From NCBI GenBank assembly GCA_028691845.1, contig JAQUYL010000010.1:1-64000 (forward strand): a DNA stretch of 64,000 bases, read 5' to 3'. A model generated the notes under the pieces. That model was not told the DNA's origin. It was given only the letters and a program-made list of their open reading frames with translations, and did no database searches. The translations under genes were made by a program, and so were the position numbers. Of this stretch, positions 1 through 64,000 are shown in pieces. The number at the start of each line of letters is the position of its first letter. Position 1 is the stretch's first letter. This stretch comes from Opitutaceae bacterium (GTDB lineage Bacteria; Verrucomicrobiota; Verrucomicrobiia; Opitutales; Opitutaceae).

Positions 1-456
1 ATCGATCAAGGCAGGAGGAATGCGCTCGCCGGCGGCAGTAACCATGATGGCGTCAAACGGAGCCGCTTCGGGCCAGCCCAGTGTTCCGTCGCCCTGGCGC
101 ACCCGGACGTTGACGCAGCCGATCTCGACCAGCCGCGCCGCAGCCGCCCAGGCCAGGCGAGGCAGGCGTTCGATCGTATAAACCTCACGCGTCAGCTGCG
201 CCAGTATTGCGGCCTGATAACCCGAGCCGGTTCCGATTTCCAGCACACGGCAGCCCGGTGTGATCTGCAGTCTTTCCGTCATGTAAGCCACGACCGCCGG
301 TTGGGAAATCGTCTGCCCGCAGTCGATCGGCAGAGCCCGGTCGGCATATGCTTCCTCCAGCAGATCCGGCGGCACAAACCGGTCTCGCGGTACCGTATGC
401 ATGGCGCGTACGACAGCGGGATCTCTCACGTCATAAAGCTGCAGGACATGGGGCAT
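1..456 (-). CDS. pcm: Protein-L-isoaspartate O-methyltransferase, 3' part cut by window edge
   Basis: Repairs isoaspartyl residues in damaged proteins by SAM-dependent methylation. The visible 152 codons include MPHVLQLYDV at the start, the substrate-loop region ending DCGQTISQPAVVAYM, and the SAM-binding motif VLEIGTGSGYQAAILA, followed by GDGTLGWPEAAPFDAIMV, which is characteristic of the family. The C-terminus lies outside the window. I chose the ATG at 456 because a GGAGAGG ribosome-binding sequence lies just before it; an adjacent in-frame GTG at 459 is also possible. It lies 66 bases downstream of the barrel-protein gene on the same strand. Confidence 0.88.
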   Translation of the reverse strand, partial: MPHVLQLYDVRDPAVVRAMHTVPRDRFVPPDLLEEAYADRALPIDCGQTISQPAVVAYMTERLQITPGCRVLEIGTGSGYQAAILAQLTREVYTIERLPRLAWAAAARLVEIGCVNVRVRQGDGTLGWPEAAPFDAIMVTAAGERIPPALID

Positions 457-522
457 CACGGCCTCTCCAACATCCGCAGCATAGCGCCCCGGCCGGCGAA
501 ACGCAATCCCGCCGGAGGAACG

Positions 523-1767
523 TCAGAACTTGAAACTGATTCCGCCGTGAATGCCCGCGGAACTGCCCAAATCTATCTCAGCTGCGCGCCCCTCGAGCGA
601 CTGCGTATAATCGCCAAATTTCTGCAGGGAGACCCCGGCAAAGAAGCCGGTGCGATCAGTAAGCATCAAATCAGCGCTCAGATCGGCATAATAACCCGGC
701 AGAAATTTTCTCTCGTTGCTTTCCTGAGTGGTGGAAATGACGTCGGTCACCCCCTCGACAAGCAATTGCTCCGTCAGGCTGAACTTCGTGCCGGCATAGG
801 CTCCGGCAATGCCGAGGCTTGCGCGCAGGCTCAGCCGTTCCGTCAACGTGGCTCGAACCATGGGGCCGACATGCAGCATGTAATAGGCGCCCTTGACGTT
901 CCAAAAGTCCTGCACGGTGGCGCTGCCGGGATCGCCGATGGTGGTTGTGCTGGAATAAGGAGTGGCGCTGAGCGCCGTCGTGGTCTCGAGTCCACTGTAA
1001 GTGACAACATTGCCACTCGAATCAGTCAAATTATCGAACGAAGGAGCATAATAGGGTGCTTCGACCGCTGTCTGCCCATTGAGCGAATACACATCGGTGG
1101 TGGTCACGAGCGTCGAATGAGTCAGACGGTTGACCTTGTTGTGGATGTCATTCAGGGCGATGCCGGCAGTAAGGTTGAATTCGAGGTGTTTGGAGATTTT
1201 TTTGAAGGGCCGGATGACTTCCAGGTCAATCCCGGTCGGAGGCTTGCTGTTGTGGGGAATTACGATCGACCTGTCATCGGTGATGGAGCTGTAGGTGTGA
1301 AAGGCAAGGTCCCCACCGCTCGTGACCTGGGAGCTATTGCGGTAATCCCAATTCCGGGTTGCCCCTGGCGTATAGCTCAAATAATCAGTGGCTGTGGTAA
1401 TGCTGCTGTCCTGAAATCGGCCGCCTGGAGTCGATGTTTGCGTGCCATTGGAATCGACCTCACTCGAACGCGGCAAATCCGTCTGAATCGAGCCATCATC
1501 ATAGATGCGTTCGACGGCCCCGTCGGAAACCGGCGCGATCGTGCGGATGGAGGGAACGGTGCCAAGCTTGGCACCGGAAAACCGGACTTTGCCACCAGAG
1601 CTAAGCACGTGGTAGCCAAACGTCACGGTGTTCTTGGGGACATACAAATCCTCGTCGAACATGTGACTGAAGTCCGGGACCTCCGGCCCTTCCTGCTGCG
1701 CCTGGGCGGGAAGAGAGAGTGGCAGCAAAGTCAAAAGGATGCTGGGCAGAATCAGACGATAATGCAT
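523..1767 (-). CDS. Predicted outer-membrane beta-barrel protein
   Basis: I do not recognise a named family. The protein is 414 residues from MHYRLILPSILLTLLPLSLP, a good Sec signal peptide with a cleavage site near AQA-Q. The mature part has alternating polar and hydrophobic stretches typical of barrel strands, repeated YxD/GG turns and a C-terminal phenylalanine (ISFKF), the usual outer-membrane insertion signal. A longer frame begins 19 codons upstream, but those codons (MEPPPFWLFQ) do not look like a signal. It is the fourth gene of a same-strand run parA, 325-residue protein, coiled-coil protein, barrel protein, with a 92-base gap before it. Function unknown. Confidence 0.75.
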   Translation of the reverse strand: MHYRLILPSILLTLLPLSLPAQAQQEGPEVPDFSHMFDEDLYVPKNTVTFGYHVLSSGGKVRFSGAKLGTVPSIRTIAPVSDGAVERIYDDGSIQTDLPRSSEVDSNGTQTSTPGGRFQDSSITTATDYLSYTPGATRNWDYRNSSQVTSGGDLAFHTYSSITDDRSIVIPHNSKPPTGIDLEVIRPFKKISKHLEFNLTAGIALNDIHNKVNRLTHSTLVTTTDVYSLNGQTAVEAPYYAPSFDNLTDSSGNVVTYSGLETTTALSATPYSSTTTIGDPGSATVQDFWNVKGAYYMLHVGPMVRATLTERLSLRASLGIAGAYAGTKFSLTEQLLVEGVTDVISTTQESNERKFLPGYYADLSADLMLTDRTGFFAGVSLQKFGDYTQSLEGRAAEIDLGSSAGIHGGISFKF

Positions 1768-1859
1768 TGGTGGTGGGTAAGCAGATACCGGCTGTTGGAA
1801 AAGCCAAAAAGGAGGTGGTTCCACTTTAAGGGCCGGGAGAATCGGCCTTTGCCGGGTAA

Positions 1860-2537
1860 TCAGGCCTTTTCCATGGGTTCCTTGGTTTCAGCGCCCATGA
1901 GGCCTGCTTGGCGCAATTTCCGCTTCAAATCCTCCTCCTTCTGTTCGATCTCACTTTCCTTAAGTTGCTGCTCCTGCATCTTCTGGAAAAGGGCCGCTTC
2001 GCTTTGCTCGATAAACTCCTCGCGCTCCTTGAGGGCGTTCCGGGATTCTTTGAGCGACTGCTCCTGTTTTTCCATCTCCTCCCGCAATTCCTTCAGCGCT
2101 TCAGCCTCTTCCTTCGAGACGGCACCGCTCGCTCCTGCCGCTTCCCGGCCAATCTTCTGGCGCATCGCGGCGGTCACCTGTTCGCGCGCCCTGAGCAAAG
2201 CCTCGGTTTCGGCCAGTTCGCGCTCCTTTTCCGCCAGCTTGTTGGCGGCTTCAGCCAGCGCTAGTTCACGTTCGGCCAGCTTTGTCTCCATGGCGCGCAA
2301 CGCCTTTTCCAGTTCATCCACCTGGGAGCTGCTGAGTGCGGTGCGCCCTCCCCACGGAGTGTGGGACTGCGACATGATCGCACTAATCGAACGCCGCGCC
2401 TCAGCCGTAGCCTGTGAAGCTTCCGCCGCGCGTTGCAGCGGGCTGGCTCTTCGCGGCAGCACTAGCGCCTTGGGCTCTGGAGGTTTGGGCGGGAACCGAA
2501 TGCCCGGAGGGGGGAGTTTGCCTGAAGGTGCGTCCAT
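1860..2537 (-). CDS. Coiled-coil protein of unknown function
   Basis: A 225-residue protein with no signal peptide or membrane segment. Residues 1-45 are proline- and alanine-rich. From about residue 70 to 215 it is almost entirely heptad-like and very rich in E, K, A, L, Q and R (for example LAERELALAEAANKLAEKER), so a long parallel coiled coil is likely. It starts 21 bases after the stop of the 325-residue protein, which is itself 36 bases after the ParA-like gene, so the three are probably co-transcribed. A structural or adaptor role for the ParA system is inference only. Low-complexity proteins of this kind give many false similarity hits. Confidence 0.7.
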   Translation of the reverse strand: MDAPSGKLPPPGIRFPPKPPEPKALVLPRRASPLQRAAEASQATAEARRSISAIMSQSHTPWGGRTALSSSQVDELEKALRAMETKLAERELALAEAANKLAEKERELAETEALLRAREQVTAAMRQKIGREAAGASGAVSKEEAEALKELREEMEKQEQSLKESRNALKEREEFIEQSEAALFQKMQEQQLKESEIEQKEEDLKRKLRQAGLMGAETKEPMEKA

Positions 2538-2558
2538 CCTTGGATAAACGCTATACCA

Positions 2559-3536
2559 TCAACCTCGGCCGAACAAGCGCGAGAAAAATCCTTTTATCTT
2601 TCCACCGGAGGGGGCGGAAACCTTGGGTGTAGGGGGCAGGGAGGCCAAGGCGCCCTTTATTGCCGCCTGCACCAGCTGCACCGCCACTGCTTCACGCGGT
2701 AGATCGTTCAAAACCAGAAAATACCGCTCGAGCGATCCTCCCTCCTGAACCAGCTTCAGGAGTGCCGCTTTCTGCTCCTTGAACCAGGCCAATTGCGCAT
2801 CCACCCCGCTGCGCACACCCGCCTCCATCTTGGACAGTTCGTCCCGGGATAGCGTTTTGGCCGTCGCGGCGTCCTCGCTGCTGAGCTTGGCGCCGCGGCT
2901 CTTCGCGAGCGCCAGCAGTTCGGGCCGTGGCAGGTCCGCCAGAACCAGGCCGATGGCCTCCGCCAGATGCAATCCCTGCGCGCCGCGACGAAACGGCAAA
3001 TGCCGACCGATGCCTTCTTCGTCGCCGTGGATCAACGCATTCAGCAGGCTGCGGAAGTCGCCGCCTATGACAATTTTTTGGGCGACGTCCTGAGAAAAGC
3101 TGGCAAACTGTCCTAATGTCGCCAAGCCCTGCGATTCGCAGAAGGAGCGCACGTCAGGGCTGAGTCGCGCCAACGACAACGGGAAATCGACCGGGATGCC
3201 AAGCTTCCTCAGGGTCTTGAGGATCGGGCTCTCCGCCGCGACTGCCGCATCAGCGGCCTCGACCATGTCGCCAAAGGGGGCATCAAACGCGAGTGTCTCC
3301 TGCAGTATTGAAATGAGATGATCGATCCGCTCGGGATTGCCACCGAATTCCGGCAGCAGGTGCAGTTCCTCCCAGGTAAAATCAATGTATTTCGAGGGTT
3401 TCTCGTCCTCTCCCTTGAGCGGCCAATCCTTGGTGTCCAGATTCTGGGCGAGGCTGGCCAAACTGGTGTCGATCATGATGGAGGTGCGAAAGCCTTTCCG
3501 TGCCTCATCCCAATCAGTGGCGGTAAACTTGTTCAT
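2559..3536 (-). CDS. Conserved-looking hypothetical protein in the ParA cluster
   Basis: A 325-residue protein I cannot assign. It has no signal peptide; most of it looks alpha-helical. Around residues 125-145 the stretch LSPDVRSFCESQGLATLGQF resembles the helix-hairpin-helix seen in RNA polymerase alpha C-terminal domains, a weak similarity judged by eye. The C-terminus (KIKGFFSRLFGRG) is short, basic and amphipathic and could touch the membrane. The gene lies between the ParA-like ATPase and the coiled-coil gene with gaps of 36 and 21 bases. The context suggests it is a partner of the ATPase, which is inference. Confidence 0.7.
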   Translation of the reverse strand: MNKFTATDWDEARKGFRTSIMIDTSLASLAQNLDTKDWPLKGEDEKPSKYIDFTWEELHLLPEFGGNPERIDHLISILQETLAFDAPFGDMVEAADAAVAAESPILKTLRKLGIPVDFPLSLARLSPDVRSFCESQGLATLGQFASFSQDVAQKIVIGGDFRSLLNALIHGDEEGIGRHLPFRRGAQGLHLAEAIGLVLADLPRPELLALAKSRGAKLSSEDAATAKTLSRDELSKMEAGVRSGVDAQLAWFKEQKAALLKLVQEGGSLERYFLVLNDLPREAVAVQLVQAAIKGALASLPPTPKVSAPSGGKIKGFFSRLFGRG

Positions 3537-3572
3537 GGATGGTAGAGACTGACAGTTCCGGCCCCCTGCCCT

Positions 3573-4463
3573 CTAGATGACGGGCACATGTTCGATGAGT
3601 TCCTGGGCGAGCCGGCGATAATCACTCGTCACGCTGTCGGCATCGGCTCCCTCCTGCCCCACGAGAATCGTGGGCAGGCCAAGCGTGACGGCGCGGCGGA
3701 CGACGGTGGCATCGCGGATCTGGGTGGTGAAAATCTTGGCCGACGGCGCGGTCCGCTTCTGCGTCTTGAATTGATTCAACCGCAGCTGCATTCGCATCTT
3801 TGGCACCTCGATGTCGACGTTGGTCTTTATGGCATTGAAGATAATGCCATAAACCTGCGCGGCGGGTCCCATGCTGGTTCTGCGGAAACTGGCCGACACC
3901 TGCTGAAACCGCATGAGCTTGTCCACGAGCAGCGTGAAACCAATCAGACTTAGCGCATCCGGATTGGCCGGCACATAAATTTCGTTGGCCGAGAAAATTC
4001 CGCACTGCGACGCGCGCAGGATGTTGGGTGGACAGTCAAACAGGATGTAATCGTAATTGTTTTCGATCTCGGTCAGTTGTTCCTGGAAGATCAGGTAGGC
4101 CGGCCGTTTGGCATCGCCCTTGTATTCCCCCTCGAGGTCGACCAGGTTGAAGGAGGTTGGAATCAGATCGAGCCCGGGCAGGAGTCTGCCGCCATCCTTC
4201 CCCTCGATCACACTTTGCACCAGGATATCCTTCATCTTGTCCGTACCGGGATCGAAAATCGAAAAAAGCGAGCCGACGCCCGTCGAATTGATCTTGTTCC
4301 ACCGGTCCAGCTTCAGCAGCCAGATGCTCGCGTTGGATTGCGTATCAAGATCGACCAGCAACACGCGCCGGCCTTTTTCCACCAGGCAGGAAGCCAGGTT
4401 GACTATCAGCGAGGTCTTGCCGACCCCGCCCTTGTAGTTGACGAATGCAATTTTACGCGACAT
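3573..4463 (-). CDS. ParA/MinD-family ATPase
   Basis: A 296-residue member of the deviant Walker-A ATPases that position DNA, proteins or organelles. It has FVNYKGGVGKTSL at residues 7-19 (signature lysine K11, P-loop K16), a second motif VDLDTQSNAS, and a Walker-B-like YILFDCPPN. The ATG at 4463 was chosen because the nucleotide-binding motif begins a few residues later; an in-frame extension of 49 codons has no recognisable content. No parB gene or parS-like palindrome cluster is nearby, so this is an orphan ParA, not the chromosomal parAB pair. Downstream same-strand genes encode the unknown 325-residue, coiled-coil and barrel proteins. Confidence 0.9.
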   Translation of the reverse strand: MSRKIAFVNYKGGVGKTSLIVNLASCLVEKGRRVLLVDLDTQSNASIWLLKLDRWNKINSTGVGSLFSIFDPGTDKMKDILVQSVIEGKDGGRLLPGLDLIPTSFNLVDLEGEYKGDAKRPAYLIFQEQLTEIENNYDYILFDCPPNILRASQCGIFSANEIYVPANPDALSLIGFTLLVDKLMRFQQVSASFRRTSMGPAAQVYGIIFNAIKTNVDIEVPKMRMQLRLNQFKTQKRTAPSAKIFTTQIRDATVVRRAVTLGLPTILVGQEGADADSVTSDYRRLAQELIEHVPVI

Positions 4464-5009
4464 CGGGAAGCTTGACGATACAAAAACATGTTCACCTCGG
4501 CTTTGCGAGCGAGGAAAAAATTCACGGGGCCATTGATTTGAAATTGGCGGCGGCCGCACGCCCCCTTTCCCTGGCGGGCAATTCTGGGAAAATGCGCCAC
4601 CAGCCGGCACCGGACTATTGACACTGCCGTCGGCGCCCCATGGCGAATGTCAGCGGACTGGCCCAGCCGCTGCCGCCCTCCCCTGCTCCGATATTCCCCC
4701 AGGCGGGATCGGTCCGGCTTCCACGAATCCTCAATCAAACGCTCCTCCGCAACAGTTGCGAAATGCCTTGGCTTGGAGCGCTATTGGATCAAAGAATGCC
4801 ACCGTGTTGCGCGCCACCTTGATCAGCCAGCCTTCCGAATTTCCCGCCGACATGACGCAAGGGGAAACCGCTGCAGGCAGGACGCATGCAGTGCGACTCG
4901 AGGGCATGGGGATCCCGCCTATTGCCACCCTCAGGGGACCCTTTTACGCGAGCAGGAAAAGGGGGAAGCCGGCTGCGCAACAAATCCCATGTGATCGTTC
5001 CATTACCTT
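4464..5009. other. Divergent intergenic region, 546 bases
   Basis: Lies between the ParA-like gene (leftward) and the hybrid kinase gene (rightward), so it should hold both promoters. Short open frames exist on both strands, but none has a recognisable protein motif or good start context. I see no tRNA, no clear terminator and no repeat. A small hairpin (CCTCG / CGAGG) occurs near 4495-4515. Confidence 0.5.
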
Positions 5010-7379
5010 GTGAAAGATCTCCCGCTCCGCTGGAAACTAACCCTGTTGATCCTGCTCGTCTGCACTCTGTCGCTGGCGGCAGCATTCACTAGTTTCATTC
5101 TCTACGATTCGTGGCGGATGCACGCCCTCATCGCCCGGCGGCTTGACACCACCAAGACTCTCATCGTTGAAAAAGCGGTCGCCGCCTTCCTGCAAAAGTC
5201 AGACGAGCCCCAGATCTCTCTGAAACTGCTCGAGAATGACCCCCAAATAGTCGCCGCCGCCGTCTACTCGAACAAGAATCTCCTGCTCGCCAAGTACATT
5301 AGGGCGGACAGCAAGGAATACATCCCTCGCCCCCAGCAGATGCAGGGCTTTCTGGGCGCGGACACCACCGTGGTCTATGCTCCAATTCGGATGGGCAAGC
5401 AGATCTTCGGCAACCTTTACATCAAGGCCGATCTGGGACCGGGGCAAAAGGGACGCGTAGGGGATCTGCTGCGCGGCGGCCTGATTATCCTGCTGGCGTC
5501 GACGCTGTTCTCCTTCGCCGTCGCTTACAAGCTGCAGCAGCACATCTCCGGCCCCATTGCGGCCCTGGCCCGGGCCGCCACTACGGTCACGCGCGAGCAC
5601 AATTATAGCGTCCGGGTCGCCGAAATGAGCTCGGCTGAAATCGCCGATCTCATCGAGGCATTCAATACGATGCTGGCCACCATCCAGGAGCGCACGGCCC
5701 AGCTGCAGGTTTCCACGGCCTCCCTGGAGAAGGCCAATCAGACGCTTGAGCAAAAGGTGCAGGAGCGCACCGCCGAACTCGCCAAGGCCGTCGTGGCCGC
5801 GGAGGAGGCCAACAAGTCCAAAAGCGCCTTTCTCGCCAAGATGAGCCATGAGCTGCGCACTCCGCTCAATGCCATCATCGGTTACAGCGAAATCCTCCTC
5901 GAGGACGCCACCGACTCCGGCAACGCTTCCGCTGCCGCCGACCTGAACAAGATCATTAGCGCAGCCCGCCATCTGCTCGGCCTTATCAATGATATACTCG
6001 ATCTCTCGAAAATCGAGGCCGGCCGCATGGATCTCTACCTCGAAACCTTCGATCTCGCGAAGATCATCGGCGAAGTCGCCTCCACCGTCACGCCCCTCGT
6101 CGCCCAAAAGGGAAACACCCTCGAGGTGCAGTGTCCTGCGAAGATCGGCCAGATGCACGCCGACTCCACCAAGGTGAAGCAGATGCTCCTCAACCTCATC
6201 AGCAATGCCAGCAAGTTCACGGAGCGGGGCCGCATCAAGCTCGACATCTCCCACCAGCTGGACGGGGCCGACGAATGGTATGTCCTGGCCGTGGCCGACA
6301 GCGGCATCGGCATGACACCGGAACAGCTGGGCCGCCTCTTCCAAGCCTTCAGCCAAGCCGATGCCTCCACCACCAGTAAATTCGGCGGCACCGGCCTCGG
6401 CCTCGCCATCTCCCAGCAGTTCGCGCACATGATGGGCGGAAACATCACCGTCACCAGCGAGCCCGGCAAAGGCTCCACCTTCACAATCCGGCTGCCGGTC
6501 CGGGTAAAGAGCCATCCCGCCGGCATCCTGCGGGTGGCGGGCGAAACCGCACCGCTGCCCCCGCCCGCTACCGCCGCCGAAGCCACCCCTGCCACCAAGC
6601 ACCTCCGGCGCGTCCTGATTATCGATGACGATGAAAGCGTCCACAAGGATCTGGCCGCACCTTTGGAACACGAGGGCTTCAAGGTGATAAGTGCCCGCAA
6701 CGGTCGTGACGGCCTGCGCATCGCCTCGGAAATTCTGCCCGATGTCATTGTGCTCGACATCCTCATGCCGGGCGTCGACGGATGGTCGGTCCTGAGCGAG
6801 ATCAAAAAAACACCCGCGCTGGCCTCCATCCCGGTGATTTTATTGACCATGACGGACGATAAGGAATTGGGATTCGCGCTCGGCGCGACCGGCTTCATCA
6901 CTAAGCCCGTCCAGCAGGAGTCCCTCCTGGAGATCCTCAAAAAACATGAGGACCCCAAGGATGGCCTGCCCCGGCACGCCCTGGTCGTGGAGGACGATCC
7001 CAGCCAACGCGACGTCGTCGTCCGCATGCTCACGAAGGAAGGCTGGGCCACGGAGATCGCGATCAATGGGCAGAAGGCCCTGGAAAGCGTGGCGGCCCGC
7101 CAGCCGGCAATCATCCTGCTCGACCTGCTAATGGCCGAGATGGACGGCTTTGAATTCCTCACTCATCTGCGCGCCAACCCCGAATGGACGGATATCCCCG
7201 TCGTGGTGCTGACATCCATGGACCTCAGTCACGATGTCCGCGACCGTCTCCAGGGCAAGGTTGACAAAATTTTCCAAAAAGGTCGCTACGCCCGTGAGGA
7301 TCTTTTCCGGCAAATCCGGGAGAGCGTCCGCACGTTTGTTTCGGCTCGGGCCTCCCGGCCTCCCTTCCCAAAAAAATAA
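5010..7379 (+). CDS. Membrane hybrid sensor histidine kinase with two receiver domains
   Basis: A 789-residue sensor kinase. Order: transmembrane helix about 10-32, an extracytoplasmic sensor region to about 150, a second transmembrane helix about 155-172, HAMP ([11 protein letters not shown] at its end), coiled coil, dimerisation domain with [14 protein letters not shown] (phospho-accepting His280), ATPase domain with NLISNASKF and [11 protein letters not shown], then two receiver domains with phospho-acceptors Asp583 and Asp705. It starts with GTG at 5010; no ATG fits better and no strong ribosome-binding site is visible. The next two genes are a lone receiver and a receiver-cyclase, so phosphate is probably relayed within this cassette. 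No DNA-binding output is encoded here. Confidence 0.93.
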
Positions 7380-7394
7380 ACCCAATCCCGTCCC

Positions 7395-7772
7395 ATGCCT
7401 AAGATCCTTCTGGTTGAAGATAATGAGATGAACCGTGACATGCTTTCCCGCCGTCTGGAACGCAAGGGCTACACCGTGGCCGTGGCGGTCGACGGCGCGG
7501 CCGGCGTGGAAAGCGCGAAGTCAGCCTCCCCCGACCTCATCCTTATGGATATGAGCCTGCCGGTCATTGATGGCTGGGAGGCCACCCGCCGCCTCAAGGC
7601 GGATCCGGCCACGGCGGCGATCCCCGTCATCGCCCTGACGGCGTACGCCATGACGGAGGACCGCGACAAGGCCCTCGGCGCCGGTTGCGACGATTTCGAC
7701 ACAAAGCCAGTTGAACTCCCCCGTCTGCTGGGCAAGATTGAGGAACTGCTCAAGAAGCGGACCACACCTTGA
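7395..7772 (+). CDS. Single-domain response regulator (CheY/DivK-like)
   Basis: A 125-residue stand-alone receiver. The acidic pair is in LLVEDNEMNRDML, the phospho-acceptor is Asp52 in LILMDMSLP, and the conserved Thr and Lys are in IALTAYA and DTKPVE. There is no output domain. It starts 15 bases after the hybrid kinase, and its TGA overlaps the ATG of the cyclase gene (TGATG), so translation of the two is coupled. Likely a phosphotransfer or diffusible intermediate between kinase and cyclase, by context. Confidence 0.93.
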   Translation: MPKILLVEDNEMNRDMLSRRLERKGYTVAVAVDGAAGVESAKSASPDLILMDMSLPVIDGWEATRRLKADPATAAIPVIALTAYAMTEDRDKALGAGCDDFDTKPVELPRLLGKIEELLKKRTTP

Positions 7773-9448
7773 TGAGCGACGCGCCCCAGACTCCCGATCA
7801 TCTGCCATCCTCCCCGACCGGCTCGCGAGGGACCGGATCATCGCCCGACGGCGCCCATTCGCGGGCGATCCGATCGGCCGAATTTGAAGTGCTCTCAAAG
7901 CTGCGCCACTCCCTCCGCACCCCGCTCAACCAGATCATCGGCTACTGCGAAATGCTTCTGGAATCGGCCGAGGAAATCCAGTCCGCCGGCCTCCGGCGCG
8001 ACTTGAAAAAGATTCATACCGCCGGCGGACAGCTCCTGGCCCTGCTCAACGACGCGCTCGCCCCCTGGAAATTGGAGACCGGCAAGATCGACCTGCTTGC
8101 CCTGCGGCACGACATGCGCAGCCCAATCAATTCTATCATCGGTTACTGCGAACTGTGCCGGGAGGAGGCCGAGGCGGCACAGCAGCGTCTGCTGGTCGAC
8201 GACCTGGGCAAGATCGCCCTCGCGGCCCAGAACCTCCACAGCCTGGTGGAGAGCAAGGAATATCCCACGCGGATCAATCTCGGCGACGCCTCCACCGACA
8301 TCGGCCTCTCCGCCGACGCCGTGCTGGGACCCGGCATGATCACCACCGCTCCGTTCGCCGCGCCCGTGGACCTGCTCACAGGCGAGCCGGCCGGAACTAC
8401 CGGCCGCATCCTCGTGGTTGATGACGATGCGATGAACCGCGAAATGCTCCAGCGGCGGCTGCGGCGAATGGGTTATGAGGTCGATGAGGCCCCTGACGGC
8501 AGGGCCGCCCTCGCTACTCTCAAAAAAAAGGCATTTGATCTCGTACTGCTCGATATCGTCATGCCGGAACTCGACGGTTTCCACACCCTCGAGTTCATCC
8601 GCGCCGACCCCTATCTGCGCAATGTCCCCGTCATAATGCTGACGGCACTGGATGAGGTCGACAGCACGGTGAGGTGCATTGAAGCGGGGGCCGAAGACTA
8701 TGTGCCGAAACCCTTCAACCCCGTCATCCTCCGCGCCCGCATCAACGCCTCGCTGGAGAAAAAACATCTCCGCGATCAGGAACAAGCCTACCTGGCTCAG
8801 CTTCATTCCGAACGGGCCAAATCCGAGCGCCTCCTGCTCAACACGCTTCCGCAACCCATCGCCAACCGGCTCAAGCAGGGCGAGCGAACCATCGTCGACA
8901 GTTTCCCCGAGTCGACCGTCGTTTTCGCCGACATCGTGGATTTCACCCGCATCGCGACCCGGAACGCGCCCAGCCGCACGGTGCAGCTGCTCAACGACAT
9001 TTTCTCCACCTTCGACCGCATTGCTGAAACGCTGCACCTGGAAAAGATCAAGACCATCGGCGACTCCTATATGCTGGTGGGCGGAGTGCCGACGCCGCAG
9101 GCCAACCACGCCGAGGCTTGCGCCGACGCGGCCCTGGAGATGCTCGAGGCCCTCAAGTCATTCAACCGTCGGAATCATCTCGACTGGAGCATCCGCATCG
9201 GCATGAACAGCGGTCCCGTCGTGGCGGGTATCATCGGCACCAAAAAATTTTCCTATGACCTTTGGGGGGACACGGTGAATATCGCCAGCCGCATGGAATC
9301 CCAAGGCCAGGCCGGCCGGATTCAGTTATCCGAGGCAACCCGCCAGCTGCTGCGGAATCACTTCCATCTCGAGGCGCGCGGCATGGTACAGATCAAACAC
9401 GCCGAGCCCATGCCAGTTTACCACCTGCTCGGGCGGAAAAACAGCTGA
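7772..9448 (+). CDS. Response-regulator class III adenylate cyclase with two histidine-box segments
   Basis: A 558-residue protein predicted to make cyclic AMP. Two consecutive kinase-type dimerisation segments, RHSLRTPLNQIIGYCE (His46) and RHDMRSPINSIIGYCE (His113), are followed not by an ATPase domain but by a receiver (phospho-acceptor Asp261 in LLDIVMPELDG). Then come a short coiled coil and a class III cyclase domain with metal-binding aspartates in FADIVDFT and KTIGDSYM and the adenylate-type FSYDLWGDTVNIASRM. The ATG at 7772 overlaps the upstream stop; a TTG one codon earlier is the only alternative. The receiver presumably gates the cyclase. The histidine segments could be phosphotransfer or dimerisation sites. 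Confidence 0.92.
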   Translation: MSDAPQTPDHLPSSPTGSRGTGSSPDGAHSRAIRSAEFEVLSKLRHSLRTPLNQIIGYCEMLLESAEEIQSAGLRRDLKKIHTAGGQLLALLNDALAPWKLETGKIDLLALRHDMRSPINSIIGYCELCREEAEAAQQRLLVDDLGKIALAAQNLHSLVESKEYPTRINLGDASTDIGLSADAVLGPGMITTAPFAAPVDLLTGEPAGTTGRILVVDDDAMNREMLQRRLRRMGYEVDEAPDGRAALATLKKKAFDLVLLDIVMPELDGFHTLEFIRADPYLRNVPVIMLTALDEVDSTVRCIEAGAEDYVPKPFNPVILRARINASLEKKHLRDQEQAYLAQLHSERAKSERLLLNTLPQPIANRLKQGERTIVDSFPESTVVFADIVDFTRIATRNAPSRTVQLLNDIFSTFDRIAETLHLEKIKTIGDSYMLVGGVPTPQANHAEACADAALEMLEALKSFNRRNHLDWSIRIGMNSGPVVAGIIGTKKFSYDLWGDTVNIASRMESQGQAGRIQLSEATRQLLRNHFHLEARGMVQIKHAEPMPVYHLLGRKNS

Positions 9449-9490
9449 TGGCGGCTTTTTAATCGGGGGGAATCGGGCGCAAGCGGCGGC

Positions 9491-11794
9491 CTAGGCTGAA
9501 ACCGATGGAGAAAGGAAAGCGGCGGCATCCGCCGCGACCTCGACCGCAACCTCGGTCGGCTGTAGAGCTTTGCCCTGGGCCGACGCCTGCCACAGGAACA
9601 CCAGCGTACTCAGTCCGGGCAGGGTCAGGTCGAGCGACTGGGCCTGACCATCCGCCCCGAGATCCTTTGTGTTGATTCCTCCAAAATTTCCGGCCCCGCT
9701 GCCGCCATAGGCCTCCGCGTTGGTATTGAGCACTTCCAGCCAATAGCCCGGCCGGGGCACCCCGACCCGGTAGTTGGCCCGCAGGACCGGCGTGTAATTG
9801 CCCACAATGAGATAGATTTTCGTCTCCCCCTCGTCCAGGCGCAGGAAGCTGATGACGCTGTTGTCTCCGTCGTTGCAGTTCACCCAGCGGAAATTGCCCG
9901 GTCGGAAATCCTGGGCGCTCAGCACCGGATCGCTTGAGTAAAGCTGGTTCAGGTCGCGCACAAGCAGACGCACTCCCTCATGGTCGCGGTATTGCCGAAG
10001 ATGCCAGTCCAGGCTCGCCCCATGGTTCCATTCGGCCGACTGTCCGAATTCACCGCCCATGAACAGCAATTTCTTGCCCGGATAGGTCCAGACATAACCG
10101 TACAGCGCGCGCAGGTTGGCCGCCTTTTCCGGAATGTGCGCCGCCCCCATCTTGAACAGCATCGAGGCCTTCCCATGCACCACCTCGTCATGCGAATACA
10201 CCGTCACAAAATTCTCGGAATACTGGTACAGCATCCCGAACGTCAGCAGGTGGTGGTGCCACTTTCGGTGGAGGGGATCCCGCCGGAAATACTCCAGCGT
10301 GTCGTGCATCATGCCCATGTTCCACTTGTAGTCGAACCCCAGGCCACCGTCCCGTGTCGGTTTGCTCACGCCGCCGAACGAGGTTGACTCTTCGGCGATC
10401 ATCAACGCCCCGGGATAATAATGATGCACCAGATCATTCACCTGCCGGAGAAATGCGATGGCCTCGAGGTTTTCGCGCCCGCCATATTGATTGGGAATCC
10501 ACTCTCCCTCCTTGCGGGAATAATCGAGGTAAAGCATCGAGGCCACGGCATCAACGCGCAGGCCGTCGATATGATAGCGGTCGAGCCACGCCAGCGCGCT
10601 GGCGATCAAAAAACAGCGGACCTCATGGCGTCCGAAATTGAAGATTAATGTGCCCCAGTCCTGATGGGCGCCCAGTCGCGGGTCGGCATGCTCGTAGAGA
10701 TGCGTGCCGTCAAACTCCGCCAGGGCAAAGCTGTCCCGCGGGAAATGCGCCGGCACCCAGTCGAGGATGACGCCAATGCCGCGCTGGTGCAGATGGTCGA
10801 CCATGAACTGAAAATCCTCGGGCGTGCCGAAACGGTGCGTGGGCGCGAAGAAACCCGTCACCTGGTACCCCCACGAGCCGTCGAACGGGTACTCACTGAT
10901 CGGCAACAGTTCGACATGCGTAAAACCCATTTCGAGTACGTAGTCGGCCAGCAGCGGCGCGATTTCCCGGTACTTCAGCGGACGGCTGGCATCCTCCGGC
11001 ACCCGGCGCCATGAGCCCAGGTGCACCTCGTAGATCGACAGGGGGCGGTCGGCGCCGGCGGACTCCCTGCGCTTCTCCATCCACGCGCCGTCGCCCCACC
11101 GGTGGCGGTGGGTGTCGGCCACGATCGACGCATTGTTGGGCGGCGCCTCGAAAAATTTGGCATAGGGATCCGTCTTGATCCGCCGGTGGCCGTCGCCGCC
11201 TTCGACCGCAAACTTGTAGAGTTCTCCCTTGCGCAGTCCCGGAACGAACAGCTCCCACACGCCCGAGCTGCCCAGCGGCCGCATCGGATGGTAACGAGCG
11301 TCCCAACCGTTGAAATTGCCCAGGAGCGAGACTTGGCGAGCGGTCGGGGCCCAGACCGCAAACGTCACTCCTGGTACGCCGCCCACATTGCGCAGGTGCG
11401 CCCCCAATTTGTCGTAGATGCGGTGCTCGTTGCCTTCGTTGAAAAGATACAGGTCCTGATCGGAAAGCGTCGGAAGGAAACAATACCCGTCAAACACCTG
11501 CCTCGTCTCGCCCCACTCGGTCGCGTAGCGCAGCTGGTAGCGAAACAATTTGGTTTTCTTCGGGACCAGCAGCTCGAAAAAACCCTGGGCTGCCAGCAGC
11601 CTCATCGGGTAGGCCGGTGCGCCTGGCGCATCCATGTCGACCACCTCGCAACGCTGGGCGCCGTACAGGAACGCACGCACAACCACTCCACCCCGGCTCC
11701 TGACCTTCTTCACCGGATGCATCCCCAGCCAGGCGTGCGGGTTGGATTGTTGTGCGGACAGAAACGCCTTCAGCTCGAATTCGGGTATGATCAC
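9491..11794 (-). CDS. glgB: 1,4-alpha-glucan (glycogen) branching enzyme
   Basis: Introduces alpha-1,6 branches into glycogen. At 767 residues it is slightly longer than the E. coli enzyme (728). Order: N-terminal carbohydrate-binding module, CBM48 region (FAVWAPTARQVSLLGNFNGW), then the GH13 barrel with the nucleophile Asp415 in DGLRVDAVASM, acid/base Glu468 in MIAEEST and the later SHDEVVHGK motif, and a C-terminal beta domain. It converges on the cyclase gene and diverges from lptD; no other glycogen gene is in the window. Start at MIIPEFELKAF. Confidence 0.97.
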   Translation of the reverse strand: MIIPEFELKAFLSAQQSNPHAWLGMHPVKKVRSRGGVVVRAFLYGAQRCEVVDMDAPGAPAYPMRLLAAQGFFELLVPKKTKLFRYQLRYATEWGETRQVFDGYCFLPTLSDQDLYLFNEGNEHRIYDKLGAHLRNVGGVPGVTFAVWAPTARQVSLLGNFNGWDARYHPMRPLGSSGVWELFVPGLRKGELYKFAVEGGDGHRRIKTDPYAKFFEAPPNNASIVADTHRHRWGDGAWMEKRRESAGADRPLSIYEVHLGSWRRVPEDASRPLKYREIAPLLADYVLEMGFTHVELLPISEYPFDGSWGYQVTGFFAPTHRFGTPEDFQFMVDHLHQRGIGVILDWVPAHFPRDSFALAEFDGTHLYEHADPRLGAHQDWGTLIFNFGRHEVRCFLIASALAWLDRYHIDGLRVDAVASMLYLDYSRKEGEWIPNQYGGRENLEAIAFLRQVNDLVHHYYPGALMIAEESTSFGGVSKPTRDGGLGFDYKWNMGMMHDTLEYFRRDPLHRKWHHHLLTFGMLYQYSENFVTVYSHDEVVHGKASMLFKMGAAHIPEKAANLRALYGYVWTYPGKKLLFMGGEFGQSAEWNHGASLDWHLRQYRDHEGVRLLVRDLNQLYSSDPVLSAQDFRPGNFRWVNCNDGDNSVISFLRLDEGETKIYLIVGNYTPVLRANYRVGVPRPGYWLEVLNTNAEAYGGSGAGNFGGINTKDLGADGQAQSLDLTLPGLSTLVFLWQASAQGKALQPTEVAVEVAADAAAFLSPSVSA

Positions 11795-11968
11795 GCTGGG
11801 AGAGATTGGTTGTTTGATGACGCAAGCCTGGCCTGCCGTCTAGCCCCATTTGGCCGTGGCACCAGCCTTCTGTCTCTGGCAAGCGGGTGTCCTGCGCCAC
11901 CAGTCCTCCTTCCACTTGCTTTCATCGTTGCCGAGGCGAGATGTGCGTGGCCATCCTACGCCGCGTTC

Positions 11969-14074
11969 ATGCGTGCCTTTCTGCCATCCTCTGCCGCCGC
12001 CCTCCTCCTCCTGACCGTCATGCTGCCGGCCGCAACGGATCCGTCCACCTCCGCCCCGATGCGGCCCACTGTCGTGTCCGATGACCCCATGATCTACGAC
12101 CTGGCCCAGAAGGAATCGGTCGTCACGCACGGGAAAATCACATTTGGGGGGGCCGAGCTGAAAGCCGATGAGATCCACTACAACACCGATACGCTCCTCG
12201 CCCGTGCAACTGGACACTTTGAGCTGACCACCGGCAGTCGCCGGCTGCTTGCCGACAGCGGCTCGTACAATTTCCGCACCAAGGAGCTTTCCGGCACCAA
12301 CCTTCGTCTCGGCGAATATCCGCTTTCCATCAGCGGCGACACCCTGGCGGGCACCTGGGAGACGATGACTTTCACCAACGCCACCATGTTTCTGCGGGAG
12401 GCTGATGCCTACTCGCCCACACTGCGCGCCCGCCGGCTTACCTACCAGCACGGTCAGGTGCTCCTGGGCGAAGACGTGGAGATCGGCCTCTACCAGTTTG
12501 CCCTCCCCCCGATCCATCTCAAATATTTCCAGTACGACCTGGACTCATCGTTCCTGTCCTATCTGCGGGCCAAAGCCGGCTATCGGAACAATCTCGGCGC
12601 CCTCGCCGAGCTCGGCGTTCATGTGCCCGTATCGGCCGATGTTAAGCTCGGTTGCGATTTGGGCTTCTACTCCGCCCGGGGCCTCTTGGCCGGGCCTTCC
12701 GGCAGCTATGGCAGCAGTGCATCGGAGAACACCTTCGCCGGTTTCTTCCGCTCCGGTTATATCAAGGATCACGGCAACCGGCAGACCGACATATTGGGCC
12801 GGCCGGTTCCAGTCGACCGCAGTTTCTTCGAGTGGCAGCACTGGCAGCAAATCGGGAACCGCATGACGGTGAACGGCATGTTCAACTACTGGCGCGATTC
12901 CGAGATTCTGCGTGATTTCCGCAACAGCGATTTCCTCCGGGTCCAGCAACCGGATTCCTTCTTTGAGGGAGCCTACGCAGGCGACAACTATGTCGTGAGC
13001 GTCTTCACCCGCATACAACCCAACCATTTCCATCGCGTGCAGGAACGCCTCCCGGAAATGCGCTTCGATCTCCTGCCCACCCCAGTGGGCGGCGGATTCT
13101 ACGCGCTTTTCAACGCCGGATGCGCCCGGCTGAAGGGAAATGACCTCGGCCCCATGCCCGCGCAGCGCACCGATCGGCTCGACGCCTATGTCGCAGTCGC
13201 GCGCCCCCTGGCCCCGACCCCCTGGTTCGCCTTTACGCCGGTGACCGGAGGCCGCCTGACCCATTACTCTGATCCGCTCGCTCGCTCGGGCACCTACACC
13301 CGCACCATCGGCGAGGTGGGCTTCGACTCCCATCTGCTTGCTGCCGGCACGTTCGAGTACAAAAACGAGATTTGGAATATCAACGGGCTGCGCCATCTTT
13401 TTGATCCGCACTTGATCTACCGTTATGCCCCTGAGGCCTCCCGGGGCCGCCGCAGCCTGCCCCAAATCGATACGCAGGTCTTTGCCACGGATCTGCCGCC
13501 GCTGTCGATCGGCGATCAGCGCAATATCGACGATCTCCCCTCCCTCAACACCCTGCGCCTCTCCCTGGACAACACCTTGCAGACCCGGGACGCTGTCTAT
13601 GGTTCGCGCGATCTGGCGTCGTTTGTTGTGGCCGCCGATTATCGGTTTGACCCGCCCCCCGACGACCGCCGCTGGTCCGCGCTGCACTCCTCCCTCAGCC
13701 TGTCCCCCGCACCCTGGCTGCGTCTCGCCGTCTATAATCGCATCACTCCGCAGGATTTCCACCTGCGCGAATGGAACACCGGGCTTGAATTGATCGATCA
13801 GGAATGGTGGTCGCTGCGGTTTTCCAGCCATTACCTCGAACACCAATTCCAGGAATACTTCATCGACTACCGGCGCCGGATCAACGAGGTCTTCGACGCC
13901 ATTGTCCGTTTCCGTTTTGACGCGCAGCACAGCCAGCTGACTGAGCAGACTTATGGGCTCTGGCAGAAATTGGGACAGTCATGGGCCGTCAAGTACGAGG
14001 TGACGTTTAGTGAAGGCCCCCGCCGCGAAGGCCACTTCGGCCTCAATGTTGACGTGAACTTCCTGAAATTCTGA
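11969..14074 (+). CDS. lptD: LPS-assembly outer-membrane protein LptD
   Basis: Final step of lipopolysaccharide export, moving LPS across the outer membrane together with LptE. The 701-residue protein starts MRAFLPSSAAALLLLTVML, a signal peptide. It continues with an OstA-like beta-jellyroll (GKITFGGAELKADEIHYNTD and DSGSYNFRTKELSG), and the remainder is a large barrel with many aromatic-flanked strands ending NVDVNFLKF. The frame stays open far upstream into glgB, but the ATG at 11969 gives the signal peptide. The assignment rests on domain pattern and length. The lptE-like gene lies separately at 59.6 kb. Confidence 0.8.
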   Translation: MRAFLPSSAAALLLLTVMLPAATDPSTSAPMRPTVVSDDPMIYDLAQKESVVTHGKITFGGAELKADEIHYNTDTLLARATGHFELTTGSRRLLADSGSYNFRTKELSGTNLRLGEYPLSISGDTLAGTWETMTFTNATMFLREADAYSPTLRARRLTYQHGQVLLGEDVEIGLYQFALPPIHLKYFQYDLDSSFLSYLRAKAGYRNNLGALAELGVHVPVSADVKLGCDLGFYSARGLLAGPSGSYGSSASENTFAGFFRSGYIKDHGNRQTDILGRPVPVDRSFFEWQHWQQIGNRMTVNGMFNYWRDSEILRDFRNSDFLRVQQPDSFFEGAYAGDNYVVSVFTRIQPNHFHRVQERLPEMRFDLLPTPVGGGFYALFNAGCARLKGNDLGPMPAQRTDRLDAYVAVARPLAPTPWFAFTPVTGGRLTHYSDPLARSGTYTRTIGEVGFDSHLLAAGTFEYKNEIWNINGLRHLFDPHLIYRYAPEASRGRRSLPQIDTQVFATDLPPLSIGDQRNIDDLPSLNTLRLSLDNTLQTRDAVYGSRDLASFVVAADYRFDPPPDDRRWSALHSSLSLSPAPWLRLAVYNRITPQDFHLREWNTGLELIDQEWWSLRFSSHYLEHQFQEYFIDYRRRINEVFDAIVRFRFDAQHSQLTEQTYGLWQKLGQSWAVKYEVTFSEGPRREGHFGLNVDVNFLKF

Positions 14075-14130
14075 TCCTCAGGAGCGCTCCCGGCCGCCTC
14101 AGATGCACGCCGGCCCGCTTCCCCAGTCCG

Positions 14131-15366
14131 ATGAATCCTAGTATCATCGCCAACCAGCAGCGTACGCTCATCGCCCTGATCGCGGCATTAAGACCCCATT
14201 TCCGCAGCGACCGCCAGCTGCCCTCGCGGATCCAAGACCTGTTGGGCAGAAACCGCTCGTTTGGTTCGCGTGACCGCCGGCTTTATCGCGAGCTGATCTA
14301 CACCACGCTGCGCTATCTGCCCTTGGTTGAACCGTGGCTTGACCGGGCGCCGGACACCGCCGCGCAGCTCATCGCCTGGCTTGCCGCCGACACTCCTGCC
14401 ACGCGGAGGTTTCGGGCGACCCTACGCGGCGACTGGCCCGAACCAGCCGCCACCGTTAATGAGCGTGCCGCGCAACTGGCCTCCCTGCTGCACGAATCCT
14501 TCGACCCGGAGGCACTCCTGCCCGCCTGGTTCCGGTCGCATTGCCCCGAAGCGTTTGCCCCCCACCACCTCGACGCACTTCTGTCGCGCGCGCCGCTCTG
14601 GTTGCGTCTTCAGACCCGGGAAACCGAGCCTGTTTTCTCCGAATTTCGCGAACACGCCTGGGCCTGGCGGCGGTCCCCTGTCTTGCCGCAGGCGCTGGAA
14701 TTGGCACCTGATGTCGAGGTCGCCCGGAGCGAAAGCTACCGGGCGGGTCGAATCGAGATCCAGGATCTGGGCTCACAACTCGTGCTCGCCTCAGTCGGCA
14801 TCGGCTCCGGACAGCGCTGGCTTGATGCTTGCGCGGGGGCCGGCGGCAAGACACTGCAGCTCGCCGGCCTCGTGGGCACCTCGGGGCAAATAGAGGCCAG
14901 CGACATCCGTACGAAAGCACTCACGGAATTGGCGGGCCGGGCGCAACGGGCGAAGTTGGCCAATATCCGCATCCTCGCCGCCGTCCCACCGGCGGCCAGC
15001 TATGATGGGGTGCTAATTGATGCGCCCTGCTCCGGTTCCGGCACTTGGCGGCGGCAGCCGCACCTAAAACTGCAGACGAACCCGTCTGATATCGATGCCT
15101 GCGCCGCAGCCCAACGCCGCCTGCTTGGACAATACCAACGGCATGTGCGGGCCGGCGGACGACTTGTTTATGCCACCTGCTCGCTGAGCCCACACGAAAA
15201 CCAAGGGGTGGTGGCGGCCTTCCTCGCAGTCCATCCGGACTTTGCGCCCATCGCACCGGCGAATCTGTTCGGCGGCTCTTTTGATGGCTTGGGCCTCACG
15301 TTCCTGCCCGGCCTGCACAACACTGACGGCTTCTACGTCGCGGCACTGGGACGCCGCCTTCCCTGA
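14131..15366 (+). CDS. rRNA cytosine-C5 methyltransferase, RsmB/NSUN family
   Basis: A 411-residue SAM-dependent RNA m5C methyltransferase. The N-terminal half is NusB-like helical (residues about 5-150). The catalytic half has the SAM loop LDACAGAGGKTLQLA (residues 231-245), DAPCSGSGTWRRQP with the release cysteine C300, and YATCSLSPHEN with the nucleophile C350. Both cysteines of the family are present. Its target is probably 16S rRNA as for RsmB, but the exact base cannot be read from sequence. It starts 56 bases after lptD. Confidence 0.92.
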   Translation: MNPSIIANQQRTLIALIAALRPHFRSDRQLPSRIQDLLGRNRSFGSRDRRLYRELIYTTLRYLPLVEPWLDRAPDTAAQLIAWLAADTPATRRFRATLRGDWPEPAATVNERAAQLASLLHESFDPEALLPAWFRSHCPEAFAPHHLDALLSRAPLWLRLQTRETEPVFSEFREHAWAWRRSPVLPQALELAPDVEVARSESYRAGRIEIQDLGSQLVLASVGIGSGQRWLDACAGAGGKTLQLAGLVGTSGQIEASDIRTKALTELAGRAQRAKLANIRILAAVPPAASYDGVLIDAPCSGSGTWRRQPHLKLQTNPSDIDACAAAQRRLLGQYQRHVRAGGRLVYATCSLSPHENQGVVAAFLAVHPDFAPIAPANLFGGSFDGLGLTFLPGLHNTDGFYVAALGRRLP

Positions 15367-15560
15367 GCCGGACGGACGCCGGCAATCCCGGCAGTGCCCG
15401 GCCGGCCTCTGCTTTGGCGCCGGTCGCGTTCAAGCCGGCCGACCCGAACCACCGGCCTAATCCCCCTCGGGGACAAAGATTCATCCCGCACCCCGCGCTG
15501 CGCGCCGTGATTCTCGTTGCGGCGCTTCTCAAGTCGTGCAATGAGCCATCGCCCTGAATT

Positions 15561-16337
15561 ATGGAAACGATGCGCCTGCAAAAATTTATCGCCGATGCCG
15601 GTGTGTGCTCACGCCGTGCAGCCGAGGCGCTCATCGTCGGAGGTGAGGTTTACGTCAACGGCAAGCCCGCAACACTAGGACAGAAGATCACCCCGGGCGC
15701 CGACAAGGTCACCGTGCGCGGCAAAACCGTCCGCGCCGTCGCCAAGCCGCGCATCACTGTCGTCGTGCACAAGCCCCGCGGCGTTGTCTGCAGCAATGCA
15801 GACCCCCATAATGCCGTCACCGTCTTCGACCTGCTGCCGCGCGAGCTGGCCCGGTTGCGCTTCTTCTGCGCCGGCCGGCTGGACAAGGACAGCGAAGGCC
15901 TCGTCGTCCTCACCACAGACGGCGATCTCGCCCATCGCCTCATGCACCCGTCCAGCCAGGTCGTGAAGCGCTATTACGTGAAGCTGGGAAAGCCGTTCCC
16001 GGCAGGCCGTCTCCGGCTGCTGCTTCGCGGTCTCGTGATCGAGAACGAGCACCTGAAGGTCGAGTATGCGGCGCTGGTCAACCCCGATCGGAGCGGTGCC
16101 TCCACTGCGCTCGACGTCCACCTGCACCACGGCAAAAAGCGGGAAATCCGCCAGCTCTTTACCCTGCTCGGCCACGAGGTCCGCCGCCTGCGTCGCTATC
16201 AGATTGGGGCGCTGCGGCTGCGAGGAATTCCTTTGCGCGGCGCGCGACAACTTTCTAGCAAGGATATTCAAGATCTGTTTGCCACTCCACCGTCGCCTAT
16301 CCCGCCAAAGAACTCCTTTTCGCCCGATGAAAACTAA
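15561..16337 (+). CDS. Ribosomal large/small subunit pseudouridine synthase, RsuA/RluB family
   Basis: Isomerises a uridine in rRNA. The 258-residue protein has an N-terminal S4 RNA-binding domain (MRLQKFIADAGVCSRRAAEA) and a catalytic domain with GRLDKDSEGLVVLTTDGDLA, whose Asp108 is the catalytic aspartate, plus HHGKKREIRQLF near the end. Length and motifs fit RluB or RsuA; I cannot separate them by eye. Its last 11 bases overlap the start of the next gene. Confidence 0.92.
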   Translation: METMRLQKFIADAGVCSRRAAEALIVGGEVYVNGKPATLGQKITPGADKVTVRGKTVRAVAKPRITVVVHKPRGVVCSNADPHNAVTVFDLLPRELARLRFFCAGRLDKDSEGLVVLTTDGDLAHRLMHPSSQVVKRYYVKLGKPFPAGRLRLLLRGLVIENEHLKVEYAALVNPDRSGASTALDVHLHHGKKREIRQLFTLLGHEVRRLRRYQIGALRLRGIPLRGARQLSSKDIQDLFATPPSPIPPKNSFSPDEN

Positions 16338-17106
16338 AATCGTCCTCCTCTCCTTTGCCCTCGCCGGTGCTCTGGGTTTCGCCGCAGACCGGCCGACAAC
16401 CACGCTTACCGCAGACGCCGCCGTTTTCCTCCAGCCCGACGGCAAATCGCCGGTCATCGCCCGCTTCAAAGCCGGCACGACCGTGCCGCTCGCCCAGGCC
16501 GACGCCCCGGCAGGGTGGCGTGCCGTAGCCGTCCCCGGTCCGTTTGAGGCTTACATCCAGAACAAATATGTCGGGAAGGATCTCGACGTGAAGCTCGGCA
16601 CTTCCCTGCACACTGCTCCGTTCACAACCGCCCCCAGTTACGGGTTGATGACGAAGGAAGACAAGGCAGAGCTGGTTGGTTTGCGTGGCGACTGGTCCCA
16701 GGTGAAACTGGAAAAGATCGTGGTAGGCTATATCGCCGTGGGCGACGTCGCCAACCTGCCCGCCACCGCCTCCCTCCCCGCATCAGCCGGCCCCACCGTC
16801 CCAGCGTTTTCAACGGAGCCCGGCCGCCCGGTGGCCAGCGGCTCCCTCACCCCCGACACACCCAGGATGTTCCAAGGCCGGCTTATTTCCGCCCGCCGAC
16901 CGATCCTCAATCCTCACCCGATTTATGACTACCAGTTGAGCGACTCCGAAGGCCGCCGTTTTGCCTATGTCGACACACGCCACCTGATGCCGGTGGGCAA
17001 AATCGAGAATTACCTCGGCCGCTTGGTCGCCATTCGCGGCACCATGCGCAACACGGTCGACGGCACAGACTTGGTGATCGACGCTGAATCAATCGAAGTA
17101 AAGTAA
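16327..17106 (+). CDS. Exported SH3-like domain protein, unknown function
   Basis: A 259-residue protein beginning [20 protein letters not shown], a clear signal peptide. Residues about 28-85 and 95-140 look like two bacterial SH3-type repeats ([39 protein letters not shown]). After a proline/alanine/serine-rich linker comes a beta-rich C-terminal domain ([19 protein letters not shown] ... [13 protein letters not shown]). The start ATG overlaps the pseudouridine synthase stop by 11 bases. It probably acts in the periplasm and may bind cell wall; no enzyme motif is seen. Confidence 0.8.
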
Positions 17107-17155
17107 TTCTGATCTCTTCCCGACCGCCGCACCGACCATTTCTCCTTTTCAGCCG

Positions 17156-18034
17156 ATGAAACTCATTGACGGGAACAAGATCGCCGCCGACATCATTGCG
17201 GAACTCAAGGCCGACGTGGCCCTCCTCCCGGGCCGCAAGCCCTGTCTTGCCCTCATCCGTGTCGGAGATGACCCCGCTTCCGTTTCCTATGTGAAGAAAA
17301 AGGAGAAAACCGCCGCTGAAATCGGCATTATCAGCCGCGTTATTCTGCCCTCCGTCGCGATCACACAGACGGAATTGTTCGCCTTGATCGACCAGCTTAA
17401 CGCAGATCCGGACGTCGACGGCATACTCGTGCAATCTCCGCTGCCGCAGCCCATCGACGAGCTGCAGGTCTTCCGTCGCATCGCCCCGTGCAAGGACGTG
17501 GACGGCCTCGGCACGATGAATCTCGGCAAGGTTGCACAGGACGACGACAGCGGCTTTATCTCCTGCACACCGGCCGGAATCATGGAACTGCTGGCCCGCA
17601 GCGGGGTGGACTTGAAAGGCCGGCACGTCGTCGTACTCGGCCGCAGCCTGCTGGTCGGCAAGCCCGTCGCACTGCTCGTGCTCCAGAAGAAAACCGGCGC
17701 CAACGGCACCGTTACCGTCTGCCACTCCCAAACGGCCAATCTGCCCGCGATCACCCGCCAGGCCGACGTTCTCATCGCCGCCATCGGCCGCGCCGAGTTC
17801 GTCACAGCCGCCATGGTCAAACCCGGCGCCGTCGTCATCGACGTCGGAATCAATCGTGTGCCCGACGCCGCGAAGAAAACCGGCTACCGGCTCACAGGCG
17901 ACGTGCATTTCCCGACGGTGGCCCCCTTGGCGCGCCTGATCACCCCCGTGCCGGGCGGTGTCGGCCCGATGACCGTGGCCATGTTGATGAAAAACACTCT
18001 CAAGGCCTACCGCCTCACTCACCGGGGCGACTGA
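17156..18034 (+). CDS. folD: Methylenetetrahydrofolate dehydrogenase / methenyltetrahydrofolate cyclohydrolase
   Basis: Bifunctional enzyme of one-carbon metabolism that interconverts 5,10-methylene- and 10-formyl-tetrahydrofolate with NADP. The 292-residue length is normal. The YxxxK active-site motif is SYVKKKEK (Tyr45, Lys49). [34 protein letters not shown], the NADP-binding [15 protein letters not shown] and the C-terminal [10 protein letters not shown] are all present. Confidence 0.97.
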
Positions 18035-18082
18035 TGGCGTGTTCTTGCAAGTTCAAGGGAATCAGCTTTTCTAAAAGAACTC

Positions 18083-19204
18083 ATGCCCGCCTCAAAAATC
18101 CTTGTTGTCGACGACCAGCCCATCAACGTCCAGTTGTTGAAGCGCAAGCTGGAGAGGGAAGGCATGGAAGTCGTCACTTCGTACTCAGGTCGCGAGGCTC
18201 TCGATCTCGTCCAGTCCAGCAAGCCCGACTTGATTCTCCTCGACGTCATGATGCCGGACATGGACGGCATCGAGGTCTGCCAGCGCCTCCAAGCAGATGA
18301 CACGACCCGCTCAATCCCGGTCATATTCATCACGGCCCGCACTTCCAAGGAAGGTAAACTGGAGGGACTGGGGGTCGGCGCGGTCGATTACATCACCAAG
18401 CCCATCGATCTCGACGAACCCCTGGCCCGGGTGCAAACACAGTTGCGCTTCGTTCAGATCAACCGCGAACTCGTCGACCTGCAGCGCCGCCTCGGGGAGG
18501 CCCGCCGCGCCGCCACCATCGGCGCCGTGACCCAGGGCATCGCCCACAATCTCAACAACCTGCTCGGCGTGGTCATCGGGTACGTCGATCTGATCAAGGC
18601 CTATCACGACCGGCCCGAACTCGTTAAGAAAAACTCCCAGAGCCTCGAAGACGCCGTCAACCGTATTGTCACTATCATCAAGCAGCTCACCACCTTGGTG
18701 CACAAAAACCGCCCGCCGCTGACCAAGGCCGGCCTCGCCCGCCTGATTGCCGGCGGCATCCACCGTTTCCAGACCGAGTTCAAGATCTCCCAGCCCATCA
18801 CGATCACCAATTCGGTCGGCGATCTCATCCTCGACACCAATGTCGAGGTCGTGGAGGAGGCCCTTTCGAAGCTGCTAATCAACGCCTGGGAAAGCTACCG
18901 TGACGCGCCGGACGATAAGCGCCCCATCACGCTCACCACCGAGATTGTGACCAAGGACGAGGAGGAGAAGCATCTCCTGATCCGGATCGAAGACCAGGGC
19001 CACGGCATAGATAACGAAATCCGCGACCATGTCTTCGAACCGTTCATCAGCTCGAAGCACACCGTGGGTGTCGGCATGGGCCTGACAATAGCACGCCATT
19101 CGATGCGGACGCTCGGCGGTGAGGTGACCCTCGAGGATCGGCCGGGCGGCGGGGGCGCCGTCAGCACGCTCAGTCATCCTCTCGAACACAAGTCGCGTGC
19201 CTGA
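18083..19204 (+). CDS. Receiver-histidine kinase (cytoplasmic hybrid)
   Basis: A 373-residue soluble kinase with the receiver first. It has acidic residues in ILVVDDQP, phospho-acceptor Asp54 in LLDVMMPDMDG and lysine in YITKPID. Then comes a dimerisation segment with QGIAHNLNNLLGVVIGY (His155) and an ATPase domain with LSKLLINAWESYRDA, DQGHGI and GVGMGLTIARHS. There are no membrane segments, so the input is another kinase or phosphotransfer protein. It stands 48 bases after folD and ends 94 bases before proC; no cognate regulator is adjacent. Confidence 0.9.
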   Translation: MPASKILVVDDQPINVQLLKRKLEREGMEVVTSYSGREALDLVQSSKPDLILLDVMMPDMDGIEVCQRLQADDTTRSIPVIFITARTSKEGKLEGLGVGAVDYITKPIDLDEPLARVQTQLRFVQINRELVDLQRRLGEARRAATIGAVTQGIAHNLNNLLGVVIGYVDLIKAYHDRPELVKKNSQSLEDAVNRIVTIIKQLTTLVHKNRPPLTKAGLARLIAGGIHRFQTEFKISQPITITNSVGDLILDTNVEVVEEALSKLLINAWESYRDAPDDKRPITLTTEIVTKDEEEKHLLIRIEDQGHGIDNEIRDHVFEPFISSKHTVGVGMGLTIARHSMRTLGGEVTLEDRPGGGGAVSTLSHPLEHKSRA

Positions 19205-19297
19205 TGCAGGTCCGGCTCCGGCCGACCTCCCCTCTTTTTGCTCGTCATCCCGGGCCGGGGCGCCTGTGGTTTTTCTCCGCAGCATCCTTCGTTTTCC

Positions 19298-20113
19298 ATG
19301 CCCACTCACATCGCATTCATAGGCGCCGGACGCATGGCCTCGGCCATGGTCGACGGCCTGCTCACCAAAGGCGCAGCCCAGCCGGCCGATCTCGCCTGTA
19401 TCGGCAGCCCGGCCGACAACACCGCCCAGTTGCTCTCCCGCCGCACCGGCATTGCGCTGCACGACACATTCCCGGCTCTCGTGAGCAGCGCCGATACGGT
19501 TGTGCTCGCCTGCAAGCCCCAGCAACTGGCCGGTCTCGATGCCTGCCTCGCCGCTCTCACCGCCGGCAAGCTCGTGCTCTCGATCCTGGCCGGCAAACGG
19601 CTCGCGGGTCTCGCCCTGAAGTTTCCCCGCGCCCGCAATCTCATCCGCGCCATGCCGAACACCCCGGGTCAGATCGGTGCCGGCATCACCGGTTGGTGTG
19701 CGCTGCATCCACCCACCGAGGCAGACCGTCGCATCGTCGCCAGCGTCCTCGGCTCGCTCGGCCGGACGATCGAGTTCGCCGAACCCCAGCTCGACGCCGT
19801 CACCGGCCTCAGCGGCAGCGGGCCGGCGTATGTCTTCGAATTTGCCGCGGCCCTGCGCGACGCCGGTGAAGCGGCGGGTCTGCCCCGCGCAGCGGCCTAC
19901 CAGCTCGCCGTCGAAACGATCATCGGCGCCGGCCGGCTTATGCAACACCAGGCGGCGGTCGAACCCGAGGAGTTGCGCAACCAGGTCACTTCGCCCAATG
20001 GCACGACTTTCGCCGGATTGAAACACATGGATGCGAGTGATTTCCGCGGACTGATCCGTGACACCGTGCTCGCCGCCACAGCCCGGTCCATCGAACTCTC
20101 GCATGAAGGTTGA
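19298..20113 (+). CDS. proC: Pyrroline-5-carboxylate reductase
   Basis: Last step of proline synthesis, reducing pyrroline-5-carboxylate with NAD(P)H. The 271-residue protein begins MPTHIAFIGAGRMASAMVDG, a Rossmann loop. It contains VVLACKPQQL, RAMPNTPGQIGAG, and the C-terminal signature LSGSGPAYVFEF followed by VTSPNGTTFAGL. The ATG at 19298 places the Rossmann strand right at the N-terminus; an in-frame upstream extension of 20 codons has no conserved content. hldD follows after 15 bases. Confidence 0.96.
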   Translation: MPTHIAFIGAGRMASAMVDGLLTKGAAQPADLACIGSPADNTAQLLSRRTGIALHDTFPALVSSADTVVLACKPQQLAGLDACLAALTAGKLVLSILAGKRLAGLALKFPRARNLIRAMPNTPGQIGAGITGWCALHPPTEADRRIVASVLGSLGRTIEFAEPQLDAVTGLSGSGPAYVFEFAAALRDAGEAAGLPRAAAYQLAVETIIGAGRLMQHQAAVEPEELRNQVTSPNGTTFAGLKHMDASDFRGLIRDTVLAATARSIELSHEG

Positions 20114-20128
20114 ACCCAGCCCTGTTCC

Positions 20129-21187
20129 ATGAATACGCCAGTTCAGGACCGCATTCTCGTCACCGGTGGCGCCGGCTTCATCGGCAGCGCCCTTGTCTGG
20201 GCGCTCAATCAGCGCGGTCAAACCGATATAGTGGTCGCTGATTTCCTGGAGCCGTCAAAGCACTGGCATGACCAAGTGCCCCTGAGCCCGAATGCCGACG
20301 ACAAGAGAAAGAATCTCCAGCCACTTCGCTTCGCGGAATTTATCGAGGCGGACACGTTCAAGGAACGGATCACGGCCAAGCCCGGAATCTTCGGCAGGTT
20401 TGCCACGGTTTTCCATCTCGGCGCCTGCTCCTCCACCACGGAAAGGAACCGGCCCTACCTTGAGGATGTGAACGTCGACTACTCCCGCCACTTGGCGCGA
20501 TGGGCTCTGGCGCAGGGAGCCCGCTTTATCTATGCGTCTTCCGCCGCGACCTACGGCGATGGTTCTGCGGGGATGGAGGACCAGGATGAAAATATCGCCC
20601 GCCTGCACCCGCTCAACCTTTACGGGCAGTCGAAACAGGACTTCGACTTGTTTGCGCAAGGTCAAGGCTGGCTCGACCGCATTGTCGGCCTGAAATATTT
20701 CAACGTTTTCGGACCGAATGAGGGGCATAAGGGGGACATGCGCTCACTGGTTCACAAGGCCTTTGAGCAGATCACCGCCACCGGCCGCCTGCGTCTTTTC
20801 AAAAGCCACCGGCCCGACTACCGGGACGGTGAGCAGAAGCGCGACTTTCTTTATGTGAAGGATGCCGTCGAGATGACGCTCCATTTCGCCGAGAAGGGAC
20901 GCACCGCCTCCGGCCTCTACAACCTGGGCTCCGGCCAGGCTAACACCTGGCTCACCCTTGCCGATGCCATCTTCAACGCCATGGGCAAACCGCTGAACAT
21001 TGAGTTCATCGACATGCCCGAGGAACTGCGCGGCAGGTACCAGTATTTCACGCAGGCGGACATCACCAAGCTGCGTTCCGTCGGCTATAGCCGCCCGCTC
21101 ACCCCGCTCGCGGAGGCTGTCCGCGACTACGTCCAGAATTACCTGTTGCCCGGGAAACGACTGGGGGATCATACCACGTTTTCTTAG
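20129..21187 (+). CDS. hldD: ADP-L-glycero-D-manno-heptose 6-epimerase
   Basis: Makes the heptose nucleotide for the LPS inner core. The 352-residue short-chain dehydrogenase fold has ILVTGGAGFIGSALVWAL (NADP loop), FHLGACSSTTERN (a family signature), the catalytic serine in YASSAATYGDG, the YxxxK pair in NLYGQSKQDFD, and KYFNVFGPNEGHKGDMRS. Together with lptD and the lptE-like gene it supports a heptose-containing LPS. Confidence 0.95.
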   Translation: MNTPVQDRILVTGGAGFIGSALVWALNQRGQTDIVVADFLEPSKHWHDQVPLSPNADDKRKNLQPLRFAEFIEADTFKERITAKPGIFGRFATVFHLGACSSTTERNRPYLEDVNVDYSRHLARWALAQGARFIYASSAATYGDGSAGMEDQDENIARLHPLNLYGQSKQDFDLFAQGQGWLDRIVGLKYFNVFGPNEGHKGDMRSLVHKAFEQITATGRLRLFKSHRPDYRDGEQKRDFLYVKDAVEMTLHFAEKGRTASGLYNLGSGQANTWLTLADAIFNAMGKPLNIEFIDMPEELRGRYQYFTQADITKLRSVGYSRPLTPLAEAVRDYVQNYLLPGKRLGDHTTFS

Positions 21188-21197
21188 TTTATAGACT

Positions 21198-21653
21198 TTA
21201 GGCTGGCACGTCAGAGTCTACCTGATCGGCGAGCCAGCGGTGGATGAGCCCGGCGACTTTGGCCGGTTGAGTCCATTCCCGTGAAGCGGCGAAGAGGTGG
21301 TTTTCCAACTGGCGTAAGCTTGGATAGAGCCGGTTGTTCACGCGGGCCTTCAGCAGGCCACCGAAACGCTCCACCGGATTGAGTTCCGGACTGTAGGGAG
21401 GCAGGGGCAGCAGCCGGAGGTTTTTCGGCAGGCGCGAATCGTTGCCCGGCAGGTGAAAACCGGCTTGGTCCTGGATGACCACGTGCAGCGCTTGCGGATC
21501 GAAATCGATGATCTGCTGGAGGAAGACCGCGTGGATGTCTCGGTCGATGGCGAGGGTGAAGAGCAGCTCGGCATGGTGCGCGCCGTCCACTTCCAGTGCT
21601 TCATGGAGGTAACCCCATTGGTATTTGCCGCGTCCCGACCCGGCGCGACTGGT
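21198..21653 (-). pseudogene. IS630-family transposase, 5'-truncated and frameshifted relic
   Basis: The frame open from 21653 to 21198 reads GRGKYQWGYLHEALEVDG and later LLPLPPYSPELNPVERFGG, the C-terminal part of IS630/Tc1-like DDE transposases. The PPYSPELNPVE motif supplies the third catalytic acid. There is no start codon before the conserved region, and a TAA at 21656-21654 closes the frame. Upstream, a different frame (LALLHKPVAPGR) looks like the preceding transposase segment, so at least one frameshift plus stops have broken the gene. About the first two thirds of a normal transposase are missing. It starts 10 bases after the hldD stop, on the opposite strand. Confidence 0.8.
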
Positions 21654-21823
21654 TTATGGAGCAACGCCAGCCCTTCGCGCTGCCGGTATCATCCCGGTGG
21701 ATGGAAACCCTCCGCAGACTCGCAGGGGTCCAAGCGCCTATTGCCCCATGCAAACCACGCCCCCTCCCCCTGTTTCCTCTCTCTTCTGTCTCCACCACAA
21801 TCATCCGCCGATGCCCGCCGATC

Positions 21824-21891
21824 ATTTGTCATTTAATAGATGACAATCTGATCGATGAACATGGCTATTTGTCATCTATTAAATGACAAAT
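21824..21891. repeat. Bipartite inverted repeat with 23-base arms
   Basis: Arms at 21824-21846 and 21869-21891 are perfect reverse complements separated by 22 bases. Each arm is itself a dyad, TTGTCAT and ATGACAA spaced by 7 A/T-rich bases, so the whole is a palindrome of palindromes. It is AT-rich in GC-rich surroundings and lies between the IS630 relic and the tlyA-like gene. It could be a pair of operator sites, the end structure of a small mobile element, or a cruciform. There is no adjacent run of T to make it a simple terminator. Confidence 0.85.
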
Positions 21892-21988
21892 ATTCCGCGC
21901 TGGTCTGGAATACGGCCAGGGGGCCGTGCTTCCCATCCACCGGTTAATCGCATGGACGTCAGTCGGCTGATGCGTTTTTGTCGCGGGG

Positions 21989-22801
21989 ATGCCTCCTGGA
22001 AAACAGCGTCTCGACGAAATACTCGCCGCCCGCGGCCTGGTTCCGACGCGGGCGCAGGCCAAGACGCTGATCATGACCGGACGTGTGCGCCACGGCACCG
22101 AACGGCTCGACAAGCCGGGCAAGGTATATCCCTCCAATCTCGAAATCTCCATCGACCAACCGCCGCGGTTTGTCGGCCGCGGGGGTGAAAAACTGGCGGC
22201 CTTCCTCGCAAGGTTTCCAGTTGATCTGAACGCCAAACACATCCTCGACATCGGCGCCTCGACCGGCGGCTTCACCGATTGCGCACTGCAGGCGGGAGCG
22301 GCGTCCGTGACCTGTGTCGATGTCGGTCATGGACAGTTGCATGACAAACTCCGGCGCGATTCGCGAGTGACCAATCTCGAAAAAACCAACGCCCGCCATC
22401 TTCAGGCCGGCGATCTCCCCCGAACCGAATACGATGCAGTGGTGATGGATCTGTCGTTCATCTCGCTCCGCGCGGTGCTGCCTGCGGTCTGGCCCTGGCT
22501 ACGGGCCGGGGGCGTGCTCATCGCCCTTGTCAAGCCGCAGTTCGAAGCCGGCAAGGCCGAGGCCGACCGCGGCCGAGGAGTGATCCGCGACGACGCCGTC
22601 CGGGCCCGCATCCTCGCCGAAGTGCGCGACTTCGCATTGCGGGATCTGCCCGGCGCGAGGTTGCTCGGGGAAATGGAGTCTCCCGTGGCCGGTGCCGACG
22701 GCAACCGGGAGTTTTTATTGGGTTTAAATAAGGGAAGCGCTATCGCCCGCCCATCCGGGTCAATTAGTCCACCCACAGATTCCACTGAATTACACAGATA
22801 A
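21989..22801 (+). CDS. tlyA: TlyA-family rRNA 2'-O-methyltransferase / hemolysin-like protein
   Basis: A 270-residue protein with an N-terminal S4 domain ([21 protein letters not shown]) and an FtsJ-like SAM-dependent methyltransferase domain ([53 protein letters not shown]). TlyA enzymes methylate cytidine 2'-OH in 16S and 23S rRNA. The ATG at 21989 precedes the S4 domain directly. The last 25 residues (after LLGLNKG) run into repeat-like DNA and are probably not conserved. It lies 97 bases downstream of the inverted repeat. Confidence 0.9.
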
Positions 22802-22969
22802 GGCCCGTATTTCCCCCCTGTTCAGCAAAGCCATGCTTTGTGCACAACCTTCTCACCCCCTGTGTCCTGCAAATCAGCCGAACGGCATGCACTTGTGATT
22901 GTGACTGTGGGAATCCGTAATCTGGGCTTGGAGATCGGAGCCGATTAGTGTGAATTAGTGATCAGTTTC

Positions 22970-23833
22970 ATGCAGCCCATTCGCAAAGTTGCCTTTGTCG
23001 TCAACCAGCAGAAGCCAGGCGCGGCCGATCTCGCCCGGACGTTGCTGCGGATGGCAAAGAAGGCCGGAGCCACCACCAAGGTCGCCTATGATTTCCCGTT
23101 GCAAACCACCTTCCTGCGAGGCTGCGACGCCTGTTGCGTCATCGGCGGCGACGGCACCATGCTGGGCGTGGCGCACGAGGCGGCTCGAAAGCAGATCCCG
23201 ATCATCGGCGTGAATCAGGGCAGCCTGGGCTTCCTCACGACATACTCTCCCGACGAAGCGCGGGCACACTTTGGCCAGTTGCTGGACGGCGACTACCAGA
23301 TCGCATCGCGATCCCTGCTCGATTGCACCACAGGCCGCGGCCGGCACGACATCGCGCTCAACGAGGTGCTGATCAAGGACGAGGTAAACTCGCGCCTGGT
23401 ACAGCTCGAGGTATTTGCCGATGGCGATCTGGTGACCACCTACAACTGCGACGGACTGCTCTTCGCCTCCTCCACGGGATCCACTGCCTATAACCTCTCG
23501 GCCGGCGGTCCCATAATTCATCCCGACGCCGCGGTCATCGCCCTAACGCCTATCTGCCCGCATACACTGAGCAACCGGACGATTATATTCCGGGAAGGCA
23601 CACAACTGCAGATTAACCATCATGCGGAGCGCACCCGTCTGATGGTGGCAATGGATGGGCAGCGCCATCTCGTGGCAACACACGGCGTCCCGATCGAGGT
23701 CTCCACCTCCAAGCTCCGCCTGCCGCTGGTGCAGCGCCGGGATTACTCCCACTTCCAAGTCCTGCGCTCAAAACTGAAGTGGAATGGAGGGTTTGCCGAA
23801 CGCACGTCCGGACGCGCGCGGTGCTCGTCCTGA
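22970..23833 (+). CDS. nadK: NAD kinase
   Basis: Phosphorylates NAD to NADP. The 287-residue protein has the NAD-kinase signatures CCVIGGDGTMLGVAHEA, GVNQGSLGFLTTY, ALNEVLIKDE and FASSTGSTAYNLSAGGPI. I used the ATG at 22970 (MQPIRKVAFVVNQQ); a GTG four codons earlier is in frame and cannot be excluded, as neither has a strong ribosome-binding site. It converges on the M16 peptidase gene. Confidence 0.94.
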   Translation: MQPIRKVAFVVNQQKPGAADLARTLLRMAKKAGATTKVAYDFPLQTTFLRGCDACCVIGGDGTMLGVAHEAARKQIPIIGVNQGSLGFLTTYSPDEARAHFGQLLDGDYQIASRSLLDCTTGRGRHDIALNEVLIKDEVNSRLVQLEVFADGDLVTTYNCDGLLFASSTGSTAYNLSAGGPIIHPDAAVIALTPICPHTLSNRTIIFREGTQLQINHHAERTRLMVAMDGQRHLVATHGVPIEVSTSKLRLPLVQRRDYSHFQVLRSKLKWNGGFAERTSGRARCSS

Positions 23834-23954
23834 GCCAGGCTCCTGCAGTCGGTGGGCGCCTGTATCGCGAATATTTCCACAGAAAGTTCGGGTTCCGTTC
23901 CAACTGTTCGAACCGCATGCCTCCCCTGAAGGAGCGGAAAGCATCGCGCGCCGA

Positions 23955-26522
23955 TCACGGCCTTACCACCAGTTCAACCCGCCGATCGGCCTGCAAATAC
24001 CGCTGCGCAAAAGTCTGGATATCGGCCAGGGTCACGGCATCGATGCGCGTGTCGTAGTTGCGCCAGTCGTTGACAGGAAGTCCATAGAGAACGTTGAGCA
24101 CAGCCTGCATGGCCCGGGCGCTGCTGGCCTGCATGCCCATCCGCCGGGCGGCCTTTAGCCGCGTCTGGCAGCGGCGCAACTCCTCCGGCGTCACCCCGCC
24201 CTGCTGCACCCGGACAATCTCGGCCTCCAACTCAGTGATGACCTCGCCATAACGCTCCGGGCTGGCGCCCGCGAAGAAAAAAAACATTCCGCAGGAGAGC
24301 CCAAGCACACGGCTTGACCGGACAAAATAAGCCAGGCTCTTCTGCTCGCGCACCCGCTCGAACAGGTTCGACGACATGCCGCTGAACAGCTCGTCGGCTA
24401 CCTCGCTCACATAGTAATCCGGCGCCCTGAGTCCGGGTCCGGGAAAGGCCTGGTACACCACCGCCTGCTGGCGCGGCTGGTTTTCCACATAGTCGCCGGG
24501 CTGCCCCCTGCCGCCCTCTTCTCCCACGGCCGCCGGAAGCGGACGTGAGGGGAATTCCCTCAAAAACGCCTCGAGCCTGGGCCGGAGCCGCCTGGGCTCG
24601 AAATCCCCGGCGACCGCCAACACCGCGTTGCCGGCTACCACCAGCAGCCGGTGCAGCGCGCGCAAATCGGCCGGCTTGATCTTCTGCACTCCGGCCTCGT
24701 CGCCAGAACTTTCAATCGCGAATGGATGGCCGCCGAAGAATTTTTCGCGCAGCTTCTTCCGACCGAAGGTGACCACATCGTCGCGGGCCTCGCGCAGCGA
24801 GGCCAGTGTCGCCTCACGCTCGATCGCACACGTCGCCGGCTTGAAGGCGGGCGTAAAAACAGCGTCAGCCAGCAGTTGCAGGGCGAGGTCCGCGTAGTCT
24901 GGCATGACTTCAATGGCCAGGCCAAAGCTATTGTTGCCGGAAAAATCGGAGAAGGCGCCTCCGACCTCCTCGATGGCACCTGCGACCTCGGCCGAAGAAC
25001 GCCGCGCGGTGTCCTTCGTCAGCATCGTGGCCAGCAGCGCATTGAGTCCGCGCCGATCGGGGGGCTCAAACAGCGGTCCGCCCAGGAACCCCAGTCGGAA
25101 ATGGAGATTGGGCAGGCGCCGGTCGGGTTGGAGCAACAGACGCGCTCCGTTGGAGAGGCGAATCTCCTCAAAGTCGTGTGAAGCCGCGACCGGGCCGGCA
25201 CCCGGCGCCCCAGATGCAGGCGCCGCGGACTTGGGGTTGAGCGACACCGCCGTCAGCCGTTCCGGCACTAGGTGGGTGCGCAGCACACGCCGCAAATCAG
25301 CCGGGGTCAGGGCAAGCAACCGGCCGAAATAACGCTGGTTATAGCGCAGGTCGCCGACCACGACCTCTGCGGCGCCGAGACGCGATGCCTGCCCGGCCAT
25401 CGTCTTGCGGCTGTTGATTTCGGCCGAAATCGCCTGACGCACGGCCTTGGCGAGCGCAGCAGCGCTGAAGCCGCGATCAGCCCGGCGGACGAGTTCGCGC
25501 TGCACGGCCTGCTCGGCTGCGATGCGTTTGCCGGCATCCGCCGTGTAAGAGACGTAGAACAGGCCGACCGATCCAGGATTCCAGCTGACGGCGTCAATGG
25601 TGTGCACCAGGCGGGCCTGTTCGCGGATCGCCTGCCACAAGATCGAACTGTCGCCGTGACCGAGCACCATGGCGAGCATGTCCAGCGCCGGCGCATCGGC
25701 GTGCGTGAGGCCCGGGATTGGCCAGGCCAGACCGGCGCGGGCAATCTCCACGTCCTCAAACCGGTGCACGTCGCGCCGGGCGAGCGGCGGGATTTCGTCG
25801 GGCACAAGCACCGGGGCGAGGCGCTGCCGGGGCGCGGAGCCGAAATGCTGCGCAAGGGCGGCATGCGTGGCCGCCGGGTCGAAATCACCGACGATGACCA
25901 CGACGACATTGTTGGGCACGTAACGGGAGCGGTAATAGGCGGCGAGATCCTCCCGCGTGCAGGCGGCAAACACCTCCCGGTGGCCTATGATCGGATAGCG
26001 GTAGGGATGCGTGCGAAAGGCCGTGTCGAAAAGCGCCTGACCGAGCCGCTGGTCGGGATCGTCGAGGCCCATGTCTATCTCGCGCAGGATGACCTCCTTT
26101 TCCTTGGCGGCCTCGTCGGCGGGAATGATGGAGTGCAGCACGGCGTCGGCCAGCAGATCGATGGCGACGGCGGTATGCTCCGCCGGCAGGTCGATGTAGT
26201 AGACGGTACGGTCGAATGTCGTGTAGGCGTTGAGATAGCCGCCATGGGCCTGCACTGTGGCGGAGATTTCGCGCCCGGTCCGCCGTTCCGTGCCTTTAAA
26301 AAGCATGTGCTCGAGATAATGCGAGAGGCCTGCCCCAAGATGATCGCCTTCATGAATGCTGCCGGTCTTGACCCATACTTGCACGGAGCTGACCGGGGAG
26401 GCCGGGTCTTTCTTGAGAATGACGGTCAGGCCGTTGGGCAGAATGAAGCGTTCGATTTCCTCGCGCCAGAGCGATTCGAGCGGCTTCAGGGCGCGAGGGG
26501 AAAGAGGAGTGGGTTTAGGCAT
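23955..26522 (-). CDS. M16-family zinc metallopeptidase (pitrilysin/processing-peptidase type)
   Basis: An 855-residue peptidase with two M16 halves. The N-terminal half has the inverted zinc motif HYLEH at residues 68-72, with the third ligand in EVILREIDMGLDDP around residue 148. The second half (from about residue 450) keeps the fold and the substrate-binding arginine/tyrosine region (ESLAYFVRSSRVLG) but lacks HxxEH, as is usual for fused M16 enzymes. There is no signal peptide. Such proteins degrade peptides or process precursors; the substrate is unknown. The Minf_1886-type gene lies just upstream on the same strand (57-base gap). Confidence 0.93.
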   Translation of the reverse strand: MPKPTPLSPRALKPLESLWREEIERFILPNGLTVILKKDPASPVSSVQVWVKTGSIHEGDHLGAGLSHYLEHMLFKGTERRTGREISATVQAHGGYLNAYTTFDRTVYYIDLPAEHTAVAIDLLADAVLHSIIPADEAAKEKEVILREIDMGLDDPDQRLGQALFDTAFRTHPYRYPIIGHREVFAACTREDLAAYYRSRYVPNNVVVVIVGDFDPAATHAALAQHFGSAPRQRLAPVLVPDEIPPLARRDVHRFEDVEIARAGLAWPIPGLTHADAPALDMLAMVLGHGDSSILWQAIREQARLVHTIDAVSWNPGSVGLFYVSYTADAGKRIAAEQAVQRELVRRADRGFSAAALAKAVRQAISAEINSRKTMAGQASRLGAAEVVVGDLRYNQRYFGRLLALTPADLRRVLRTHLVPERLTAVSLNPKSAAPASGAPGAGPVAASHDFEEIRLSNGARLLLQPDRRLPNLHFRLGFLGGPLFEPPDRRGLNALLATMLTKDTARRSSAEVAGAIEEVGGAFSDFSGNNSFGLAIEVMPDYADLALQLLADAVFTPAFKPATCAIEREATLASLREARDDVVTFGRKKLREKFFGGHPFAIESSGDEAGVQKIKPADLRALHRLLVVAGNAVLAVAGDFEPRRLRPRLEAFLREFPSRPLPAAVGEEGGRGQPGDYVENQPRQQAVVYQAFPGPGLRAPDYYVSEVADELFSGMSSNLFERVREQKSLAYFVRSSRVLGLSCGMFFFFAGASPERYGEVITELEAEIVRVQQGGVTPEELRRCQTRLKAARRMGMQASSARAMQAVLNVLYGLPVNDWRNYDTRIDAVTLADIQTFAQRYLQADRRVELVVRP

Positions 26523-26579
26523 GAAATGGACGTGGCCAACGGCAACGATTGCCGGAACCTGCGGGTCCGGGCGGATGCC

Positions 26580-27014
26580 CTACACGGCATCGAACGGGCG
26601 GGCCGAGGTGGATCGACGCTTCCGCGCCGGCTGGAAGGGTTTCACGAAAGCCTCGTCAAAATCGAAGATATCGGCGAAATCCTCGCGACGGTCGCTGTCG
26701 GTTTTGCTGAAGACACTGCAGTCGATCAGATTGAATACGATGTCCCCGACATCGGAACAGGAGTGGATGCCCCAGCCATTGAGGACGGTCTTGGCCAGCG
26801 GCCCGAATTGGTCGAGGGCGCAGGTCCGCACCCCCTCCATCAATTCCGCTCCGGTGACGTGTGGCGATTTGCTGGCCCGGCCCGGCTGTTCACGACGCAA
26901 CTCCTGCACCGTATGGTCAAGCGCCTGCCGGACAAAAGCATAGGCTTTTCGGTCGAAGCGGGGATCCTCTTTGCAAATAAGGCTGACGATTTCGGAAAAT
27001 TCCCGATCTTGCAT
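26580..27014 (-). CDS. Minf_1886-family protein of unknown function
   Basis: A 144-residue protein starting MQDREFSEIVSLICKEDPRF and continuing RKAYAFVRQALDHTVQEL and HVTGAELMEGVRTCALDQFG. It matches my recollection of the small Minf_1886 family found mainly in Verrucomicrobia and Planctomycetes; the function is not known. The ATG at 27014 was preferred to an upstream in-frame start because the family begins at this point. It is transcribed divergently from the Fur-family regulator. Confidence 0.8.
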   Translation of the reverse strand: MQDREFSEIVSLICKEDPRFDRKAYAFVRQALDHTVQELRREQPGRASKSPHVTGAELMEGVRTCALDQFGPLAKTVLNGWGIHSCSDVGDIVFNLIDCSVFSKTDSDRREDFADIFDFDEAFVKPFQPARKRRSTSARPFDAV

Positions 27015-27153
27015 GGAATGATTACTACCAACTAGCACAGGTCGTCCCCCTCCGCAACATTTCGCCGGCAAAAGGGTCCGACCGAGAGCAATGGGCAAAA
27101 GAAGCTGGTCCGGCTTTTGGCCGAGTCCTGCCAGATGATATTCTCGTTGGGTT

Positions 27154-27184
27154 TTGGGAAAACTTCGCCTCGCGTTCTTCCCAA
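27154..27184. promoter_or_regulatory. Imperfect dyad upstream of the fur-like gene
   Basis: TTGGGAAAAC at 27154-27163 faces GTTCTTCCCAA at 27174-27184, an almost perfect inverted repeat with a 10-base spacer. It lies 26 bases before the start of the regulator gene and within the divergent region shared with the Minf_1886 gene. An autoregulatory operator is a reasonable guess; the sequence does not resemble the classical E. coli Fur box. Confidence 0.4.
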
Positions 27185-27209
27185 TTTAGTACAAAGCAAG
27201 GATAATTCA

Positions 27210-27737
27210 ATGATTGCAGCCACCCAATCCAATCACCCGATTCCCGGAGTCGTCCCCGCGGTCAATGTCCAGTCTGCCCTCGAACAAGCGTGTTCCCGTA
27301 TGCACAATGTCCGGATGCGTGTCACGAAGCCGCGCGTGGCGATTTTTGAGACTTTGCTGAAATGCCAGGGGCCGATCAGTATTGATCAGATTCATCAAGC
27401 CCTTGGGAAGAAACCGTGTGATCTGGTCACGATCTACCGGTGTCTCGCGGCTTTCGAGCGGGTCGGCCTCGTGCGTCGCAGCTTTTCACACCAAGGGACC
27501 AGTTTGTGGGAGGTGGCGCTCAACTCACCGCGACATTACCACATTGTGTGCAAGTCCTGCGGCCGGACTGAACAGGCGGACTACTTCCCGGTCGATGAGA
27601 TGGAACGCGTTCTCCGGAATCGCGGCTACACGGAGGTCAGCCACATGGTGGAATCTTTCGGCGTGTGCCCGCAGTGCCAGCAGGCGGCTGGGAGCCGGGC
27701 GATGGGGCCCGGTGTCTCTGATCGCACGCTCACCTGA
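27210..27737 (+). CDS. Fur-family transcriptional regulator
   Basis: A 175-residue metal-dependent regulator. The winged-helix part is MRVTKPRVAIFETLLKCQGP through CDLVTIYRCLAAFERVGLV. The dimerisation half has HYHIVCKSCGRTEQ and VCPQCQQ, giving the two CxxC pairs of the structural zinc site. Fur, Zur and PerR cannot be told apart by eye. The ATG at 27210 is preceded by AAGGA at good spacing. A dyad lies just upstream. The C-terminal tail after the second CxxC is probably disordered. Confidence 0.92.
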   Translation: MIAATQSNHPIPGVVPAVNVQSALEQACSRMHNVRMRVTKPRVAIFETLLKCQGPISIDQIHQALGKKPCDLVTIYRCLAAFERVGLVRRSFSHQGTSLWEVALNSPRHYHIVCKSCGRTEQADYFPVDEMERVLRNRGYTEVSHMVESFGVCPQCQQAAGSRAMGPGVSDRTLT

Positions 27738-28163
27738 CCGGCGGGCCGCAGCATCGTCCGCCGCCTCGCCGCCGTAACTTTGCCCCTCCGGCAGACGACG
27801 ACAAATAACGCGGCAGCCGGCGTTCTTGCCCGTCTCACGATCTTCGCCGTCCTGAACCGCAAAGGAGGCAAGGAGGTGGAATCCGGGACCATGCCTTCGG
27901 CATGTGACCATCATCGTGCCGCGCGCTCCGTCGACGCCCGCCACCACAAGGGATGCGGATGAAAGATTGAGCAACGGAAACCTCTTTATCCTCCACCAGC
28001 TCAGGCCGGCAGGAAAGGGGATCCTTGAAAGCATCATCCCTGACATGCCCTCCCCTGGAGGACCCCAGGGCCGATGCGAGGATCTGTCTGTCCCGCATCG
28101 TGCGGGCGCGCCCTGCGAGCCAGTCTGCGTCGTGACGCAGTCTGGCCCTGGCAGAAGAAGAGA
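27738..28163. other. Gene-poor interval, 426 bases
   Basis: No open frame with recognisable content. It contains small hairpins, CATGCC-TTC-GGCATG near 27890-27905 and CTGCGTC-GT-GACGCAG near 28126-28142, either of which could help end transcription of the converging regulator and iron-sulfur genes. A segment near 27855-27880 (ACCGCAAAGGAGGCAAGG) resembles a degenerate tandem repeat. Confidence 0.45.
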
Positions 28164-30158
28164 TCAGCTTCCCAACCCGGCGGCCACCACTTCGGCGATG
28201 TCCTTCACTCTCACCCGGTCGGCACCGATGTCCTTCAATCCGTCCTCGAACATCGTCAGGCAATAAGGACAGGAAACGCAAATTGTGTCCGGCTTCCCTT
28301 CCAGGGATTCCTTAACTCTCGCCAGATTGATGCGTTCGCCCGAACACTCCTCCATCCACATCCGCCCTCCGCCGGCACCGCAGCAGAAGGAATCTTCCTT
28401 CTGGCGTGCCATCTCTCCCGGCATTGCTCCAGTGGCCGCACTGAAGACCTCGCGCGGCGCCTCGTAGAGGCCGTTGTGCCGGCCAAGATAGCAGGAATCG
28501 TGGATGACCGACCGCCCCATCTCACTGACCTTGTGCTTGAGCTTGAGCTTGAGCTTCCCCTCCTTGAGCAGCCGGGCGATGAACTCGCTGTGATGGAGGA
28601 TCTCCCAGTTCGCCCCATACTGACGGTAGTCGTTTTTCAGCGTATGATAACAATGGGGGCACTGGGTGATGACCTTGGTCACCCCCTTTTCGTTGAATTG
28701 CGCGACATTCTCCTTGGCCGCCTTATCGAAGACGTACTCGTTCCCCAGTCGCCGGAGGCTGTCGCCGCAGCACTTTTCATCCTTGCCGAGGATGCCCCAG
28801 CTGACGCCGGCCGCGTTGAGCACCGTGGCCAGCGCCACCGAGACGCCCTTGTTGCGGGCGTCGAAAGCCCCGGCGCAGCCGACGAAGAAAAGGTATTCGG
28901 TCTCCCCCTTCACGAAGGGTTTCACCGCGAGCGATGAACACCACTTTGCCCGCTCGGTGGGGGCGATGCCCCACGGATTTGACCGCTGTTCCATATTTTC
29001 GAAGAGGTTCAGCAGCTCCTCGGGGAACCGGGCGTGCGTCTCCACGAGGTTGCGCCTCATCTTGACGATCTTCGGCATCTGCTCGATGAGCACCGGACAG
29101 ACCTCCATGCAGGCGCCGCAGGTGGTGCATGCCCAGAGGGCGTCCTCCCGGCTGCTGCCCTCGCCCTGATCCCCGATGAGCGGAAGCACCGGGGCCCCGC
29201 CGTTGTGCAAGAACGGGCCGTTCTTGAGGAGATTGACCTTCATGTCGTGGACAATCTGCCGGGGGTTGAGCGACTTGCCCGTAGCCGCGGCCGGACAGGC
29301 CGCCTGGCAGCGTCCGCACTCCGTGCAGCTGAAGCCATCGAGAAGGTCCTTCCATGTGAACTGGACAACCCGGCCGACCCCGAATTCCCGCCCGGCCACA
29401 AACTCCTCCCGCGGCGGAATGCTGGCCGGCTCCATGTTCTTGAAATAACAGTTGGGGATGGCCGCCAGAATGTGCATGTGCTTGCTCAGGGGAATGTAGA
29501 TCATGAACGCCAGCAGCACCAGGGCATGGATCCACCAGCAAACGGCGACGACGGTCTCAAGCCCCTCCGACGATGAACCCGCGAGAGCCCGGCTGAGGAG
29601 CGTGGATACCGGCGCGAACCACCCGGCCGCCTCTTTCCCCTGGGCAATGGAGGCGGCGTGCATCCCGAAATACGCCATCATCAGGATCCCGATGAACCCC
29701 AGGATCAGAAACGCATCGACGCTTCGCGCCTTCACGTAACTCGCGTTGAGATAGGCTGGCGCAAAAAAGAGCCGGCGTGCGGCCGCAATGACAACGGCGG
29801 CCAGGGCCAGAAGTGAGACGGCCTCAAACGCCAGCGTGAGCGGCTGCAGGACGGCAATGGGAAGCCGTTGAAACGTCAGCGCCGGGAAGAGTCCCTGGAG
29901 GATGAATTCCCCGTTGGGCAGCAGCAGGACAAGGAAGGACCAGAATATGATCGTGTGATTTACGCCAAAGGGCTTTGCCATCACCCGCTTCTGCCCGAAG
30001 GCATAAACGAGCATGTCCCGCAGACGCTCCAGGGGCCGGTCAAACCGGTTTTCCTTTTTCCCCAAAAGAAGGAGCCGGAACCTCCGGTAGGAACCTGCCA
30101 GAAAACCGATGATGGAGGCCGCGAATAGCGCGGTGAAAAGAAGCCGGGCGGATGTCAT
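28164..30158 (-). CDS. Membrane-anchored HdrD-like iron-sulfur oxidoreductase (EtfD-type)
   Basis: A 664-residue protein. The N-terminal third has about five to six transmembrane helices (NarI-like). There follow two [4Fe-4S] motifs, CTECGRCQAACP and CTTCGACMEVCP, and two CCG (heterodisulfide-reductase) domains with CCGDSLRRLGNEYVFD / QCPHCYHTLKNDY and SCYLGRHNG / CCGAGGGRMWMEE. Its ATG overlaps the etfA stop by 4 bases, so they are translationally coupled. Such proteins are thought to pass electrons between electron-transfer flavoprotein and the membrane quinone pool. The start MTSARLLFT was taken from this overlap. Confidence 0.9.
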   Translation of the reverse strand: MTSARLLFTALFAASIIGFLAGSYRRFRLLLLGKKENRFDRPLERLRDMLVYAFGQKRVMAKPFGVNHTIIFWSFLVLLLPNGEFILQGLFPALTFQRLPIAVLQPLTLAFEAVSLLALAAVVIAAARRLFFAPAYLNASYVKARSVDAFLILGFIGILMMAYFGMHAASIAQGKEAAGWFAPVSTLLSRALAGSSSEGLETVVAVCWWIHALVLLAFMIYIPLSKHMHILAAIPNCYFKNMEPASIPPREEFVAGREFGVGRVVQFTWKDLLDGFSCTECGRCQAACPAAATGKSLNPRQIVHDMKVNLLKNGPFLHNGGAPVLPLIGDQGEGSSREDALWACTTCGACMEVCPVLIEQMPKIVKMRRNLVETHARFPEELLNLFENMEQRSNPWGIAPTERAKWCSSLAVKPFVKGETEYLFFVGCAGAFDARNKGVSVALATVLNAAGVSWGILGKDEKCCGDSLRRLGNEYVFDKAAKENVAQFNEKGVTKVITQCPHCYHTLKNDYRQYGANWEILHHSEFIARLLKEGKLKLKLKHKVSEMGRSVIHDSCYLGRHNGLYEAPREVFSAATGAMPGEMARQKEDSFCCGAGGGRMWMEECSGERINLARVKESLEGKPDTICVSCPYCLTMFEDGLKDIGADRVRVKDIAEVVAAGLGS

Positions 30159-31480
30159 TTTCTTGTCCTCAATTCCCGCACACGGCGGGTAAGTTCGGGA
30201 ACGATCTGGAAGAGATCCCCAACCAGTCCGTAGGCTGCCACCTCGAAGATGGGGGCGTCCTTGTCCCGGTTGATGGCGATGATGGTGTCCGAGTCCTGCA
30301 TTCCCACGAGGTGCTGGATGGCCCCGCTGATGCCGCAAGCGATATAGATCTTGGGCCGCACGGTTTTCCCGGTCTGCCCCACCTGCCGGTCGTGGGGAAT
30401 CCAGCCGGCGTCCACGGCGCTGCGCGAAGCGCCCACCACCCCGCCAAGCTCATCGGCCAGTTCCTTGAGGATGGAAAAGTTCTCGCGGTTCATCATCCCG
30501 CGCCCGCCGGAAACGATGTACTCGGCCCCGGAAATGTCGACGTGATCAGTGCCCTTCCCGTCGGAGATAATCTCGAGGACCTTGGTGAGCACGTCCTCCT
30601 CCTTGAGCGAAAGCACCTCCCGCACGATTTCCCCACGGGCCTCCGGATTTTTCACGGGCAGGCGCATCACATGGGGGCGCACGGTGGCCATCTGCGGCCT
30701 GAAGCGGTCGCACAAAATGGTGGCCATGATGTTCCCCCCAAAAGCCGGCCGCGTCTGCAGGAGGTTCCGGTCGGCATCGATCCCGAGCCCCGTGCAGTCT
30801 GCGGTGAGCCCCGTCTTGAGCACGGTGGCCACCGCCCCGGCCAGGTCCCGTCCCTGCCCTGTTGCCCCCATCAGGATGACCTCGGGCTTGTATTTTCTGA
30901 CCAAGGCAAGGATGGCTTTGAGATAAGGCTCCGTCCGGTAGTTTTTGAGCACCGGCTCGTCCATCAAATACACCTTGGTGGCCCCGTAGGAAAAGGCTTC
31001 CTGGGCCAGGTGATCCACGTGATCTCCCAGCACCATGGCGCATAGCTCCACCCCCAGCGTGCCGGCCAGTTCGGCCCCCTTTCCAAGCAGTTCCCACGAA
31101 ACAGTGGCTGCCTTGCCCTCGGTCTGTTCCACAAAAACCCAAACCCCCCGATGGCTTCCCAAAACCGCGGCAATTTCATCGGCCCCCTCGGCGACCGCCG
31201 CCGCCGCCTCTTCGACCTCCCCTTCCAGCCGGGCGAGCTCGCTGAGAATCTTCTGCTCTTCCACGGTGAAGAATACCTCCAGCGCCTGGGCCGGGCAGAT
31301 CTTGACGCATTTCAGGCACCCGATGCAGCGGTCCAAGGAGATGACCGGCTCGCCTGCGGCGTTGACCGTGACGCCATCCACTGGGCACACGCTTTCGCAG
31401 CGGGCACCGCAGGCGGCGCATTTCCCTTCCAGCAAACGCACCTTCCCTCTGGGCTTTTTCGGCTTCTTGGGCTTGTTCAT
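30155..31480 (-). CDS. etfA: Electron-transfer flavoprotein alpha subunit with N-terminal ferredoxin domain
   Basis: A 441-residue protein. Residues about 20-66 form a two-cluster ferredoxin (CAACGARCESVCP and CIGCLKCVKICP). A charged linker follows, then the ETF-alpha domain beginning GVWVFVEQTEGK, with ILMGATGQGRDLAGAVA and the FAD-binding GGRGMMNRENF and GWIPHDRQVGQTGKTVRP. The ferredoxin extension is known from ETFs of anaerobes that work with Fd-linked or lactate/acyl-CoA dehydrogenases. The gene overlaps etfB upstream and the HdrD-like gene downstream by 4 bases each. Confidence 0.95.
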   Translation of the reverse strand: MNKPKKPKKPRGKVRLLEGKCAACGARCESVCPVDGVTVNAAGEPVISLDRCIGCLKCVKICPAQALEVFFTVEEQKILSELARLEGEVEEAAAAVAEGADEIAAVLGSHRGVWVFVEQTEGKAATVSWELLGKGAELAGTLGVELCAMVLGDHVDHLAQEAFSYGATKVYLMDEPVLKNYRTEPYLKAILALVRKYKPEVILMGATGQGRDLAGAVATVLKTGLTADCTGLGIDADRNLLQTRPAFGGNIMATILCDRFRPQMATVRPHVMRLPVKNPEARGEIVREVLSLKEEDVLTKVLEIISDGKGTDHVDISGAEYIVSGGRGMMNRENFSILKELADELGGVVGASRSAVDAGWIPHDRQVGQTGKTVRPKIYIACGISGAIQHLVGMQDSDTIIAINRDKDAPIFEVAAYGLVGDLFQIVPELTRRVRELRTRK

Positions 31481-32289
31481 AGCGGCAAGAGATCCTTCTG
31501 AACCAGTTTTTCGACCAAAAGACCGGTAGCCCCTGCCGGGTCGCGCAGGGCGTCTCCCAGTATCTCCCCTTTTTCACGCTCGGGGGAGAAAATGCGCCGG
31601 ACGCAGGTGGGCGATCCTTTGAGTCCAATGGTATTGACGTCCAGGTTCAGCACCTTGTTGTCCCACACCTTGACCTCGGCCTTGAGGGAATCGAGACGGT
31701 GAGGAACCGTCGGGTAGCGGGGACGGTTGATCTCGCGCACCACCGTCAACAGGGCGGGGAGCGGCGCCTCGACAATTTCGTGCCGCCCCTCCAGTTTGCG
31801 CCGCACCCGGATGCGCCGGGCCTTGAGGTCGAGGTTCTCGACGGAATCCACCAGCGTGAGTTGGGTGAGCCCCATGCGCGTGGCGATGCCGGGCCCCACT
31901 TGCGCCGTGTCCCCATCGATGGTCTGTTTGCCACAGACGACAAGCGTCAGTTCGTCCTCTTCTGCCAGCTTTGCAATGGCGGCAGACAGCACACAACTGG
32001 TGGCCAGTGTGTCCGCGCCACCAAACGCGCGGTCGGAAAGAAGGACAGCCTCATTCACACCGAGAGCTAGCGCCTTGCGCAGCGTGACATCCGCATTGGG
32101 TGGCCCCATGGACACGGCCACCACCCGCCCGCCGAAACGGTCTCTGAGCCGGAGACTTTCCTCCAAGGCATTGGTGTCGTAGGGATTGACAATGATCGGG
32201 ATGCCCTGCCGGACAAGCGTGTTCGTTACAGGGTCAATCTTGACTTGGGTCGTGTCCGGAACCTGTTTGATGCAAGCGACGATTAACAT
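31477..32289 (-). CDS. etfB: Electron-transfer flavoprotein beta subunit
   Basis: A 270-residue ETF beta subunit starting MLIVACIKQVPDTTQVKID, with NPYDTNALEESLRL, VVCGKQTIDGDTAQVGPG and the ETF-beta segment EAPLPALLTVVREINRPRYP. It pairs with the downstream etfA. The ATG at 32289 was chosen; a TTG four codons upstream is the only nearby alternative. No acyl-CoA or lactate dehydrogenase gene is beside it, so the electron donor cannot be told from the window. Confidence 0.95.
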   Translation of the reverse strand: MLIVACIKQVPDTTQVKIDPVTNTLVRQGIPIIVNPYDTNALEESLRLRDRFGGRVVAVSMGPPNADVTLRKALALGVNEAVLLSDRAFGGADTLATSCVLSAAIAKLAEEDELTLVVCGKQTIDGDTAQVGPGIATRMGLTQLTLVDSVENLDLKARRIRVRRKLEGRHEIVEAPLPALLTVVREINRPRYPTVPHRLDSLKAEVKVWDNKVLNLDVNTIGLKGSPTCVRRIFSPEREKGEILGDALRDPAGATGLLVEKLVQKDLLPL

Positions 32290-33323
32290 GTTCGAAAGCA
32301 AAGGATGAAAAGTGACGATAAGGATGTAGTAGGGTGCTTCTGATAAAACGCCCTCACTGCCCTGTCCAAATTAATCCTTAATCCCGGGAATAAACCTCCG
32401 CAGATTACCCTGAAGTCTGACAGCATCCCATTAGTGGCTTACCACCGCCGTTCGCCCGAGGATTGGCTGGCTGAAGATCTAATGAGTGGAACACCTCAGG
32501 ACAGAGTGGGCTGCGCCCGCAGTCGTTTTCATTGCTGCCCGGGAGATTCTGCCGAACTTGTTGCCTCAAACTTAAGCGCCGTCTGATCGTTCGCTTCGGC
32601 CGGCAACTAGTCTGGCAGGTTTCCAACCGCGGTTCCAGCGTGTGCCGCAGGTGGCAGCGGATGGCAGTCTCGGGGCTGCCAGGACCCCGCAAACTCGTTT
32701 AGCCAGGGCTGCAGCCCAGCGGGTGCTCCGCCCGCACCCTTTCCTGCACCGGCGCTGCCCTCCCTCCGGATGCTCGCGTCGGGTGCGCTCGAAACGCTCG
32801 GGCGTGACGTGCGGATCCCACACCCCCGGATAGATGACAAGTCACGGTTCCTGCTCGCACGTTCGCAGGCAACAGGCCTTGGTACGCAGCGCCGAAATGC
32901 CATGCTCCTTGTTCGAGGCCTTCAGCTGCACCCAGGTCGCGGGCCCCTACTGCTCGGTGCAGCAGGGCGACCCGGTGCACAAAGAAAGATGCCATCGGAT
33001 TGCAGACAGCCCGATTTTGGCGAAGGCGATGCAGAGATTGGAGTCCATATTTGAATCTGGAGGCGCGCCGCCCCTGTCGCGCGTTGCCCCATGCGAATTC
33101 GCCTGCGCTCCATATCCTAGGTCTTCTGTGCCACCTGATGGCATGCCTCGGCTCGAGACCAATGATGAGTGGAGTCATGATTGCTCATGTTCGGGAACAT
33201 GCCCAGAATCGGTCAAAGCGAGGGTCCGCCTCCAACTCCGGCTGCGACGTTGAAGGCCTCACTTCCCCTTGTCAGTGTGCAAAATTGCTTTGCGAGGTCG
33301 GCCCGGTCGCTATGCTGCGAATC
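32290..33323. other. Long gene-poor interval, about 1.03 kb
   Basis: Between etfB (leftward) and asnS (rightward). Several open frames of 60-160 codons exist on both strands, but they overlap each other, are rich in Arg, Gly, Pro and Ser, and show no motif I recognise. A GC-rich hairpin region lies at about 32703-32745 (GGGCTGCAGCCC, then GCGGG / CCCGC arms). The part from 32290 to 32600 is less GC-rich. It may hold a decayed gene; I cannot name one. Confidence 0.5.
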
Positions 33324-34712
33324 ATGCCTAACCCCACTTCCGTCAAGGACGCGCTCGCCGCGACAGCGCCCAATGATTCCATCCTGGTGCACGGATGGGT
33401 GCGCACTCGGCGCGACACCAAAACCTTTTCGTTCCTGGAACTGAACGACGGCTCGTGCCTGCACAATCTGCAGGTGATCGTCAGCAGCACCCTCCCCAAT
33501 TATGCGGAGATTCAGCACCTCAGTACCGGGGCCGCCGCCACAGTGCGGGGCCGGCTGATCCCCTCCCAGGGGCAGGGGCAAAAGTGGGAGGTCGCCGCCG
33601 ATGCCGTGGAAATCATCGGCGCAGCCGATGCCACTTATCCGCTGCAAAAGAAAGGCCATACCCTCGAGTTCCTGCGGGAAATCGCCCATCTTCGGCCGCG
33701 TTCGAACCTCTTCGGCTGCATCTTCCGGGTGCGCAGTCGGCTGGCGTTCGCCATCCACCAGTTCTTCCAGGAACGCGGATTCGTCTACGTGCACACGCCA
33801 ATCGTCACAGGCAGCGATTGCGAAGGCGCGGGCGAATTGTTCCGGGTGACCACGCTCGACATGAAGAATCCGCCCAAGCGCGAGGACGGTGAGATCGATT
33901 ACGCCAAGGATTTCTTTGCGCGTCCCACCTTCCTGACCGTCAGCGGCCAGCTTGAGGCCGAAGCGTTCGCCTGTGCCCTGTCGAAAGTCTACACTTTTGG
34001 ACCGACCTTCCGCGCTGAAAACTCCAACACGTCGCGCCATGCCAGCGAATTCTGGATGATCGAACCCGAGGTGGCCTTCTGCGACCTGCAGGACGACATG
34101 CAGCTCGCCGAGGATTTCGTGAAATACCTCATCCGCGACATCCGCACGCATTGCGCCGATGACCTGACCTTGTTCACCAGGTTTGTAGACAAGGGCCTGC
34201 TTGAGCGGCTCGACTTTGTCGCCGAACGCCCCTTTCAGCGCGTGAGCTACACCGAAGCGGTCGAGCTACTGACCAAGAGCGGCCATAAATTCGAATACCC
34301 GGTTGAATATGGCACCAACCTGCAGTCGGAGCACGAGCGCTACCTGACCGAGGTGCATTTCAAATGCCCGGTGACGGTCTATAATTACCCCAAGGAGATC
34401 AAGCCGTTCTACATGCGGCTGAACGACGACGGCAGAACCGTCACCGCGATGGACGTGCTCGTGCCCGGCATCGGCGAGATCGTCGGAGGCAGCCAGCGCG
34501 AGGAACGACTCGACGTGCTGCTGGAAAACATGAATCGCCACCAACTCGATCCGAAGGATTACGGCTGGTATATTGATCTGCGGCGTTACGGCTCGGTGCC
34601 GCACGCCGGTTTTGGCCTCGGCTTCGAGCGGATGCTGATGTTTGTCACCGGCGTCGGCAACATCCGCGACGTGGTGCCGTTCGCCCGCACGCCCGGCAAC
34701 GCCGCGTTCTGA
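33324..34712 (+). CDS. asnS: Asparaginyl-tRNA synthetase
   Basis: Class II synthetase charging tRNA-Asn; 462 residues against 466 in E. coli. It has an N-terminal OB-fold anticodon domain ([20 protein letters not shown]), motif 2 region [26 protein letters not shown] (split by eye) and motif 3 [15 protein letters not shown]. The ATG at 33324 ([10 protein letters not shown]) gives the usual N-terminus; an ATG at 33312 is four codons upstream, and the frame stays open further upstream without conserved content. Confidence 0.96.
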
Positions 34713-35039
34713 GCCATCGCCCTCTCCCCGACACCACCGAGGCACGGAGATCCCCGAGGCTTGTTCGTCTGCCTTGAATTTTGGTTTCCCCACACCAGGT
34801 TCGCCAAGCGCGCGAAGCAGACGGAACCTTGGCGTTCCTCTGCGGCATCCTCAAGGGCCGGTGGTGGACGGCAGTGTGACCGACTTCTCAGGGGGTGAAA
34901 CCGAAACGCCGTCCGTCACACGCGCTGGAGGCAGGCCCTGCCCTTGCAGTTTGGCCGCGAGATTGGGGAACCCGGCCGCGGTCCAAGCCGAGGAAATCGG
35001 TTTCCTTTTCACAGCGGGCCGCGTTACACAGCGCGCATC
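34713..35039. other. Intergenic region, 327 bases
   Basis: Between asnS and the thioesterase, same direction. Around 34735-34850 it carries degenerate repeat-like text (ACCACCGAGGCACGGAGAT, TTCGCCAAGCGCGCGAAG, CTTGGCGTTCCTCTGCGGC) of the kind seen in other gaps of this window. I see no further gene and no clear terminator. Confidence 0.45.
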
Positions 35040-35765
35040 ATGGACAAGGTTATGAACCTGGACCTGAGTGTGGCCTACGGTGACGTCGACCGCGACGGGC
35101 TGCTGCTGCTCCCGGGCGTATTCAAGTTTCTGCAGGAAGCGGCCATCAAGCACGCAGACCAGTACGATACCGGCACGCATGCCATGCTCACGCGCGGCGA
35201 GTCGTGGGTGCTCAACCGCCTGGCCGCCACCATCCATCGCTATCCGCGTTACGAAGAGGTCGTGCGCGTGACGACGTGGTCCAGCGGCATCCGCGTTTTC
35301 AAGGGCTTTCGCGACTTCCGAGTGTACGCCCGCTCCGAGCTGATACTCGAGGCCTCGTCGCTCTGGATCTACGTCGACCTTAAGAACAAGTCGCTCACCC
35401 GCGTGCCCACGGAGATCGCCGCGGCTTTCCCCTTCCACGACGGGACCGTCTTCCGGCCCAATCTCGAAAAGCTCCGGCTGGTTCCGCCCGGCGCCGGGAC
35501 GACGGCGGCCGCGACCGTCGCCATCCGTTACTCTGACATCGACGGCAACGGCCACGTCAACAACACCGCTTATTTCGACCTCCTGCAGACGGCACTCGTG
35601 CGCAGCGGATTCCCCGCCCGACCGAAACGTATCGAGATCCAGTTTCTGAGGGAGATACCGGCCGACGTGACCGCCGTGGATGTCTGTCTCGAGCGGCAGG
35701 ATCGCGCCATCGTCTTTAGCATCGGCCTCCCCGAGGCACCCTTCGCGGTCGGACAGGCCGGCTGA
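35040..35765 (+). CDS. Acyl-ACP thioesterase family protein
   Basis: A 241-residue protein with two hot-dog folds. The first is YGDVDRDGLLLLPGVFKFLQ to ASSLWIYVDLKNKSLTRVP. The second contains VAIRYSDIDGNGHVNNTAYF, whose Asp/Asn/His residues match the active site of FatA-type acyl-ACP thioesterases. It would release fatty acids from acyl carrier protein. Start at the ATG 35040 (MDKVMNLDLSVAYG); the next methionine, four residues on, is also plausible. Confidence 0.87.
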   Translation: MDKVMNLDLSVAYGDVDRDGLLLLPGVFKFLQEAAIKHADQYDTGTHAMLTRGESWVLNRLAATIHRYPRYEEVVRVTTWSSGIRVFKGFRDFRVYARSELILEASSLWIYVDLKNKSLTRVPTEIAAAFPFHDGTVFRPNLEKLRLVPPGAGTTAAATVAIRYSDIDGNGHVNNTAYFDLLQTALVRSGFPARPKRIEIQFLREIPADVTAVDVCLERQDRAIVFSIGLPEAPFAVGQAG

Positions 35766-35810
35766 CCCGAAGAGACCGCAGGCAGGTTGCATGAGGCCGC
35801 CGCCAGGCGT

Positions 35811-37733
35811 TCATGCGTGCTGGAGATAGGTCTTCCCCTTGTACCGTGCAGCGAGAATCAGGAAGGCAACGGCCGCCGCCGCCATCAACCCGGCAAACGT
35901 CCAGAAGAACGTGGCAAGCGACAGTTTCTCCAGCGGCGCGAGAAACGCCACGAGCACGTTGCCGAATGTCACGCACAGCAGCCAGAAGCCCATGATGGTA
36001 GACTTCATCGCCCGCGGGGCCTGCGTGTAGGCGAACTCGAGGCCGGTCACCGACACGAGCACTTCCGCCGTGGTGAGGATGAAGAATGGAATGACCTGCC
36101 AGAGCACGTGAATCTGCCCTTGACCGACGGCTTCGATGCGGGCCTGGATCAGCGCCACCGCCACAAACGCCAGCGACGCGAGGAACATGCCGATGGTCAT
36201 CCGGTGCAGCGGCCTCAGCGGCCGGCCGCGACGCTCGAGCGGCTTGTAGATCAGCACGTTCAGCAGCGGGATGATTACCATCACCATGAGCGGATTGGTC
36301 GCGGCAATCTGCGCCGGCAGCATGTCGATGACCACCCTGCCCCCGATGATTAACTGGGCCCCGATCGCGCCGAGCCCCCACGCCCCGAGCAACCCCAGGT
36401 AGCCCCACGTCACGGCCCGCGGAATCGGATGATTGCCCACCCAAAGGAAAAGCCAGGCCGCACCGAAGAGCGCCGAGACGATTACCCCGGGCCACACCCA
36501 CCAGTTCCAGACGATCGCCGGCATCGTGAGCTGCAGATCCATCGCCTTGGCCTGCTCCACCCACGTCGACGAGTGCTGGTCGAACAGCGCCCAAAACACG
36601 CTAACCATGGAGAACACCACGATGATGCGGAGCACGGCCGGCGGCCCATCCGCCACTTCGTCGCCGTACCGCGTCCGGGCCGGCGTCCAGAAATCCTCGT
36701 CCGGCCGGCGCGTGCCGCGCTCGCGCCAGCAGTACAGCAGCGTCGCGAAGAATCCAGTGTCCTGCTGGAGCTTCTGGCGCACCCCGAAGATCGCCATCCC
36801 CAGCCCGAGACCGCCAAGGGCAATGAGTGCATACCACCAGTACTCGGCGGCGATGTGCTGCAAAGCCGCCACCACCTCCCCCGCCTGACCGCTCATCCCG
36901 GCCTGGACTATTTCCTCCGCCACGGCGGCCCCCACCCCCACCATCACCAGCAGGGGTGTCGCCATGAGCGAGGAGGCGACAAAATCGAGCAGGCCGAGTT
37001 TGCCGCCAGGTTGCGGCGGCACTCTGATGAATTTGTTTTTACCGAGCCAGAAGACAACGGTGGCGAGGAACATCAGTACGCCGGGCACACCGAACGCCAC
37101 GGCCGGACCGTAGATGCCGTACTTCTTGTACAGCCAGGGCGTCAGCACGGTGGCGAAAAACGACCCGAAGTTGATCATGAAGTAGAAAATCTGAAAGATT
37201 CGCGTCACGAGATGGGCGTTCTTCGCCGTAAACTGGTCGCCCACATTGGCCGACACGCAGGGTTTGATTCCCCCGGACCCCAGCGCGACGAGCGTCAGCC
37301 CCAGAAATACGATCGCCTGGGCGCCGCCAAGATTGCCCATGGCTCCGGCATAGCCGGCAAACGACATGGCGGCCTGGCCGGCGCAATAAATCAGCGATAC
37401 CCAGAAGATGACACGATACTTGCCCAGAAGGCGATCGGCGAGGATCGCCCCGATCATCGGGAACAGGTAAACGCCAGCATTGAAAAGATGCACGATCTGC
37501 GTGGCGCGCACCTTGGCCTCGGCCAACGCATCCGGCGCCACCGCCGATTCGGTCACGAAGCCGACGAACAACGACGTGAGGTAGATGTAGAGAATCTGCC
37601 TCATGCCGTAAAAGCTGAACCGCTCGGCCCCTTCGTTGCCGACGATGTAGGGAATACCGGGCGGGAAGCGATCGCCGCGGGGAGGGGTGACGGGAGAGCC
37701 GGAGGGTAACGAGGTCGCGGTCGATGAACTCAT
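35811..37733 (-). CDS. POT-family proton-dependent oligopeptide transporter
   Basis: A 640-residue inner-membrane transporter with about 14 helices. PTR2 signatures: ERFSFYGMRQILYIYL, FNAGVYLFPMIGAILADR, GSGGIKPCVSANVGDQF and FYFMINFGSFFATVLTPWL. The E-R-F-S-F-Y motif in helix 1 is the variant of ExxERFxYY that couples protons. It takes up di- and tripeptides. It starts at the ATG 37733 (MSSSTATSLPSG), seven codons inside the longest frame. The charged loop between helices 6 and 7 is extended. Confidence 0.93.
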   Translation of the reverse strand: MSSSTATSLPSGSPVTPPRGDRFPPGIPYIVGNEGAERFSFYGMRQILYIYLTSLFVGFVTESAVAPDALAEAKVRATQIVHLFNAGVYLFPMIGAILADRLLGKYRVIFWVSLIYCAGQAAMSFAGYAGAMGNLGGAQAIVFLGLTLVALGSGGIKPCVSANVGDQFTAKNAHLVTRIFQIFYFMINFGSFFATVLTPWLYKKYGIYGPAVAFGVPGVLMFLATVVFWLGKNKFIRVPPQPGGKLGLLDFVASSLMATPLLVMVGVGAAVAEEIVQAGMSGQAGEVVAALQHIAAEYWWYALIALGGLGLGMAIFGVRQKLQQDTGFFATLLYCWRERGTRRPDEDFWTPARTRYGDEVADGPPAVLRIIVVFSMVSVFWALFDQHSSTWVEQAKAMDLQLTMPAIVWNWWVWPGVIVSALFGAAWLFLWVGNHPIPRAVTWGYLGLLGAWGLGAIGAQLIIGGRVVIDMLPAQIAATNPLMVMVIIPLLNVLIYKPLERRGRPLRPLHRMTIGMFLASLAFVAVALIQARIEAVGQGQIHVLWQVIPFFILTTAEVLVSVTGLEFAYTQAPRAMKSTIMGFWLLCVTFGNVLVAFLAPLEKLSLATFFWTFAGLMAAAAVAFLILAARYKGKTYLQHA

Positions 37734-37895
37734 TTTTCGGCAGAACAAACGCAACTTCCCCCAAAAGCGCGAGTGGAAAGCCGCCTTTCCCGATAGGCCG
37801 GATGGCCCAATCTGCCCCGCCCGGTCGTCCGATGGAGCCGTCGGGGCGCAATCGCATCACGCTGCAAACCACCACTGTTCTCCGAGTCGTTCCAA

Positions 37896-37915
37896 CCGAC
37901 CGTCAGGACGGTCGG
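37896..37915. terminator. Perfect 9-bp hairpin between POT transporter and gatB
   Basis: CCGACCGTC at 37896-37904 and GACGGTCGG at 37907-37915 form a perfect stem with a two-base centre. It lies about 50 bases past the gatB stop, on the minus strand, without a strong run of T. It may be a terminator for the gat/phe operon or a binding site. Confidence 0.4.
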
Positions 37916-37966
37916 CCGGAATCCAAACCCAGACAGGCGGGCGGCGGCACAAGCACCCAGCAGGTT

Positions 37967-39412
37967 TTAACCGGCCAGCTTGCGTCGAAGGATTTCGTCG
38001 ACGAGCCTGGGGTTGGCCTTGCCCTTCGACTGCTTCATCATGAAACCCTTCATGGCGTTGATCGCCTTGTCGTTGCCTGCTTTGAAGTCGGCGACCGACT
38101 TTGGATTGGCCGCCATGGCGGCATCGGCCCATTCCTCCAATTCATTGGTGTCGGTCGATTGCTTGAGTCCCTTGCGCTCGACGAGCGCCTCCGGCATCTC
38201 GCCGGTCGCGAACATTTCCACAAACACCTCCTTGGCGATGTTGCTGGAAATGGCCCCGCCCTCGACGAGTTTCACCAGGCCGGCAATGTGCGCTGGGCGC
38301 ACGCGGGAATCGGCAAGCGATTGTCTGGAACTGGCAAGATCGCGCAGCAGGTCGTTCGTGATCCAGTTGCCTGCGGCCTGCGGCTTGTCGCAAAGCCGGG
38401 CGGCCGCCTCGAAATAGTCGCTGAGCTCGCGGTCGCGCACTAGCACCGCCGTGATCGTGTAAGGCAGGCGGTACTTCTCCATAAACCGGCGCTGCTTGTC
38501 GAAGGGCAGTTCGGGAAGGGGCGCGCGCAGCCGCGCCTTCCAGTCCTCGTCCACCTTGACCGGCATGAGATCGGGATCCGGGAAATAGCGGTAATCGTGC
38601 GCCATTTCCTTCGACCGCAAAGACTGGGAGGCGCCAGTCTGGCCGTCGTAGTCGCGCGTCTCCTGCACAATGGTGCCGCCGCCTTCGATCACGGCAATCT
38701 GGCGCTTGATCTCATGATCGATGCCATCGCGCACAAACGAGATGGAATTGAGGTTCTTCAACTCGACCTTGGTGCCGAGCTTGGTGCTGCCGGCCGGCCG
38801 GATCGAGACGTTGGCGTCGCAGCGGAGCTGGCCCTTCTCCATGTCGCAATCGGAAATGCCCCCGTAAATCATGACCGTCTTGAGCGCGGTGAGGTAGGCG
38901 AAAGCTTCGTCCGCTCCATGGAGGGCGGGCTCGGAAACAATTTCCATGAGAGGGGTGCCGGCGCGGTTGTAATCGATCAGGGAATCGTGAACGCCGTGGC
39001 TCAATTTTCCGACATCCTCCTCAAGATGAATGCGGGTCAGCGGAATCTTTTTGTGCTCACCCATGACGTTGCGCGACGGGCCGGGCAGCTCGATCTCGAC
39101 GAAACCGCCCAGACAGATCGGCTGGTCGTATTGGGAAATCTGGTAGTTTTTTGGCGAGTCGGGATAAAAATAGTTCTTCCGATCCCACTTGCAGACCGGG
39201 GCGATGGTGCAGCCCAGCATGAGACCAGCCTGGATGACCTTGTCGATGGCCTCCTTGTTCATGACGGGCAGCACGCCGGGCAGCGCCAGGACCACGGGGT
39301 CGGTCAGCGTGTTTTCCGGCTGGCCGTAGCCGGCGGCCACCCGCGCGAACATCTTCGAGCAGGTTTTGATCTGGACGTGGACTTCAAGGCCGATGACGGC
39401 TTCGTAGGGCAT
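37967..39412 (-). CDS. gatB: Aspartyl/glutamyl-tRNA amidotransferase subunit B
   Basis: The tRNA-binding subunit of GatCAB, which converts Glu-tRNA-Gln (or Asp-tRNA-Asn) to the amide form. At 481 residues it is normal length. It shows YEAVIGLEVHVQIKTCSKMF, KNYFYPDSPKNYQISQYDQP, IHLEEDVGKLSH, MEIVSEP and LRCDANVSIRPAG. The YqeY-like C-terminal domain ends VDEILRRKLAG. It is the last gene of the minus-strand block, separated from gatA by a four-helix-bundle gene. Confidence 0.97.
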   Translation of the reverse strand: MPYEAVIGLEVHVQIKTCSKMFARVAAGYGQPENTLTDPVVLALPGVLPVMNKEAIDKVIQAGLMLGCTIAPVCKWDRKNYFYPDSPKNYQISQYDQPICLGGFVEIELPGPSRNVMGEHKKIPLTRIHLEEDVGKLSHGVHDSLIDYNRAGTPLMEIVSEPALHGADEAFAYLTALKTVMIYGGISDCDMEKGQLRCDANVSIRPAGSTKLGTKVELKNLNSISFVRDGIDHEIKRQIAVIEGGGTIVQETRDYDGQTGASQSLRSKEMAHDYRYFPDPDLMPVKVDEDWKARLRAPLPELPFDKQRRFMEKYRLPYTITAVLVRDRELSDYFEAAARLCDKPQAAGNWITNDLLRDLASSRQSLADSRVRPAHIAGLVKLVEGGAISSNIAKEVFVEMFATGEMPEALVERKGLKQSTDTNELEEWADAAMAANPKSVADFKAGNDKAINAMKGFMMKQSKGKANPRLVDEILRRKLAG

Positions 39413-39419
39413 GGGAGAG

Positions 39420-39505
39420 GAAAGGAGCGAGTAGAGGGGGAAGTAGTGGGTAGAGAGTAGCTGGCAGCCGGGAAGAAGTAGTGAGGAGCGGGTAGCGCGT
39501 AGTGA
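39420..39505. repeat. Degenerate TAGTGAGTAG-type repeats flanking four-helix gene (left side)
   Basis: Low-complexity text made of variants of GTAGTGAGTAG, AGTAGCTGG and GGAGCGAG. Related text in opposite orientation lies on the other side of the gene at 39880-39920 (CTACTCATCACTCACTACC, AGCTACTGACTCCTCGCTTC), so the 366-base gene is bracketed by imperfect inverted repeats. It carries no coding content. Confidence 0.65.
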
Positions 39506-39510
39506 GTAGA

Positions 39511-39876
39511 TTAGAAACAGTTGCGCTCAAGGCCGTTGTTGTAGCCTTGGAGCAGGCGAGAGACCTCTTCAAGATTGGTCTGGAGTACAGTGGTGTCCGC
39601 GTAACCGAGATCGTGGGCGAGAATGAGGTGATAGAGACATTCGTCAGCCGAGGCTTGGGCGATATTGTAGAAGCGAAGCTTGTCTGCCGCGGTGCGCCGG
39701 CGGAAGCCCTCGACAAAATTGGCGGAAATGCTCGCGGCGGCTCGGCGCACTTGCGAAGTGAGTCCGTATTGTTCCGACTTCGGGAAGGATTCCGAGGCCC
39801 GGTAAACTTGCAAGGTGAACGCGTGTGCCTTTTGCCACACGAGGACGTCACGGAACGATTGTGATTTGTCCGTCAT
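39511..39876 (-). CDS. Four-helix-bundle protein, 23S rRNA intervening-sequence (IVP/S23) family, copy 1
   Basis: A 121-residue protein, MTDKSQSFRDVLVWQKAHAF then LTSQVRRAAASISANFVEGF, ADKLRFYNIAQASADECLYH and LEEVSRLLQGY, the full pattern of the four-helix-bundle family first found inside 23S rRNA intervening sequences and related to the Avd proteins of diversity-generating retroelements. It is free-standing here, on the same strand as gatB and gatA, and starts 42 bases after the gatA stop. Function unknown; homotetrameric nucleic-acid binding is known for relatives. Flanked by degenerate inverted repeats. Confidence 0.9.
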   Translation of the reverse strand: MTDKSQSFRDVLVWQKAHAFTLQVYRASESFPKSEQYGLTSQVRRAAASISANFVEGFRRRTAADKLRFYNIAQASADECLYHLILAHDLGYADTTVLQTNLEEVSRLLQGYNNGLERNCF

Positions 39877-39918
39877 GCTTGCTACTCATCACTCACTACC
39901 AGCTACTGACTCCTCGCT

Positions 39919-41385
39919 TCATAGCTTTGGATGCCTCGTGTGCCAATCGTGCGCCTGCTCGTAGGCCCGGGCGATGGCGAGCAAATCCGCCTCCAGGTAA
40001 GGCTGACCGATGAGCTGCAGGCCAATTGGCAGGCCGTTTCCAGTGAATCCGCACGGTATGCTGATGCCCGGCAGACCCGCGAGGTTGACCGTGATCGTGT
40101 AGATGTCGCTCAGATACATGGCGAGCGGATCGGCCGACTTCTCGCCTTTCCGGAAGGCCGGCGTAGGCGAGGTGGGGGTGAGAATTGCGTCCACCTCCTG
40201 GTACGCCTTCAGAAAGTCCTGGCGGATGAGAGTGCGCACCTTTTGCGCGCGAAGGTAATAGGCGTCGTAGTAGCCGCTGCTCAGCACGTAGGTGCCGAGG
40301 ATGATGCGCCGCTTCACCTCCGGTCCAAACCCCTCGGCCCGCGATTTGAAGTAGAGGTCGAGGATATCGGTCGCCGTTTTCGAGCGGTGCCCGTAGCGGA
40401 TGCCGTCGTATCGCGCCAGGTTCGAGGACGCCTCGGCCGTGGCGATGATGTAGTAGGCGGCCACGCCGTATTCAGTGTGCGGCAGCGAGACTTCTTTGAT
40501 CGCACAGCCTGCTTTCTGGTAGTGGTCGATGGCGCGCTGCACCGCCGCCCCCACCTCGGGGTCAAGGCCCGTCCCAAAGTATTCCCTGGGTATCCCGAGC
40601 TTCCATGGCCCGCGGCGTTTCTTCAGCTCGGCCCGGTAGTCGGGAATCCCGGTCCGGAAAGAAGTCGAGTCGCGCTCATCGTGACCGGCGATGGCGCCGA
40701 GCGTGATGGCCACATCCTCCACCGTGCGGCCGAACGGGCCGATCTGGTCGAGAGACGAGGCGAAGGCGATCAACCCGTAGCGCGAGACCAGGCCGTAAGT
40801 CGGCTTGAGGCCGGCCAGATTGCACAACGCCGCCGGTTGCCGGATCGAGCCACCGGTATCAGAGCCGAGCGACACGACCGCCTCGCCCGCGGCCACGGCG
40901 GCCGCGCTGCCGCCCGAGGAACCGCCCGGCACACGCGCGAGATCCCAGGGATTCGACGTGACGTGGAAAGCCGAGTTTTCCGTCGAGGACCCCATGGCAA
41001 ACTCGTCGAGATTGAGCCGGCCCCAGCAGACGGCCCCGGCCTCCCTGAGCTTGCGCGCCACCGTCGCATCGTAGGGCGAAACGAACTGGGCGAGCATCTT
41101 GCTCGAAGCGGTCAGCGGCTGGCCTGCCACCGAGATGACGTCCTTGAGGCCGACCGGGATGCCGTCGAGCGGTCCCCTCGCCTGTCCCGCGGCGCGCCGG
41201 GCATCCGAGGCGCTGGCCTGGGCCAGAGCATCGGACTCGTCGAAGGAATTGAAGGCCCGCACCCGCCCGTCGATCGCCTTCGTCCGCTCAATGATCGTCT
41301 GGGCTAGCTCCACAGCGGAGATTTTTTTCGTGGCGAGCATCTCGCCCAGTTCGGCGGCAGTTTGGAAATAGAGTTCGGAAGACAC
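39919..41385 (-). CDS. gatA: Aspartyl/glutamyl-tRNA amidotransferase subunit A
   Basis: The glutaminase/amidase subunit of GatCAB. Counting from the GTG at 41385 ([16 protein letters not shown] follows) it has 488 residues. The amidase triad Lys81 ([10 protein letters not shown]), Ser156 ([15 protein letters not shown]) and Ser180 ([12 protein letters not shown]) keeps the spacing of known GatA enzymes. The frame is open up to 41532, but those extra 49 codons are repeat DNA and not conserved. The next upstream gene is gatC, 320 bases away across a repeat-rich spacer. Confidence 0.96.
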
Positions 41386-41416
41386 TGGGAAAATATTAGG
41401 CAAAAGGAGGTCAAAT

Positions 41417-41580
41417 AACCACAGGGAACACGGAGGCCACCGAGATCGGTGGGCAAGGCGGTTGGTCCCTTGTTTGAGGATCGGAAACTGGAAATTGATG
41501 AGCATGCCGGCCCCGGAGCCGGTGGAGGGCACCAGCGACGCAGGGAATTCTCTCCGTGATCTCTGTGTCTCGGCGGTTCA
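41417..41580. repeat. Inverted pair of CACAGAG/CACGGAG-type degenerate repeats in the gatC-gatA spacer
   Basis: AACCACAGGGAACACGGAGG at 41417-41436 faces CTCCGTGATCTCTGTGTCTC at 41552-41571, which ends CGGCGGTT at 41578. Read on opposite strands both follow the pattern AACC(A/G)C..GA.ACA(C/G).GAG. The pair brackets about 110 bases of otherwise unremarkable sequence. It adjoins the four-helix relic. Confidence 0.6.
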
Positions 41581-41608
41581 TTTTCTCAATGTGTGGGGAG
41601 ATACATGT

Positions 41609-41668
41609 GCCCGCATGGGCCTTTTGCCATGCGATCATCTCGCGAAAAGACTGTGATTCGTCGGCCAT
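41609..41668 (-). pseudogene. Relic of four-helix-bundle (IVP/S23) gene, first 20 codons only
   Basis: From ATG 41668 the frame reads MADESQSFREMIAWQKAHAG, matching the first 19-20 residues of copy 1 (MTDKSQSFRDVLVWQKAHAF) and copy 2 (MESAAKSFRDLIVWQKAHAF). Similarity stops abruptly, and the frame runs into CACAGAG/CACGGAG repeat DNA. A third insertion of the same gene in this operon has been deleted except for its 5' end. Confidence 0.8.
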
Positions 41669-41705
41669 GCTCGCTCCCACTGCTCGATGCACGCTGCTAC
41701 TGCCC

Positions 41706-41996
41706 TCATTCCACCACTTTGGGCACGGCGATCATGTGGTCGCGCTGCGCCGGGGCGTTTTGCAGCGCCTCTTCGACCGGCAGCGCCGGCTCAGCCACAT
41801 CGTCGCGCCAGACATTGCAGACCGGAAACGCATGCGCGGTCGGTTCGACCTGCGTGACGTCGAGCTCGTTCAGTTTTTCGATATAATGGAGAATATCACC
41901 CAGCTGCTGGGAGAATTGGGACTTCTCCTCCGCCGTCAGGGCGAGCCGGGCGAGATTTGCCACGTAATCGATGTTGATTTCGGAAGACTTGGACAT
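41706..41996 (-). CDS. gatC: Aspartyl/glutamyl-tRNA amidotransferase subunit C
   Basis: A 96-residue protein that holds GatA and GatB together: MSKSSEINIDYVANLARLAL, then AEEKSQFSQQLGDILHYIEKL, TAHAFPVCNVWRDDV and the C-terminal NAPAQRDHMIAVPKVVE, all typical of GatC. Start ATG 41996; a longer frame adds 25 codons without family similarity. Upstream of it on the same strand is pheT. Confidence 0.95.
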   Translation of the reverse strand: MSKSSEINIDYVANLARLALTAEEKSQFSQQLGDILHYIEKLNELDVTQVEPTAHAFPVCNVWRDDVAEPALPVEEALQNAPAQRDHMIAVPKVVE

Positions 41997-42092
41997 GGGC
42001 GGAATGGCTGACCGGACGCTGGATCCGGCCGTAAGTTCCAGTAATTCGACACTCGGCGCCTCGCTTGGCAACCGACAAAAAATCGGGCGGGG

Positions 42093-42170
42093 TCAAACAG
42101 GGATGGGCAGCGGGGTCTTTTCCACCGCCACGTCATCGATGGGAAAGCGGCGGACAATCCGGCAGCACAT
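42093..42170 (-). CDS. Possible 25-codon small ORF after pheT
   Basis: ATG 42170 opens a frame reading MCCRIVRRFPIDDVAVEKTP, ending LPIPV at a TGA. It follows the pheT stop in the same frame, and six G precede the ATG. The composition looks protein-like, with alternating hydrophobic and charged residues, but no family is known to me and nothing else supports translation. Confidence 0.2.
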   Translation of the reverse strand: MCCRIVRRFPIDDVAVEKTPLPIPV

Positions 42171-42185
42171 CCCCCCGAGGCCCGG

Positions 42186-44642
42186 TTAGACCCGCACGCT
42201 GATGGAACCGTCAGCGGCGATGTCCTGCTTGATTTTCGTGAAGGCGGCGTTGACCTCCTCGTCGGTGAGCGTCCGGACGGCGGAGCGGAAGGCGAGTGAG
42301 AACGCGAGGCTCTTCTTCCCCTCTGGCAGACCCTGGCCCTTGTAGACATCGAACACTTTGATCTGCTCGACTGTGAAGGCCCCGGCTGCGGCCGCCTGAG
42401 CGACCTGGGCAAGCGTTCGGCGCACGTCGTCGGCATGGCGCGAGGCATCGACCACCAAGGCGATGTCGCGCAACGCCGCCGGGAACAGGCTGATCGGCTG
42501 GTAACGGCGACGAATCGAATCGGCCGGCAGTTTTTCGGGCAGAATGACGAAGATGCCGGCCCACACCTGCCCTTCGATGCCTGCCGCCCGCAGCATGGCC
42601 AGATTCACCAGGCCGAAACGGGCCGCCCAACCGTCCGTCATTTCCCCGGCGCTAGCCGAATGGTCTTCCTGCCAGTCAGGATAGGCGCCGCTGACCGGCG
42701 AAAGAGCGCTCTTGCCAAGCTCAACCCCGGCGTGGCCGGCGAGAATCTCGACGTGGCGTTTGGCGGTGTAGAAATCGGCAGCCGCTCGCGGCAGCCAGGC
42801 GCGGTCCTTTTCGTTGTGGCAATTGAGAAACGCCACCGCCGCGCACTCATGCGCGACGCCATCGCGTTCGACAAACACCCGCCCGGTCTCGAAGAGACGG
42901 CAGGCCTCCACGCCGCGCGACTGATTGAGCTTGAGCGATTCAAGCATGCCGAGCAGCAGGGTCGGCCGCAGGTGCGACTGGTCCTCCACGAACGGATTGG
43001 CGAGCGCCAGTTCCTGCGCCGCGGCCCGGGAAACCCAGACTTTCAGCTCATTGGCCGAGCGCAGCGTGTAGTTGACAACCTCGTGATAATTCTGGCCGAC
43101 GAGGTAGGCGGACACCTTGCGGTTGAATACAACCACCGGATCATCGTCCCCGTCGAGGAGCGCCGGCCCGATACAGGGCGCCGGCGGCACCCGGTCGGAA
43201 CCATACAGGCGCAGCACTTCCTCGACCAGATCGATGGGGCGGTCGAGATCGCTGCGATAACTGGGAATGTCCACCGTCCATTCGGGACCGGTTTCCTTCC
43301 TGCTCTCGCCCACGATGGCGAGGTTGAGCAACTTGAGGGCATTGCGCATCTCGTCGTCGCTGAGGGGGAATCCCAGCCGGCGGCGCACATAGTCCGACGT
43401 GAGCGTGATCTCGCGCTTCCAAGGCCGGTCGCCACCCACGTGATAAAGCGGTCCGACGACGTGTCCACCCGCCGTCTCGAGAATCAGATCGATAGTGCGG
43501 CGGGCCGCCTCAAAGGTGCTGTGCGGATCGACCCCCCGCTCAAAACGGTAGGAGGAATCGGAGGCCAGCCCAAGGCGCTTGGAGGTCCAGCGGACGGACT
43601 GCGGACGGAAATAGGCCGCTTCCAACACCACATCGGTGGTGGTGCTGTCGACCTCGGCCTTTTCCCCTCCCATGATGCCCGCGACGACCATGGGCTTGTC
43701 GGCGTCAGCGATCACCAGCATGCGGCTGCTGAGGGTGCGCTCCTTGCCATCGAGCGTGACCAGCTTCTCGCGGTCCGCGGCGCGCCGGACGACGATCCTG
43801 CGCCCGCCAATCTTCTTGGCGTCGAACACATGCACCGGCTGCCCCAGTTCCAGCATCGCATAGTTGCCGACATCAACGAGATTATTGATGGGGCGCAGGC
43901 CGACCGCCTTGAGACGCTCCTGCATCCATGCCGGGCTCGGACCGACCTTCACGCCCGTCACCAGGATGGCGATGTAGAGCGGGCAGTCCGCCGGTGATTC
44001 GACGCGGACTTCGGACAGAATGTCGGGACGGGCCGTCTCCGTTACCAGGTCATTGAATTTGATCTCGGGAAACCTGAGATCCTGCCGGAACCACGCCGCC
44101 AGTTCCCGCGCGATGCCGATGTGGCTCAGTGCGTCGGGCCGGTTGGGCGTAATCTCGAGATCAAACACCACATCCCCGGACGGCAGCACCTCGTTGATGG
44201 GCGTGCCGAGCGCTGGCGCGCCGTCAAGGAGGAGCAGGCCGGCATGCTCGGTGCCGAGGCCGAGCTCGTCGGGTGCGCACATCATGCCATCGGAAAGCTG
44301 GCCGCGGATTTTGGACTGCTTGATCTCGAAATCGCCCGGCAGCACCGCGCCCGGCAGCGCGACCGGAACCCGCCGGCCGGCATCGCAGTTGGGCGCGCCG
44401 CAAACGATCGTCTTGACGCCGCCGGCCGGGCCGACGTCCACCGTGCACACCGAAAGCTTGTCGGCGTTGGGATGCCGGACGCGCGTGAGAATCTCGCCGA
44501 CGACGACATGGTCGAGCTTCGGCGCGCCCGTGCGGACAATGCCTTCGACCTCAAAGCCCAGGAAGACGAGCGCATGGGCGATTTCGTCGACGGGTGCTTC
44601 GAGCGCGACATACTGTTTGAGCCAATTGAGGGAAATTTTCAT
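42186..44642 (-). CDS. pheT: Phenylalanyl-tRNA synthetase beta subunit
   Basis: An 818-residue subunit. It begins MKISLNWLKQYVALE, then a tRNA-binding (EMAP-like) domain (VVGEILTRVRHPNADKLSVC), the B3/B4 editing region (LFDLEITPNRPDALSHIGIA), the B5 domain and the C-terminal anticodon-binding FDX-ACB domain (ALRDIALVVDASRHADDV to SVRV). It forms an alpha2-beta2 enzyme with pheS. A four-helix-bundle gene is inserted between pheS and pheT, 37 bases before the pheT start. Confidence 0.97.
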   Translation of the reverse strand: MKISLNWLKQYVALEAPVDEIAHALVFLGFEVEGIVRTGAPKLDHVVVGEILTRVRHPNADKLSVCTVDVGPAGGVKTIVCGAPNCDAGRRVPVALPGAVLPGDFEIKQSKIRGQLSDGMMCAPDELGLGTEHAGLLLLDGAPALGTPINEVLPSGDVVFDLEITPNRPDALSHIGIARELAAWFRQDLRFPEIKFNDLVTETARPDILSEVRVESPADCPLYIAILVTGVKVGPSPAWMQERLKAVGLRPINNLVDVGNYAMLELGQPVHVFDAKKIGGRRIVVRRAADREKLVTLDGKERTLSSRMLVIADADKPMVVAGIMGGEKAEVDSTTTDVVLEAAYFRPQSVRWTSKRLGLASDSSYRFERGVDPHSTFEAARRTIDLILETAGGHVVGPLYHVGGDRPWKREITLTSDYVRRRLGFPLSDDEMRNALKLLNLAIVGESRKETGPEWTVDIPSYRSDLDRPIDLVEEVLRLYGSDRVPPAPCIGPALLDGDDDPVVVFNRKVSAYLVGQNYHEVVNYTLRSANELKVWVSRAAAQELALANPFVEDQSHLRPTLLLGMLESLKLNQSRGVEACRLFETGRVFVERDGVAHECAAVAFLNCHNEKDRAWLPRAAADFYTAKRHVEILAGHAGVELGKSALSPVSGAYPDWQEDHSASAGEMTDGWAARFGLVNLAMLRAAGIEGQVWAGIFVILPEKLPADSIRRRYQPISLFPAALRDIALVVDASRHADDVRRTLAQVAQAAAAGAFTVEQIKVFDVYKGQGLPEGKKSLAFSLAFRSAVRTLTDEEVNAAFTKIKQDIAADGSISVRV

Positions 44643-44662
44643 GAAAGGAGAGAGGAGTGCGA

Positions 44663-45057
44663 AGCGAGGAGCGAGAAGGTCATTTCTCGATGGCGTTCAT
44701 GTAAGCTTGCAGGAGACGTGACACCTCCTCGAGGTTGTGTTGCAGCGGAACGGTGTCGGTGAACTTCAGGTCATGCACGAGCACGAGGTAATAAAGGCAT
44801 TCGTCCGCGGAACCCTGCGCGATGTTAAAGTAGCGCAGTTTGTCGGCGGGACCGCATTTGCGGAAGCCTTCGACGATGTTGGCCGCAACGCTGACGGCGG
44901 CCCGGCGGAACTGAGAAGTGATACCATAACGCTCGGTCGCAGGAAATGCCTCCGAAACGCGGTAGACCTCCAGCACGAAAGCGTGCGCCTTCTGCCAGAC
45001 GATTAGATCGCGGAAGGATTTTGCGGCTGATTCCATGCTCGATTCTCGCTCCTCGCT
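44663..45057. repeat. Perfect 15-base inverted repeats flanking four-helix gene copy 2
   Basis: AGCGAGGAGCGAGAA at 44663-44677 and TTCTCGCTCCTCGCT at 45043-45057 are exact reverse complements lying 2 bases outside the stop and 6 bases outside the start of the four-helix-bundle gene. They look like terminal repeats of a 395-base element that consists of little else than this gene. Confidence 0.8.
44680..45036 (-). CDS. Four-helix-bundle protein, 23S rRNA intervening-sequence (IVP/S23) family, copy 2
   Basis: A 118-residue protein, MESAAKSFRDLIVWQKAHAF followed by TSQFRRAAVSVAANIVEGF, DKLRYFNIAQGSADECLYYL and LEEVSRLLQAYMNAIEK. It is the same family as copy 1 and about 60 % identical by eye. 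It starts 44 bases after the pheS stop, nearly the same spacing as copy 1 has to gatA, and is on the operon strand. The ATG at 45036 sits just inside the 15-base terminal repeat; a frame extension upstream crosses the repeat and is unlikely to be used. Confidence 0.9.
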   Translation of the reverse strand: MESAAKSFRDLIVWQKAHAFVLEVYRVSEAFPATERYGITSQFRRAAVSVAANIVEGFRKCGPADKLRYFNIAQGSADECLYYLVLVHDLKFTDTVPLQHNLEEVSRLLQAYMNAIEK

Positions 45058-45080
45058 GCTCGGCTTCTTTGGCCGTTCGC

Positions 45081-46124
45081 TCACGCGAACTGCCGCAGGA
45101 ACCGGAGGTCATTCTGGTAGAAATAGCGGATGTCATCGATGCCGTAGAGGAGCATCGCGAGGCGTTCGAGTCCCATGCCGAAAGCGTAGCCGGTCCAGAC
45201 CTCGGGGTCGTAGCCGACGGCCTCGAACACGGATGGATCCACCATGCCGCAGCCGCCGATCTCGATCCATTCCTTGTTCACCTTTGGCAGATGCCTGGCG
45301 CTGAGGTCCACCTCGAAGCTGGGCTCGGTGTAGCCGAAGTAGTGCGGGCGGAAGCGCGTCTTGGTGTCGGGTCCCAGCAGTGCCGCAAAGATGTAATCGA
45401 GCAGCGCCTTGAGATCGCGCACCGTCACGTCGCGATCGACGTACAGGCATTCGAGCTGGTGAAAGTTGGCGCTGTGCGTGGCGTCGGTAGTATCGCGACG
45501 GAACACGCGTCCGGGAGACACGATGCGGATCGGCGGCGGGCGCTTGAGCATGGTGCGGATCTGCACCGTCGACGTGTGGCTGCGCAACAGGTAGCGCTCT
45601 TCAGGCACCCTTTTGGAAACATTGCCAAAGCGGGCGTTTTCCGGGAAAAAGAACGTGTCCTGCACATCGCGAGCCGGATGCTCCGGCGGCGTGTTGAGCG
45701 CATCGAAGTTGTAAAACTCCGTGTCAACCTCCGGCCCGTCGGCGACGCTGAAGCCGGCCCTGCGCAGGATGCGGCACATCTCCTCCCGCACAAGCGTCAG
45801 CGGGTGGTAGGTGCCGGGGCCGGCGTCGGGCGAGGGCAGAGTGGGATCGACCGCCGGTCCGAGCTGGGCCGCGATCTCGCGATCCGCAATTGTCCGGAGT
45901 GCCGCATCGAGCAGAGACTGGAGCCGGACCTTGGCCTCGTTGATGAGCTTGCCGAGAGCGGGACGCTGGTCCTTGGGCACGGAGCCCATTTGTTTCAGCA
46001 GCGCGGTAAACTCGCCGTTGGGGCCGACGTAACGCGCCTTGGCGGTTTCGAATTCGGCCCGGGTCTGCAGCGCAGAGAATTCCGTCTGCGCCTTGGCGAG
46101 AATGGTGGCAATGGTTGCTTGCAT
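45081..46124 (-). CDS. pheS: Phenylalanyl-tRNA synthetase alpha subunit
   Basis: Catalytic subunit, 347 residues. It has an N-terminal coiled coil (residues 1-90), then class II motifs: HPLTLVREEMCRILRRAGFS, GPEVDTEFYNFDALNTPPEHPARDVQDTF region, LLRSHTSTVQIRTM, and motif 3 AFGMGLERLAMLLYGIDDIR. It is the first synthetase gene of the block; rplT lies 182 bases upstream beyond a terminator. Confidence 0.97.
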   Translation of the reverse strand: MQATIATILAKAQTEFSALQTRAEFETAKARYVGPNGEFTALLKQMGSVPKDQRPALGKLINEAKVRLQSLLDAALRTIADREIAAQLGPAVDPTLPSPDAGPGTYHPLTLVREEMCRILRRAGFSVADGPEVDTEFYNFDALNTPPEHPARDVQDTFFFPENARFGNVSKRVPEERYLLRSHTSTVQIRTMLKRPPPIRIVSPGRVFRRDTTDATHSANFHQLECLYVDRDVTVRDLKALLDYIFAALLGPDTKTRFRPHYFGYTEPSFEVDLSARHLPKVNKEWIEIGGCGMVDPSVFEAVGYDPEVWTGYAFGMGLERLAMLLYGIDDIRYFYQNDLRFLRQFA

Positions 46125-46212
46125 ATTATTCGTGCTCGTTCTCGTGCCCTTGCCCCTGCCCGGCCCGATGACGGAACGAGCAGGGAAACGGGGAGGGAAC
46201 GTTATAAAACAA

Positions 46213-46244
46213 AAGGACGGGCGCCTGCGGAGAGGCCCGTCCTT
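46213..46244 (-). terminator. Rho-independent terminator after rplT
   Basis: AAGGACGGGC at 46213-46222 pairs with GCCCGTCCTT at 46235-46244 over a 12-base loop. Read on the minus strand the stem is followed by TTGTTTTATAA. It lies 62 bases past the rplT stop and separates rpmI-rplT from pheS. Confidence 0.85.
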
Positions 46245-46306
46245 CGAGAAAAGTGGTTTGGAAACCGGAAGGCGAGCCTGTAGCCGGCTCGCGTTTAGTG
46301 GAGGGC

Positions 46307-46687
46307 TTACGCCTTGGCGGCGGCAGCCTTGGCCTTCAACGCGTCCTGGGCAATCTTGACCAGGGCGTTAAACGCCTCGCTGTCCCGGATCGCGAGGTCT
46401 GAGAGGTTCTTGCGGTCCAGCTGGATGTTGGCGGCCTTGAGGCCTTCAATGAACCGGCTGTAACTGATGCCGGCAGCACGGCAGGCGGCATTGACGCGGA
46501 TGATCCAGAGGCCGCGAAAATCGCCCTTCTTCTTGCGGCGGGCGGCGTAGGCGTACTGCCAGGCATGCTGAACCGCTTCCTTGGCGTAGCGGTACAGCTT
46601 GGATTTATTGCCAAAATAGCCCTTGGCATATTTCAGCACTTTCTTGCGACGCTTGCGCGACGCGGGGGAGTTGGTGACACGAGGCAT
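46307..46687 (-). CDS. rplT: 50S ribosomal protein L20
   Basis: A 126-residue ribosomal protein needed for 50S assembly: MPRVTNSPASRKRRKKVLKY, AKGYFGNKSKLYRYAKEAVQ, RRKKKGDFRGLWIIRVNAAC and a C-terminal globular part ending in an alanine/lysine-rich tail. It follows rpmI by 87 bases. infC, the usual partner, is not adjacent. Confidence 0.98.
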   Translation of the reverse strand: MPRVTNSPASRKRRKKVLKYAKGYFGNKSKLYRYAKEAVQHAWQYAYAARRKKKGDFRGLWIIRVNAACRAAGISYSRFIEGLKAANIQLDRKNLSDLAIRDSEAFNALVKIAQDALKAKAAAAKA

Positions 46688-46774
46688 GTTGAGTTGTGGA
46701 GTTTGGGCGCCGGCGGGTCGTCTCGTTAGGATTCACCCGCCTGGCGGAGTTGTGGTTGTGCGCTAGGCTGGGCC

Positions 46775-46969
46775 CTAGAGACCGAAGGGCAGGCAGCGTA
46801 TGAGCGGCGCAGCGTGGCCGGCCGGAACGAGCTTGTCCTTGGTGGCACGGCGTTTCTGCTTGGTGCCTTTGGACGCGAGCAAGTGGCGGAAGCCAGGCGT
46901 GCGGCGCACCAGCTTGCCCTTGGAGGTCAGCTTGAAGCGCTTGGCAACGGACTTTTTGGTCTTTTGCAT
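46775..46969 (-). CDS. rpmI: 50S ribosomal protein L35
   Basis: A 64-residue ribosomal protein: MQKTKKSVAKRFKLTSKGK, then RRTPGFRHLLASKGTKQKRR. The ATG at 46969 gives the family N-terminus; five codons of in-frame sequence upstream are not conserved. First gene of the rpmI-rplT pair. The gene upstream is pabC, not infC. Confidence 0.95.
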   Translation of the reverse strand: MQKTKKSVAKRFKLTSKGKLVRRTPGFRHLLASKGTKQKRRATKDKLVPAGHAAPLIRCLPFGL

Positions 46970-47044
46970 GTACGAAGTTGGCAAAGACAGAGCACGTCCG
47001 CCGGCTTGGCAAGGGGAAATTAACTCCTCCGGTGCACCTTCTGC

Positions 47045-47842
47045 CTATGCCCAGCCATAGGTCCTCTGCCAGGCCTGCTGCAAACGGGCCGTCACCGGCC
47101 CAGGCGCAGGCAAAAAGCGGTCATCCAGCCTCACCACCGGGCGCAGTCCAATCAGCGCATTAGTGACAAAAATTTCGTCCGCCCCGTGCGCCGCCACGCA
47201 ATCCAAGGTCCTTTCCTCCACCGTCAAGCAAAGTTCACCCGCCAGCGCAAGCACCTTGGCGCGCGTGATGCCGGGCAGCGGCCAGCAATCAAGCGCCGGT
47301 GTCAGCAAGCCCCCCCCTTGCACAAGAAACACGTTCGACACTGCGCCCTCGACGAGGCGACCCTGTTGATCGCCCAGTAATACTTCATCGAATCCCGCCG
47401 CCCGCGCCGCCGTGAGTTGGTCCCGCCATGCGACCCGGCCAAGGTGTTTGTAAGGCGCCTCCGGGCCGGCCGCCGGCAGAGCCGAGGCGGCGATCGTGGC
47501 GCTGAAGTCCCGCTTGAGCATGTGGGGCCGGGGCGGACCGGCCTGCATGCTCCACCCGGCGATATTCAGTTCGTCCATCCACGCCGACCAGCGCAGCACT
47601 CCGTCGACGAGGCCGTTGCTGCGCACAAGTTCCGTCGCCGCCTCGCGCAAGACCTTCGTTTCGGGGGCCCCACGCAGACCGAAATAATCACATCCCGCAG
47701 CATAACGCCGCGCATGCTCGGCAAAAAACACCGGCCGGCCGGACTGTAGCCGCAGGGTCTCAAACACGCCAATCGTCCCCGCCGGTTCCACGGGAACCGC
47801 ACTGGCCGGGACGAGACGTCCGTTGACGATCCCCTTCATCAT
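47045..47842 (-). CDS. pabC: Aminodeoxychorismate lyase (class IV aminotransferase fold)
   Basis: A 265-residue PLP enzyme: GTIGVFETLRLQSGRPVFFA at the N-terminus, PYKHLGRVAWRDQLTAARAA with the probable PLP lysine, FDEVLLGDQQGRLVEGAVSN and LPGITRAKVLALA. The start ATG overlaps the pabB stop (ATGA), and pairing with pabB favours 4-amino-4-deoxychorismate lyase, releasing p-aminobenzoate for folate, over a branched-chain or D-amino-acid aminotransferase of the same fold. Confidence 0.85.
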   Translation of the reverse strand: MMKGIVNGRLVPASAVPVEPAGTIGVFETLRLQSGRPVFFAEHARRYAAGCDYFGLRGAPETKVLREAATELVRSNGLVDGVLRWSAWMDELNIAGWSMQAGPPRPHMLKRDFSATIAASALPAAGPEAPYKHLGRVAWRDQLTAARAAGFDEVLLGDQQGRLVEGAVSNVFLVQGGGLLTPALDCWPLPGITRAKVLALAGELCLTVEERTLDCVAAHGADEIFVTNALIGLRPVVRLDDRFLPAPGPVTARLQQAWQRTYGWA

Positions 47843-49257
47843 GCTCCATCCCTCCCTGTCAGCGCCGCAAACAAGGCCCGGCCCTTGGCCAGCGTTTCGT
47901 CGTATTCCGCCGCCGGATCCGAGTCCCACACGATCCCGGCGCCGAGATGAAAGTCAGCCCGCCCCGCGTGGCACACGACCGTGCGGATCGCGATATTGAG
48001 GTCGATCCGGCCGCAGGCGCTGAAATAGCCCAATGAGCCGGAAAACACACCACGCCGCACCGGCTCGATCGCATCGATGATTTGCATTGCGCGGATTTTC
48101 GGCGCCCCCGTGATGGAACCGCCGGGAAACACCGCACGCAGCAGTTTTGCCACGCCCGTTTCCGGCAGCAATTCACCCACCACTTCGCCCACCAGATGGT
48201 GCACCGTGGCAAACGTCTCGAGTGAGTGGAGCCGGCGCACTCGCACGCTGCCAAACCGGCACACGCGCCCGAGGTCGTTGCGCATCAAGTCCACGATCAT
48301 GAGCAGTTCCGCACGCTCCTTTTCGCTGGCACAGAGTTCCTGCTGACGGACGCCGTCCTCAGCCGGCGTCCGGCCGCGCGGCCGGGTGCCTTTGACAGGG
48401 AAAGTGCGGATGCACCGGCCGTCAACCTCGATGAACCGCTCCGGCGAACTGCTCAGCACCACCCGGTCACCGGCATCAAGATACGCCGCCATCGGGGCCG
48501 GATTCAGCCGGCGCAAGCGACGGTAAACCAGCGGCGGCGGCTCGACGAGCGGACATGTGAATCGCTGCGCCAGATTCATCTGGTAGATTTCGCCCGCTGC
48601 GATGCGCTCCCGCACCTGACCGACCGCGGCAAGGTAGCCTGCCCGAGTGAAATTCGCCTGCACTTCCGGCGCCGGCGACGGCGCGGCTGTCTCCTCCTGG
48701 GCTGTGACCTCCCCCTCCATCCAAGAGGCCAGTTCCCTCAACGCTGTCTCGGGCGAACGCCGCCAGCCTGCACCCACCAGCCAGGATTGTCCGGTCGCAT
48801 GGTCCCACACCGCCGCGGCGTCGTACCACGCCAGATGAATGTCCGGCGGCCCTGCATCGCCTTTCGTGTCGTCCCCCACCCGTTCAATTATCCGCCCCAA
48901 ATCGTATGCAAGAAAGCCGACCGCGCCTCCACAGAATGGCACCGGACAATCAGTTTCCCGTTCGACCTGAAATTCTGCCAGCCATCGGCCCAGAGCCTCC
49001 AGCGGGTCACCGGTTGCCACTTCGGTCATCACGCCATCAAGTTCCATGCTGAATTCACGGCCGCGGGAACGGAAGACGCCAAAGGGCTGGCAGCCCATGA
49101 TGGAAAACCGCCCGGCGGCACCGGTCCGCAGACTGCTGTCGAGCCAGAATACCCCTTGCCGCCGTTCCAGCCTGTCGAGGGCCTCCTCGGGCGCCGGGGC
49201 TGCCCAAGCGAGAATCCTGTGCGGTGCCACCCTGCCCGATATCAAGTGGGAACTCAT
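47839..49257 (-). CDS. pabB: Aminodeoxychorismate synthase component I
   Basis: A 472-residue chorismate-binding enzyme that, with a glutamine amidotransferase, makes 4-amino-4-deoxychorismate. Signatures: GEIYQMNLAQRF, FPVKGTRPRG (the lysine is typical of PabB rather than TrpE), ELLMIVDLMRNDLGRVC, VHHLVGEVVGEL and FPGGSITGAPKIRAMQIID. The start MSSHLISGRV at 49257 follows an in-frame extension of 51 codons without conserved content. pabC overlaps downstream. Confidence 0.93.
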   Translation of the reverse strand: MSSHLISGRVAPHRILAWAAPAPEEALDRLERRQGVFWLDSSLRTGAAGRFSIMGCQPFGVFRSRGREFSMELDGVMTEVATGDPLEALGRWLAEFQVERETDCPVPFCGGAVGFLAYDLGRIIERVGDDTKGDAGPPDIHLAWYDAAAVWDHATGQSWLVGAGWRRSPETALRELASWMEGEVTAQEETAAPSPAPEVQANFTRAGYLAAVGQVRERIAAGEIYQMNLAQRFTCPLVEPPPLVYRRLRRLNPAPMAAYLDAGDRVVLSSSPERFIEVDGRCIRTFPVKGTRPRGRTPAEDGVRQQELCASEKERAELLMIVDLMRNDLGRVCRFGSVRVRRLHSLETFATVHHLVGEVVGELLPETGVAKLLRAVFPGGSITGAPKIRAMQIIDAIEPVRRGVFSGSLGYFSACGRIDLNIAIRTVVCHAGRADFHLGAGIVWDSDPAAEYDETLAKGRALFAALTGRDGA

Positions 49258-49566
49258 TCGGCAATCAGTCTGCGCGGGTCTGGCGGGCGGGTCGGGCCGC
49301 CAGGCGCATGCCTGGCGCCTACCGGGCAAAGCCCTCCCCGGTCTTTGCGCGGTTTTTGCATCAACGCAGCGGGCGGCAGCCGGCAAGGATTGGCAAGGTG
49401 GAAATTGCACCAGCGACTAAGCCCCCGGGAGAAGCTGCGGTCCTTGCCACATTGCTCGGAGATTGACACATGGGGGAATAAATTTAGTTCTCCTACAAGT
49501 CGCTACATATCTTACCGAAAACAGACCCGTCGGACAAGTTATCAGCGTCCCCCATCCCCCCAAAAA
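49258..49566. other. Divergent intergenic region, 309 bases
   Basis: Holds the promoters of pabB (leftward) and the PstS-like gene (rightward). A palindrome, CGCCAGGC-GCAT-GCCTGGCG at 49298-49317, is of REP type. TTGACA at 49463-49468 followed by AT-rich bases is a plausible -35 for the rightward gene. No Pho-box-like direct repeats are evident. Confidence 0.5.
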
Positions 49567-50850
49567 ATGAGCCTAATGAAGTCATCCCGTTCTCTCGTGG
49601 GCCATCCGTCTCGCATGAGCGCATGCCTTGGCCTGATGATTTGCGTTACAGCATTGTCTGCAGTTTCATCGACCGCGGCGGAACCGGCAGACGATGGAGT
49701 GATCCGCGATAAATTTGGCAATGTAGTTTCATCGCCGGGTGCCAAACAGGCGAGCGGTGACATGGTCCGCGATGCCTTGACCGTGCAGGCGGCGCGCAAC
49801 GCCGCTGTAGCCGCCCGTGGCAAAAAGGCCTGGTATGAACCGCGCTGGGACCTGAGCGATTTGCCGCATTACCGGCCGGAGCATCAGGTCAGTGGGAAAT
49901 TGTGCATCTGGGGGAACAACTACATCCGTGATGGCAGGCTGGAAGAATATTGGACGGAAGGGTTCCGCAAATATCATCCCCAGATCGAATTCGACAACTA
50001 TCTGCCCACCACCGCCATCGGACTCTCGGCGCTCACCTGCGGCGCCGCTGACATTGGCATGTCCCGCCGTTGCACTTTTCTGGAGCTCCTGGCTTTCCAG
50101 CGGCTTCACAAGGTTGATCCGCTGGAAATTCCCGCGGTTACCGGAGCCTTGGATGTGCCAGGCTGGACACCGGGGTTTGCCATCTTTGTCAACAAGGCCA
50201 ACCCGATCAAGGGACTGTCGATGAAACAGCTGGATGGCATTTTCGGCGGGCCGCGCCTCGGCGGGTGGGTGGGAACGGAATGGCACCCGGAGTTTGCCCG
50301 GGGGAAGGAACAGAACATCCGCACCTGGGGGCAGGCCGGTCTGACCGGCGAATGGGCTGACAAGACGATCAATGTCTACGCCGTGAGCATGCGCTATAAT
50401 TCTACCTACCTCTTCGCCGATATCGTGCTCAAAAGCAGCGACCAGTACAATGAGGACATGCGCTGTTATGCCAACTATCAGAAGCCCGACGGCACGCTCG
50501 TCGCCTGGTTTGATCAGATGAGGGAAGCCCTCGACAATGATCCTTACGGCATCAACTACAGTTTCCTAAACGCCATTACCCCGAAGACCAAGGCGCTGCC
50601 CATCCAAGTGGCAGACGGTGGTCCCTATATCGAGATGACGTACGACACCGTCCGTGAGCATCTTTATCCCTTATACACCGAGCAATACTTCTACATCAAC
50701 CGCCAGCCGGGCAAACCGCTCGATCCGAAGGTGAAGGAATTCGTGCGTTATGTCCTCAGCCAGGAAGGCCAGAATGAGGTTCAACGCGACGGGAAATACC
50801 TACCGCTGACGGCAAAAACCGTGCGCGAAAACCTGAAGAAGCTCGATTAA
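49567..50850 (+). CDS. PstS-like periplasmic phosphate-type binding protein
   Basis: A 427-residue secreted protein. Residues 1-38 form a long signal peptide (MSACLGLMICVTALSAVSST). The mature part reads KLCIWGNNYIRDGRLEEYW, LPTTAIGLSALTCGAADIGM and FAIFVNKANPIKGLSMKQLD, the pattern of PstS-type solute-binding proteins. The end (YVLSQEGQNEVQRDGKYLPL) fits the same family. No pstC, pstA or pstB is nearby, so it is an orphan; phosphate as ligand is inferred from family. Confidence 0.83.
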   Translation: MSLMKSSRSLVGHPSRMSACLGLMICVTALSAVSSTAAEPADDGVIRDKFGNVVSSPGAKQASGDMVRDALTVQAARNAAVAARGKKAWYEPRWDLSDLPHYRPEHQVSGKLCIWGNNYIRDGRLEEYWTEGFRKYHPQIEFDNYLPTTAIGLSALTCGAADIGMSRRCTFLELLAFQRLHKVDPLEIPAVTGALDVPGWTPGFAIFVNKANPIKGLSMKQLDGIFGGPRLGGWVGTEWHPEFARGKEQNIRTWGQAGLTGEWADKTINVYAVSMRYNSTYLFADIVLKSSDQYNEDMRCYANYQKPDGTLVAWFDQMREALDNDPYGINYSFLNAITPKTKALPIQVADGGPYIEMTYDTVREHLYPLYTEQYFYINRQPGKPLDPKVKEFVRYVLSQEGQNEVQRDGKYLPLTAKTVRENLKKLD

Positions 50851-51166
50851 TCTTCCCTTCCTTGGACAGCAGCATCGCATTCCTTTGCGCCCATGTTCTT
50901 CCCTTTCTCTGTGACCACGGGGCATCCCGCCCTTGGCGAATCGGAGCTGCCCCCCGGTCAGCTTGGGCATCGCGCCTATTCCCCGTGCTTCAGCACATCG
51001 CTGTGACAGAAATACGGCCGGTTTGCTCTCCTCTCCCGCCCCGGATGATTCCCTTCCCATCGTTTCGTCCGCACGGCGTTCGGCAGGGAGCCTTGCATTC
51101 CGGGAGGAACATCACCGGAAATCCCTGGTTTGCAGAAGCTGCTTTTAATCCTGCCTGTCCCCTTCG
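50851..51166. other. Intergenic region, 316 bases
   Basis: Between the PstS-like and MFS genes, same direction. Open frames here are short and unconserved. Around 50890-50925 the text (TTCCCTTTCTCTGTGACCACGG) resembles the degenerate repeats of other gaps. I see no clear terminator or promoter. Confidence 0.4.
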
Positions 51167-52468
51167 ATGACTATGAACGAAAAACCGACAAAAGTCAGAT
51201 ACTGGGTCCTGTTTGTGGTGTGCCTGGTCTACCTGATCACTTACCTGGACCGAGTGAATATTTCGGTTGCGGGGCCGCTCATGATGAAGGAGTTCAATCT
51301 GAACAAGCTCGAGTGGGGGCTCGTGCTTTCAGTTTTCTCCTGGACCTATGCCACTTGCCAAATCCCTGTCGGCATCCTCAGTGACAGGGTGGGCGCCCGC
51401 CCGGTTCTGGCAGGTATCGTCGCGTTTTGGTCGCTCATGACAGCATTGACCGCCCAGGCTTGGAGCTATGTCTCCCTGGTCGTCATTCGGCTCATGTTTG
51501 GAGCGGGGGAAGCGGGTGCTTTCCCCACGGCGACCCGCGCCTTTTCGCATTGGATTCCGCCCACCGAGCGAGGCTTTGTTCAAGGGTTAACCCATGGATG
51601 CTCACGGCTGGGGGGAGCCCTGGCCCCGGCTGTGGTCGCAATCATCATGGCGCGCTGGGGCTGGCGATGGGCCTTTTATTCCTTTGCGATCATCGGCTTT
51701 ATCTGGGCCGCATTCTGGTACTTCTGGTATCGCGACACCCCCGCTGAATTCCGCGCTAAATGGGGAGGCATCAACCAGGCTGAAATCGATCTTATCAATA
51801 GCGGAAAATCCAACAAACCGAAAGTGAAGCTTCCGTTCGCGACGCTCCTGAGGAGCCGGAACTTGTGGTTTTTGTCCCTCAGTTATCCGACCTATTGTTA
51901 CACCATCTGGATTTTCATGACCTGGCTCCCCGCCTACCTCGTGGAGGCGCGTGGATTCAGCATCATCAAAATGGGCATCTTCGCGAGCCTGCCGCTGCTG
52001 GCCGGCACCGTGGGCGACACTTTGGGTGGCTGGCTTTCGGACCGGATCTGGCGCCACACGAAAAATGGCAAATTCTCCCGCCGCGTCGTGGCCATGTCCG
52101 GAATGCTGGTTGCGGCTGCGTTCATGATCCCAGGCGCGCTGACCAATTCCTCCTACATGGCGGTATTCTACATGGCATGCTCGCTTTTCGGGCTCGAGAT
52201 GGCGGTCGGCGTATATTGGGCGGTCTGTCTGGACGTGGGCCATCAGTATGCCGGAACGGTCTCCGGCCTGATGAACACCATGGGGAACGTGGGATCCGCG
52301 GCGTCGCCGCTGGTATTTGGCGCGATTTTGCAGTTCACGGGATCGTGGGTTTATCCCTTCATCGTCGCCAGCTCCCTGTTGGTAATTGGCGCGATACTCT
52401 GGCTGAAAGTGAACCCGGAGATGTCAATCGCTGAGGAATTGTCCCTGGAGCCCGTTGTCCAAAAGTAA
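51167..52468 (+). CDS. MFS transporter, anion:cation symporter (ACS) type
   Basis: A 433-residue permease with 12 helices. The helix-1 motif ITYLDRVNISVAGPLM and helix-4 region GAGEAGAFPTATRAFSHWIP followed by ERGFVQGL are those of the ACS family, which takes up sugar acids such as glucarate, galactonate or hexuronates. GGWLSDR is the repeated MFS loop motif. The exact substrate cannot be read, and no catabolic genes flank it. Confidence 0.9.
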   Translation: MTMNEKPTKVRYWVLFVVCLVYLITYLDRVNISVAGPLMMKEFNLNKLEWGLVLSVFSWTYATCQIPVGILSDRVGARPVLAGIVAFWSLMTALTAQAWSYVSLVVIRLMFGAGEAGAFPTATRAFSHWIPPTERGFVQGLTHGCSRLGGALAPAVVAIIMARWGWRWAFYSFAIIGFIWAAFWYFWYRDTPAEFRAKWGGINQAEIDLINSGKSNKPKVKLPFATLLRSRNLWFLSLSYPTYCYTIWIFMTWLPAYLVEARGFSIIKMGIFASLPLLAGTVGDTLGGWLSDRIWRHTKNGKFSRRVVAMSGMLVAAAFMIPGALTNSSYMAVFYMACSLFGLEMAVGVYWAVCLDVGHQYAGTVSGLMNTMGNVGSAASPLVFGAILQFTGSWVYPFIVASSLLVIGAILWLKVNPEMSIAEELSLEPVVQK

Positions 52469-52567
52469 CAAGTGCACGGAGCGGCCTTCTCCATCGCCGC
52501 GGTGCCGGACGCCACACTCCTGCGCCGGTGAGTGATGGGGCCGCGGTCGTAGTCGAACGCCCCGGGG

Positions 52568-53914
52568 TCAGTCGCCGGTCACTTCCAGGTCCTGCCGCGC
52601 CGATGCGATCAAACGGTGCAGGCAGGCCTGTACCACCGCGTCACTTTCGCCCTCGACGAGTAAACGCAGCTTGGGCTCCGTGCCGGAATAGCGCACGAGC
52701 ACCCGGCCGCGTGTCCCTAGCTCGTCTCTGATCGCCTGAATGGCGACCGGCAAGGCGACGAGCGTGGCGAGGGGACGCTTCTGCGCCACCGTCAACGCCG
52801 CGGACCGTTGGGGGAACTTCCTGAGCACCCGCCGCAGCTCCGAGAGCGGTCGTCCGGTCGAGCGCATCACGGCCATGATCTTGAGCGCGGCGACCAGTCC
52901 ATCGCCGGTTGGCGCCACCTCCGTACAGATGACATGGCCCGACGACTCACCGCCCAAGGTGGCGCCCAGCGCGAGCATTTGTTCGATGACGTAGCGGTCT
53001 CCCACGGGCGTGCGGTGCACCCGCCCGCCCAGCCTGGCCAGGGCGGAGTCGACGCCCAGATTGCTCTGGACCGTGACCACCAGCGTCCCCGCTGCCAAGC
53101 GATCCTCCCTCAAGGCCTGCGCCGCCAGTATCGCCAGCATCTCGTCGCCATCCAACGCCTCGCCCAGCTCGTCGCAGAGAATGCAGCGATCTCCATCGCC
53201 ATCGTGTGCAAGGCCAAGCTGCGCCCCCGTGGCCCTGACGCGCGCGCTCATGACCTCGGGATGCTGGCTGCCGACTCCGGCGTTGATGTTCATCCCGTCC
53301 GGCGCATTGCCGATCAACTCGAGCTCCGCGCCCAAGGCCGCCAGCACCCCGCGACTGGTCTCGGCCGTGGCCCCGTTAGCGGTGTCGAGCACAATGCGCC
53401 AGCCGCGCAAGGCGTCGGCCGCCAGCAGGCCGGTCGCGGTCGTGATGTAGAGCGATCTGGCGTCATAGGTCGCCAAAGGCCCATCGAGCGGGGCACCGGC
53501 CGTGGCCGGCAGAAGCTGCTCCAAGCGCATTTCCTCCTTGTCGGTCAGCTTGATGCCGTCCGCGCGGAAAAATTTAATCCCGTTGTCGCAGGCCGGATTG
53601 TGCGACGCGGTGATGACCGCCCCGAACGCCGCGCCACCTTTCCGCACGGCCAAACTGACGGCGGGTGTCGGCACCACGCCGAGGCTCACCGGCATGAGGC
53701 CGGCACTGGCCAGGCCGCCGGCCAGCGCACGCTCCAACACTGGTCCGGATCCGCGCGTATCCCGACCGATGAAAACATGCGCCTTCTCCGCGGCGCCTCC
53801 TTCGCGGGCCAACCTTCCCGCGGCTGCCCCCAGCCGCCAGGCAAAAGCCTCATTGATCACCGGGCCTCCCCACGGCCCTCGTACGCCATCTGTGCCGAAA
53901 TATTGCCGCTTCAC
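52568..53914 (-). CDS. glmM: Phosphoglucosamine mutase
   Basis: Converts glucosamine-6-phosphate to glucosamine-1-phosphate for peptidoglycan and LPS. The 448-residue protein has YFGTDGVRG at the N-terminus, the phosphoserine loop ITASHNPACDNGIKFF (Ser104), the metal loop DGDGDR at 238-243, the sugar loop GGESSGH and the phosphate-binding RYSGTEPKLR. The GlmM-type FGTDGVRG and length set it apart from phosphoglucomutase/ManB. Confidence 0.96.
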   Translation of the reverse strand: MKRQYFGTDGVRGPWGGPVINEAFAWRLGAAAGRLAREGGAAEKAHVFIGRDTRGSGPVLERALAGGLASAGLMPVSLGVVPTPAVSLAVRKGGAAFGAVITASHNPACDNGIKFFRADGIKLTDKEEMRLEQLLPATAGAPLDGPLATYDARSLYITTATGLLAADALRGWRIVLDTANGATAETSRGVLAALGAELELIGNAPDGMNINAGVGSQHPEVMSARVRATGAQLGLAHDGDGDRCILCDELGEALDGDEMLAILAAQALREDRLAAGTLVVTVQSNLGVDSALARLGGRVHRTPVGDRYVIEQMLALGATLGGESSGHVICTEVAPTGDGLVAALKIMAVMRSTGRPLSELRRVLRKFPQRSAALTVAQKRPLATLVALPVAIQAIRDELGTRGRVLVRYSGTEPKLRLLVEGESDAVVQACLHRLIASARQDLEVTGD

Positions 53915-53959
53915 GATGCTTGTGATGGTTTCGCCATACCCGGCTTGTATGGCAGATGA

Positions 53960-55006
53960 TCAACTGGCACGGAAGAACTCCCGGGTCGCGGCTAACTTGG
54001 CCTCGACCGCGCCCCCGAGCAGATATTCGCGGGCGGCCGGCATGCCATCGGCCACGCTGCCGGTTTTGCCGACGATCCAAAGCCCGATCGCGGCGTTCAA
54101 AACAATCGTGTCGACCAAACCACGCGGCCCCCGGCCGTTCAGAAGGGCCTGCACAATGGCCAGATTGACCGGCAAGTCGCCGCCGACGAGATCGGAAAAG
54201 GGAGCCGGCGCCAGACCAAAATCCTCCGCCCGCCAGACGGCATCCAGGTCGGCCAGCCGGCCGAAACCGCGGACATGATTGCGGGTGGCGGTGGTCAATT
54301 CGTCAACGCCTCGATCCGGTCCGATCTCGCCATACCCCGCCAGGCCGGCCTGGGCGCCAAGGGCATCCATGCTTGCCGCGAGGATTGACGCCAGCGGTTT
54401 GTTGTAAGCCCCCATCATCACGTAGGCCGGCCGGCCGGGATTGATAAGCGGGCCCAGTATGTTGAAAATGGTGCGCTGCCCCCGGGCGGCGAGTGCCTTG
54501 CGGGCCGGCGCGATGTGCTGGAAGGCCGGATGGTAGTTCGGCGCGAAGAAGAAAACGTAACCCAGTTCAGTCAGCGCTCGGCGCTGCTTGTCGGGCGACG
54601 CGCGGAGATCGACGCCCAGTGCTGCGAGCAGGTCGGCGCTGCCGCATTTCGAAGTGACTGCCCGGTTGCCGTGTTTCATGACCGGCACACCGGCGCAAGC
54701 CAGCAGCAGCACGACCATGCTGGAAACGTTGAACCCGCCGGCGTGATCACCGCCTGTCCCGACAATGTCGATGGCCTGCGACGCCCATGCCTCGACTCCG
54801 GGATTGGCGGCCAGTGTGCGAAAAACCGAGGCAAATGCCGCCACTTCGCCAGCGGACTCGCCTTTTTGGGCGAGGGCCATCAGAAAACCGACTTTTTCAC
54901 CCTCCGGCACCCCGGGCAAGGCGAGCAACCGCGCCGCATTCGCAGCTTCCTCAGCGGACAGATCACGCCCGGCGGCCATTTTGTATTGCATCGAGACAAG
55001 CGGCAT
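53960..55006 (-). CDS. trpD: Anthranilate phosphoribosyltransferase
   Basis: Second step of tryptophan synthesis. The 348-residue protein has DIVGTGGDHAGGFNVSSMV (PRPP loop), VMKHGNRAVTSKCGSADLLA, RTIFNILGPLINPGRP, and the acidic metal site DRGVDELT. The ATG at 55006 has GGA a few bases before it; a second ATG five codons later is possible. It follows glmM upstream-to-downstream on the minus strand with a 45-base gap; no other trp gene is adjacent. Confidence 0.95.
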   Translation of the reverse strand: MPLVSMQYKMAAGRDLSAEEAANAARLLALPGVPEGEKVGFLMALAQKGESAGEVAAFASVFRTLAANPGVEAWASQAIDIVGTGGDHAGGFNVSSMVVLLLACAGVPVMKHGNRAVTSKCGSADLLAALGVDLRASPDKQRRALTELGYVFFFAPNYHPAFQHIAPARKALAARGQRTIFNILGPLINPGRPAYVMMGAYNKPLASILAASMDALGAQAGLAGYGEIGPDRGVDELTTATRNHVRGFGRLADLDAVWRAEDFGLAPAPFSDLVGGDLPVNLAIVQALLNGRGPRGLVDTIVLNAAIGLWIVGKTGSVADGMPAAREYLLGGAVEAKLAATREFFRAS

Positions 55007-55095
55007 AATCGTCCAGAAAATGACAAATATTCCGCCGCGCAAAGCATAAAACTCGACACCCCGGACCGTTTTTGTGAACACCGCGGGCGATTCCG

Positions 55096-56169
55096 ATGAT
55101 GCGCAGCCTTCTTCTTTTCCTGGCTCTGGCTTGGGGCGGCCTCCTGCTGGCGGCGGAGCCCGTTCCCCCACCCGCAGCGGAACTGAGCGTCAGTGACGCC
55201 ATCATCCTGGGAACAATCGAGGGGGTGACCGAGTATTTGCCGGTATCGTCCACCGGGCACCTGATCATCGCGAACACGGCGCTGCATCTTGGAAATGGGG
55301 CGCAGCTCAGAAACGCCGCCGGCCAGCCGTTGTGGTACAAGCCGCCCGTCTTCGCCCGCGAGGCAGGACTTCCCCTTTCCTTCAAGCAGCGAGCTCTTGA
55401 CTGGATGGGACTGGAGCCGGCTATGGACGACCCCCAAGGCGTGCCTCTCACACTAAAACTAGCGGCTGACTCCTACACTGTCATCATCCAGTTTGGTGCC
55501 ATCGCCGCCGTGGCCGTGCTTTATTGGTCACAATTCATGGCGATGCTGCGCGGCTTGCTGGGGCGCGATCGACCCGGACTGCGCTTGCTCGTGAATCTCG
55601 CCATTGCCTTTCTGCCGGCGGCTGTGGTGGGCCTGTTGCTTCACGACTGGATCGACGCGCATCTGTTTTCGGTGCGCGCAGTCATCGCCGCCCAGATCGC
55701 CGGGGCGGGCTTGATGTGGTGGGTGGAACGCTGGCGGCAGCGCCGGGCGGCGACGGGACAACCGGGGCTCGCGCTCGAAAAGCTCTCCGCCAGGCAGTCG
55801 GTAGGCATCGGGCTTCTGCAATGCGTGGCCTTATGGCCGGGCACCAGCCGATCGATGATGACAATTGTCGGCGGCTATGCCGCCGGTCTTGAACCGCGCC
55901 GGGCGGCGGAGTTCAGCTTCCTGCTGGGTTTTGTCACGCTGTCTGCAGCCGCGTTGTTCAAAAGCTGGACGGATGGAGCTGCCATGATTGAGGTCTTTGG
56001 CTGGCCGCATGTCCTTCTCGGTTGTGCAGTAGCGGCGGTGGTCGCGGCCGTCTGCGTCAGATTCCTGATCACCTGGCTGACCCGTCACGGACTGATGATT
56101 TTTGTATGGTATCGCCTGGGTGTGGCGGCTGTGCTGGGGGTTCTGCTGGCCGTCGGCTACCTCCATTGA
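55096..56169 (+). CDS. uppP: Undecaprenyl-diphosphatase with large insertion
   Basis: Recycles the undecaprenyl lipid carrier for cell-wall and LPS synthesis. The BacA/UppP signatures are EGVTEYLPVSSTGHLII (catalytic Glu/Ser/His region) and ALWPGTSRSMMTIVGG; about seven to eight helices follow. At 357 residues it is some 80 longer than E. coli UppP. The excess is an N-terminal signal-like segment (MRSLLLFLALAWGGLLLAA) and about 60 residues between the first motif and ADSYTVIIQFGAI. An ATGATG start at 55096 gives two equivalent choices. Confidence 0.93.
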   Translation: MMRSLLLFLALAWGGLLLAAEPVPPPAAELSVSDAIILGTIEGVTEYLPVSSTGHLIIANTALHLGNGAQLRNAAGQPLWYKPPVFAREAGLPLSFKQRALDWMGLEPAMDDPQGVPLTLKLAADSYTVIIQFGAIAAVAVLYWSQFMAMLRGLLGRDRPGLRLLVNLAIAFLPAAVVGLLLHDWIDAHLFSVRAVIAAQIAGAGLMWWVERWRQRRAATGQPGLALEKLSARQSVGIGLLQCVALWPGTSRSMMTIVGGYAAGLEPRRAAEFSFLLGFVTLSAAALFKSWTDGAAMIEVFGWPHVLLGCAVAAVVAAVCVRFLITWLTRHGLMIFVWYRLGVAAVLGVLLAVGYLH

Positions 56170-56277
56170 CGAACGGAGCGCTTGACGCAGACTTTATCAC
56201 CTCTTTACTCGTTCACTTTTCGCACCTTTAACGGCGAGGCTCTCGCCATCGTCACACACTCATAAAACACCACTTCC

Positions 56278-56457
56278 ATGGCCAATCCGAAACGCAAGCA
56301 GTCCAAACGCCGCAGTGCTAACCGGCGTGCTGCCAACGCCTTCAAGGCTCCCGAGCTCTCCAAAGACCCCACCGATGGGGGTGTTTGCCGCCCCCACCGC
56401 GTCAACCCGAAGACCGGCATGTATCGCGGCCGGCAGGTTCTCGACGTGCAGGTATAG
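56278..56457 (+). CDS. rpmF: 50S ribosomal protein L32
   Basis: A 59-residue ribosomal protein, MANPKRKQSKRRSANRRAAN, followed by CRPHRVNPKTGMYRGRQV. It precedes plsX and fabH, the standard bacterial rpmF-plsX-fabH order. Of the zinc-ribbon cysteines only one (Cys37) is left, as in many zinc-free L32 forms. It ends at TAG 56455-56457, and the plsX frame continues in phase directly after this stop. Confidence 0.95.
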   Translation: MANPKRKQSKRRSANRRAANAFKAPELSKDPTDGGVCRPHRVNPKTGMYRGRQVLDVQV

Positions 56458-56484
56458 CGCGCTTGCCCGCGGCTCCTTCACGCC

Positions 56485-57555
56485 ATCAACCCCGAAGCGG
56501 TCAGTCCATTTCAGGCTCAGGCGCGTATCGCTGTTGATGCGATGGGCGGGGACCTAGGTCCGTCCGAAATAGTGGAGGCGGTCAAACTCGTTCTGACTTC
56601 GGGCGAGGAAATCGATCCAATCTTGCTGGTGGGCGAGCAAAGCGTTCTCCAGCCGCTGGTGAAGAAGGCCGGCTTGCAAACAGGAGACCGGCTCAACCTC
56701 GTCCAAGCCTCCGAAGTCATCACCATGGACGACAAACCCCTTCAGGCGTTGAAGCGAAAGAAGGACGCGTCGATGGTGCGCGCCTTGGAACTCGTCAAGG
56801 CCGGCGAGGCAAGCGTCGTCGTCAGCTGCGGCAACACCGGGGCACTGATGGCCGGCGGCACGCTGAAGCTCCGCCCCATGCCTGGCATCGACCGCCCGGC
56901 TCTCGCGGCCATCGTTCCGCGTGAGAACGGTTTTTTTGTTCTCATTGATGCGGGCGCCAATCCCGAACCGACGGCCGAACATCTCATGCACAACGCCATC
57001 CTGGGTGCCAATTATGCCCGGGTTGTGGTCGGCGCCGATTCTCCCCGCGTCGGCCTCCTGACCATTGGCACCGAGGAGGGCAAGGGAAACACGCTGGTGG
57101 CTGAAACCAACGAACTGCTCAAAAGACTGGGCTCCCTCATCAATTATGTCGGCCCGATCGAGGGCTTTCAGGTGTTCCGCGACCAGGTCGACGTGGTGGT
57201 GTGCGACGGCTTCGTCGGCAACACCCTGGTGAAGACCTGGGAATCGCTGGCCACTTTCATCAATGGGATGATTCGCGAGGAACTGACGAGCTCGCCGATA
57301 CGGAAAGCAGGCGCCTTCCTCGCCCAAGGCGCTTTCCGCTCGCTCAAGTCGCGTCTGAATCCCGACCGGTATGGAGGCGCCCCGTTGCTCGGCCTGCGGG
57401 GCAATGTCCTGAAGGCGCACGGTTCCAGCAGCCGGCACGCCATTGCCAGCGCCATCCGGGCCGCCGAGAAAATCATTCGCAAGGATCTCTATCAACACAC
57501 GGAGGCCGACCTAGCCCGAGTCCATGACTTGCTGCTCGCTCCCTCCGCAACCTGA
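56485..57555 (+). CDS. plsX: Phosphate acyltransferase PlsX, unusual start
   Basis: Makes acyl-phosphate from acyl-ACP for phospholipid synthesis. The conserved text begins ARIAVDAMGGDLGPSEIVEA and continues SVVVSCGNTGALMAGGTL, DAGANPEPTAEHLMHNA and GLLTIGTEEGKGN. The first ATG in frame (56542) lies inside the conserved IAVDAMGGD strand and would remove it. Between the rpmF TAG and that ATG there is no in-frame ATG, GTG or TTG. I placed the start at ATC 56485 (reading INPEAVSPFQ) as the likeliest counterpart of a normal start; this choice is uncertain. fabH follows by 17 bases. Confidence 0.85.
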   Translation: MNPEAVSPFQAQARIAVDAMGGDLGPSEIVEAVKLVLTSGEEIDPILLVGEQSVLQPLVKKAGLQTGDRLNLVQASEVITMDDKPLQALKRKKDASMVRALELVKAGEASVVVSCGNTGALMAGGTLKLRPMPGIDRPALAAIVPRENGFFVLIDAGANPEPTAEHLMHNAILGANYARVVVGADSPRVGLLTIGTEEGKGNTLVAETNELLKRLGSLINYVGPIEGFQVFRDQVDVVVCDGFVGNTLVKTWESLATFINGMIREELTSSPIRKAGAFLAQGAFRSLKSRLNPDRYGGAPLLGLRGNVLKAHGSSSRHAIASAIRAAEKIIRKDLYQHTEADLARVHDLLLAPSAT

Positions 57556-57572
57556 ACTTTCCCTCCCCTTCT

Positions 57573-58559
57573 ATGGCTTCTGTAGTCATCACTGGAGTCG
57601 GCTCCTACGCTCCGAATAAGATACTGACTAATAGCGACCTATCCAAGATCGTCGATACCACCGATCAGTGGATTTGCGAGCGCACCGGCATCAAGGAGCG
57701 GCATATAGCTGGAGACGACGAGGCATGCTCCGATCTTGCGATCAAGGCCGCAATCGCCGCCCTCGCTGACGCCAATGTCAAACCCGGCGAGATCGACCTG
57801 CTCATCGTTGCCACCTGTTCGGGGGACATGCCACTGCCGTCGACCGCCTGTCTTGTGCAACATCGCCTCGGGATCCCTGCGCATGCCACCAGTTTCGACA
57901 TCGCCGCAGCTTGCTCGGGCTTCCTATACGCGATGGAGATCGCCTACGGCCAGATCCTGACCAACCGCTATAAGTGCGCCCTGATCATCGGCGCGGAAAA
58001 ACTTTCCGCCCTCACCGACTGGACCGACCGCACGACCTGCGTGCTGTTTGGCGATGGCGCCGGCGCCGCGGTACTGCGCAAGGTCGACCAAAGCGGAATC
58101 GGCATCATCGGCTCCGATCTTGGCGCCGATGGCCAATTTGTGGACAAGCTTTGTGTGCCCGCCGGCGGAAGTCGCAAGCCGGCCTCGGCCCAGACCGTGG
58201 CGGATCGCGCCCACTTTATTCGCATGAACGGCCGCGAAGTCTTCAAAAGCGCCGTCCGGGTGATGGATCAGGTGGCCCGCGAAATGCTGGAACAACACCA
58301 TCTCACGGCTGACCAAATTGACCTTGTGATTCCGCATCAGGCCAACCGCCGCATCATCGAGTCTTTATCCCAAAGCCTAAAGATTCCGCTCGATCGTTTT
58401 TACATCAACCTCGACCGCTACGGCAACACGTCCGCCGCCTCCATCCCCATCGCCCTCGCCGAGGCCCGGCGCTTCGGTCGCATCAAGCCAGGTCAGATCA
58501 CCCTCCTGATAGCCTTCGGCGCCGGCTTGACCTATGGCTCCGCTCTCATTCGATGGTAA
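57573..58559 (+). CDS. fabH: 3-oxoacyl-ACP synthase III
   Basis: Starts fatty-acid synthesis by condensing acetyl-CoA with malonyl-ACP. The 328-residue protein carries the catalytic triad Cys114 (DIAAACSGFLYA), His255 (VIPHQANRRI) and Asn285 (YGNTSAAS), plus the N-terminal DQWICERTGIKERHI. Its stop overlaps the start of the bamD-like gene (ATGGTAA). Confidence 0.97.
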   Translation: MASVVITGVGSYAPNKILTNSDLSKIVDTTDQWICERTGIKERHIAGDDEACSDLAIKAAIAALADANVKPGEIDLLIVATCSGDMPLPSTACLVQHRLGIPAHATSFDIAAACSGFLYAMEIAYGQILTNRYKCALIIGAEKLSALTDWTDRTTCVLFGDGAGAAVLRKVDQSGIGIIGSDLGADGQFVDKLCVPAGGSRKPASAQTVADRAHFIRMNGREVFKSAVRVMDQVAREMLEQHHLTADQIDLVIPHQANRRIIESLSQSLKIPLDRFYINLDRYGNTSAASIPIALAEARRFGRIKPGQITLLIAFGAGLTYGSALIRW

Positions 58560-59605
58560 CCGACCGTGTCATGCGTCATTATCCGTTCCTCCTCCTGGTT
58601 GCCCTAACCTGTCTGCTCTTCGGCCCTGCCCGGCTGGCTGCCGATCTTGTCTGGTCACCCCAAACCGGCTGGCGCATCGAGGGCGGCGTGCTTACCGGCC
58701 TGACCGGCAATGAGGCCCGCACCGCGCTCGATCTGATGAACAAGGCCCGCTCGGCCGAGGACGCCGGCTCCCTGCGCCGCGCGATCCGGGCCTACACCAA
58801 GGTGACGAAGAAATACCCCAATTCCATCTACGCGCCCGAGGCGTTCTTCCGGATTGGAATGCTGCGCGAGAAGCGCCATCAGTATTTCAAGGCCTTCGAT
58901 GCCCTTCAGGAGCTGGTGCGCAAATATCCGAGTTCGGAAAAATTCAGTCAGGTCATCGCCGAGCAATACCGCATCGCCAACCTGCTCCTCGAGGGGAAGC
59001 GCAACTATATGTGGGGCATCATCCCGGGATTCCGCGATCGATCCAAGGCCGTCGATTTTTACGAGCAGATCATCACCAACGCCCCCTACAGCGACTACGC
59101 CTCCCTGTCCCTCATGAACGCTGCGCGGGCCCACCAGATCCTTGGCAACCCCGAGGAGGCCATCGATGTGCTCGACCGCATGATTAATTTCTACCCCAAG
59201 AGCGTTCTGACCCCCGATGCCTATCTCAAGCTGGCGCAGACGCACGCCTCTCTCGTGGAGGGCGCCTACTACGATCAGGCGTCCACCAAGGAGGCCATCA
59301 CCTATTACGAGGATTATCTCATTCTCTTCCCGAACGAAGCCGGCGTGGCCACGGCGGAAAAGGGTGTCACAGACATGAAGCGGGTGTTCGCCGAGAGCAA
59401 AATCAAGATCGCGGATTTCTATTACCTCAAACGCTCGAATTTCAAGGCCGCACGCGTCTTCTATAACGAAGCCATCACGATTTTCCCTGACTCGGACGTT
59501 GCCGCGAATGCGAAACAGCGCCTCGCCGAAATCGACGCCCGGGAGCAGAAGCTCACCACCACCCCGGCCCCCGAGAAAAAGAAAAAGCGCTTCCTGCTTT
59601 TCTAG
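58553..59605 (+). CDS. BamD-like outer-membrane assembly protein (TPR)
   Basis: A 350-residue exported protein: MRHYPFLLLVALTCLLFGP is a signal peptide (from the second methionine at 58571). It is followed by tetratricopeptide repeats (SLRRAIRAYTKVTKKYPNS, FKAFDALQELVRKYPSSEKF, PEEAIDVLDRMINFYPKS, TYYEDYLILFPNEA). The arrangement matches BamD/YfiO; a clean lipobox with cysteine is not obvious (LVALTC is weak), and the protein is about 100 residues longer than E. coli BamD. It overlaps fabH and precedes the lptE-like gene. The start could be 58553 or 58571. Confidence 0.75.
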   Translation: MVTDRVMRHYPFLLLVALTCLLFGPARLAADLVWSPQTGWRIEGGVLTGLTGNEARTALDLMNKARSAEDAGSLRRAIRAYTKVTKKYPNSIYAPEAFFRIGMLREKRHQYFKAFDALQELVRKYPSSEKFSQVIAEQYRIANLLLEGKRNYMWGIIPGFRDRSKAVDFYEQIITNAPYSDYASLSLMNAARAHQILGNPEEAIDVLDRMINFYPKSVLTPDAYLKLAQTHASLVEGAYYDQASTKEAITYYEDYLILFPNEAGVATAEKGVTDMKRVFAESKIKIADFYYLKRSNFKAARVFYNEAITIFPDSDVAANAKQRLAEIDAREQKLTTTPAPEKKKKRFLLF

Positions 59606-59642
59606 GCAACCCCTGACCGGACATGGGAGCGCGGTTCTACGC

Positions 59643-60155
59643 ATGAGGCGGATGTTGCAGCAAGGCGCCCTCTGGATCGGCCTGTTAATCCTGGCCGGCT
59701 GTTCGCACTATAAGCTCGGCACCGGGGCGCCCCGCTCCTTCTCCACCCTCTACATCCCGCCCGTCGTCGCACGGGCCCTCCTGCCCCAGGCGGCGGCCCT
59801 CGTGAGCACACAGGTGCGCGAAGCCTTCCTGCGCGACGGCCGGGTGACGGTGGTCAATTCCGCCGACGCGGCGGACGCCACGCTGCAAATCGATCTCGAA
59901 CGCTATGACCGGGAGACAGCCGTGGCGCGCTCCGATGACACCGGCCTGGCCCGCAAACTTGACGTCCGCCTGTACGCCTCGTGCACCCTGCTGGATCTCC
60001 GTTCGCGGCAGACCCTTTTTACCCGCCGTCCGGTGGTCGCCACCCGCGGCGTCTTTGCCGACAGCGGCCAGCTGCAAGCTGAATACCAGGCGCTGCCCCT
60101 GCTGGCTCAGGATCTGTCGGGCCAGATCGTCCACGCGGTGCTCGACACCTGGTGA
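59643..60155 (+). CDS. LptE-like LPS-assembly lipoprotein
   Basis: A 170-residue lipoprotein with the signal and lipobox LLILAGC (Cys20), then HYKLGTGAPRSFSTLYIPPV, VSTQVREAFLRDGRVTVV and DATLQIDLERYDRETAVA, the pattern of LptE / DUF-type LPS-assembly lipoproteins. LptE plugs the LptD barrel in the outer membrane. It lies 37 bases after the bamD-like gene. Family assignment by eye. Confidence 0.78.
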   Translation: MRRMLQQGALWIGLLILAGCSHYKLGTGAPRSFSTLYIPPVVARALLPQAAALVSTQVREAFLRDGRVTVVNSADAADATLQIDLERYDRETAVARSDDTGLARKLDVRLYASCTLLDLRSRQTLFTRRPVVATRGVFADSGQLQAEYQALPLLAQDLSGQIVHAVLDTW

Positions 60156-60230
60156 CCCTTCCGCCGGCTGCTGGCCCGTCCGCGGAAATGCTCCCCCTTC
60201 CCATCGGCCGCGTCCGGGATTTTCCTGCTT

Positions 60231-60260
60231 CCCCTTTTTCGCGTCTTTGCGTGTGATTCG
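60231..60260. repeat. Degenerate CGCGTCTTTGCGTG-type repeat before rpe
   Basis: CCCCTTTTTCGCGTCTTTGC followed by GTGTGATTCG just upstream of rpe is a short quasi-tandem of (T)GCGT units of a kind seen elsewhere in this window (34.8 kb, 27.86 kb). It has no coding role and is directly before the rpe start at 60267. Confidence 0.4.
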
Positions 60261-60266
60261 ACGGCA

Positions 60267-60932
60267 ATGGCAACGCATGCTCCCATCCTCTCTCCCTCTC
60301 TTCTCGCTGGTGACCATGCCGCCCTGGCCGAAAGCGCCATGGTGGTCGAGCAGCTCGGCCTGCCATGGCTGCACCTCGACCTTATGGACGGCCACTTCGT
60401 GCCGAACCTGACGTTCGGCCCCGAGACGCTCGCGGCGCTGCGCCGGCGGGGGTTGAAGCTTTTTTTCGACACCCACCTCATGCTGACGGAACCGCACCGC
60501 TACATTGAGCCCTTTGCCAAGGCTGGCGCCAACCTCATCAGCATTCATATCGAACCGGCCTACGATCATGCCGCCGTCCTCCGGCGCATCCGGGAGCTCG
60601 GCTGCAAGTGCGGCATCGTGCTCAATCCCGGGACGCCCGCCGCTGCCATTGAACCACACTTGAGCCTCGTCGATCTTGTCCTGGTGATGACGGTGCAGCC
60701 CGGGTTCGGCGGCCAGTCATTCCGGCGCGACATGCTGCCCAAGCTGACCCAAATCGATGCGTGGCGCCACGAACGCGGACTGAATTTCCGCCTCGAAGTC
60801 GATGGCGGCATCGATCTCTCCACCGCACGGGAATGCCGGTCCGCAGGCGCCGACACATTCGTGGCGGGAACCTCGTTCTTCCGCGCCCCAGACACACGCG
60901 CTTTCGCCGCTGAGTTCGCCGAGATCGCCTGA
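60267..60932 (+). CDS. rpe: Ribulose-phosphate 3-epimerase
   Basis: Interconverts ribulose-5-phosphate and xylulose-5-phosphate in the pentose-phosphate pathway. The 221-residue TIM barrel has ILSPSLLAGDHAALAE, WLHLDLMDGHFVPNLTFGP (metal-binding His and Asp), HLMLTEPHRYI, VMTVQPGFGGQSF and LEVDGGIDLSTA. Full length and intact. Confidence 0.97.
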   Translation: MATHAPILSPSLLAGDHAALAESAMVVEQLGLPWLHLDLMDGHFVPNLTFGPETLAALRRRGLKLFFDTHLMLTEPHRYIEPFAKAGANLISIHIEPAYDHAAVLRRIRELGCKCGIVLNPGTPAAAIEPHLSLVDLVLVMTVQPGFGGQSFRRDMLPKLTQIDAWRHERGLNFRLEVDGGIDLSTARECRSAGADTFVAGTSFFRAPDTRAFAAEFAEIA

Positions 60933-60954
60933 CCGACCCCACTGACAGCGCGAC

Positions 60955-60979
60955 GGCCCGCCCCTATGCGGGCCTTTCT
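60955..60979 (+). terminator. Rho-independent terminator after rpe
   Basis: GGCCCGC at 60955-60961 pairs with GCGGGCC at 60968-60974 over a 6-base loop, followed by TTTCT. It lies 22 bases past the rpe stop. Confidence 0.75.
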
Positions 60980-61022
60980 GCAGCCGCAAGGACGGCTGGT
61001 TGCGCCGCGAGGCCGGTTTCCG

Positions 61023-62039
61023 TCACCGCCATCCGAACAGCTGCTGCAGCACCACTTCGAGATCGGACCCCGGCACGTTCTGACCGCGGCGCTGCCGCAC
61101 CAGCGATTTGCAGCGGTAGGCCCGCAGCAGGGCTGAATCGACTTCAACAACCTGGGGGGAGCCGGACTTCAATCCTGCGACATCGGGAGCAGACAGCGGC
61201 GTCCAGGCGAACGGAATCCCGGTCCAGTTGCACTCAATCTCCCATCCTGCCACGAGACCGGTCGGCATCGGTTTGCGCAGCAGTGTTGGATAGCGCCGGA
61301 TAAAGTCCGGCACGCGTATCGTGGAGATGCGCACCCGCACCGCCGGCTTCATGTTGTCGAGATACTGCTGGAAATCCGTGCCGCGGCCGGAACGAAACTG
61401 ACGGAACCAGTCGAGTCCATCAAAGCCCATCAGGTTCATCCCATTCCATGGGCCGTGCTCGTTTGGGCTGCCGAATTTCTTCCAATTATACCAGCCTTGG
61501 AAATCGCGCGTAACCATGAGGCCGATCTCAAAATGCAGGTGTGCCCGGGCCCGCGGGATGGAATAGCCTCCGGCGGTATGTCCCATCACGCCGATGACCT
61601 GGCCGGCGCTGACCCGCACTCCGGGACGGATGCCGATCTCGACGCTCCGCAAATGTGCATAAAGCGTATAGACAGCGGGCGTAACCTCCGTGTGCTCGAT
61701 GACGAGATAGCGTCCATAGCTGCTTTTGCCGGCCCGGTTGTTGACGTGGCGAACTATCCCCGCCATCGCGGCGGAAACCCTGTCGAGCGGCTCACCGCGA
61801 ACGTCGCGCTGCAGCGGCTTGAGATCGATCCCCTCGTGGAATTGGATGCCGCCGCTGCGCACGCAGCCAAACAGGCCGGACTCGGTCTCGCCCGAGGCCG
61901 TCGACTGCACGAAGTTTTGGATTTGTTTACCCTGCGCTGGCGCCTGATTGGGCACGGGCCAGACAAACTCGAATCGTTCGGCCGGCAACGCATTCGCGGA
62001 AAGGAGGAGACCAAGCAAGACGGGCAGAAGTAAGCGCAC
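61023..62039 (-). CDS. M23-family (LytM/lysostaphin-type) metallopeptidase
   Basis: A 338-residue exported peptidoglycan peptidase or its regulator. The signal peptide is MRLLLPVLLGLLLSANALPA. The peptidase domain has HEGIDLK (zinc His and Asp), GRYLVIEHTEVTPAVYTLYAHL and HLHFEIG (HxH zinc motif), so all ligands are present. The 140-residue C-terminal part (FDGLDWFRQFRSGRGTDF onward) is not recognised. It begins 15 bases after the stop of the lipoprotein gene upstream. Confidence 0.9.
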   Translation of the reverse strand: MRLLLPVLLGLLLSANALPAERFEFVWPVPNQAPAQGKQIQNFVQSTASGETESGLFGCVRSGGIQFHEGIDLKPLQRDVRGEPLDRVSAAMAGIVRHVNNRAGKSSYGRYLVIEHTEVTPAVYTLYAHLRSVEIGIRPGVRVSAGQVIGVMGHTAGGYSIPRARAHLHFEIGLMVTRDFQGWYNWKKFGSPNEHGPWNGMNLMGFDGLDWFRQFRSGRGTDFQQYLDNMKPAVRVRISTIRVPDFIRRYPTLLRKPMPTGLVAGWEIECNWTGIPFAWTPLSAPDVAGLKSGSPQVVEVDSALLRAYRCKSLVRQRRGQNVPGSDLEVVLQQLFGWR

Positions 62040-62054
62040 AGGTGGAATGGTTAG

Positions 62055-62546
62055 TTATTTTGGGCGACCGACGGCGAGATTCGCCGAAGTTTGCCTAATA
62101 CGCGCAACGAGACTGGGCAATTGCGCATCCGGTATTTCAACAAACATCATGATCGTCCCATCGGGCAAATCCCGGTCGAGGTACTGCGCGCCGATCAGCG
62201 CATCATTAAGCGCAAGCACCAATCGGCGTCCCCTCATCTTCTGGGAAAGCCGGTGGAGATCCCGCGCCGCCACCGAAGTCAGATAGAATTGCAGGCATTG
62301 CCCCAGCTCCGTTTGCCCCACCCCGGCGTTGGCGATGTCATACTCCGTCAGCACGGGTCTGGCCCCGACCGTGATGCTCCCTCCGCGCACCGGCACGCCG
62401 GGCTCGCCGGGGCTGGCCTCCAGGTAAAACCTTGCGTAGAGGGGCGGATGAAGGGGGACGGGGGACTTGCATCCGCTCAATGCCAGGGCAGCAAGGCATG
62501 TAACCGCCCACCGGATTATAACGCAGCGCAAACTCGCGTGGTTCAC
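62055..62546 (-). CDS. Lipoprotein resembling the SecD head subdomain
   Basis: A 163-residue lipoprotein with lipobox ALALSGC (Cys26). The remainder, SITVGARPVLTEYDIANAGV, then QTELGQCLQFYLTSVAARDL and RRLVLALNDALIGAQYLD, resembles the periplasmic head (P1) subdomain of the SecD translocase component, standing alone and lipid-anchored. Function unknown. Its start overlaps the hemW stop by 4 bases and the M23 gene follows, so the three form an operon. Confidence 0.72.
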   Translation of the reverse strand: MNHASLRCVIIRWAVTCLAALALSGCKSPVPLHPPLYARFYLEASPGEPGVPVRGGSITVGARPVLTEYDIANAGVGQTELGQCLQFYLTSVAARDLHRLSQKMRGRRLVLALNDALIGAQYLDRDLPDGTIMMFVEIPDAQLPSLVARIRQTSANLAVGRPK

Positions 62547-63733
62547 GGGATATCCCTTGCGGTTGCGGCAAACGCCTCAAGCATTTCCACCCCCACCGCG
62601 TCGGCAACCAGTCGACCGCGTTTCGTAAGACGGGCCTGCCCGCCGGACTCCAGGAGAAGCAGCCCTTCGTCCTCCAGCCTGCGCAGGCAGGAGACCGCCT
62701 CCGTCCATGGCGCCGCAGGATAGCAGGCCTGCAATGCGGGCACGTTCACCCCGGCATTCATCCGCAGACCGAAAATGATGCTGTCGGCAGCCAGCAATTC
62801 CGGCGTCAGGCGCACCCGGTCGTTCTGCGCCCGCCGGCCGGATGCGATCTGCTCATGCCACAGGGAAAGATCGGGGGGGTTGGCCCCCCGCCAGCCACCG
62901 AACTGCGAGGCGGCAGAGGGGCCGAGCCCGATCCATTCCTCCATACGCCAGGTGTTGAGATTGTGCCGGCAGATGTGCCCCGATCGCGCGAAGTTCGAGA
63001 TCTCGTATTGTGCGTATCCAGCCGCTTCCAGGTAATCCCACGTGCGTTCATAAAAAACCGCCTCCTTTTCGACATCGAGCCTGACGCGGCCTTGCGAGAG
63101 TTTGATCCACAGGGCCGTGTCCTCCTCGAAGGTGAGACAGTAGGTCGAAAGATGATCGGGCCGGAGACGCACTGCCTCGGCCAGGTCCGCACGCCAGGCC
63201 TCTTCGTCCTGTCCAGGCAGGGCGAAAATCAGGTCCAGATTCACGCTGGGAAAGTCGGCGGCCCGCAGCAGATCGTAGGCGCGGTAGATTTGCGCCGGAG
63301 TGTGCCGCCGTCCCAGCGCCTCCAGCAGAGCAGGCTGGAAACTCTGCACCCCCATCGACACGCGGGTCACGCCCAACTCGCGCAGCACCGCTATCCGGTT
63401 GGGGCTCACGGTGGCGGGTGCCAGTTCGACGGTCCATTCGTCCGGTCGCCCGCCGTCGCGGGCCAGCATGACTGCTCCCAGCCGGAGCAGTTGGGCAGGC
63501 TGCAGCAGCCCCGGCGTGCCGCCGCCCCAGAAAGCCGTGGTCGCGCGCCGCGCCCCCCATTCCACCAGCGAGGCCTCCGCCTCCATGCCCTCGAGGTAGC
63601 GCGCCACCGCATTGCCTTTGGGTACGGTCTGGTAGAATGCGCAGAAGTCGCAAGTGCTCGCGCAGAAGGGGACGTGGAAATACACGCCGAGCGGAGGCTC
63701 CGCTTTTGCTTGCCCTGAGGGGAGTTCGACCAT
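62543..63733 (-). CDS. hemW: Radical SAM heme chaperone HemW-like
   Basis: A 396-residue radical SAM protein of the HemN/HemW group. The iron-sulfur motif is FHVPFCASTCDFCAFYQ (CX3CX2C). GGGTPGLLQPAQL, VSMGVQSFQPALLEALGR and DLIFALPGQDEEAW follow, and HICRHNLNTWRMEEWIGLGP matches the HNxxYW region of HemW rather than true HemN. It was long annotated as coproporphyrinogen oxidase. Start ATG 63733; the frame extends 21 codons upstream without conserved content. Confidence 0.92.
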   Translation of the reverse strand: MVELPSGQAKAEPPLGVYFHVPFCASTCDFCAFYQTVPKGNAVARYLEGMEAEASLVEWGARRATTAFWGGGTPGLLQPAQLLRLGAVMLARDGGRPDEWTVELAPATVSPNRIAVLRELGVTRVSMGVQSFQPALLEALGRRHTPAQIYRAYDLLRAADFPSVNLDLIFALPGQDEEAWRADLAEAVRLRPDHLSTYCLTFEEDTALWIKLSQGRVRLDVEKEAVFYERTWDYLEAAGYAQYEISNFARSGHICRHNLNTWRMEEWIGLGPSAASQFGGWRGANPPDLSLWHEQIASGRRAQNDRVRLTPELLAADSIIFGLRMNAGVNVPALQACYPAAPWTEAVSCLRRLEDEGLLLLESGGQARLTKRGRLVADAVGVEMLEAFAATARDIP

Positions 63734-63795
63734 TACAAGACGCGCTAGATAATTTTCCGCCAACGGCCTGCGCGGCCGCCGCCATTTCTTACACA

Positions 63796-64000
63796 ATGCA
63801 CAAGACCACCTTCCTCCACGCGAGCAGAATTTTCCTGACCACGTTCGCCCTGATCGGACTGATGCTGCTCACCGGCTGCGAGATGACCATCATCGATCTC
63901 ACACCCGACAAAATGCCTCAGAATCCCTCGCAGATTTATACTCTGACGGCGCGCTTCAAGCCGAGCTCCTCCGCCATCTCCATGCCCAGCATTCAACCGC
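63796..64000 (+). CDS. Lipoprotein, N-terminal part only (runs off window)
   Basis: ATG 63796 opens a frame MHKTTFLHASRIFLTTFALI followed by GLMLLTGC, a lipoprotein signal with Cys near residue 28, and then EMTIIDLTPDKMPQNPSQIY. Only 68 codons are in the window, and the frame is still open at 64000. Family not recognised. It is divergent from hemW. Confidence 0.7.
   Translation, partial: MHKTTFLHASRIFLTTFALIGLMLLTGCEMTIIDLTPDKMPQNPSQIYTLTARFKPSSSAISMPSIQP

Follow-up and report, generated by a model that had tools for sequence, protein, structure and literature searches.

The window analysed here, 64,000 nucleotides of an Opitutaceae bacterium contig (JAQUYL010000010.1 of assembly GCA_028691845.1), contains two genes of the PF05635/TIGR02436 family, labelled "23S rRNA intervening sequence protein" (IVP). 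One of them (copy 2) lies in sense orientation between a pheS-like and a pheT-like gene, and the other (copy 1) between neighbours that we take, from their sequences, to be gatA-like and gatB-like genes. The name pheT-like comes from sequence alone. The features of the region are as follows.

39413 to 39510, minus strand: right-arm region of copy 1, a pyrimidine-rich heptamer array reaching the next start codon
39511 to 39876, minus strand: IVP open reading frame of copy 1, between the gatA-like and gatB-like genes
39881 to 39920, minus strand: left arm of copy 1
41416 to 41578, minus strand: inverted pair of CACAGAG/CACGGAG type without an open reading frame, read by eye, adjoining the next feature
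41610 to 41704, minus strand: third IVP copy reduced to a remnant, its left arm and about 20 initial codons, at a gatC-like/gatA-like junction, read by eye
42186 to 44642, minus strand: pheT-like gene, downstream of copy 2
44647 to 44677, minus strand: 3' (right) arm of copy 2, made of about 4.4 reverse-complement heptamer units, with its exact core at 44663 to 44677
44680 to 45036, minus strand: IVP open reading frame of copy 2, ATG to TGA, 118 amino acids, PF05635/TIGR02436 four helix bundle protein
45037 to 45064, minus strand: 5' (left, sense) arm of copy 2, four heptamer-like units abutting the ATG, with its exact core at 45043 to 45057
45081 to 46124, minus strand: pheS-like gene, upstream of copy 2, named from sequence

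The sequence AGCGAGGAGCGAGAA occupies positions 44663–44677 and its exact reverse complement 45043–45057, delimiting an element of 395 bases, so the exact 15-base terminal inverted repeats described in an earlier note on this DNA are real. They flank copy 2 as tightly as was described there, the minus-strand left arm lying 6 bases before the ATG (45034–45036) and the right arm beginning 2 bases past the TGA (44680–44682). Exact 15-nt inverted repeats with a spacer of 20–400 bases occur twice in the window, where 40 dinucleotide shuffles gave 0.05 on average, and the repeat around copy 2 is beyond chance. Each exact 15-mer forms the core of a longer 7-nt array, at about 45037–45064 and 44647–44677. 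A closing stem is present in the RNA of the element folded in silico, and the stability of the whole-element fold is not unusual (z −1.45). An Rfam scan of 39000–46200 matched no family. The pheS-like gene has a relative in 60 of the 61 genomes of the host's family.

The arms of copy 1 are longer and less exact, inverted, and different in text, and copy 1 starts with GAAGCGAGGAG, as the earlier note had read them; the unit of these arms is AGTAGTG. The remnant of the third copy gave no match in the PF05635 searches. The inverted pair adjoining it is of the type that flanks PDDEXK_3 genes elsewhere. The second exact 15-nt match of the window lies at about 21.8 kb (21826–21889) within an AT-rich inverted repeat of 21 nt around a 22-base loop, which could be a terminator or a regulatory hairpin. 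A GC-rich 34-nt inverted pair with a spacer of 334 bases (score 33) was also seen at 35493–35894.

In profile searches, the product of copy 2 matches PF05635 with an E-value of 2.4e-31 (108.5 bits against a cut-off of 33.8) and TIGR02436 with a score of 105.6 (cut-off 24); four-helix-bundle families were its sole matches, and no transposase was found in this open reading frame. Its AlphaFold2 model (pLDDT 96) matches 2gsc (TM 0.92) and 2rld, for each of which five chains are listed. A further match, with weak E-values, is to Avd of diversity-generating retroelements (4dwl and 8ub7; TM about 0.8, E 0.08–0.5), and the scores of copy 2 lie below the cut-offs of the Avd models (17.9 against 80 for NF033474 and 17.2 against 40 for bAvd). 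A Xanthomonas IVP homologue has been called a homopentamer (PMC4990558), and PF05635 resembles Avd according to a study of these retroelements (PMC10053308); our search for literature on Avd rings and RNA found none under the terms used. IVP is under purifying selection, with a median dN/dS of 0.14 and values below 1 in 40 of 40 pairs (those with dS < 2 among 98).

The element is far more widespread than the window alone could reveal. The genome of the host holds seven PF05635 copies, and at least one copy was found in 51 of 61 genomes of its family at E ≤ 1e-5 and in 171 of 220 at E ≤ 1e-10. We assembled 96 family copies (7 from the host's genome, 29 from search-returned loci and 60 fetched from a list ranked by E-value); the sample omits three listed copies (two at contig ends, one partial) and the lower-ranked entries, so that weaker copies are under-sampled. 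In each copy, the 200 bases preceding the domain were aligned with the reverse-complemented 200 bases that follow it. Scores had a median of 35 with the copy's own partner and 17 with swapped partners, and in 76 copies the own partner was among the five best of 96. Own-flank scores exceeded the 99th percentile of swapped pairs in 41 of the 96; this bar is strict, since units are shared between related copies. A score of at least 26 was reached by 78 of the 96 real copies and by 13 of 292 control windows of the same geometry; the flanks of these 78 copies are inverted repeat arrays. The 18 copies scoring below 26 were left out of the period analysis. In the arms of the other 78, autocorrelation was 0.64 at lag 7 and 0.59–0.60 at lag 14 (controls, 0.24 and 0.27), with a best lag of 7 in 66, 8 in 10 and 6 in 2. 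Arrays were clear on both sides in 44 of the 96 copies, and the arms of these contained 4.6 units at the median.

The same organization is found across bacterial phyla. Of 80 loci taken from named genomes, 77 had enough flank to be used. Their median own-flank score was 40 against 17 for swapped flanks, and 64 exceeded the 95th percentile of swapped pairs. Sixty-five scored at least 26, with period 7 in 53, 8 in 6 and 9 in 6, and seven scored below 22. When 172 copies were pooled, 41 were set aside for lack of a clear period, and the remaining 131 had period 7 (116 copies), 8 (10), 9 (4) or 6 (1). Clustering of the period on the IVP tree was only modest (for period 7, 7 of 500 shuffles were as low), and period as a trait of IVP clades was rejected. 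A four-oligo check found no IVP copy inside rRNA among the 80 named loci (one oligo matched, in L258, 0.6 kb upstream), and phage records gave no match.

The heptamer itself varies from copy to copy, and 114 period-7 units fit the degenerate core N-R-G-N-N-N-Y. Since the rotation of each unit was chosen to fit, the evidence for this core lies not in raw percentages but in the excess over the shuffled control (alignment score −811 against −883, sd 3, with within-unit positions shuffled). Left and right arms have the same unit profile in the 82 copies with arrays on both sides, and units from different sites resemble each other only where the IVPs do (Mantel r 0.30, p 0.0005). The anatomy of the element, its generality, its 7-nt period and its degenerate common unit are direct results of these comparisons, and the earlier description of ends that evolve as short-unit repeats while staying inverted holds both in the host's family and across bacteria.

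The element occupies junctions of co-directional genes, with IVP in sense in 86 of 90 callable family copies (of 96) and antisense to both neighbours in one. The codon model behind these calls was trained on pheS/pheT; it called IVP itself in 49 of 96 loci, one with the wrong strand. At pheS–pheT in the host's family, 50 loci were fetched and 49 were readable (L133 had no readable pheS end). Clean gaps of 0–37 nt, mostly 9–10, were seen at 16, IVP elements at 6, PDDEXK_3 elements at 4 and other inserts at 23, in 13 of which the inverted arms outscored every one of 200 shuffles. Among 20 pheS–pheT loci of one genus (excluding L303, a partial pheS match), 6 are clean junctions of 8–10 nt, 12 contain other sequence and one contains an IVP element (G036); in the remaining one (L284, genome G112), heptamer arms stand without an IVP open reading frame, as a MITE-like deletion derivative. 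A different palindromic insert, of GTAGGGGCG type, is present at the same junction in L291 and L294 (genomes G224 and G215). Empty junctions are mostly 8–10 nt and unconserved, and a target duplication is not readable because the element fills the junction.

Cyanobacterial plasmids carry IVP relatives up to 62% identical. In a Picosynechococcus plasmid (L328), the IVP element lies in a type III-B CRISPR operon, flanked by cas10 and a cmr3-family gene, and another plasmid IVP lies two genes before a VirB10-family gene. Two of the six fetched plasmid copies are antisense to both neighbours and three of the six have CAGAAGT/CAGGAGT-like left heptamers and short right arms, so that sense orientation and full arms are no universal rule.

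Other pheS–pheT junctions, in other genera (L098, L118, L137 and L139 among them), hold PDDEXK_3 (PF13366, GxxExxY-type) genes and ORF-less palindromes with arms of 8–10 nt period. These are a sister class of the element, alike in layout, in junctions and in the existence of ORF-less versions, and different in period and in having units that are alike between copies. Among 30 PDDEXK_3 loci in the host's family, 3 clipped ones were left out and 4 more scored below 26. The 23 scored had periods of 9 (15 loci), 8 (4) and 10 (4), and none had period 7 (Fisher 2.6e-14 against IVP arms). Because the period is 7 for IVP and 8–10 for PDDEXK_3 in the same genomes, spacing follows the enclosed gene and not the host polymerase. 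This favours a reader of the arms, which would most simply be the IVP ring.

Comparison of copies at the same site revealed how the two ends change. Sixteen groups of copies share orthologous sites. In 72 of 73 diverged same-site pairs, the duplex predicted for a copy's own ends is stronger than that of crossed ends, and the preference for own over crossed ends holds in 56 of 73 by copy and in 14 of 16 by group. Left and right flanks therefore co-vary at a site, in agreement with the earlier note. Same-site copies are mostly clades with stepwise unit shifts (for example AAAGTTG, AGAGTTG and AGAGCTG at one site), on a copy tree with few columns and many open forks. In one close pair (L299/L300), one base is changed alike in two adjacent units of one arm, as read by eye. 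Both ends change in concert and in place, and empty and arms-only sites exist.

When same-site copies are compared, IVP genes resemble each other less than their flanks do (155 of 162 pairs). The element is therefore passed on in place, and homing by horizontal transfer is rejected on the same comparison. Within genomes, paralogues are at most 0.70 identical among the fetched copies, and none of the 25 genomes from which two or more copies were fetched showed recent identical copies. In one clade of 19, related copies occupy four different junctions. The copies are mostly old and vertically inherited.

We lean towards the interpretation that copy 2 is an intervening element of IVS type in a protein-coding operon, that is, an IVP gene between inverted heptamer arrays, with RNA processing and unit reading as its presumed activities. 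Such an element would comprise one IVP gene and two inverted arrays of about 4–5 heptamers, inserted in sense orientation at an 8–10 nt junction of neighbouring co-directional genes. In the mRNA, the arms would close the element into a stem-loop cleavable by RNase III, by analogy with the Coxiella 23S IVS. The IVP inside the element is homologous to a pentameric ring protein and Avd-like in fold; it may read the heptamer units of its own element, and this reading may be what keeps both ends built from one unit. Several results weigh against this interpretation: the four-oligo check placed no copy of the 80 named loci in rRNA, the fold of the whole element is not unusually stable, neither a G.U signature nor mirrored unit order was seen, some copies have low flank scores, the plasmid copies include antisense ones and short right arms, and the period clusters only modestly on the IVP tree. 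A bolder version, in our view less likely than not, is that the IVP ring reads the array in register, at about one R-G dinucleotide per 7 nt, with each protomer of the pentamer taking about one heptamer (the arms have 4–5 units) and each IVP and its unit drifting together. Under such ring reading, this joint drift would alter the letters of both ends in concert, and 23S rRNA IVSs would count as one special address among pan-bacterial, self-reading operon inserts. TRAP, which reads spaced triplets, is a comparison for the proposed ring reading.

The earlier note proposed that pairing of the ends, not their sequence, is maintained. In its full form, an mRNA stem or cruciform DNA would shield or excise the insert, any pairing sequence would serve and IVP would be incidental. 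The concerted change of the inverted ends speaks for that proposal in part: own arms pair better than those of orthologues (72 of the 73 diverged pairs), the closing stem forms in silico, and RNase III cuts the Coxiella IVS in its terminal stem (PMC4990558). In that wording the proposal is not supported, as the unit is constrained in period and core and follows IVP relatedness. Neither the 7-nt period nor the N-R-G-N-N-N-Y core is needed for pairing, and PDDEXK_3 elements, with their other periods, pair just as well. The test of selection on RNA pairing through tolerance of G.U went against it, arm mismatches of G.U type being fewer than those of A.C type (64 against 118, p 8e-5; with one copy per site, 26 against 34, p 0.37). 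Variant units were also not found in mirrored order in 67 copies (mean mid-p 0.416, 64% below 0.5, Fisher p 0.24), at low power. We regard selection on pairing itself as unlikely. That missing mirror order, with the same low power, also argues against a functionless by-product of DNA copying, which predicts it: slippage would build the arrays of heptamers, and the inverted arms would stay alike through template switching between them. In most of the genomes surveyed, heptanucleotide repeats are reported to be the commonest category of repeat, with polymerase slippage as the proposed cause (PMC4679880), and repeat number varies between Coxiella strains (PMC4990558); these reports and the paired base change in L299/L300 are consistent with copying. 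A core common across phyla and a period that depends on the enclosed gene within one family of genomes (7 for IVP, 8–10 for PDDEXK_3) are not, and copying alone seems to us an improbable account.

We consider it very improbable that the element is an ordinary transposon or MITE whose terminal inverted repeats a transposase recognises in trans. Occupation of four junctions within one 19-copy clade, the arms-only derivative in G112 and the patchy occupancy of pheS–pheT would suit such mobility, but the ends vary from copy to copy, the highest paralogue identity within a genome is 0.70 among fetched copies, the open reading frame matches no transposase family, and the filled junction leaves no readable target duplication. 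Under the intervening-element interpretation, "four helix bundle protein", a common annotation without explanation, becomes linked to a defined element. The element may also be a source of the heptanucleotide repeat abundance reported for bacterial genomes. Furthermore, it provides a clean example of concerted evolution between two distant inverted arms, for which experiments can distinguish several causes. In the open-licence PMC literature, we found no description of inverted arms of heptamers flanking the IVP genes of protein operons.

REP/RAYT and MITE elements have short inverted ends in intergenic sites, and the element shares both properties with them; it differs in having neither a transposase family nor a common end sequence. 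Copy 2 differs from DNA transposons and insertion sequences in that only four-helix-bundle families, and no transposase, matched it and its ends are not conserved between copies. With PF05635/TIGR02436 (2gsc, 2rld), it shares scores above the cut-offs and the fold (TM 0.92), whereas the family annotation is silent on repeat arms. The fold is also like that of Avd (TM about 0.8), but the scores lie under the Avd cut-offs and the window copy sits between pheS- and pheT-like genes. The closest counterpart is the IVS of Coxiella 23S rRNA. It is 428 nt long and encodes S23p; its terminal inverted repeats pair in a 28-bp stem, and three tandem GACAGAT heptamers precede the open reading frame. RNase III excises it at the start of the first repeat, and strains differ in repeat number (PMC4990558). 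IVP open reading frames in rRNA insertions are also mentioned in a CPR study (PMC11270868). Like the Coxiella IVS, copy 2 has an IVP (S23p) open reading frame in transcript sense, inverted ends capable of forming a stem, a length in the range of about 400–430 nt and tandem heptamers before the open reading frame, as in the period-7 arms described here. By comparison, it lies between pheS- and pheT-like genes with no Rfam match nearby rather than within an rRNA gene, and is therefore not filed as a 23S IVS. The Coxiella IVS sits in helix 45 of the rRNA, has been shown to be excised by RNase III and, in the available text of its report, is described with heptamers on the 5' side only, whereas both arms carry them here. 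The comparison would place the rRNA IVS within a wider class.
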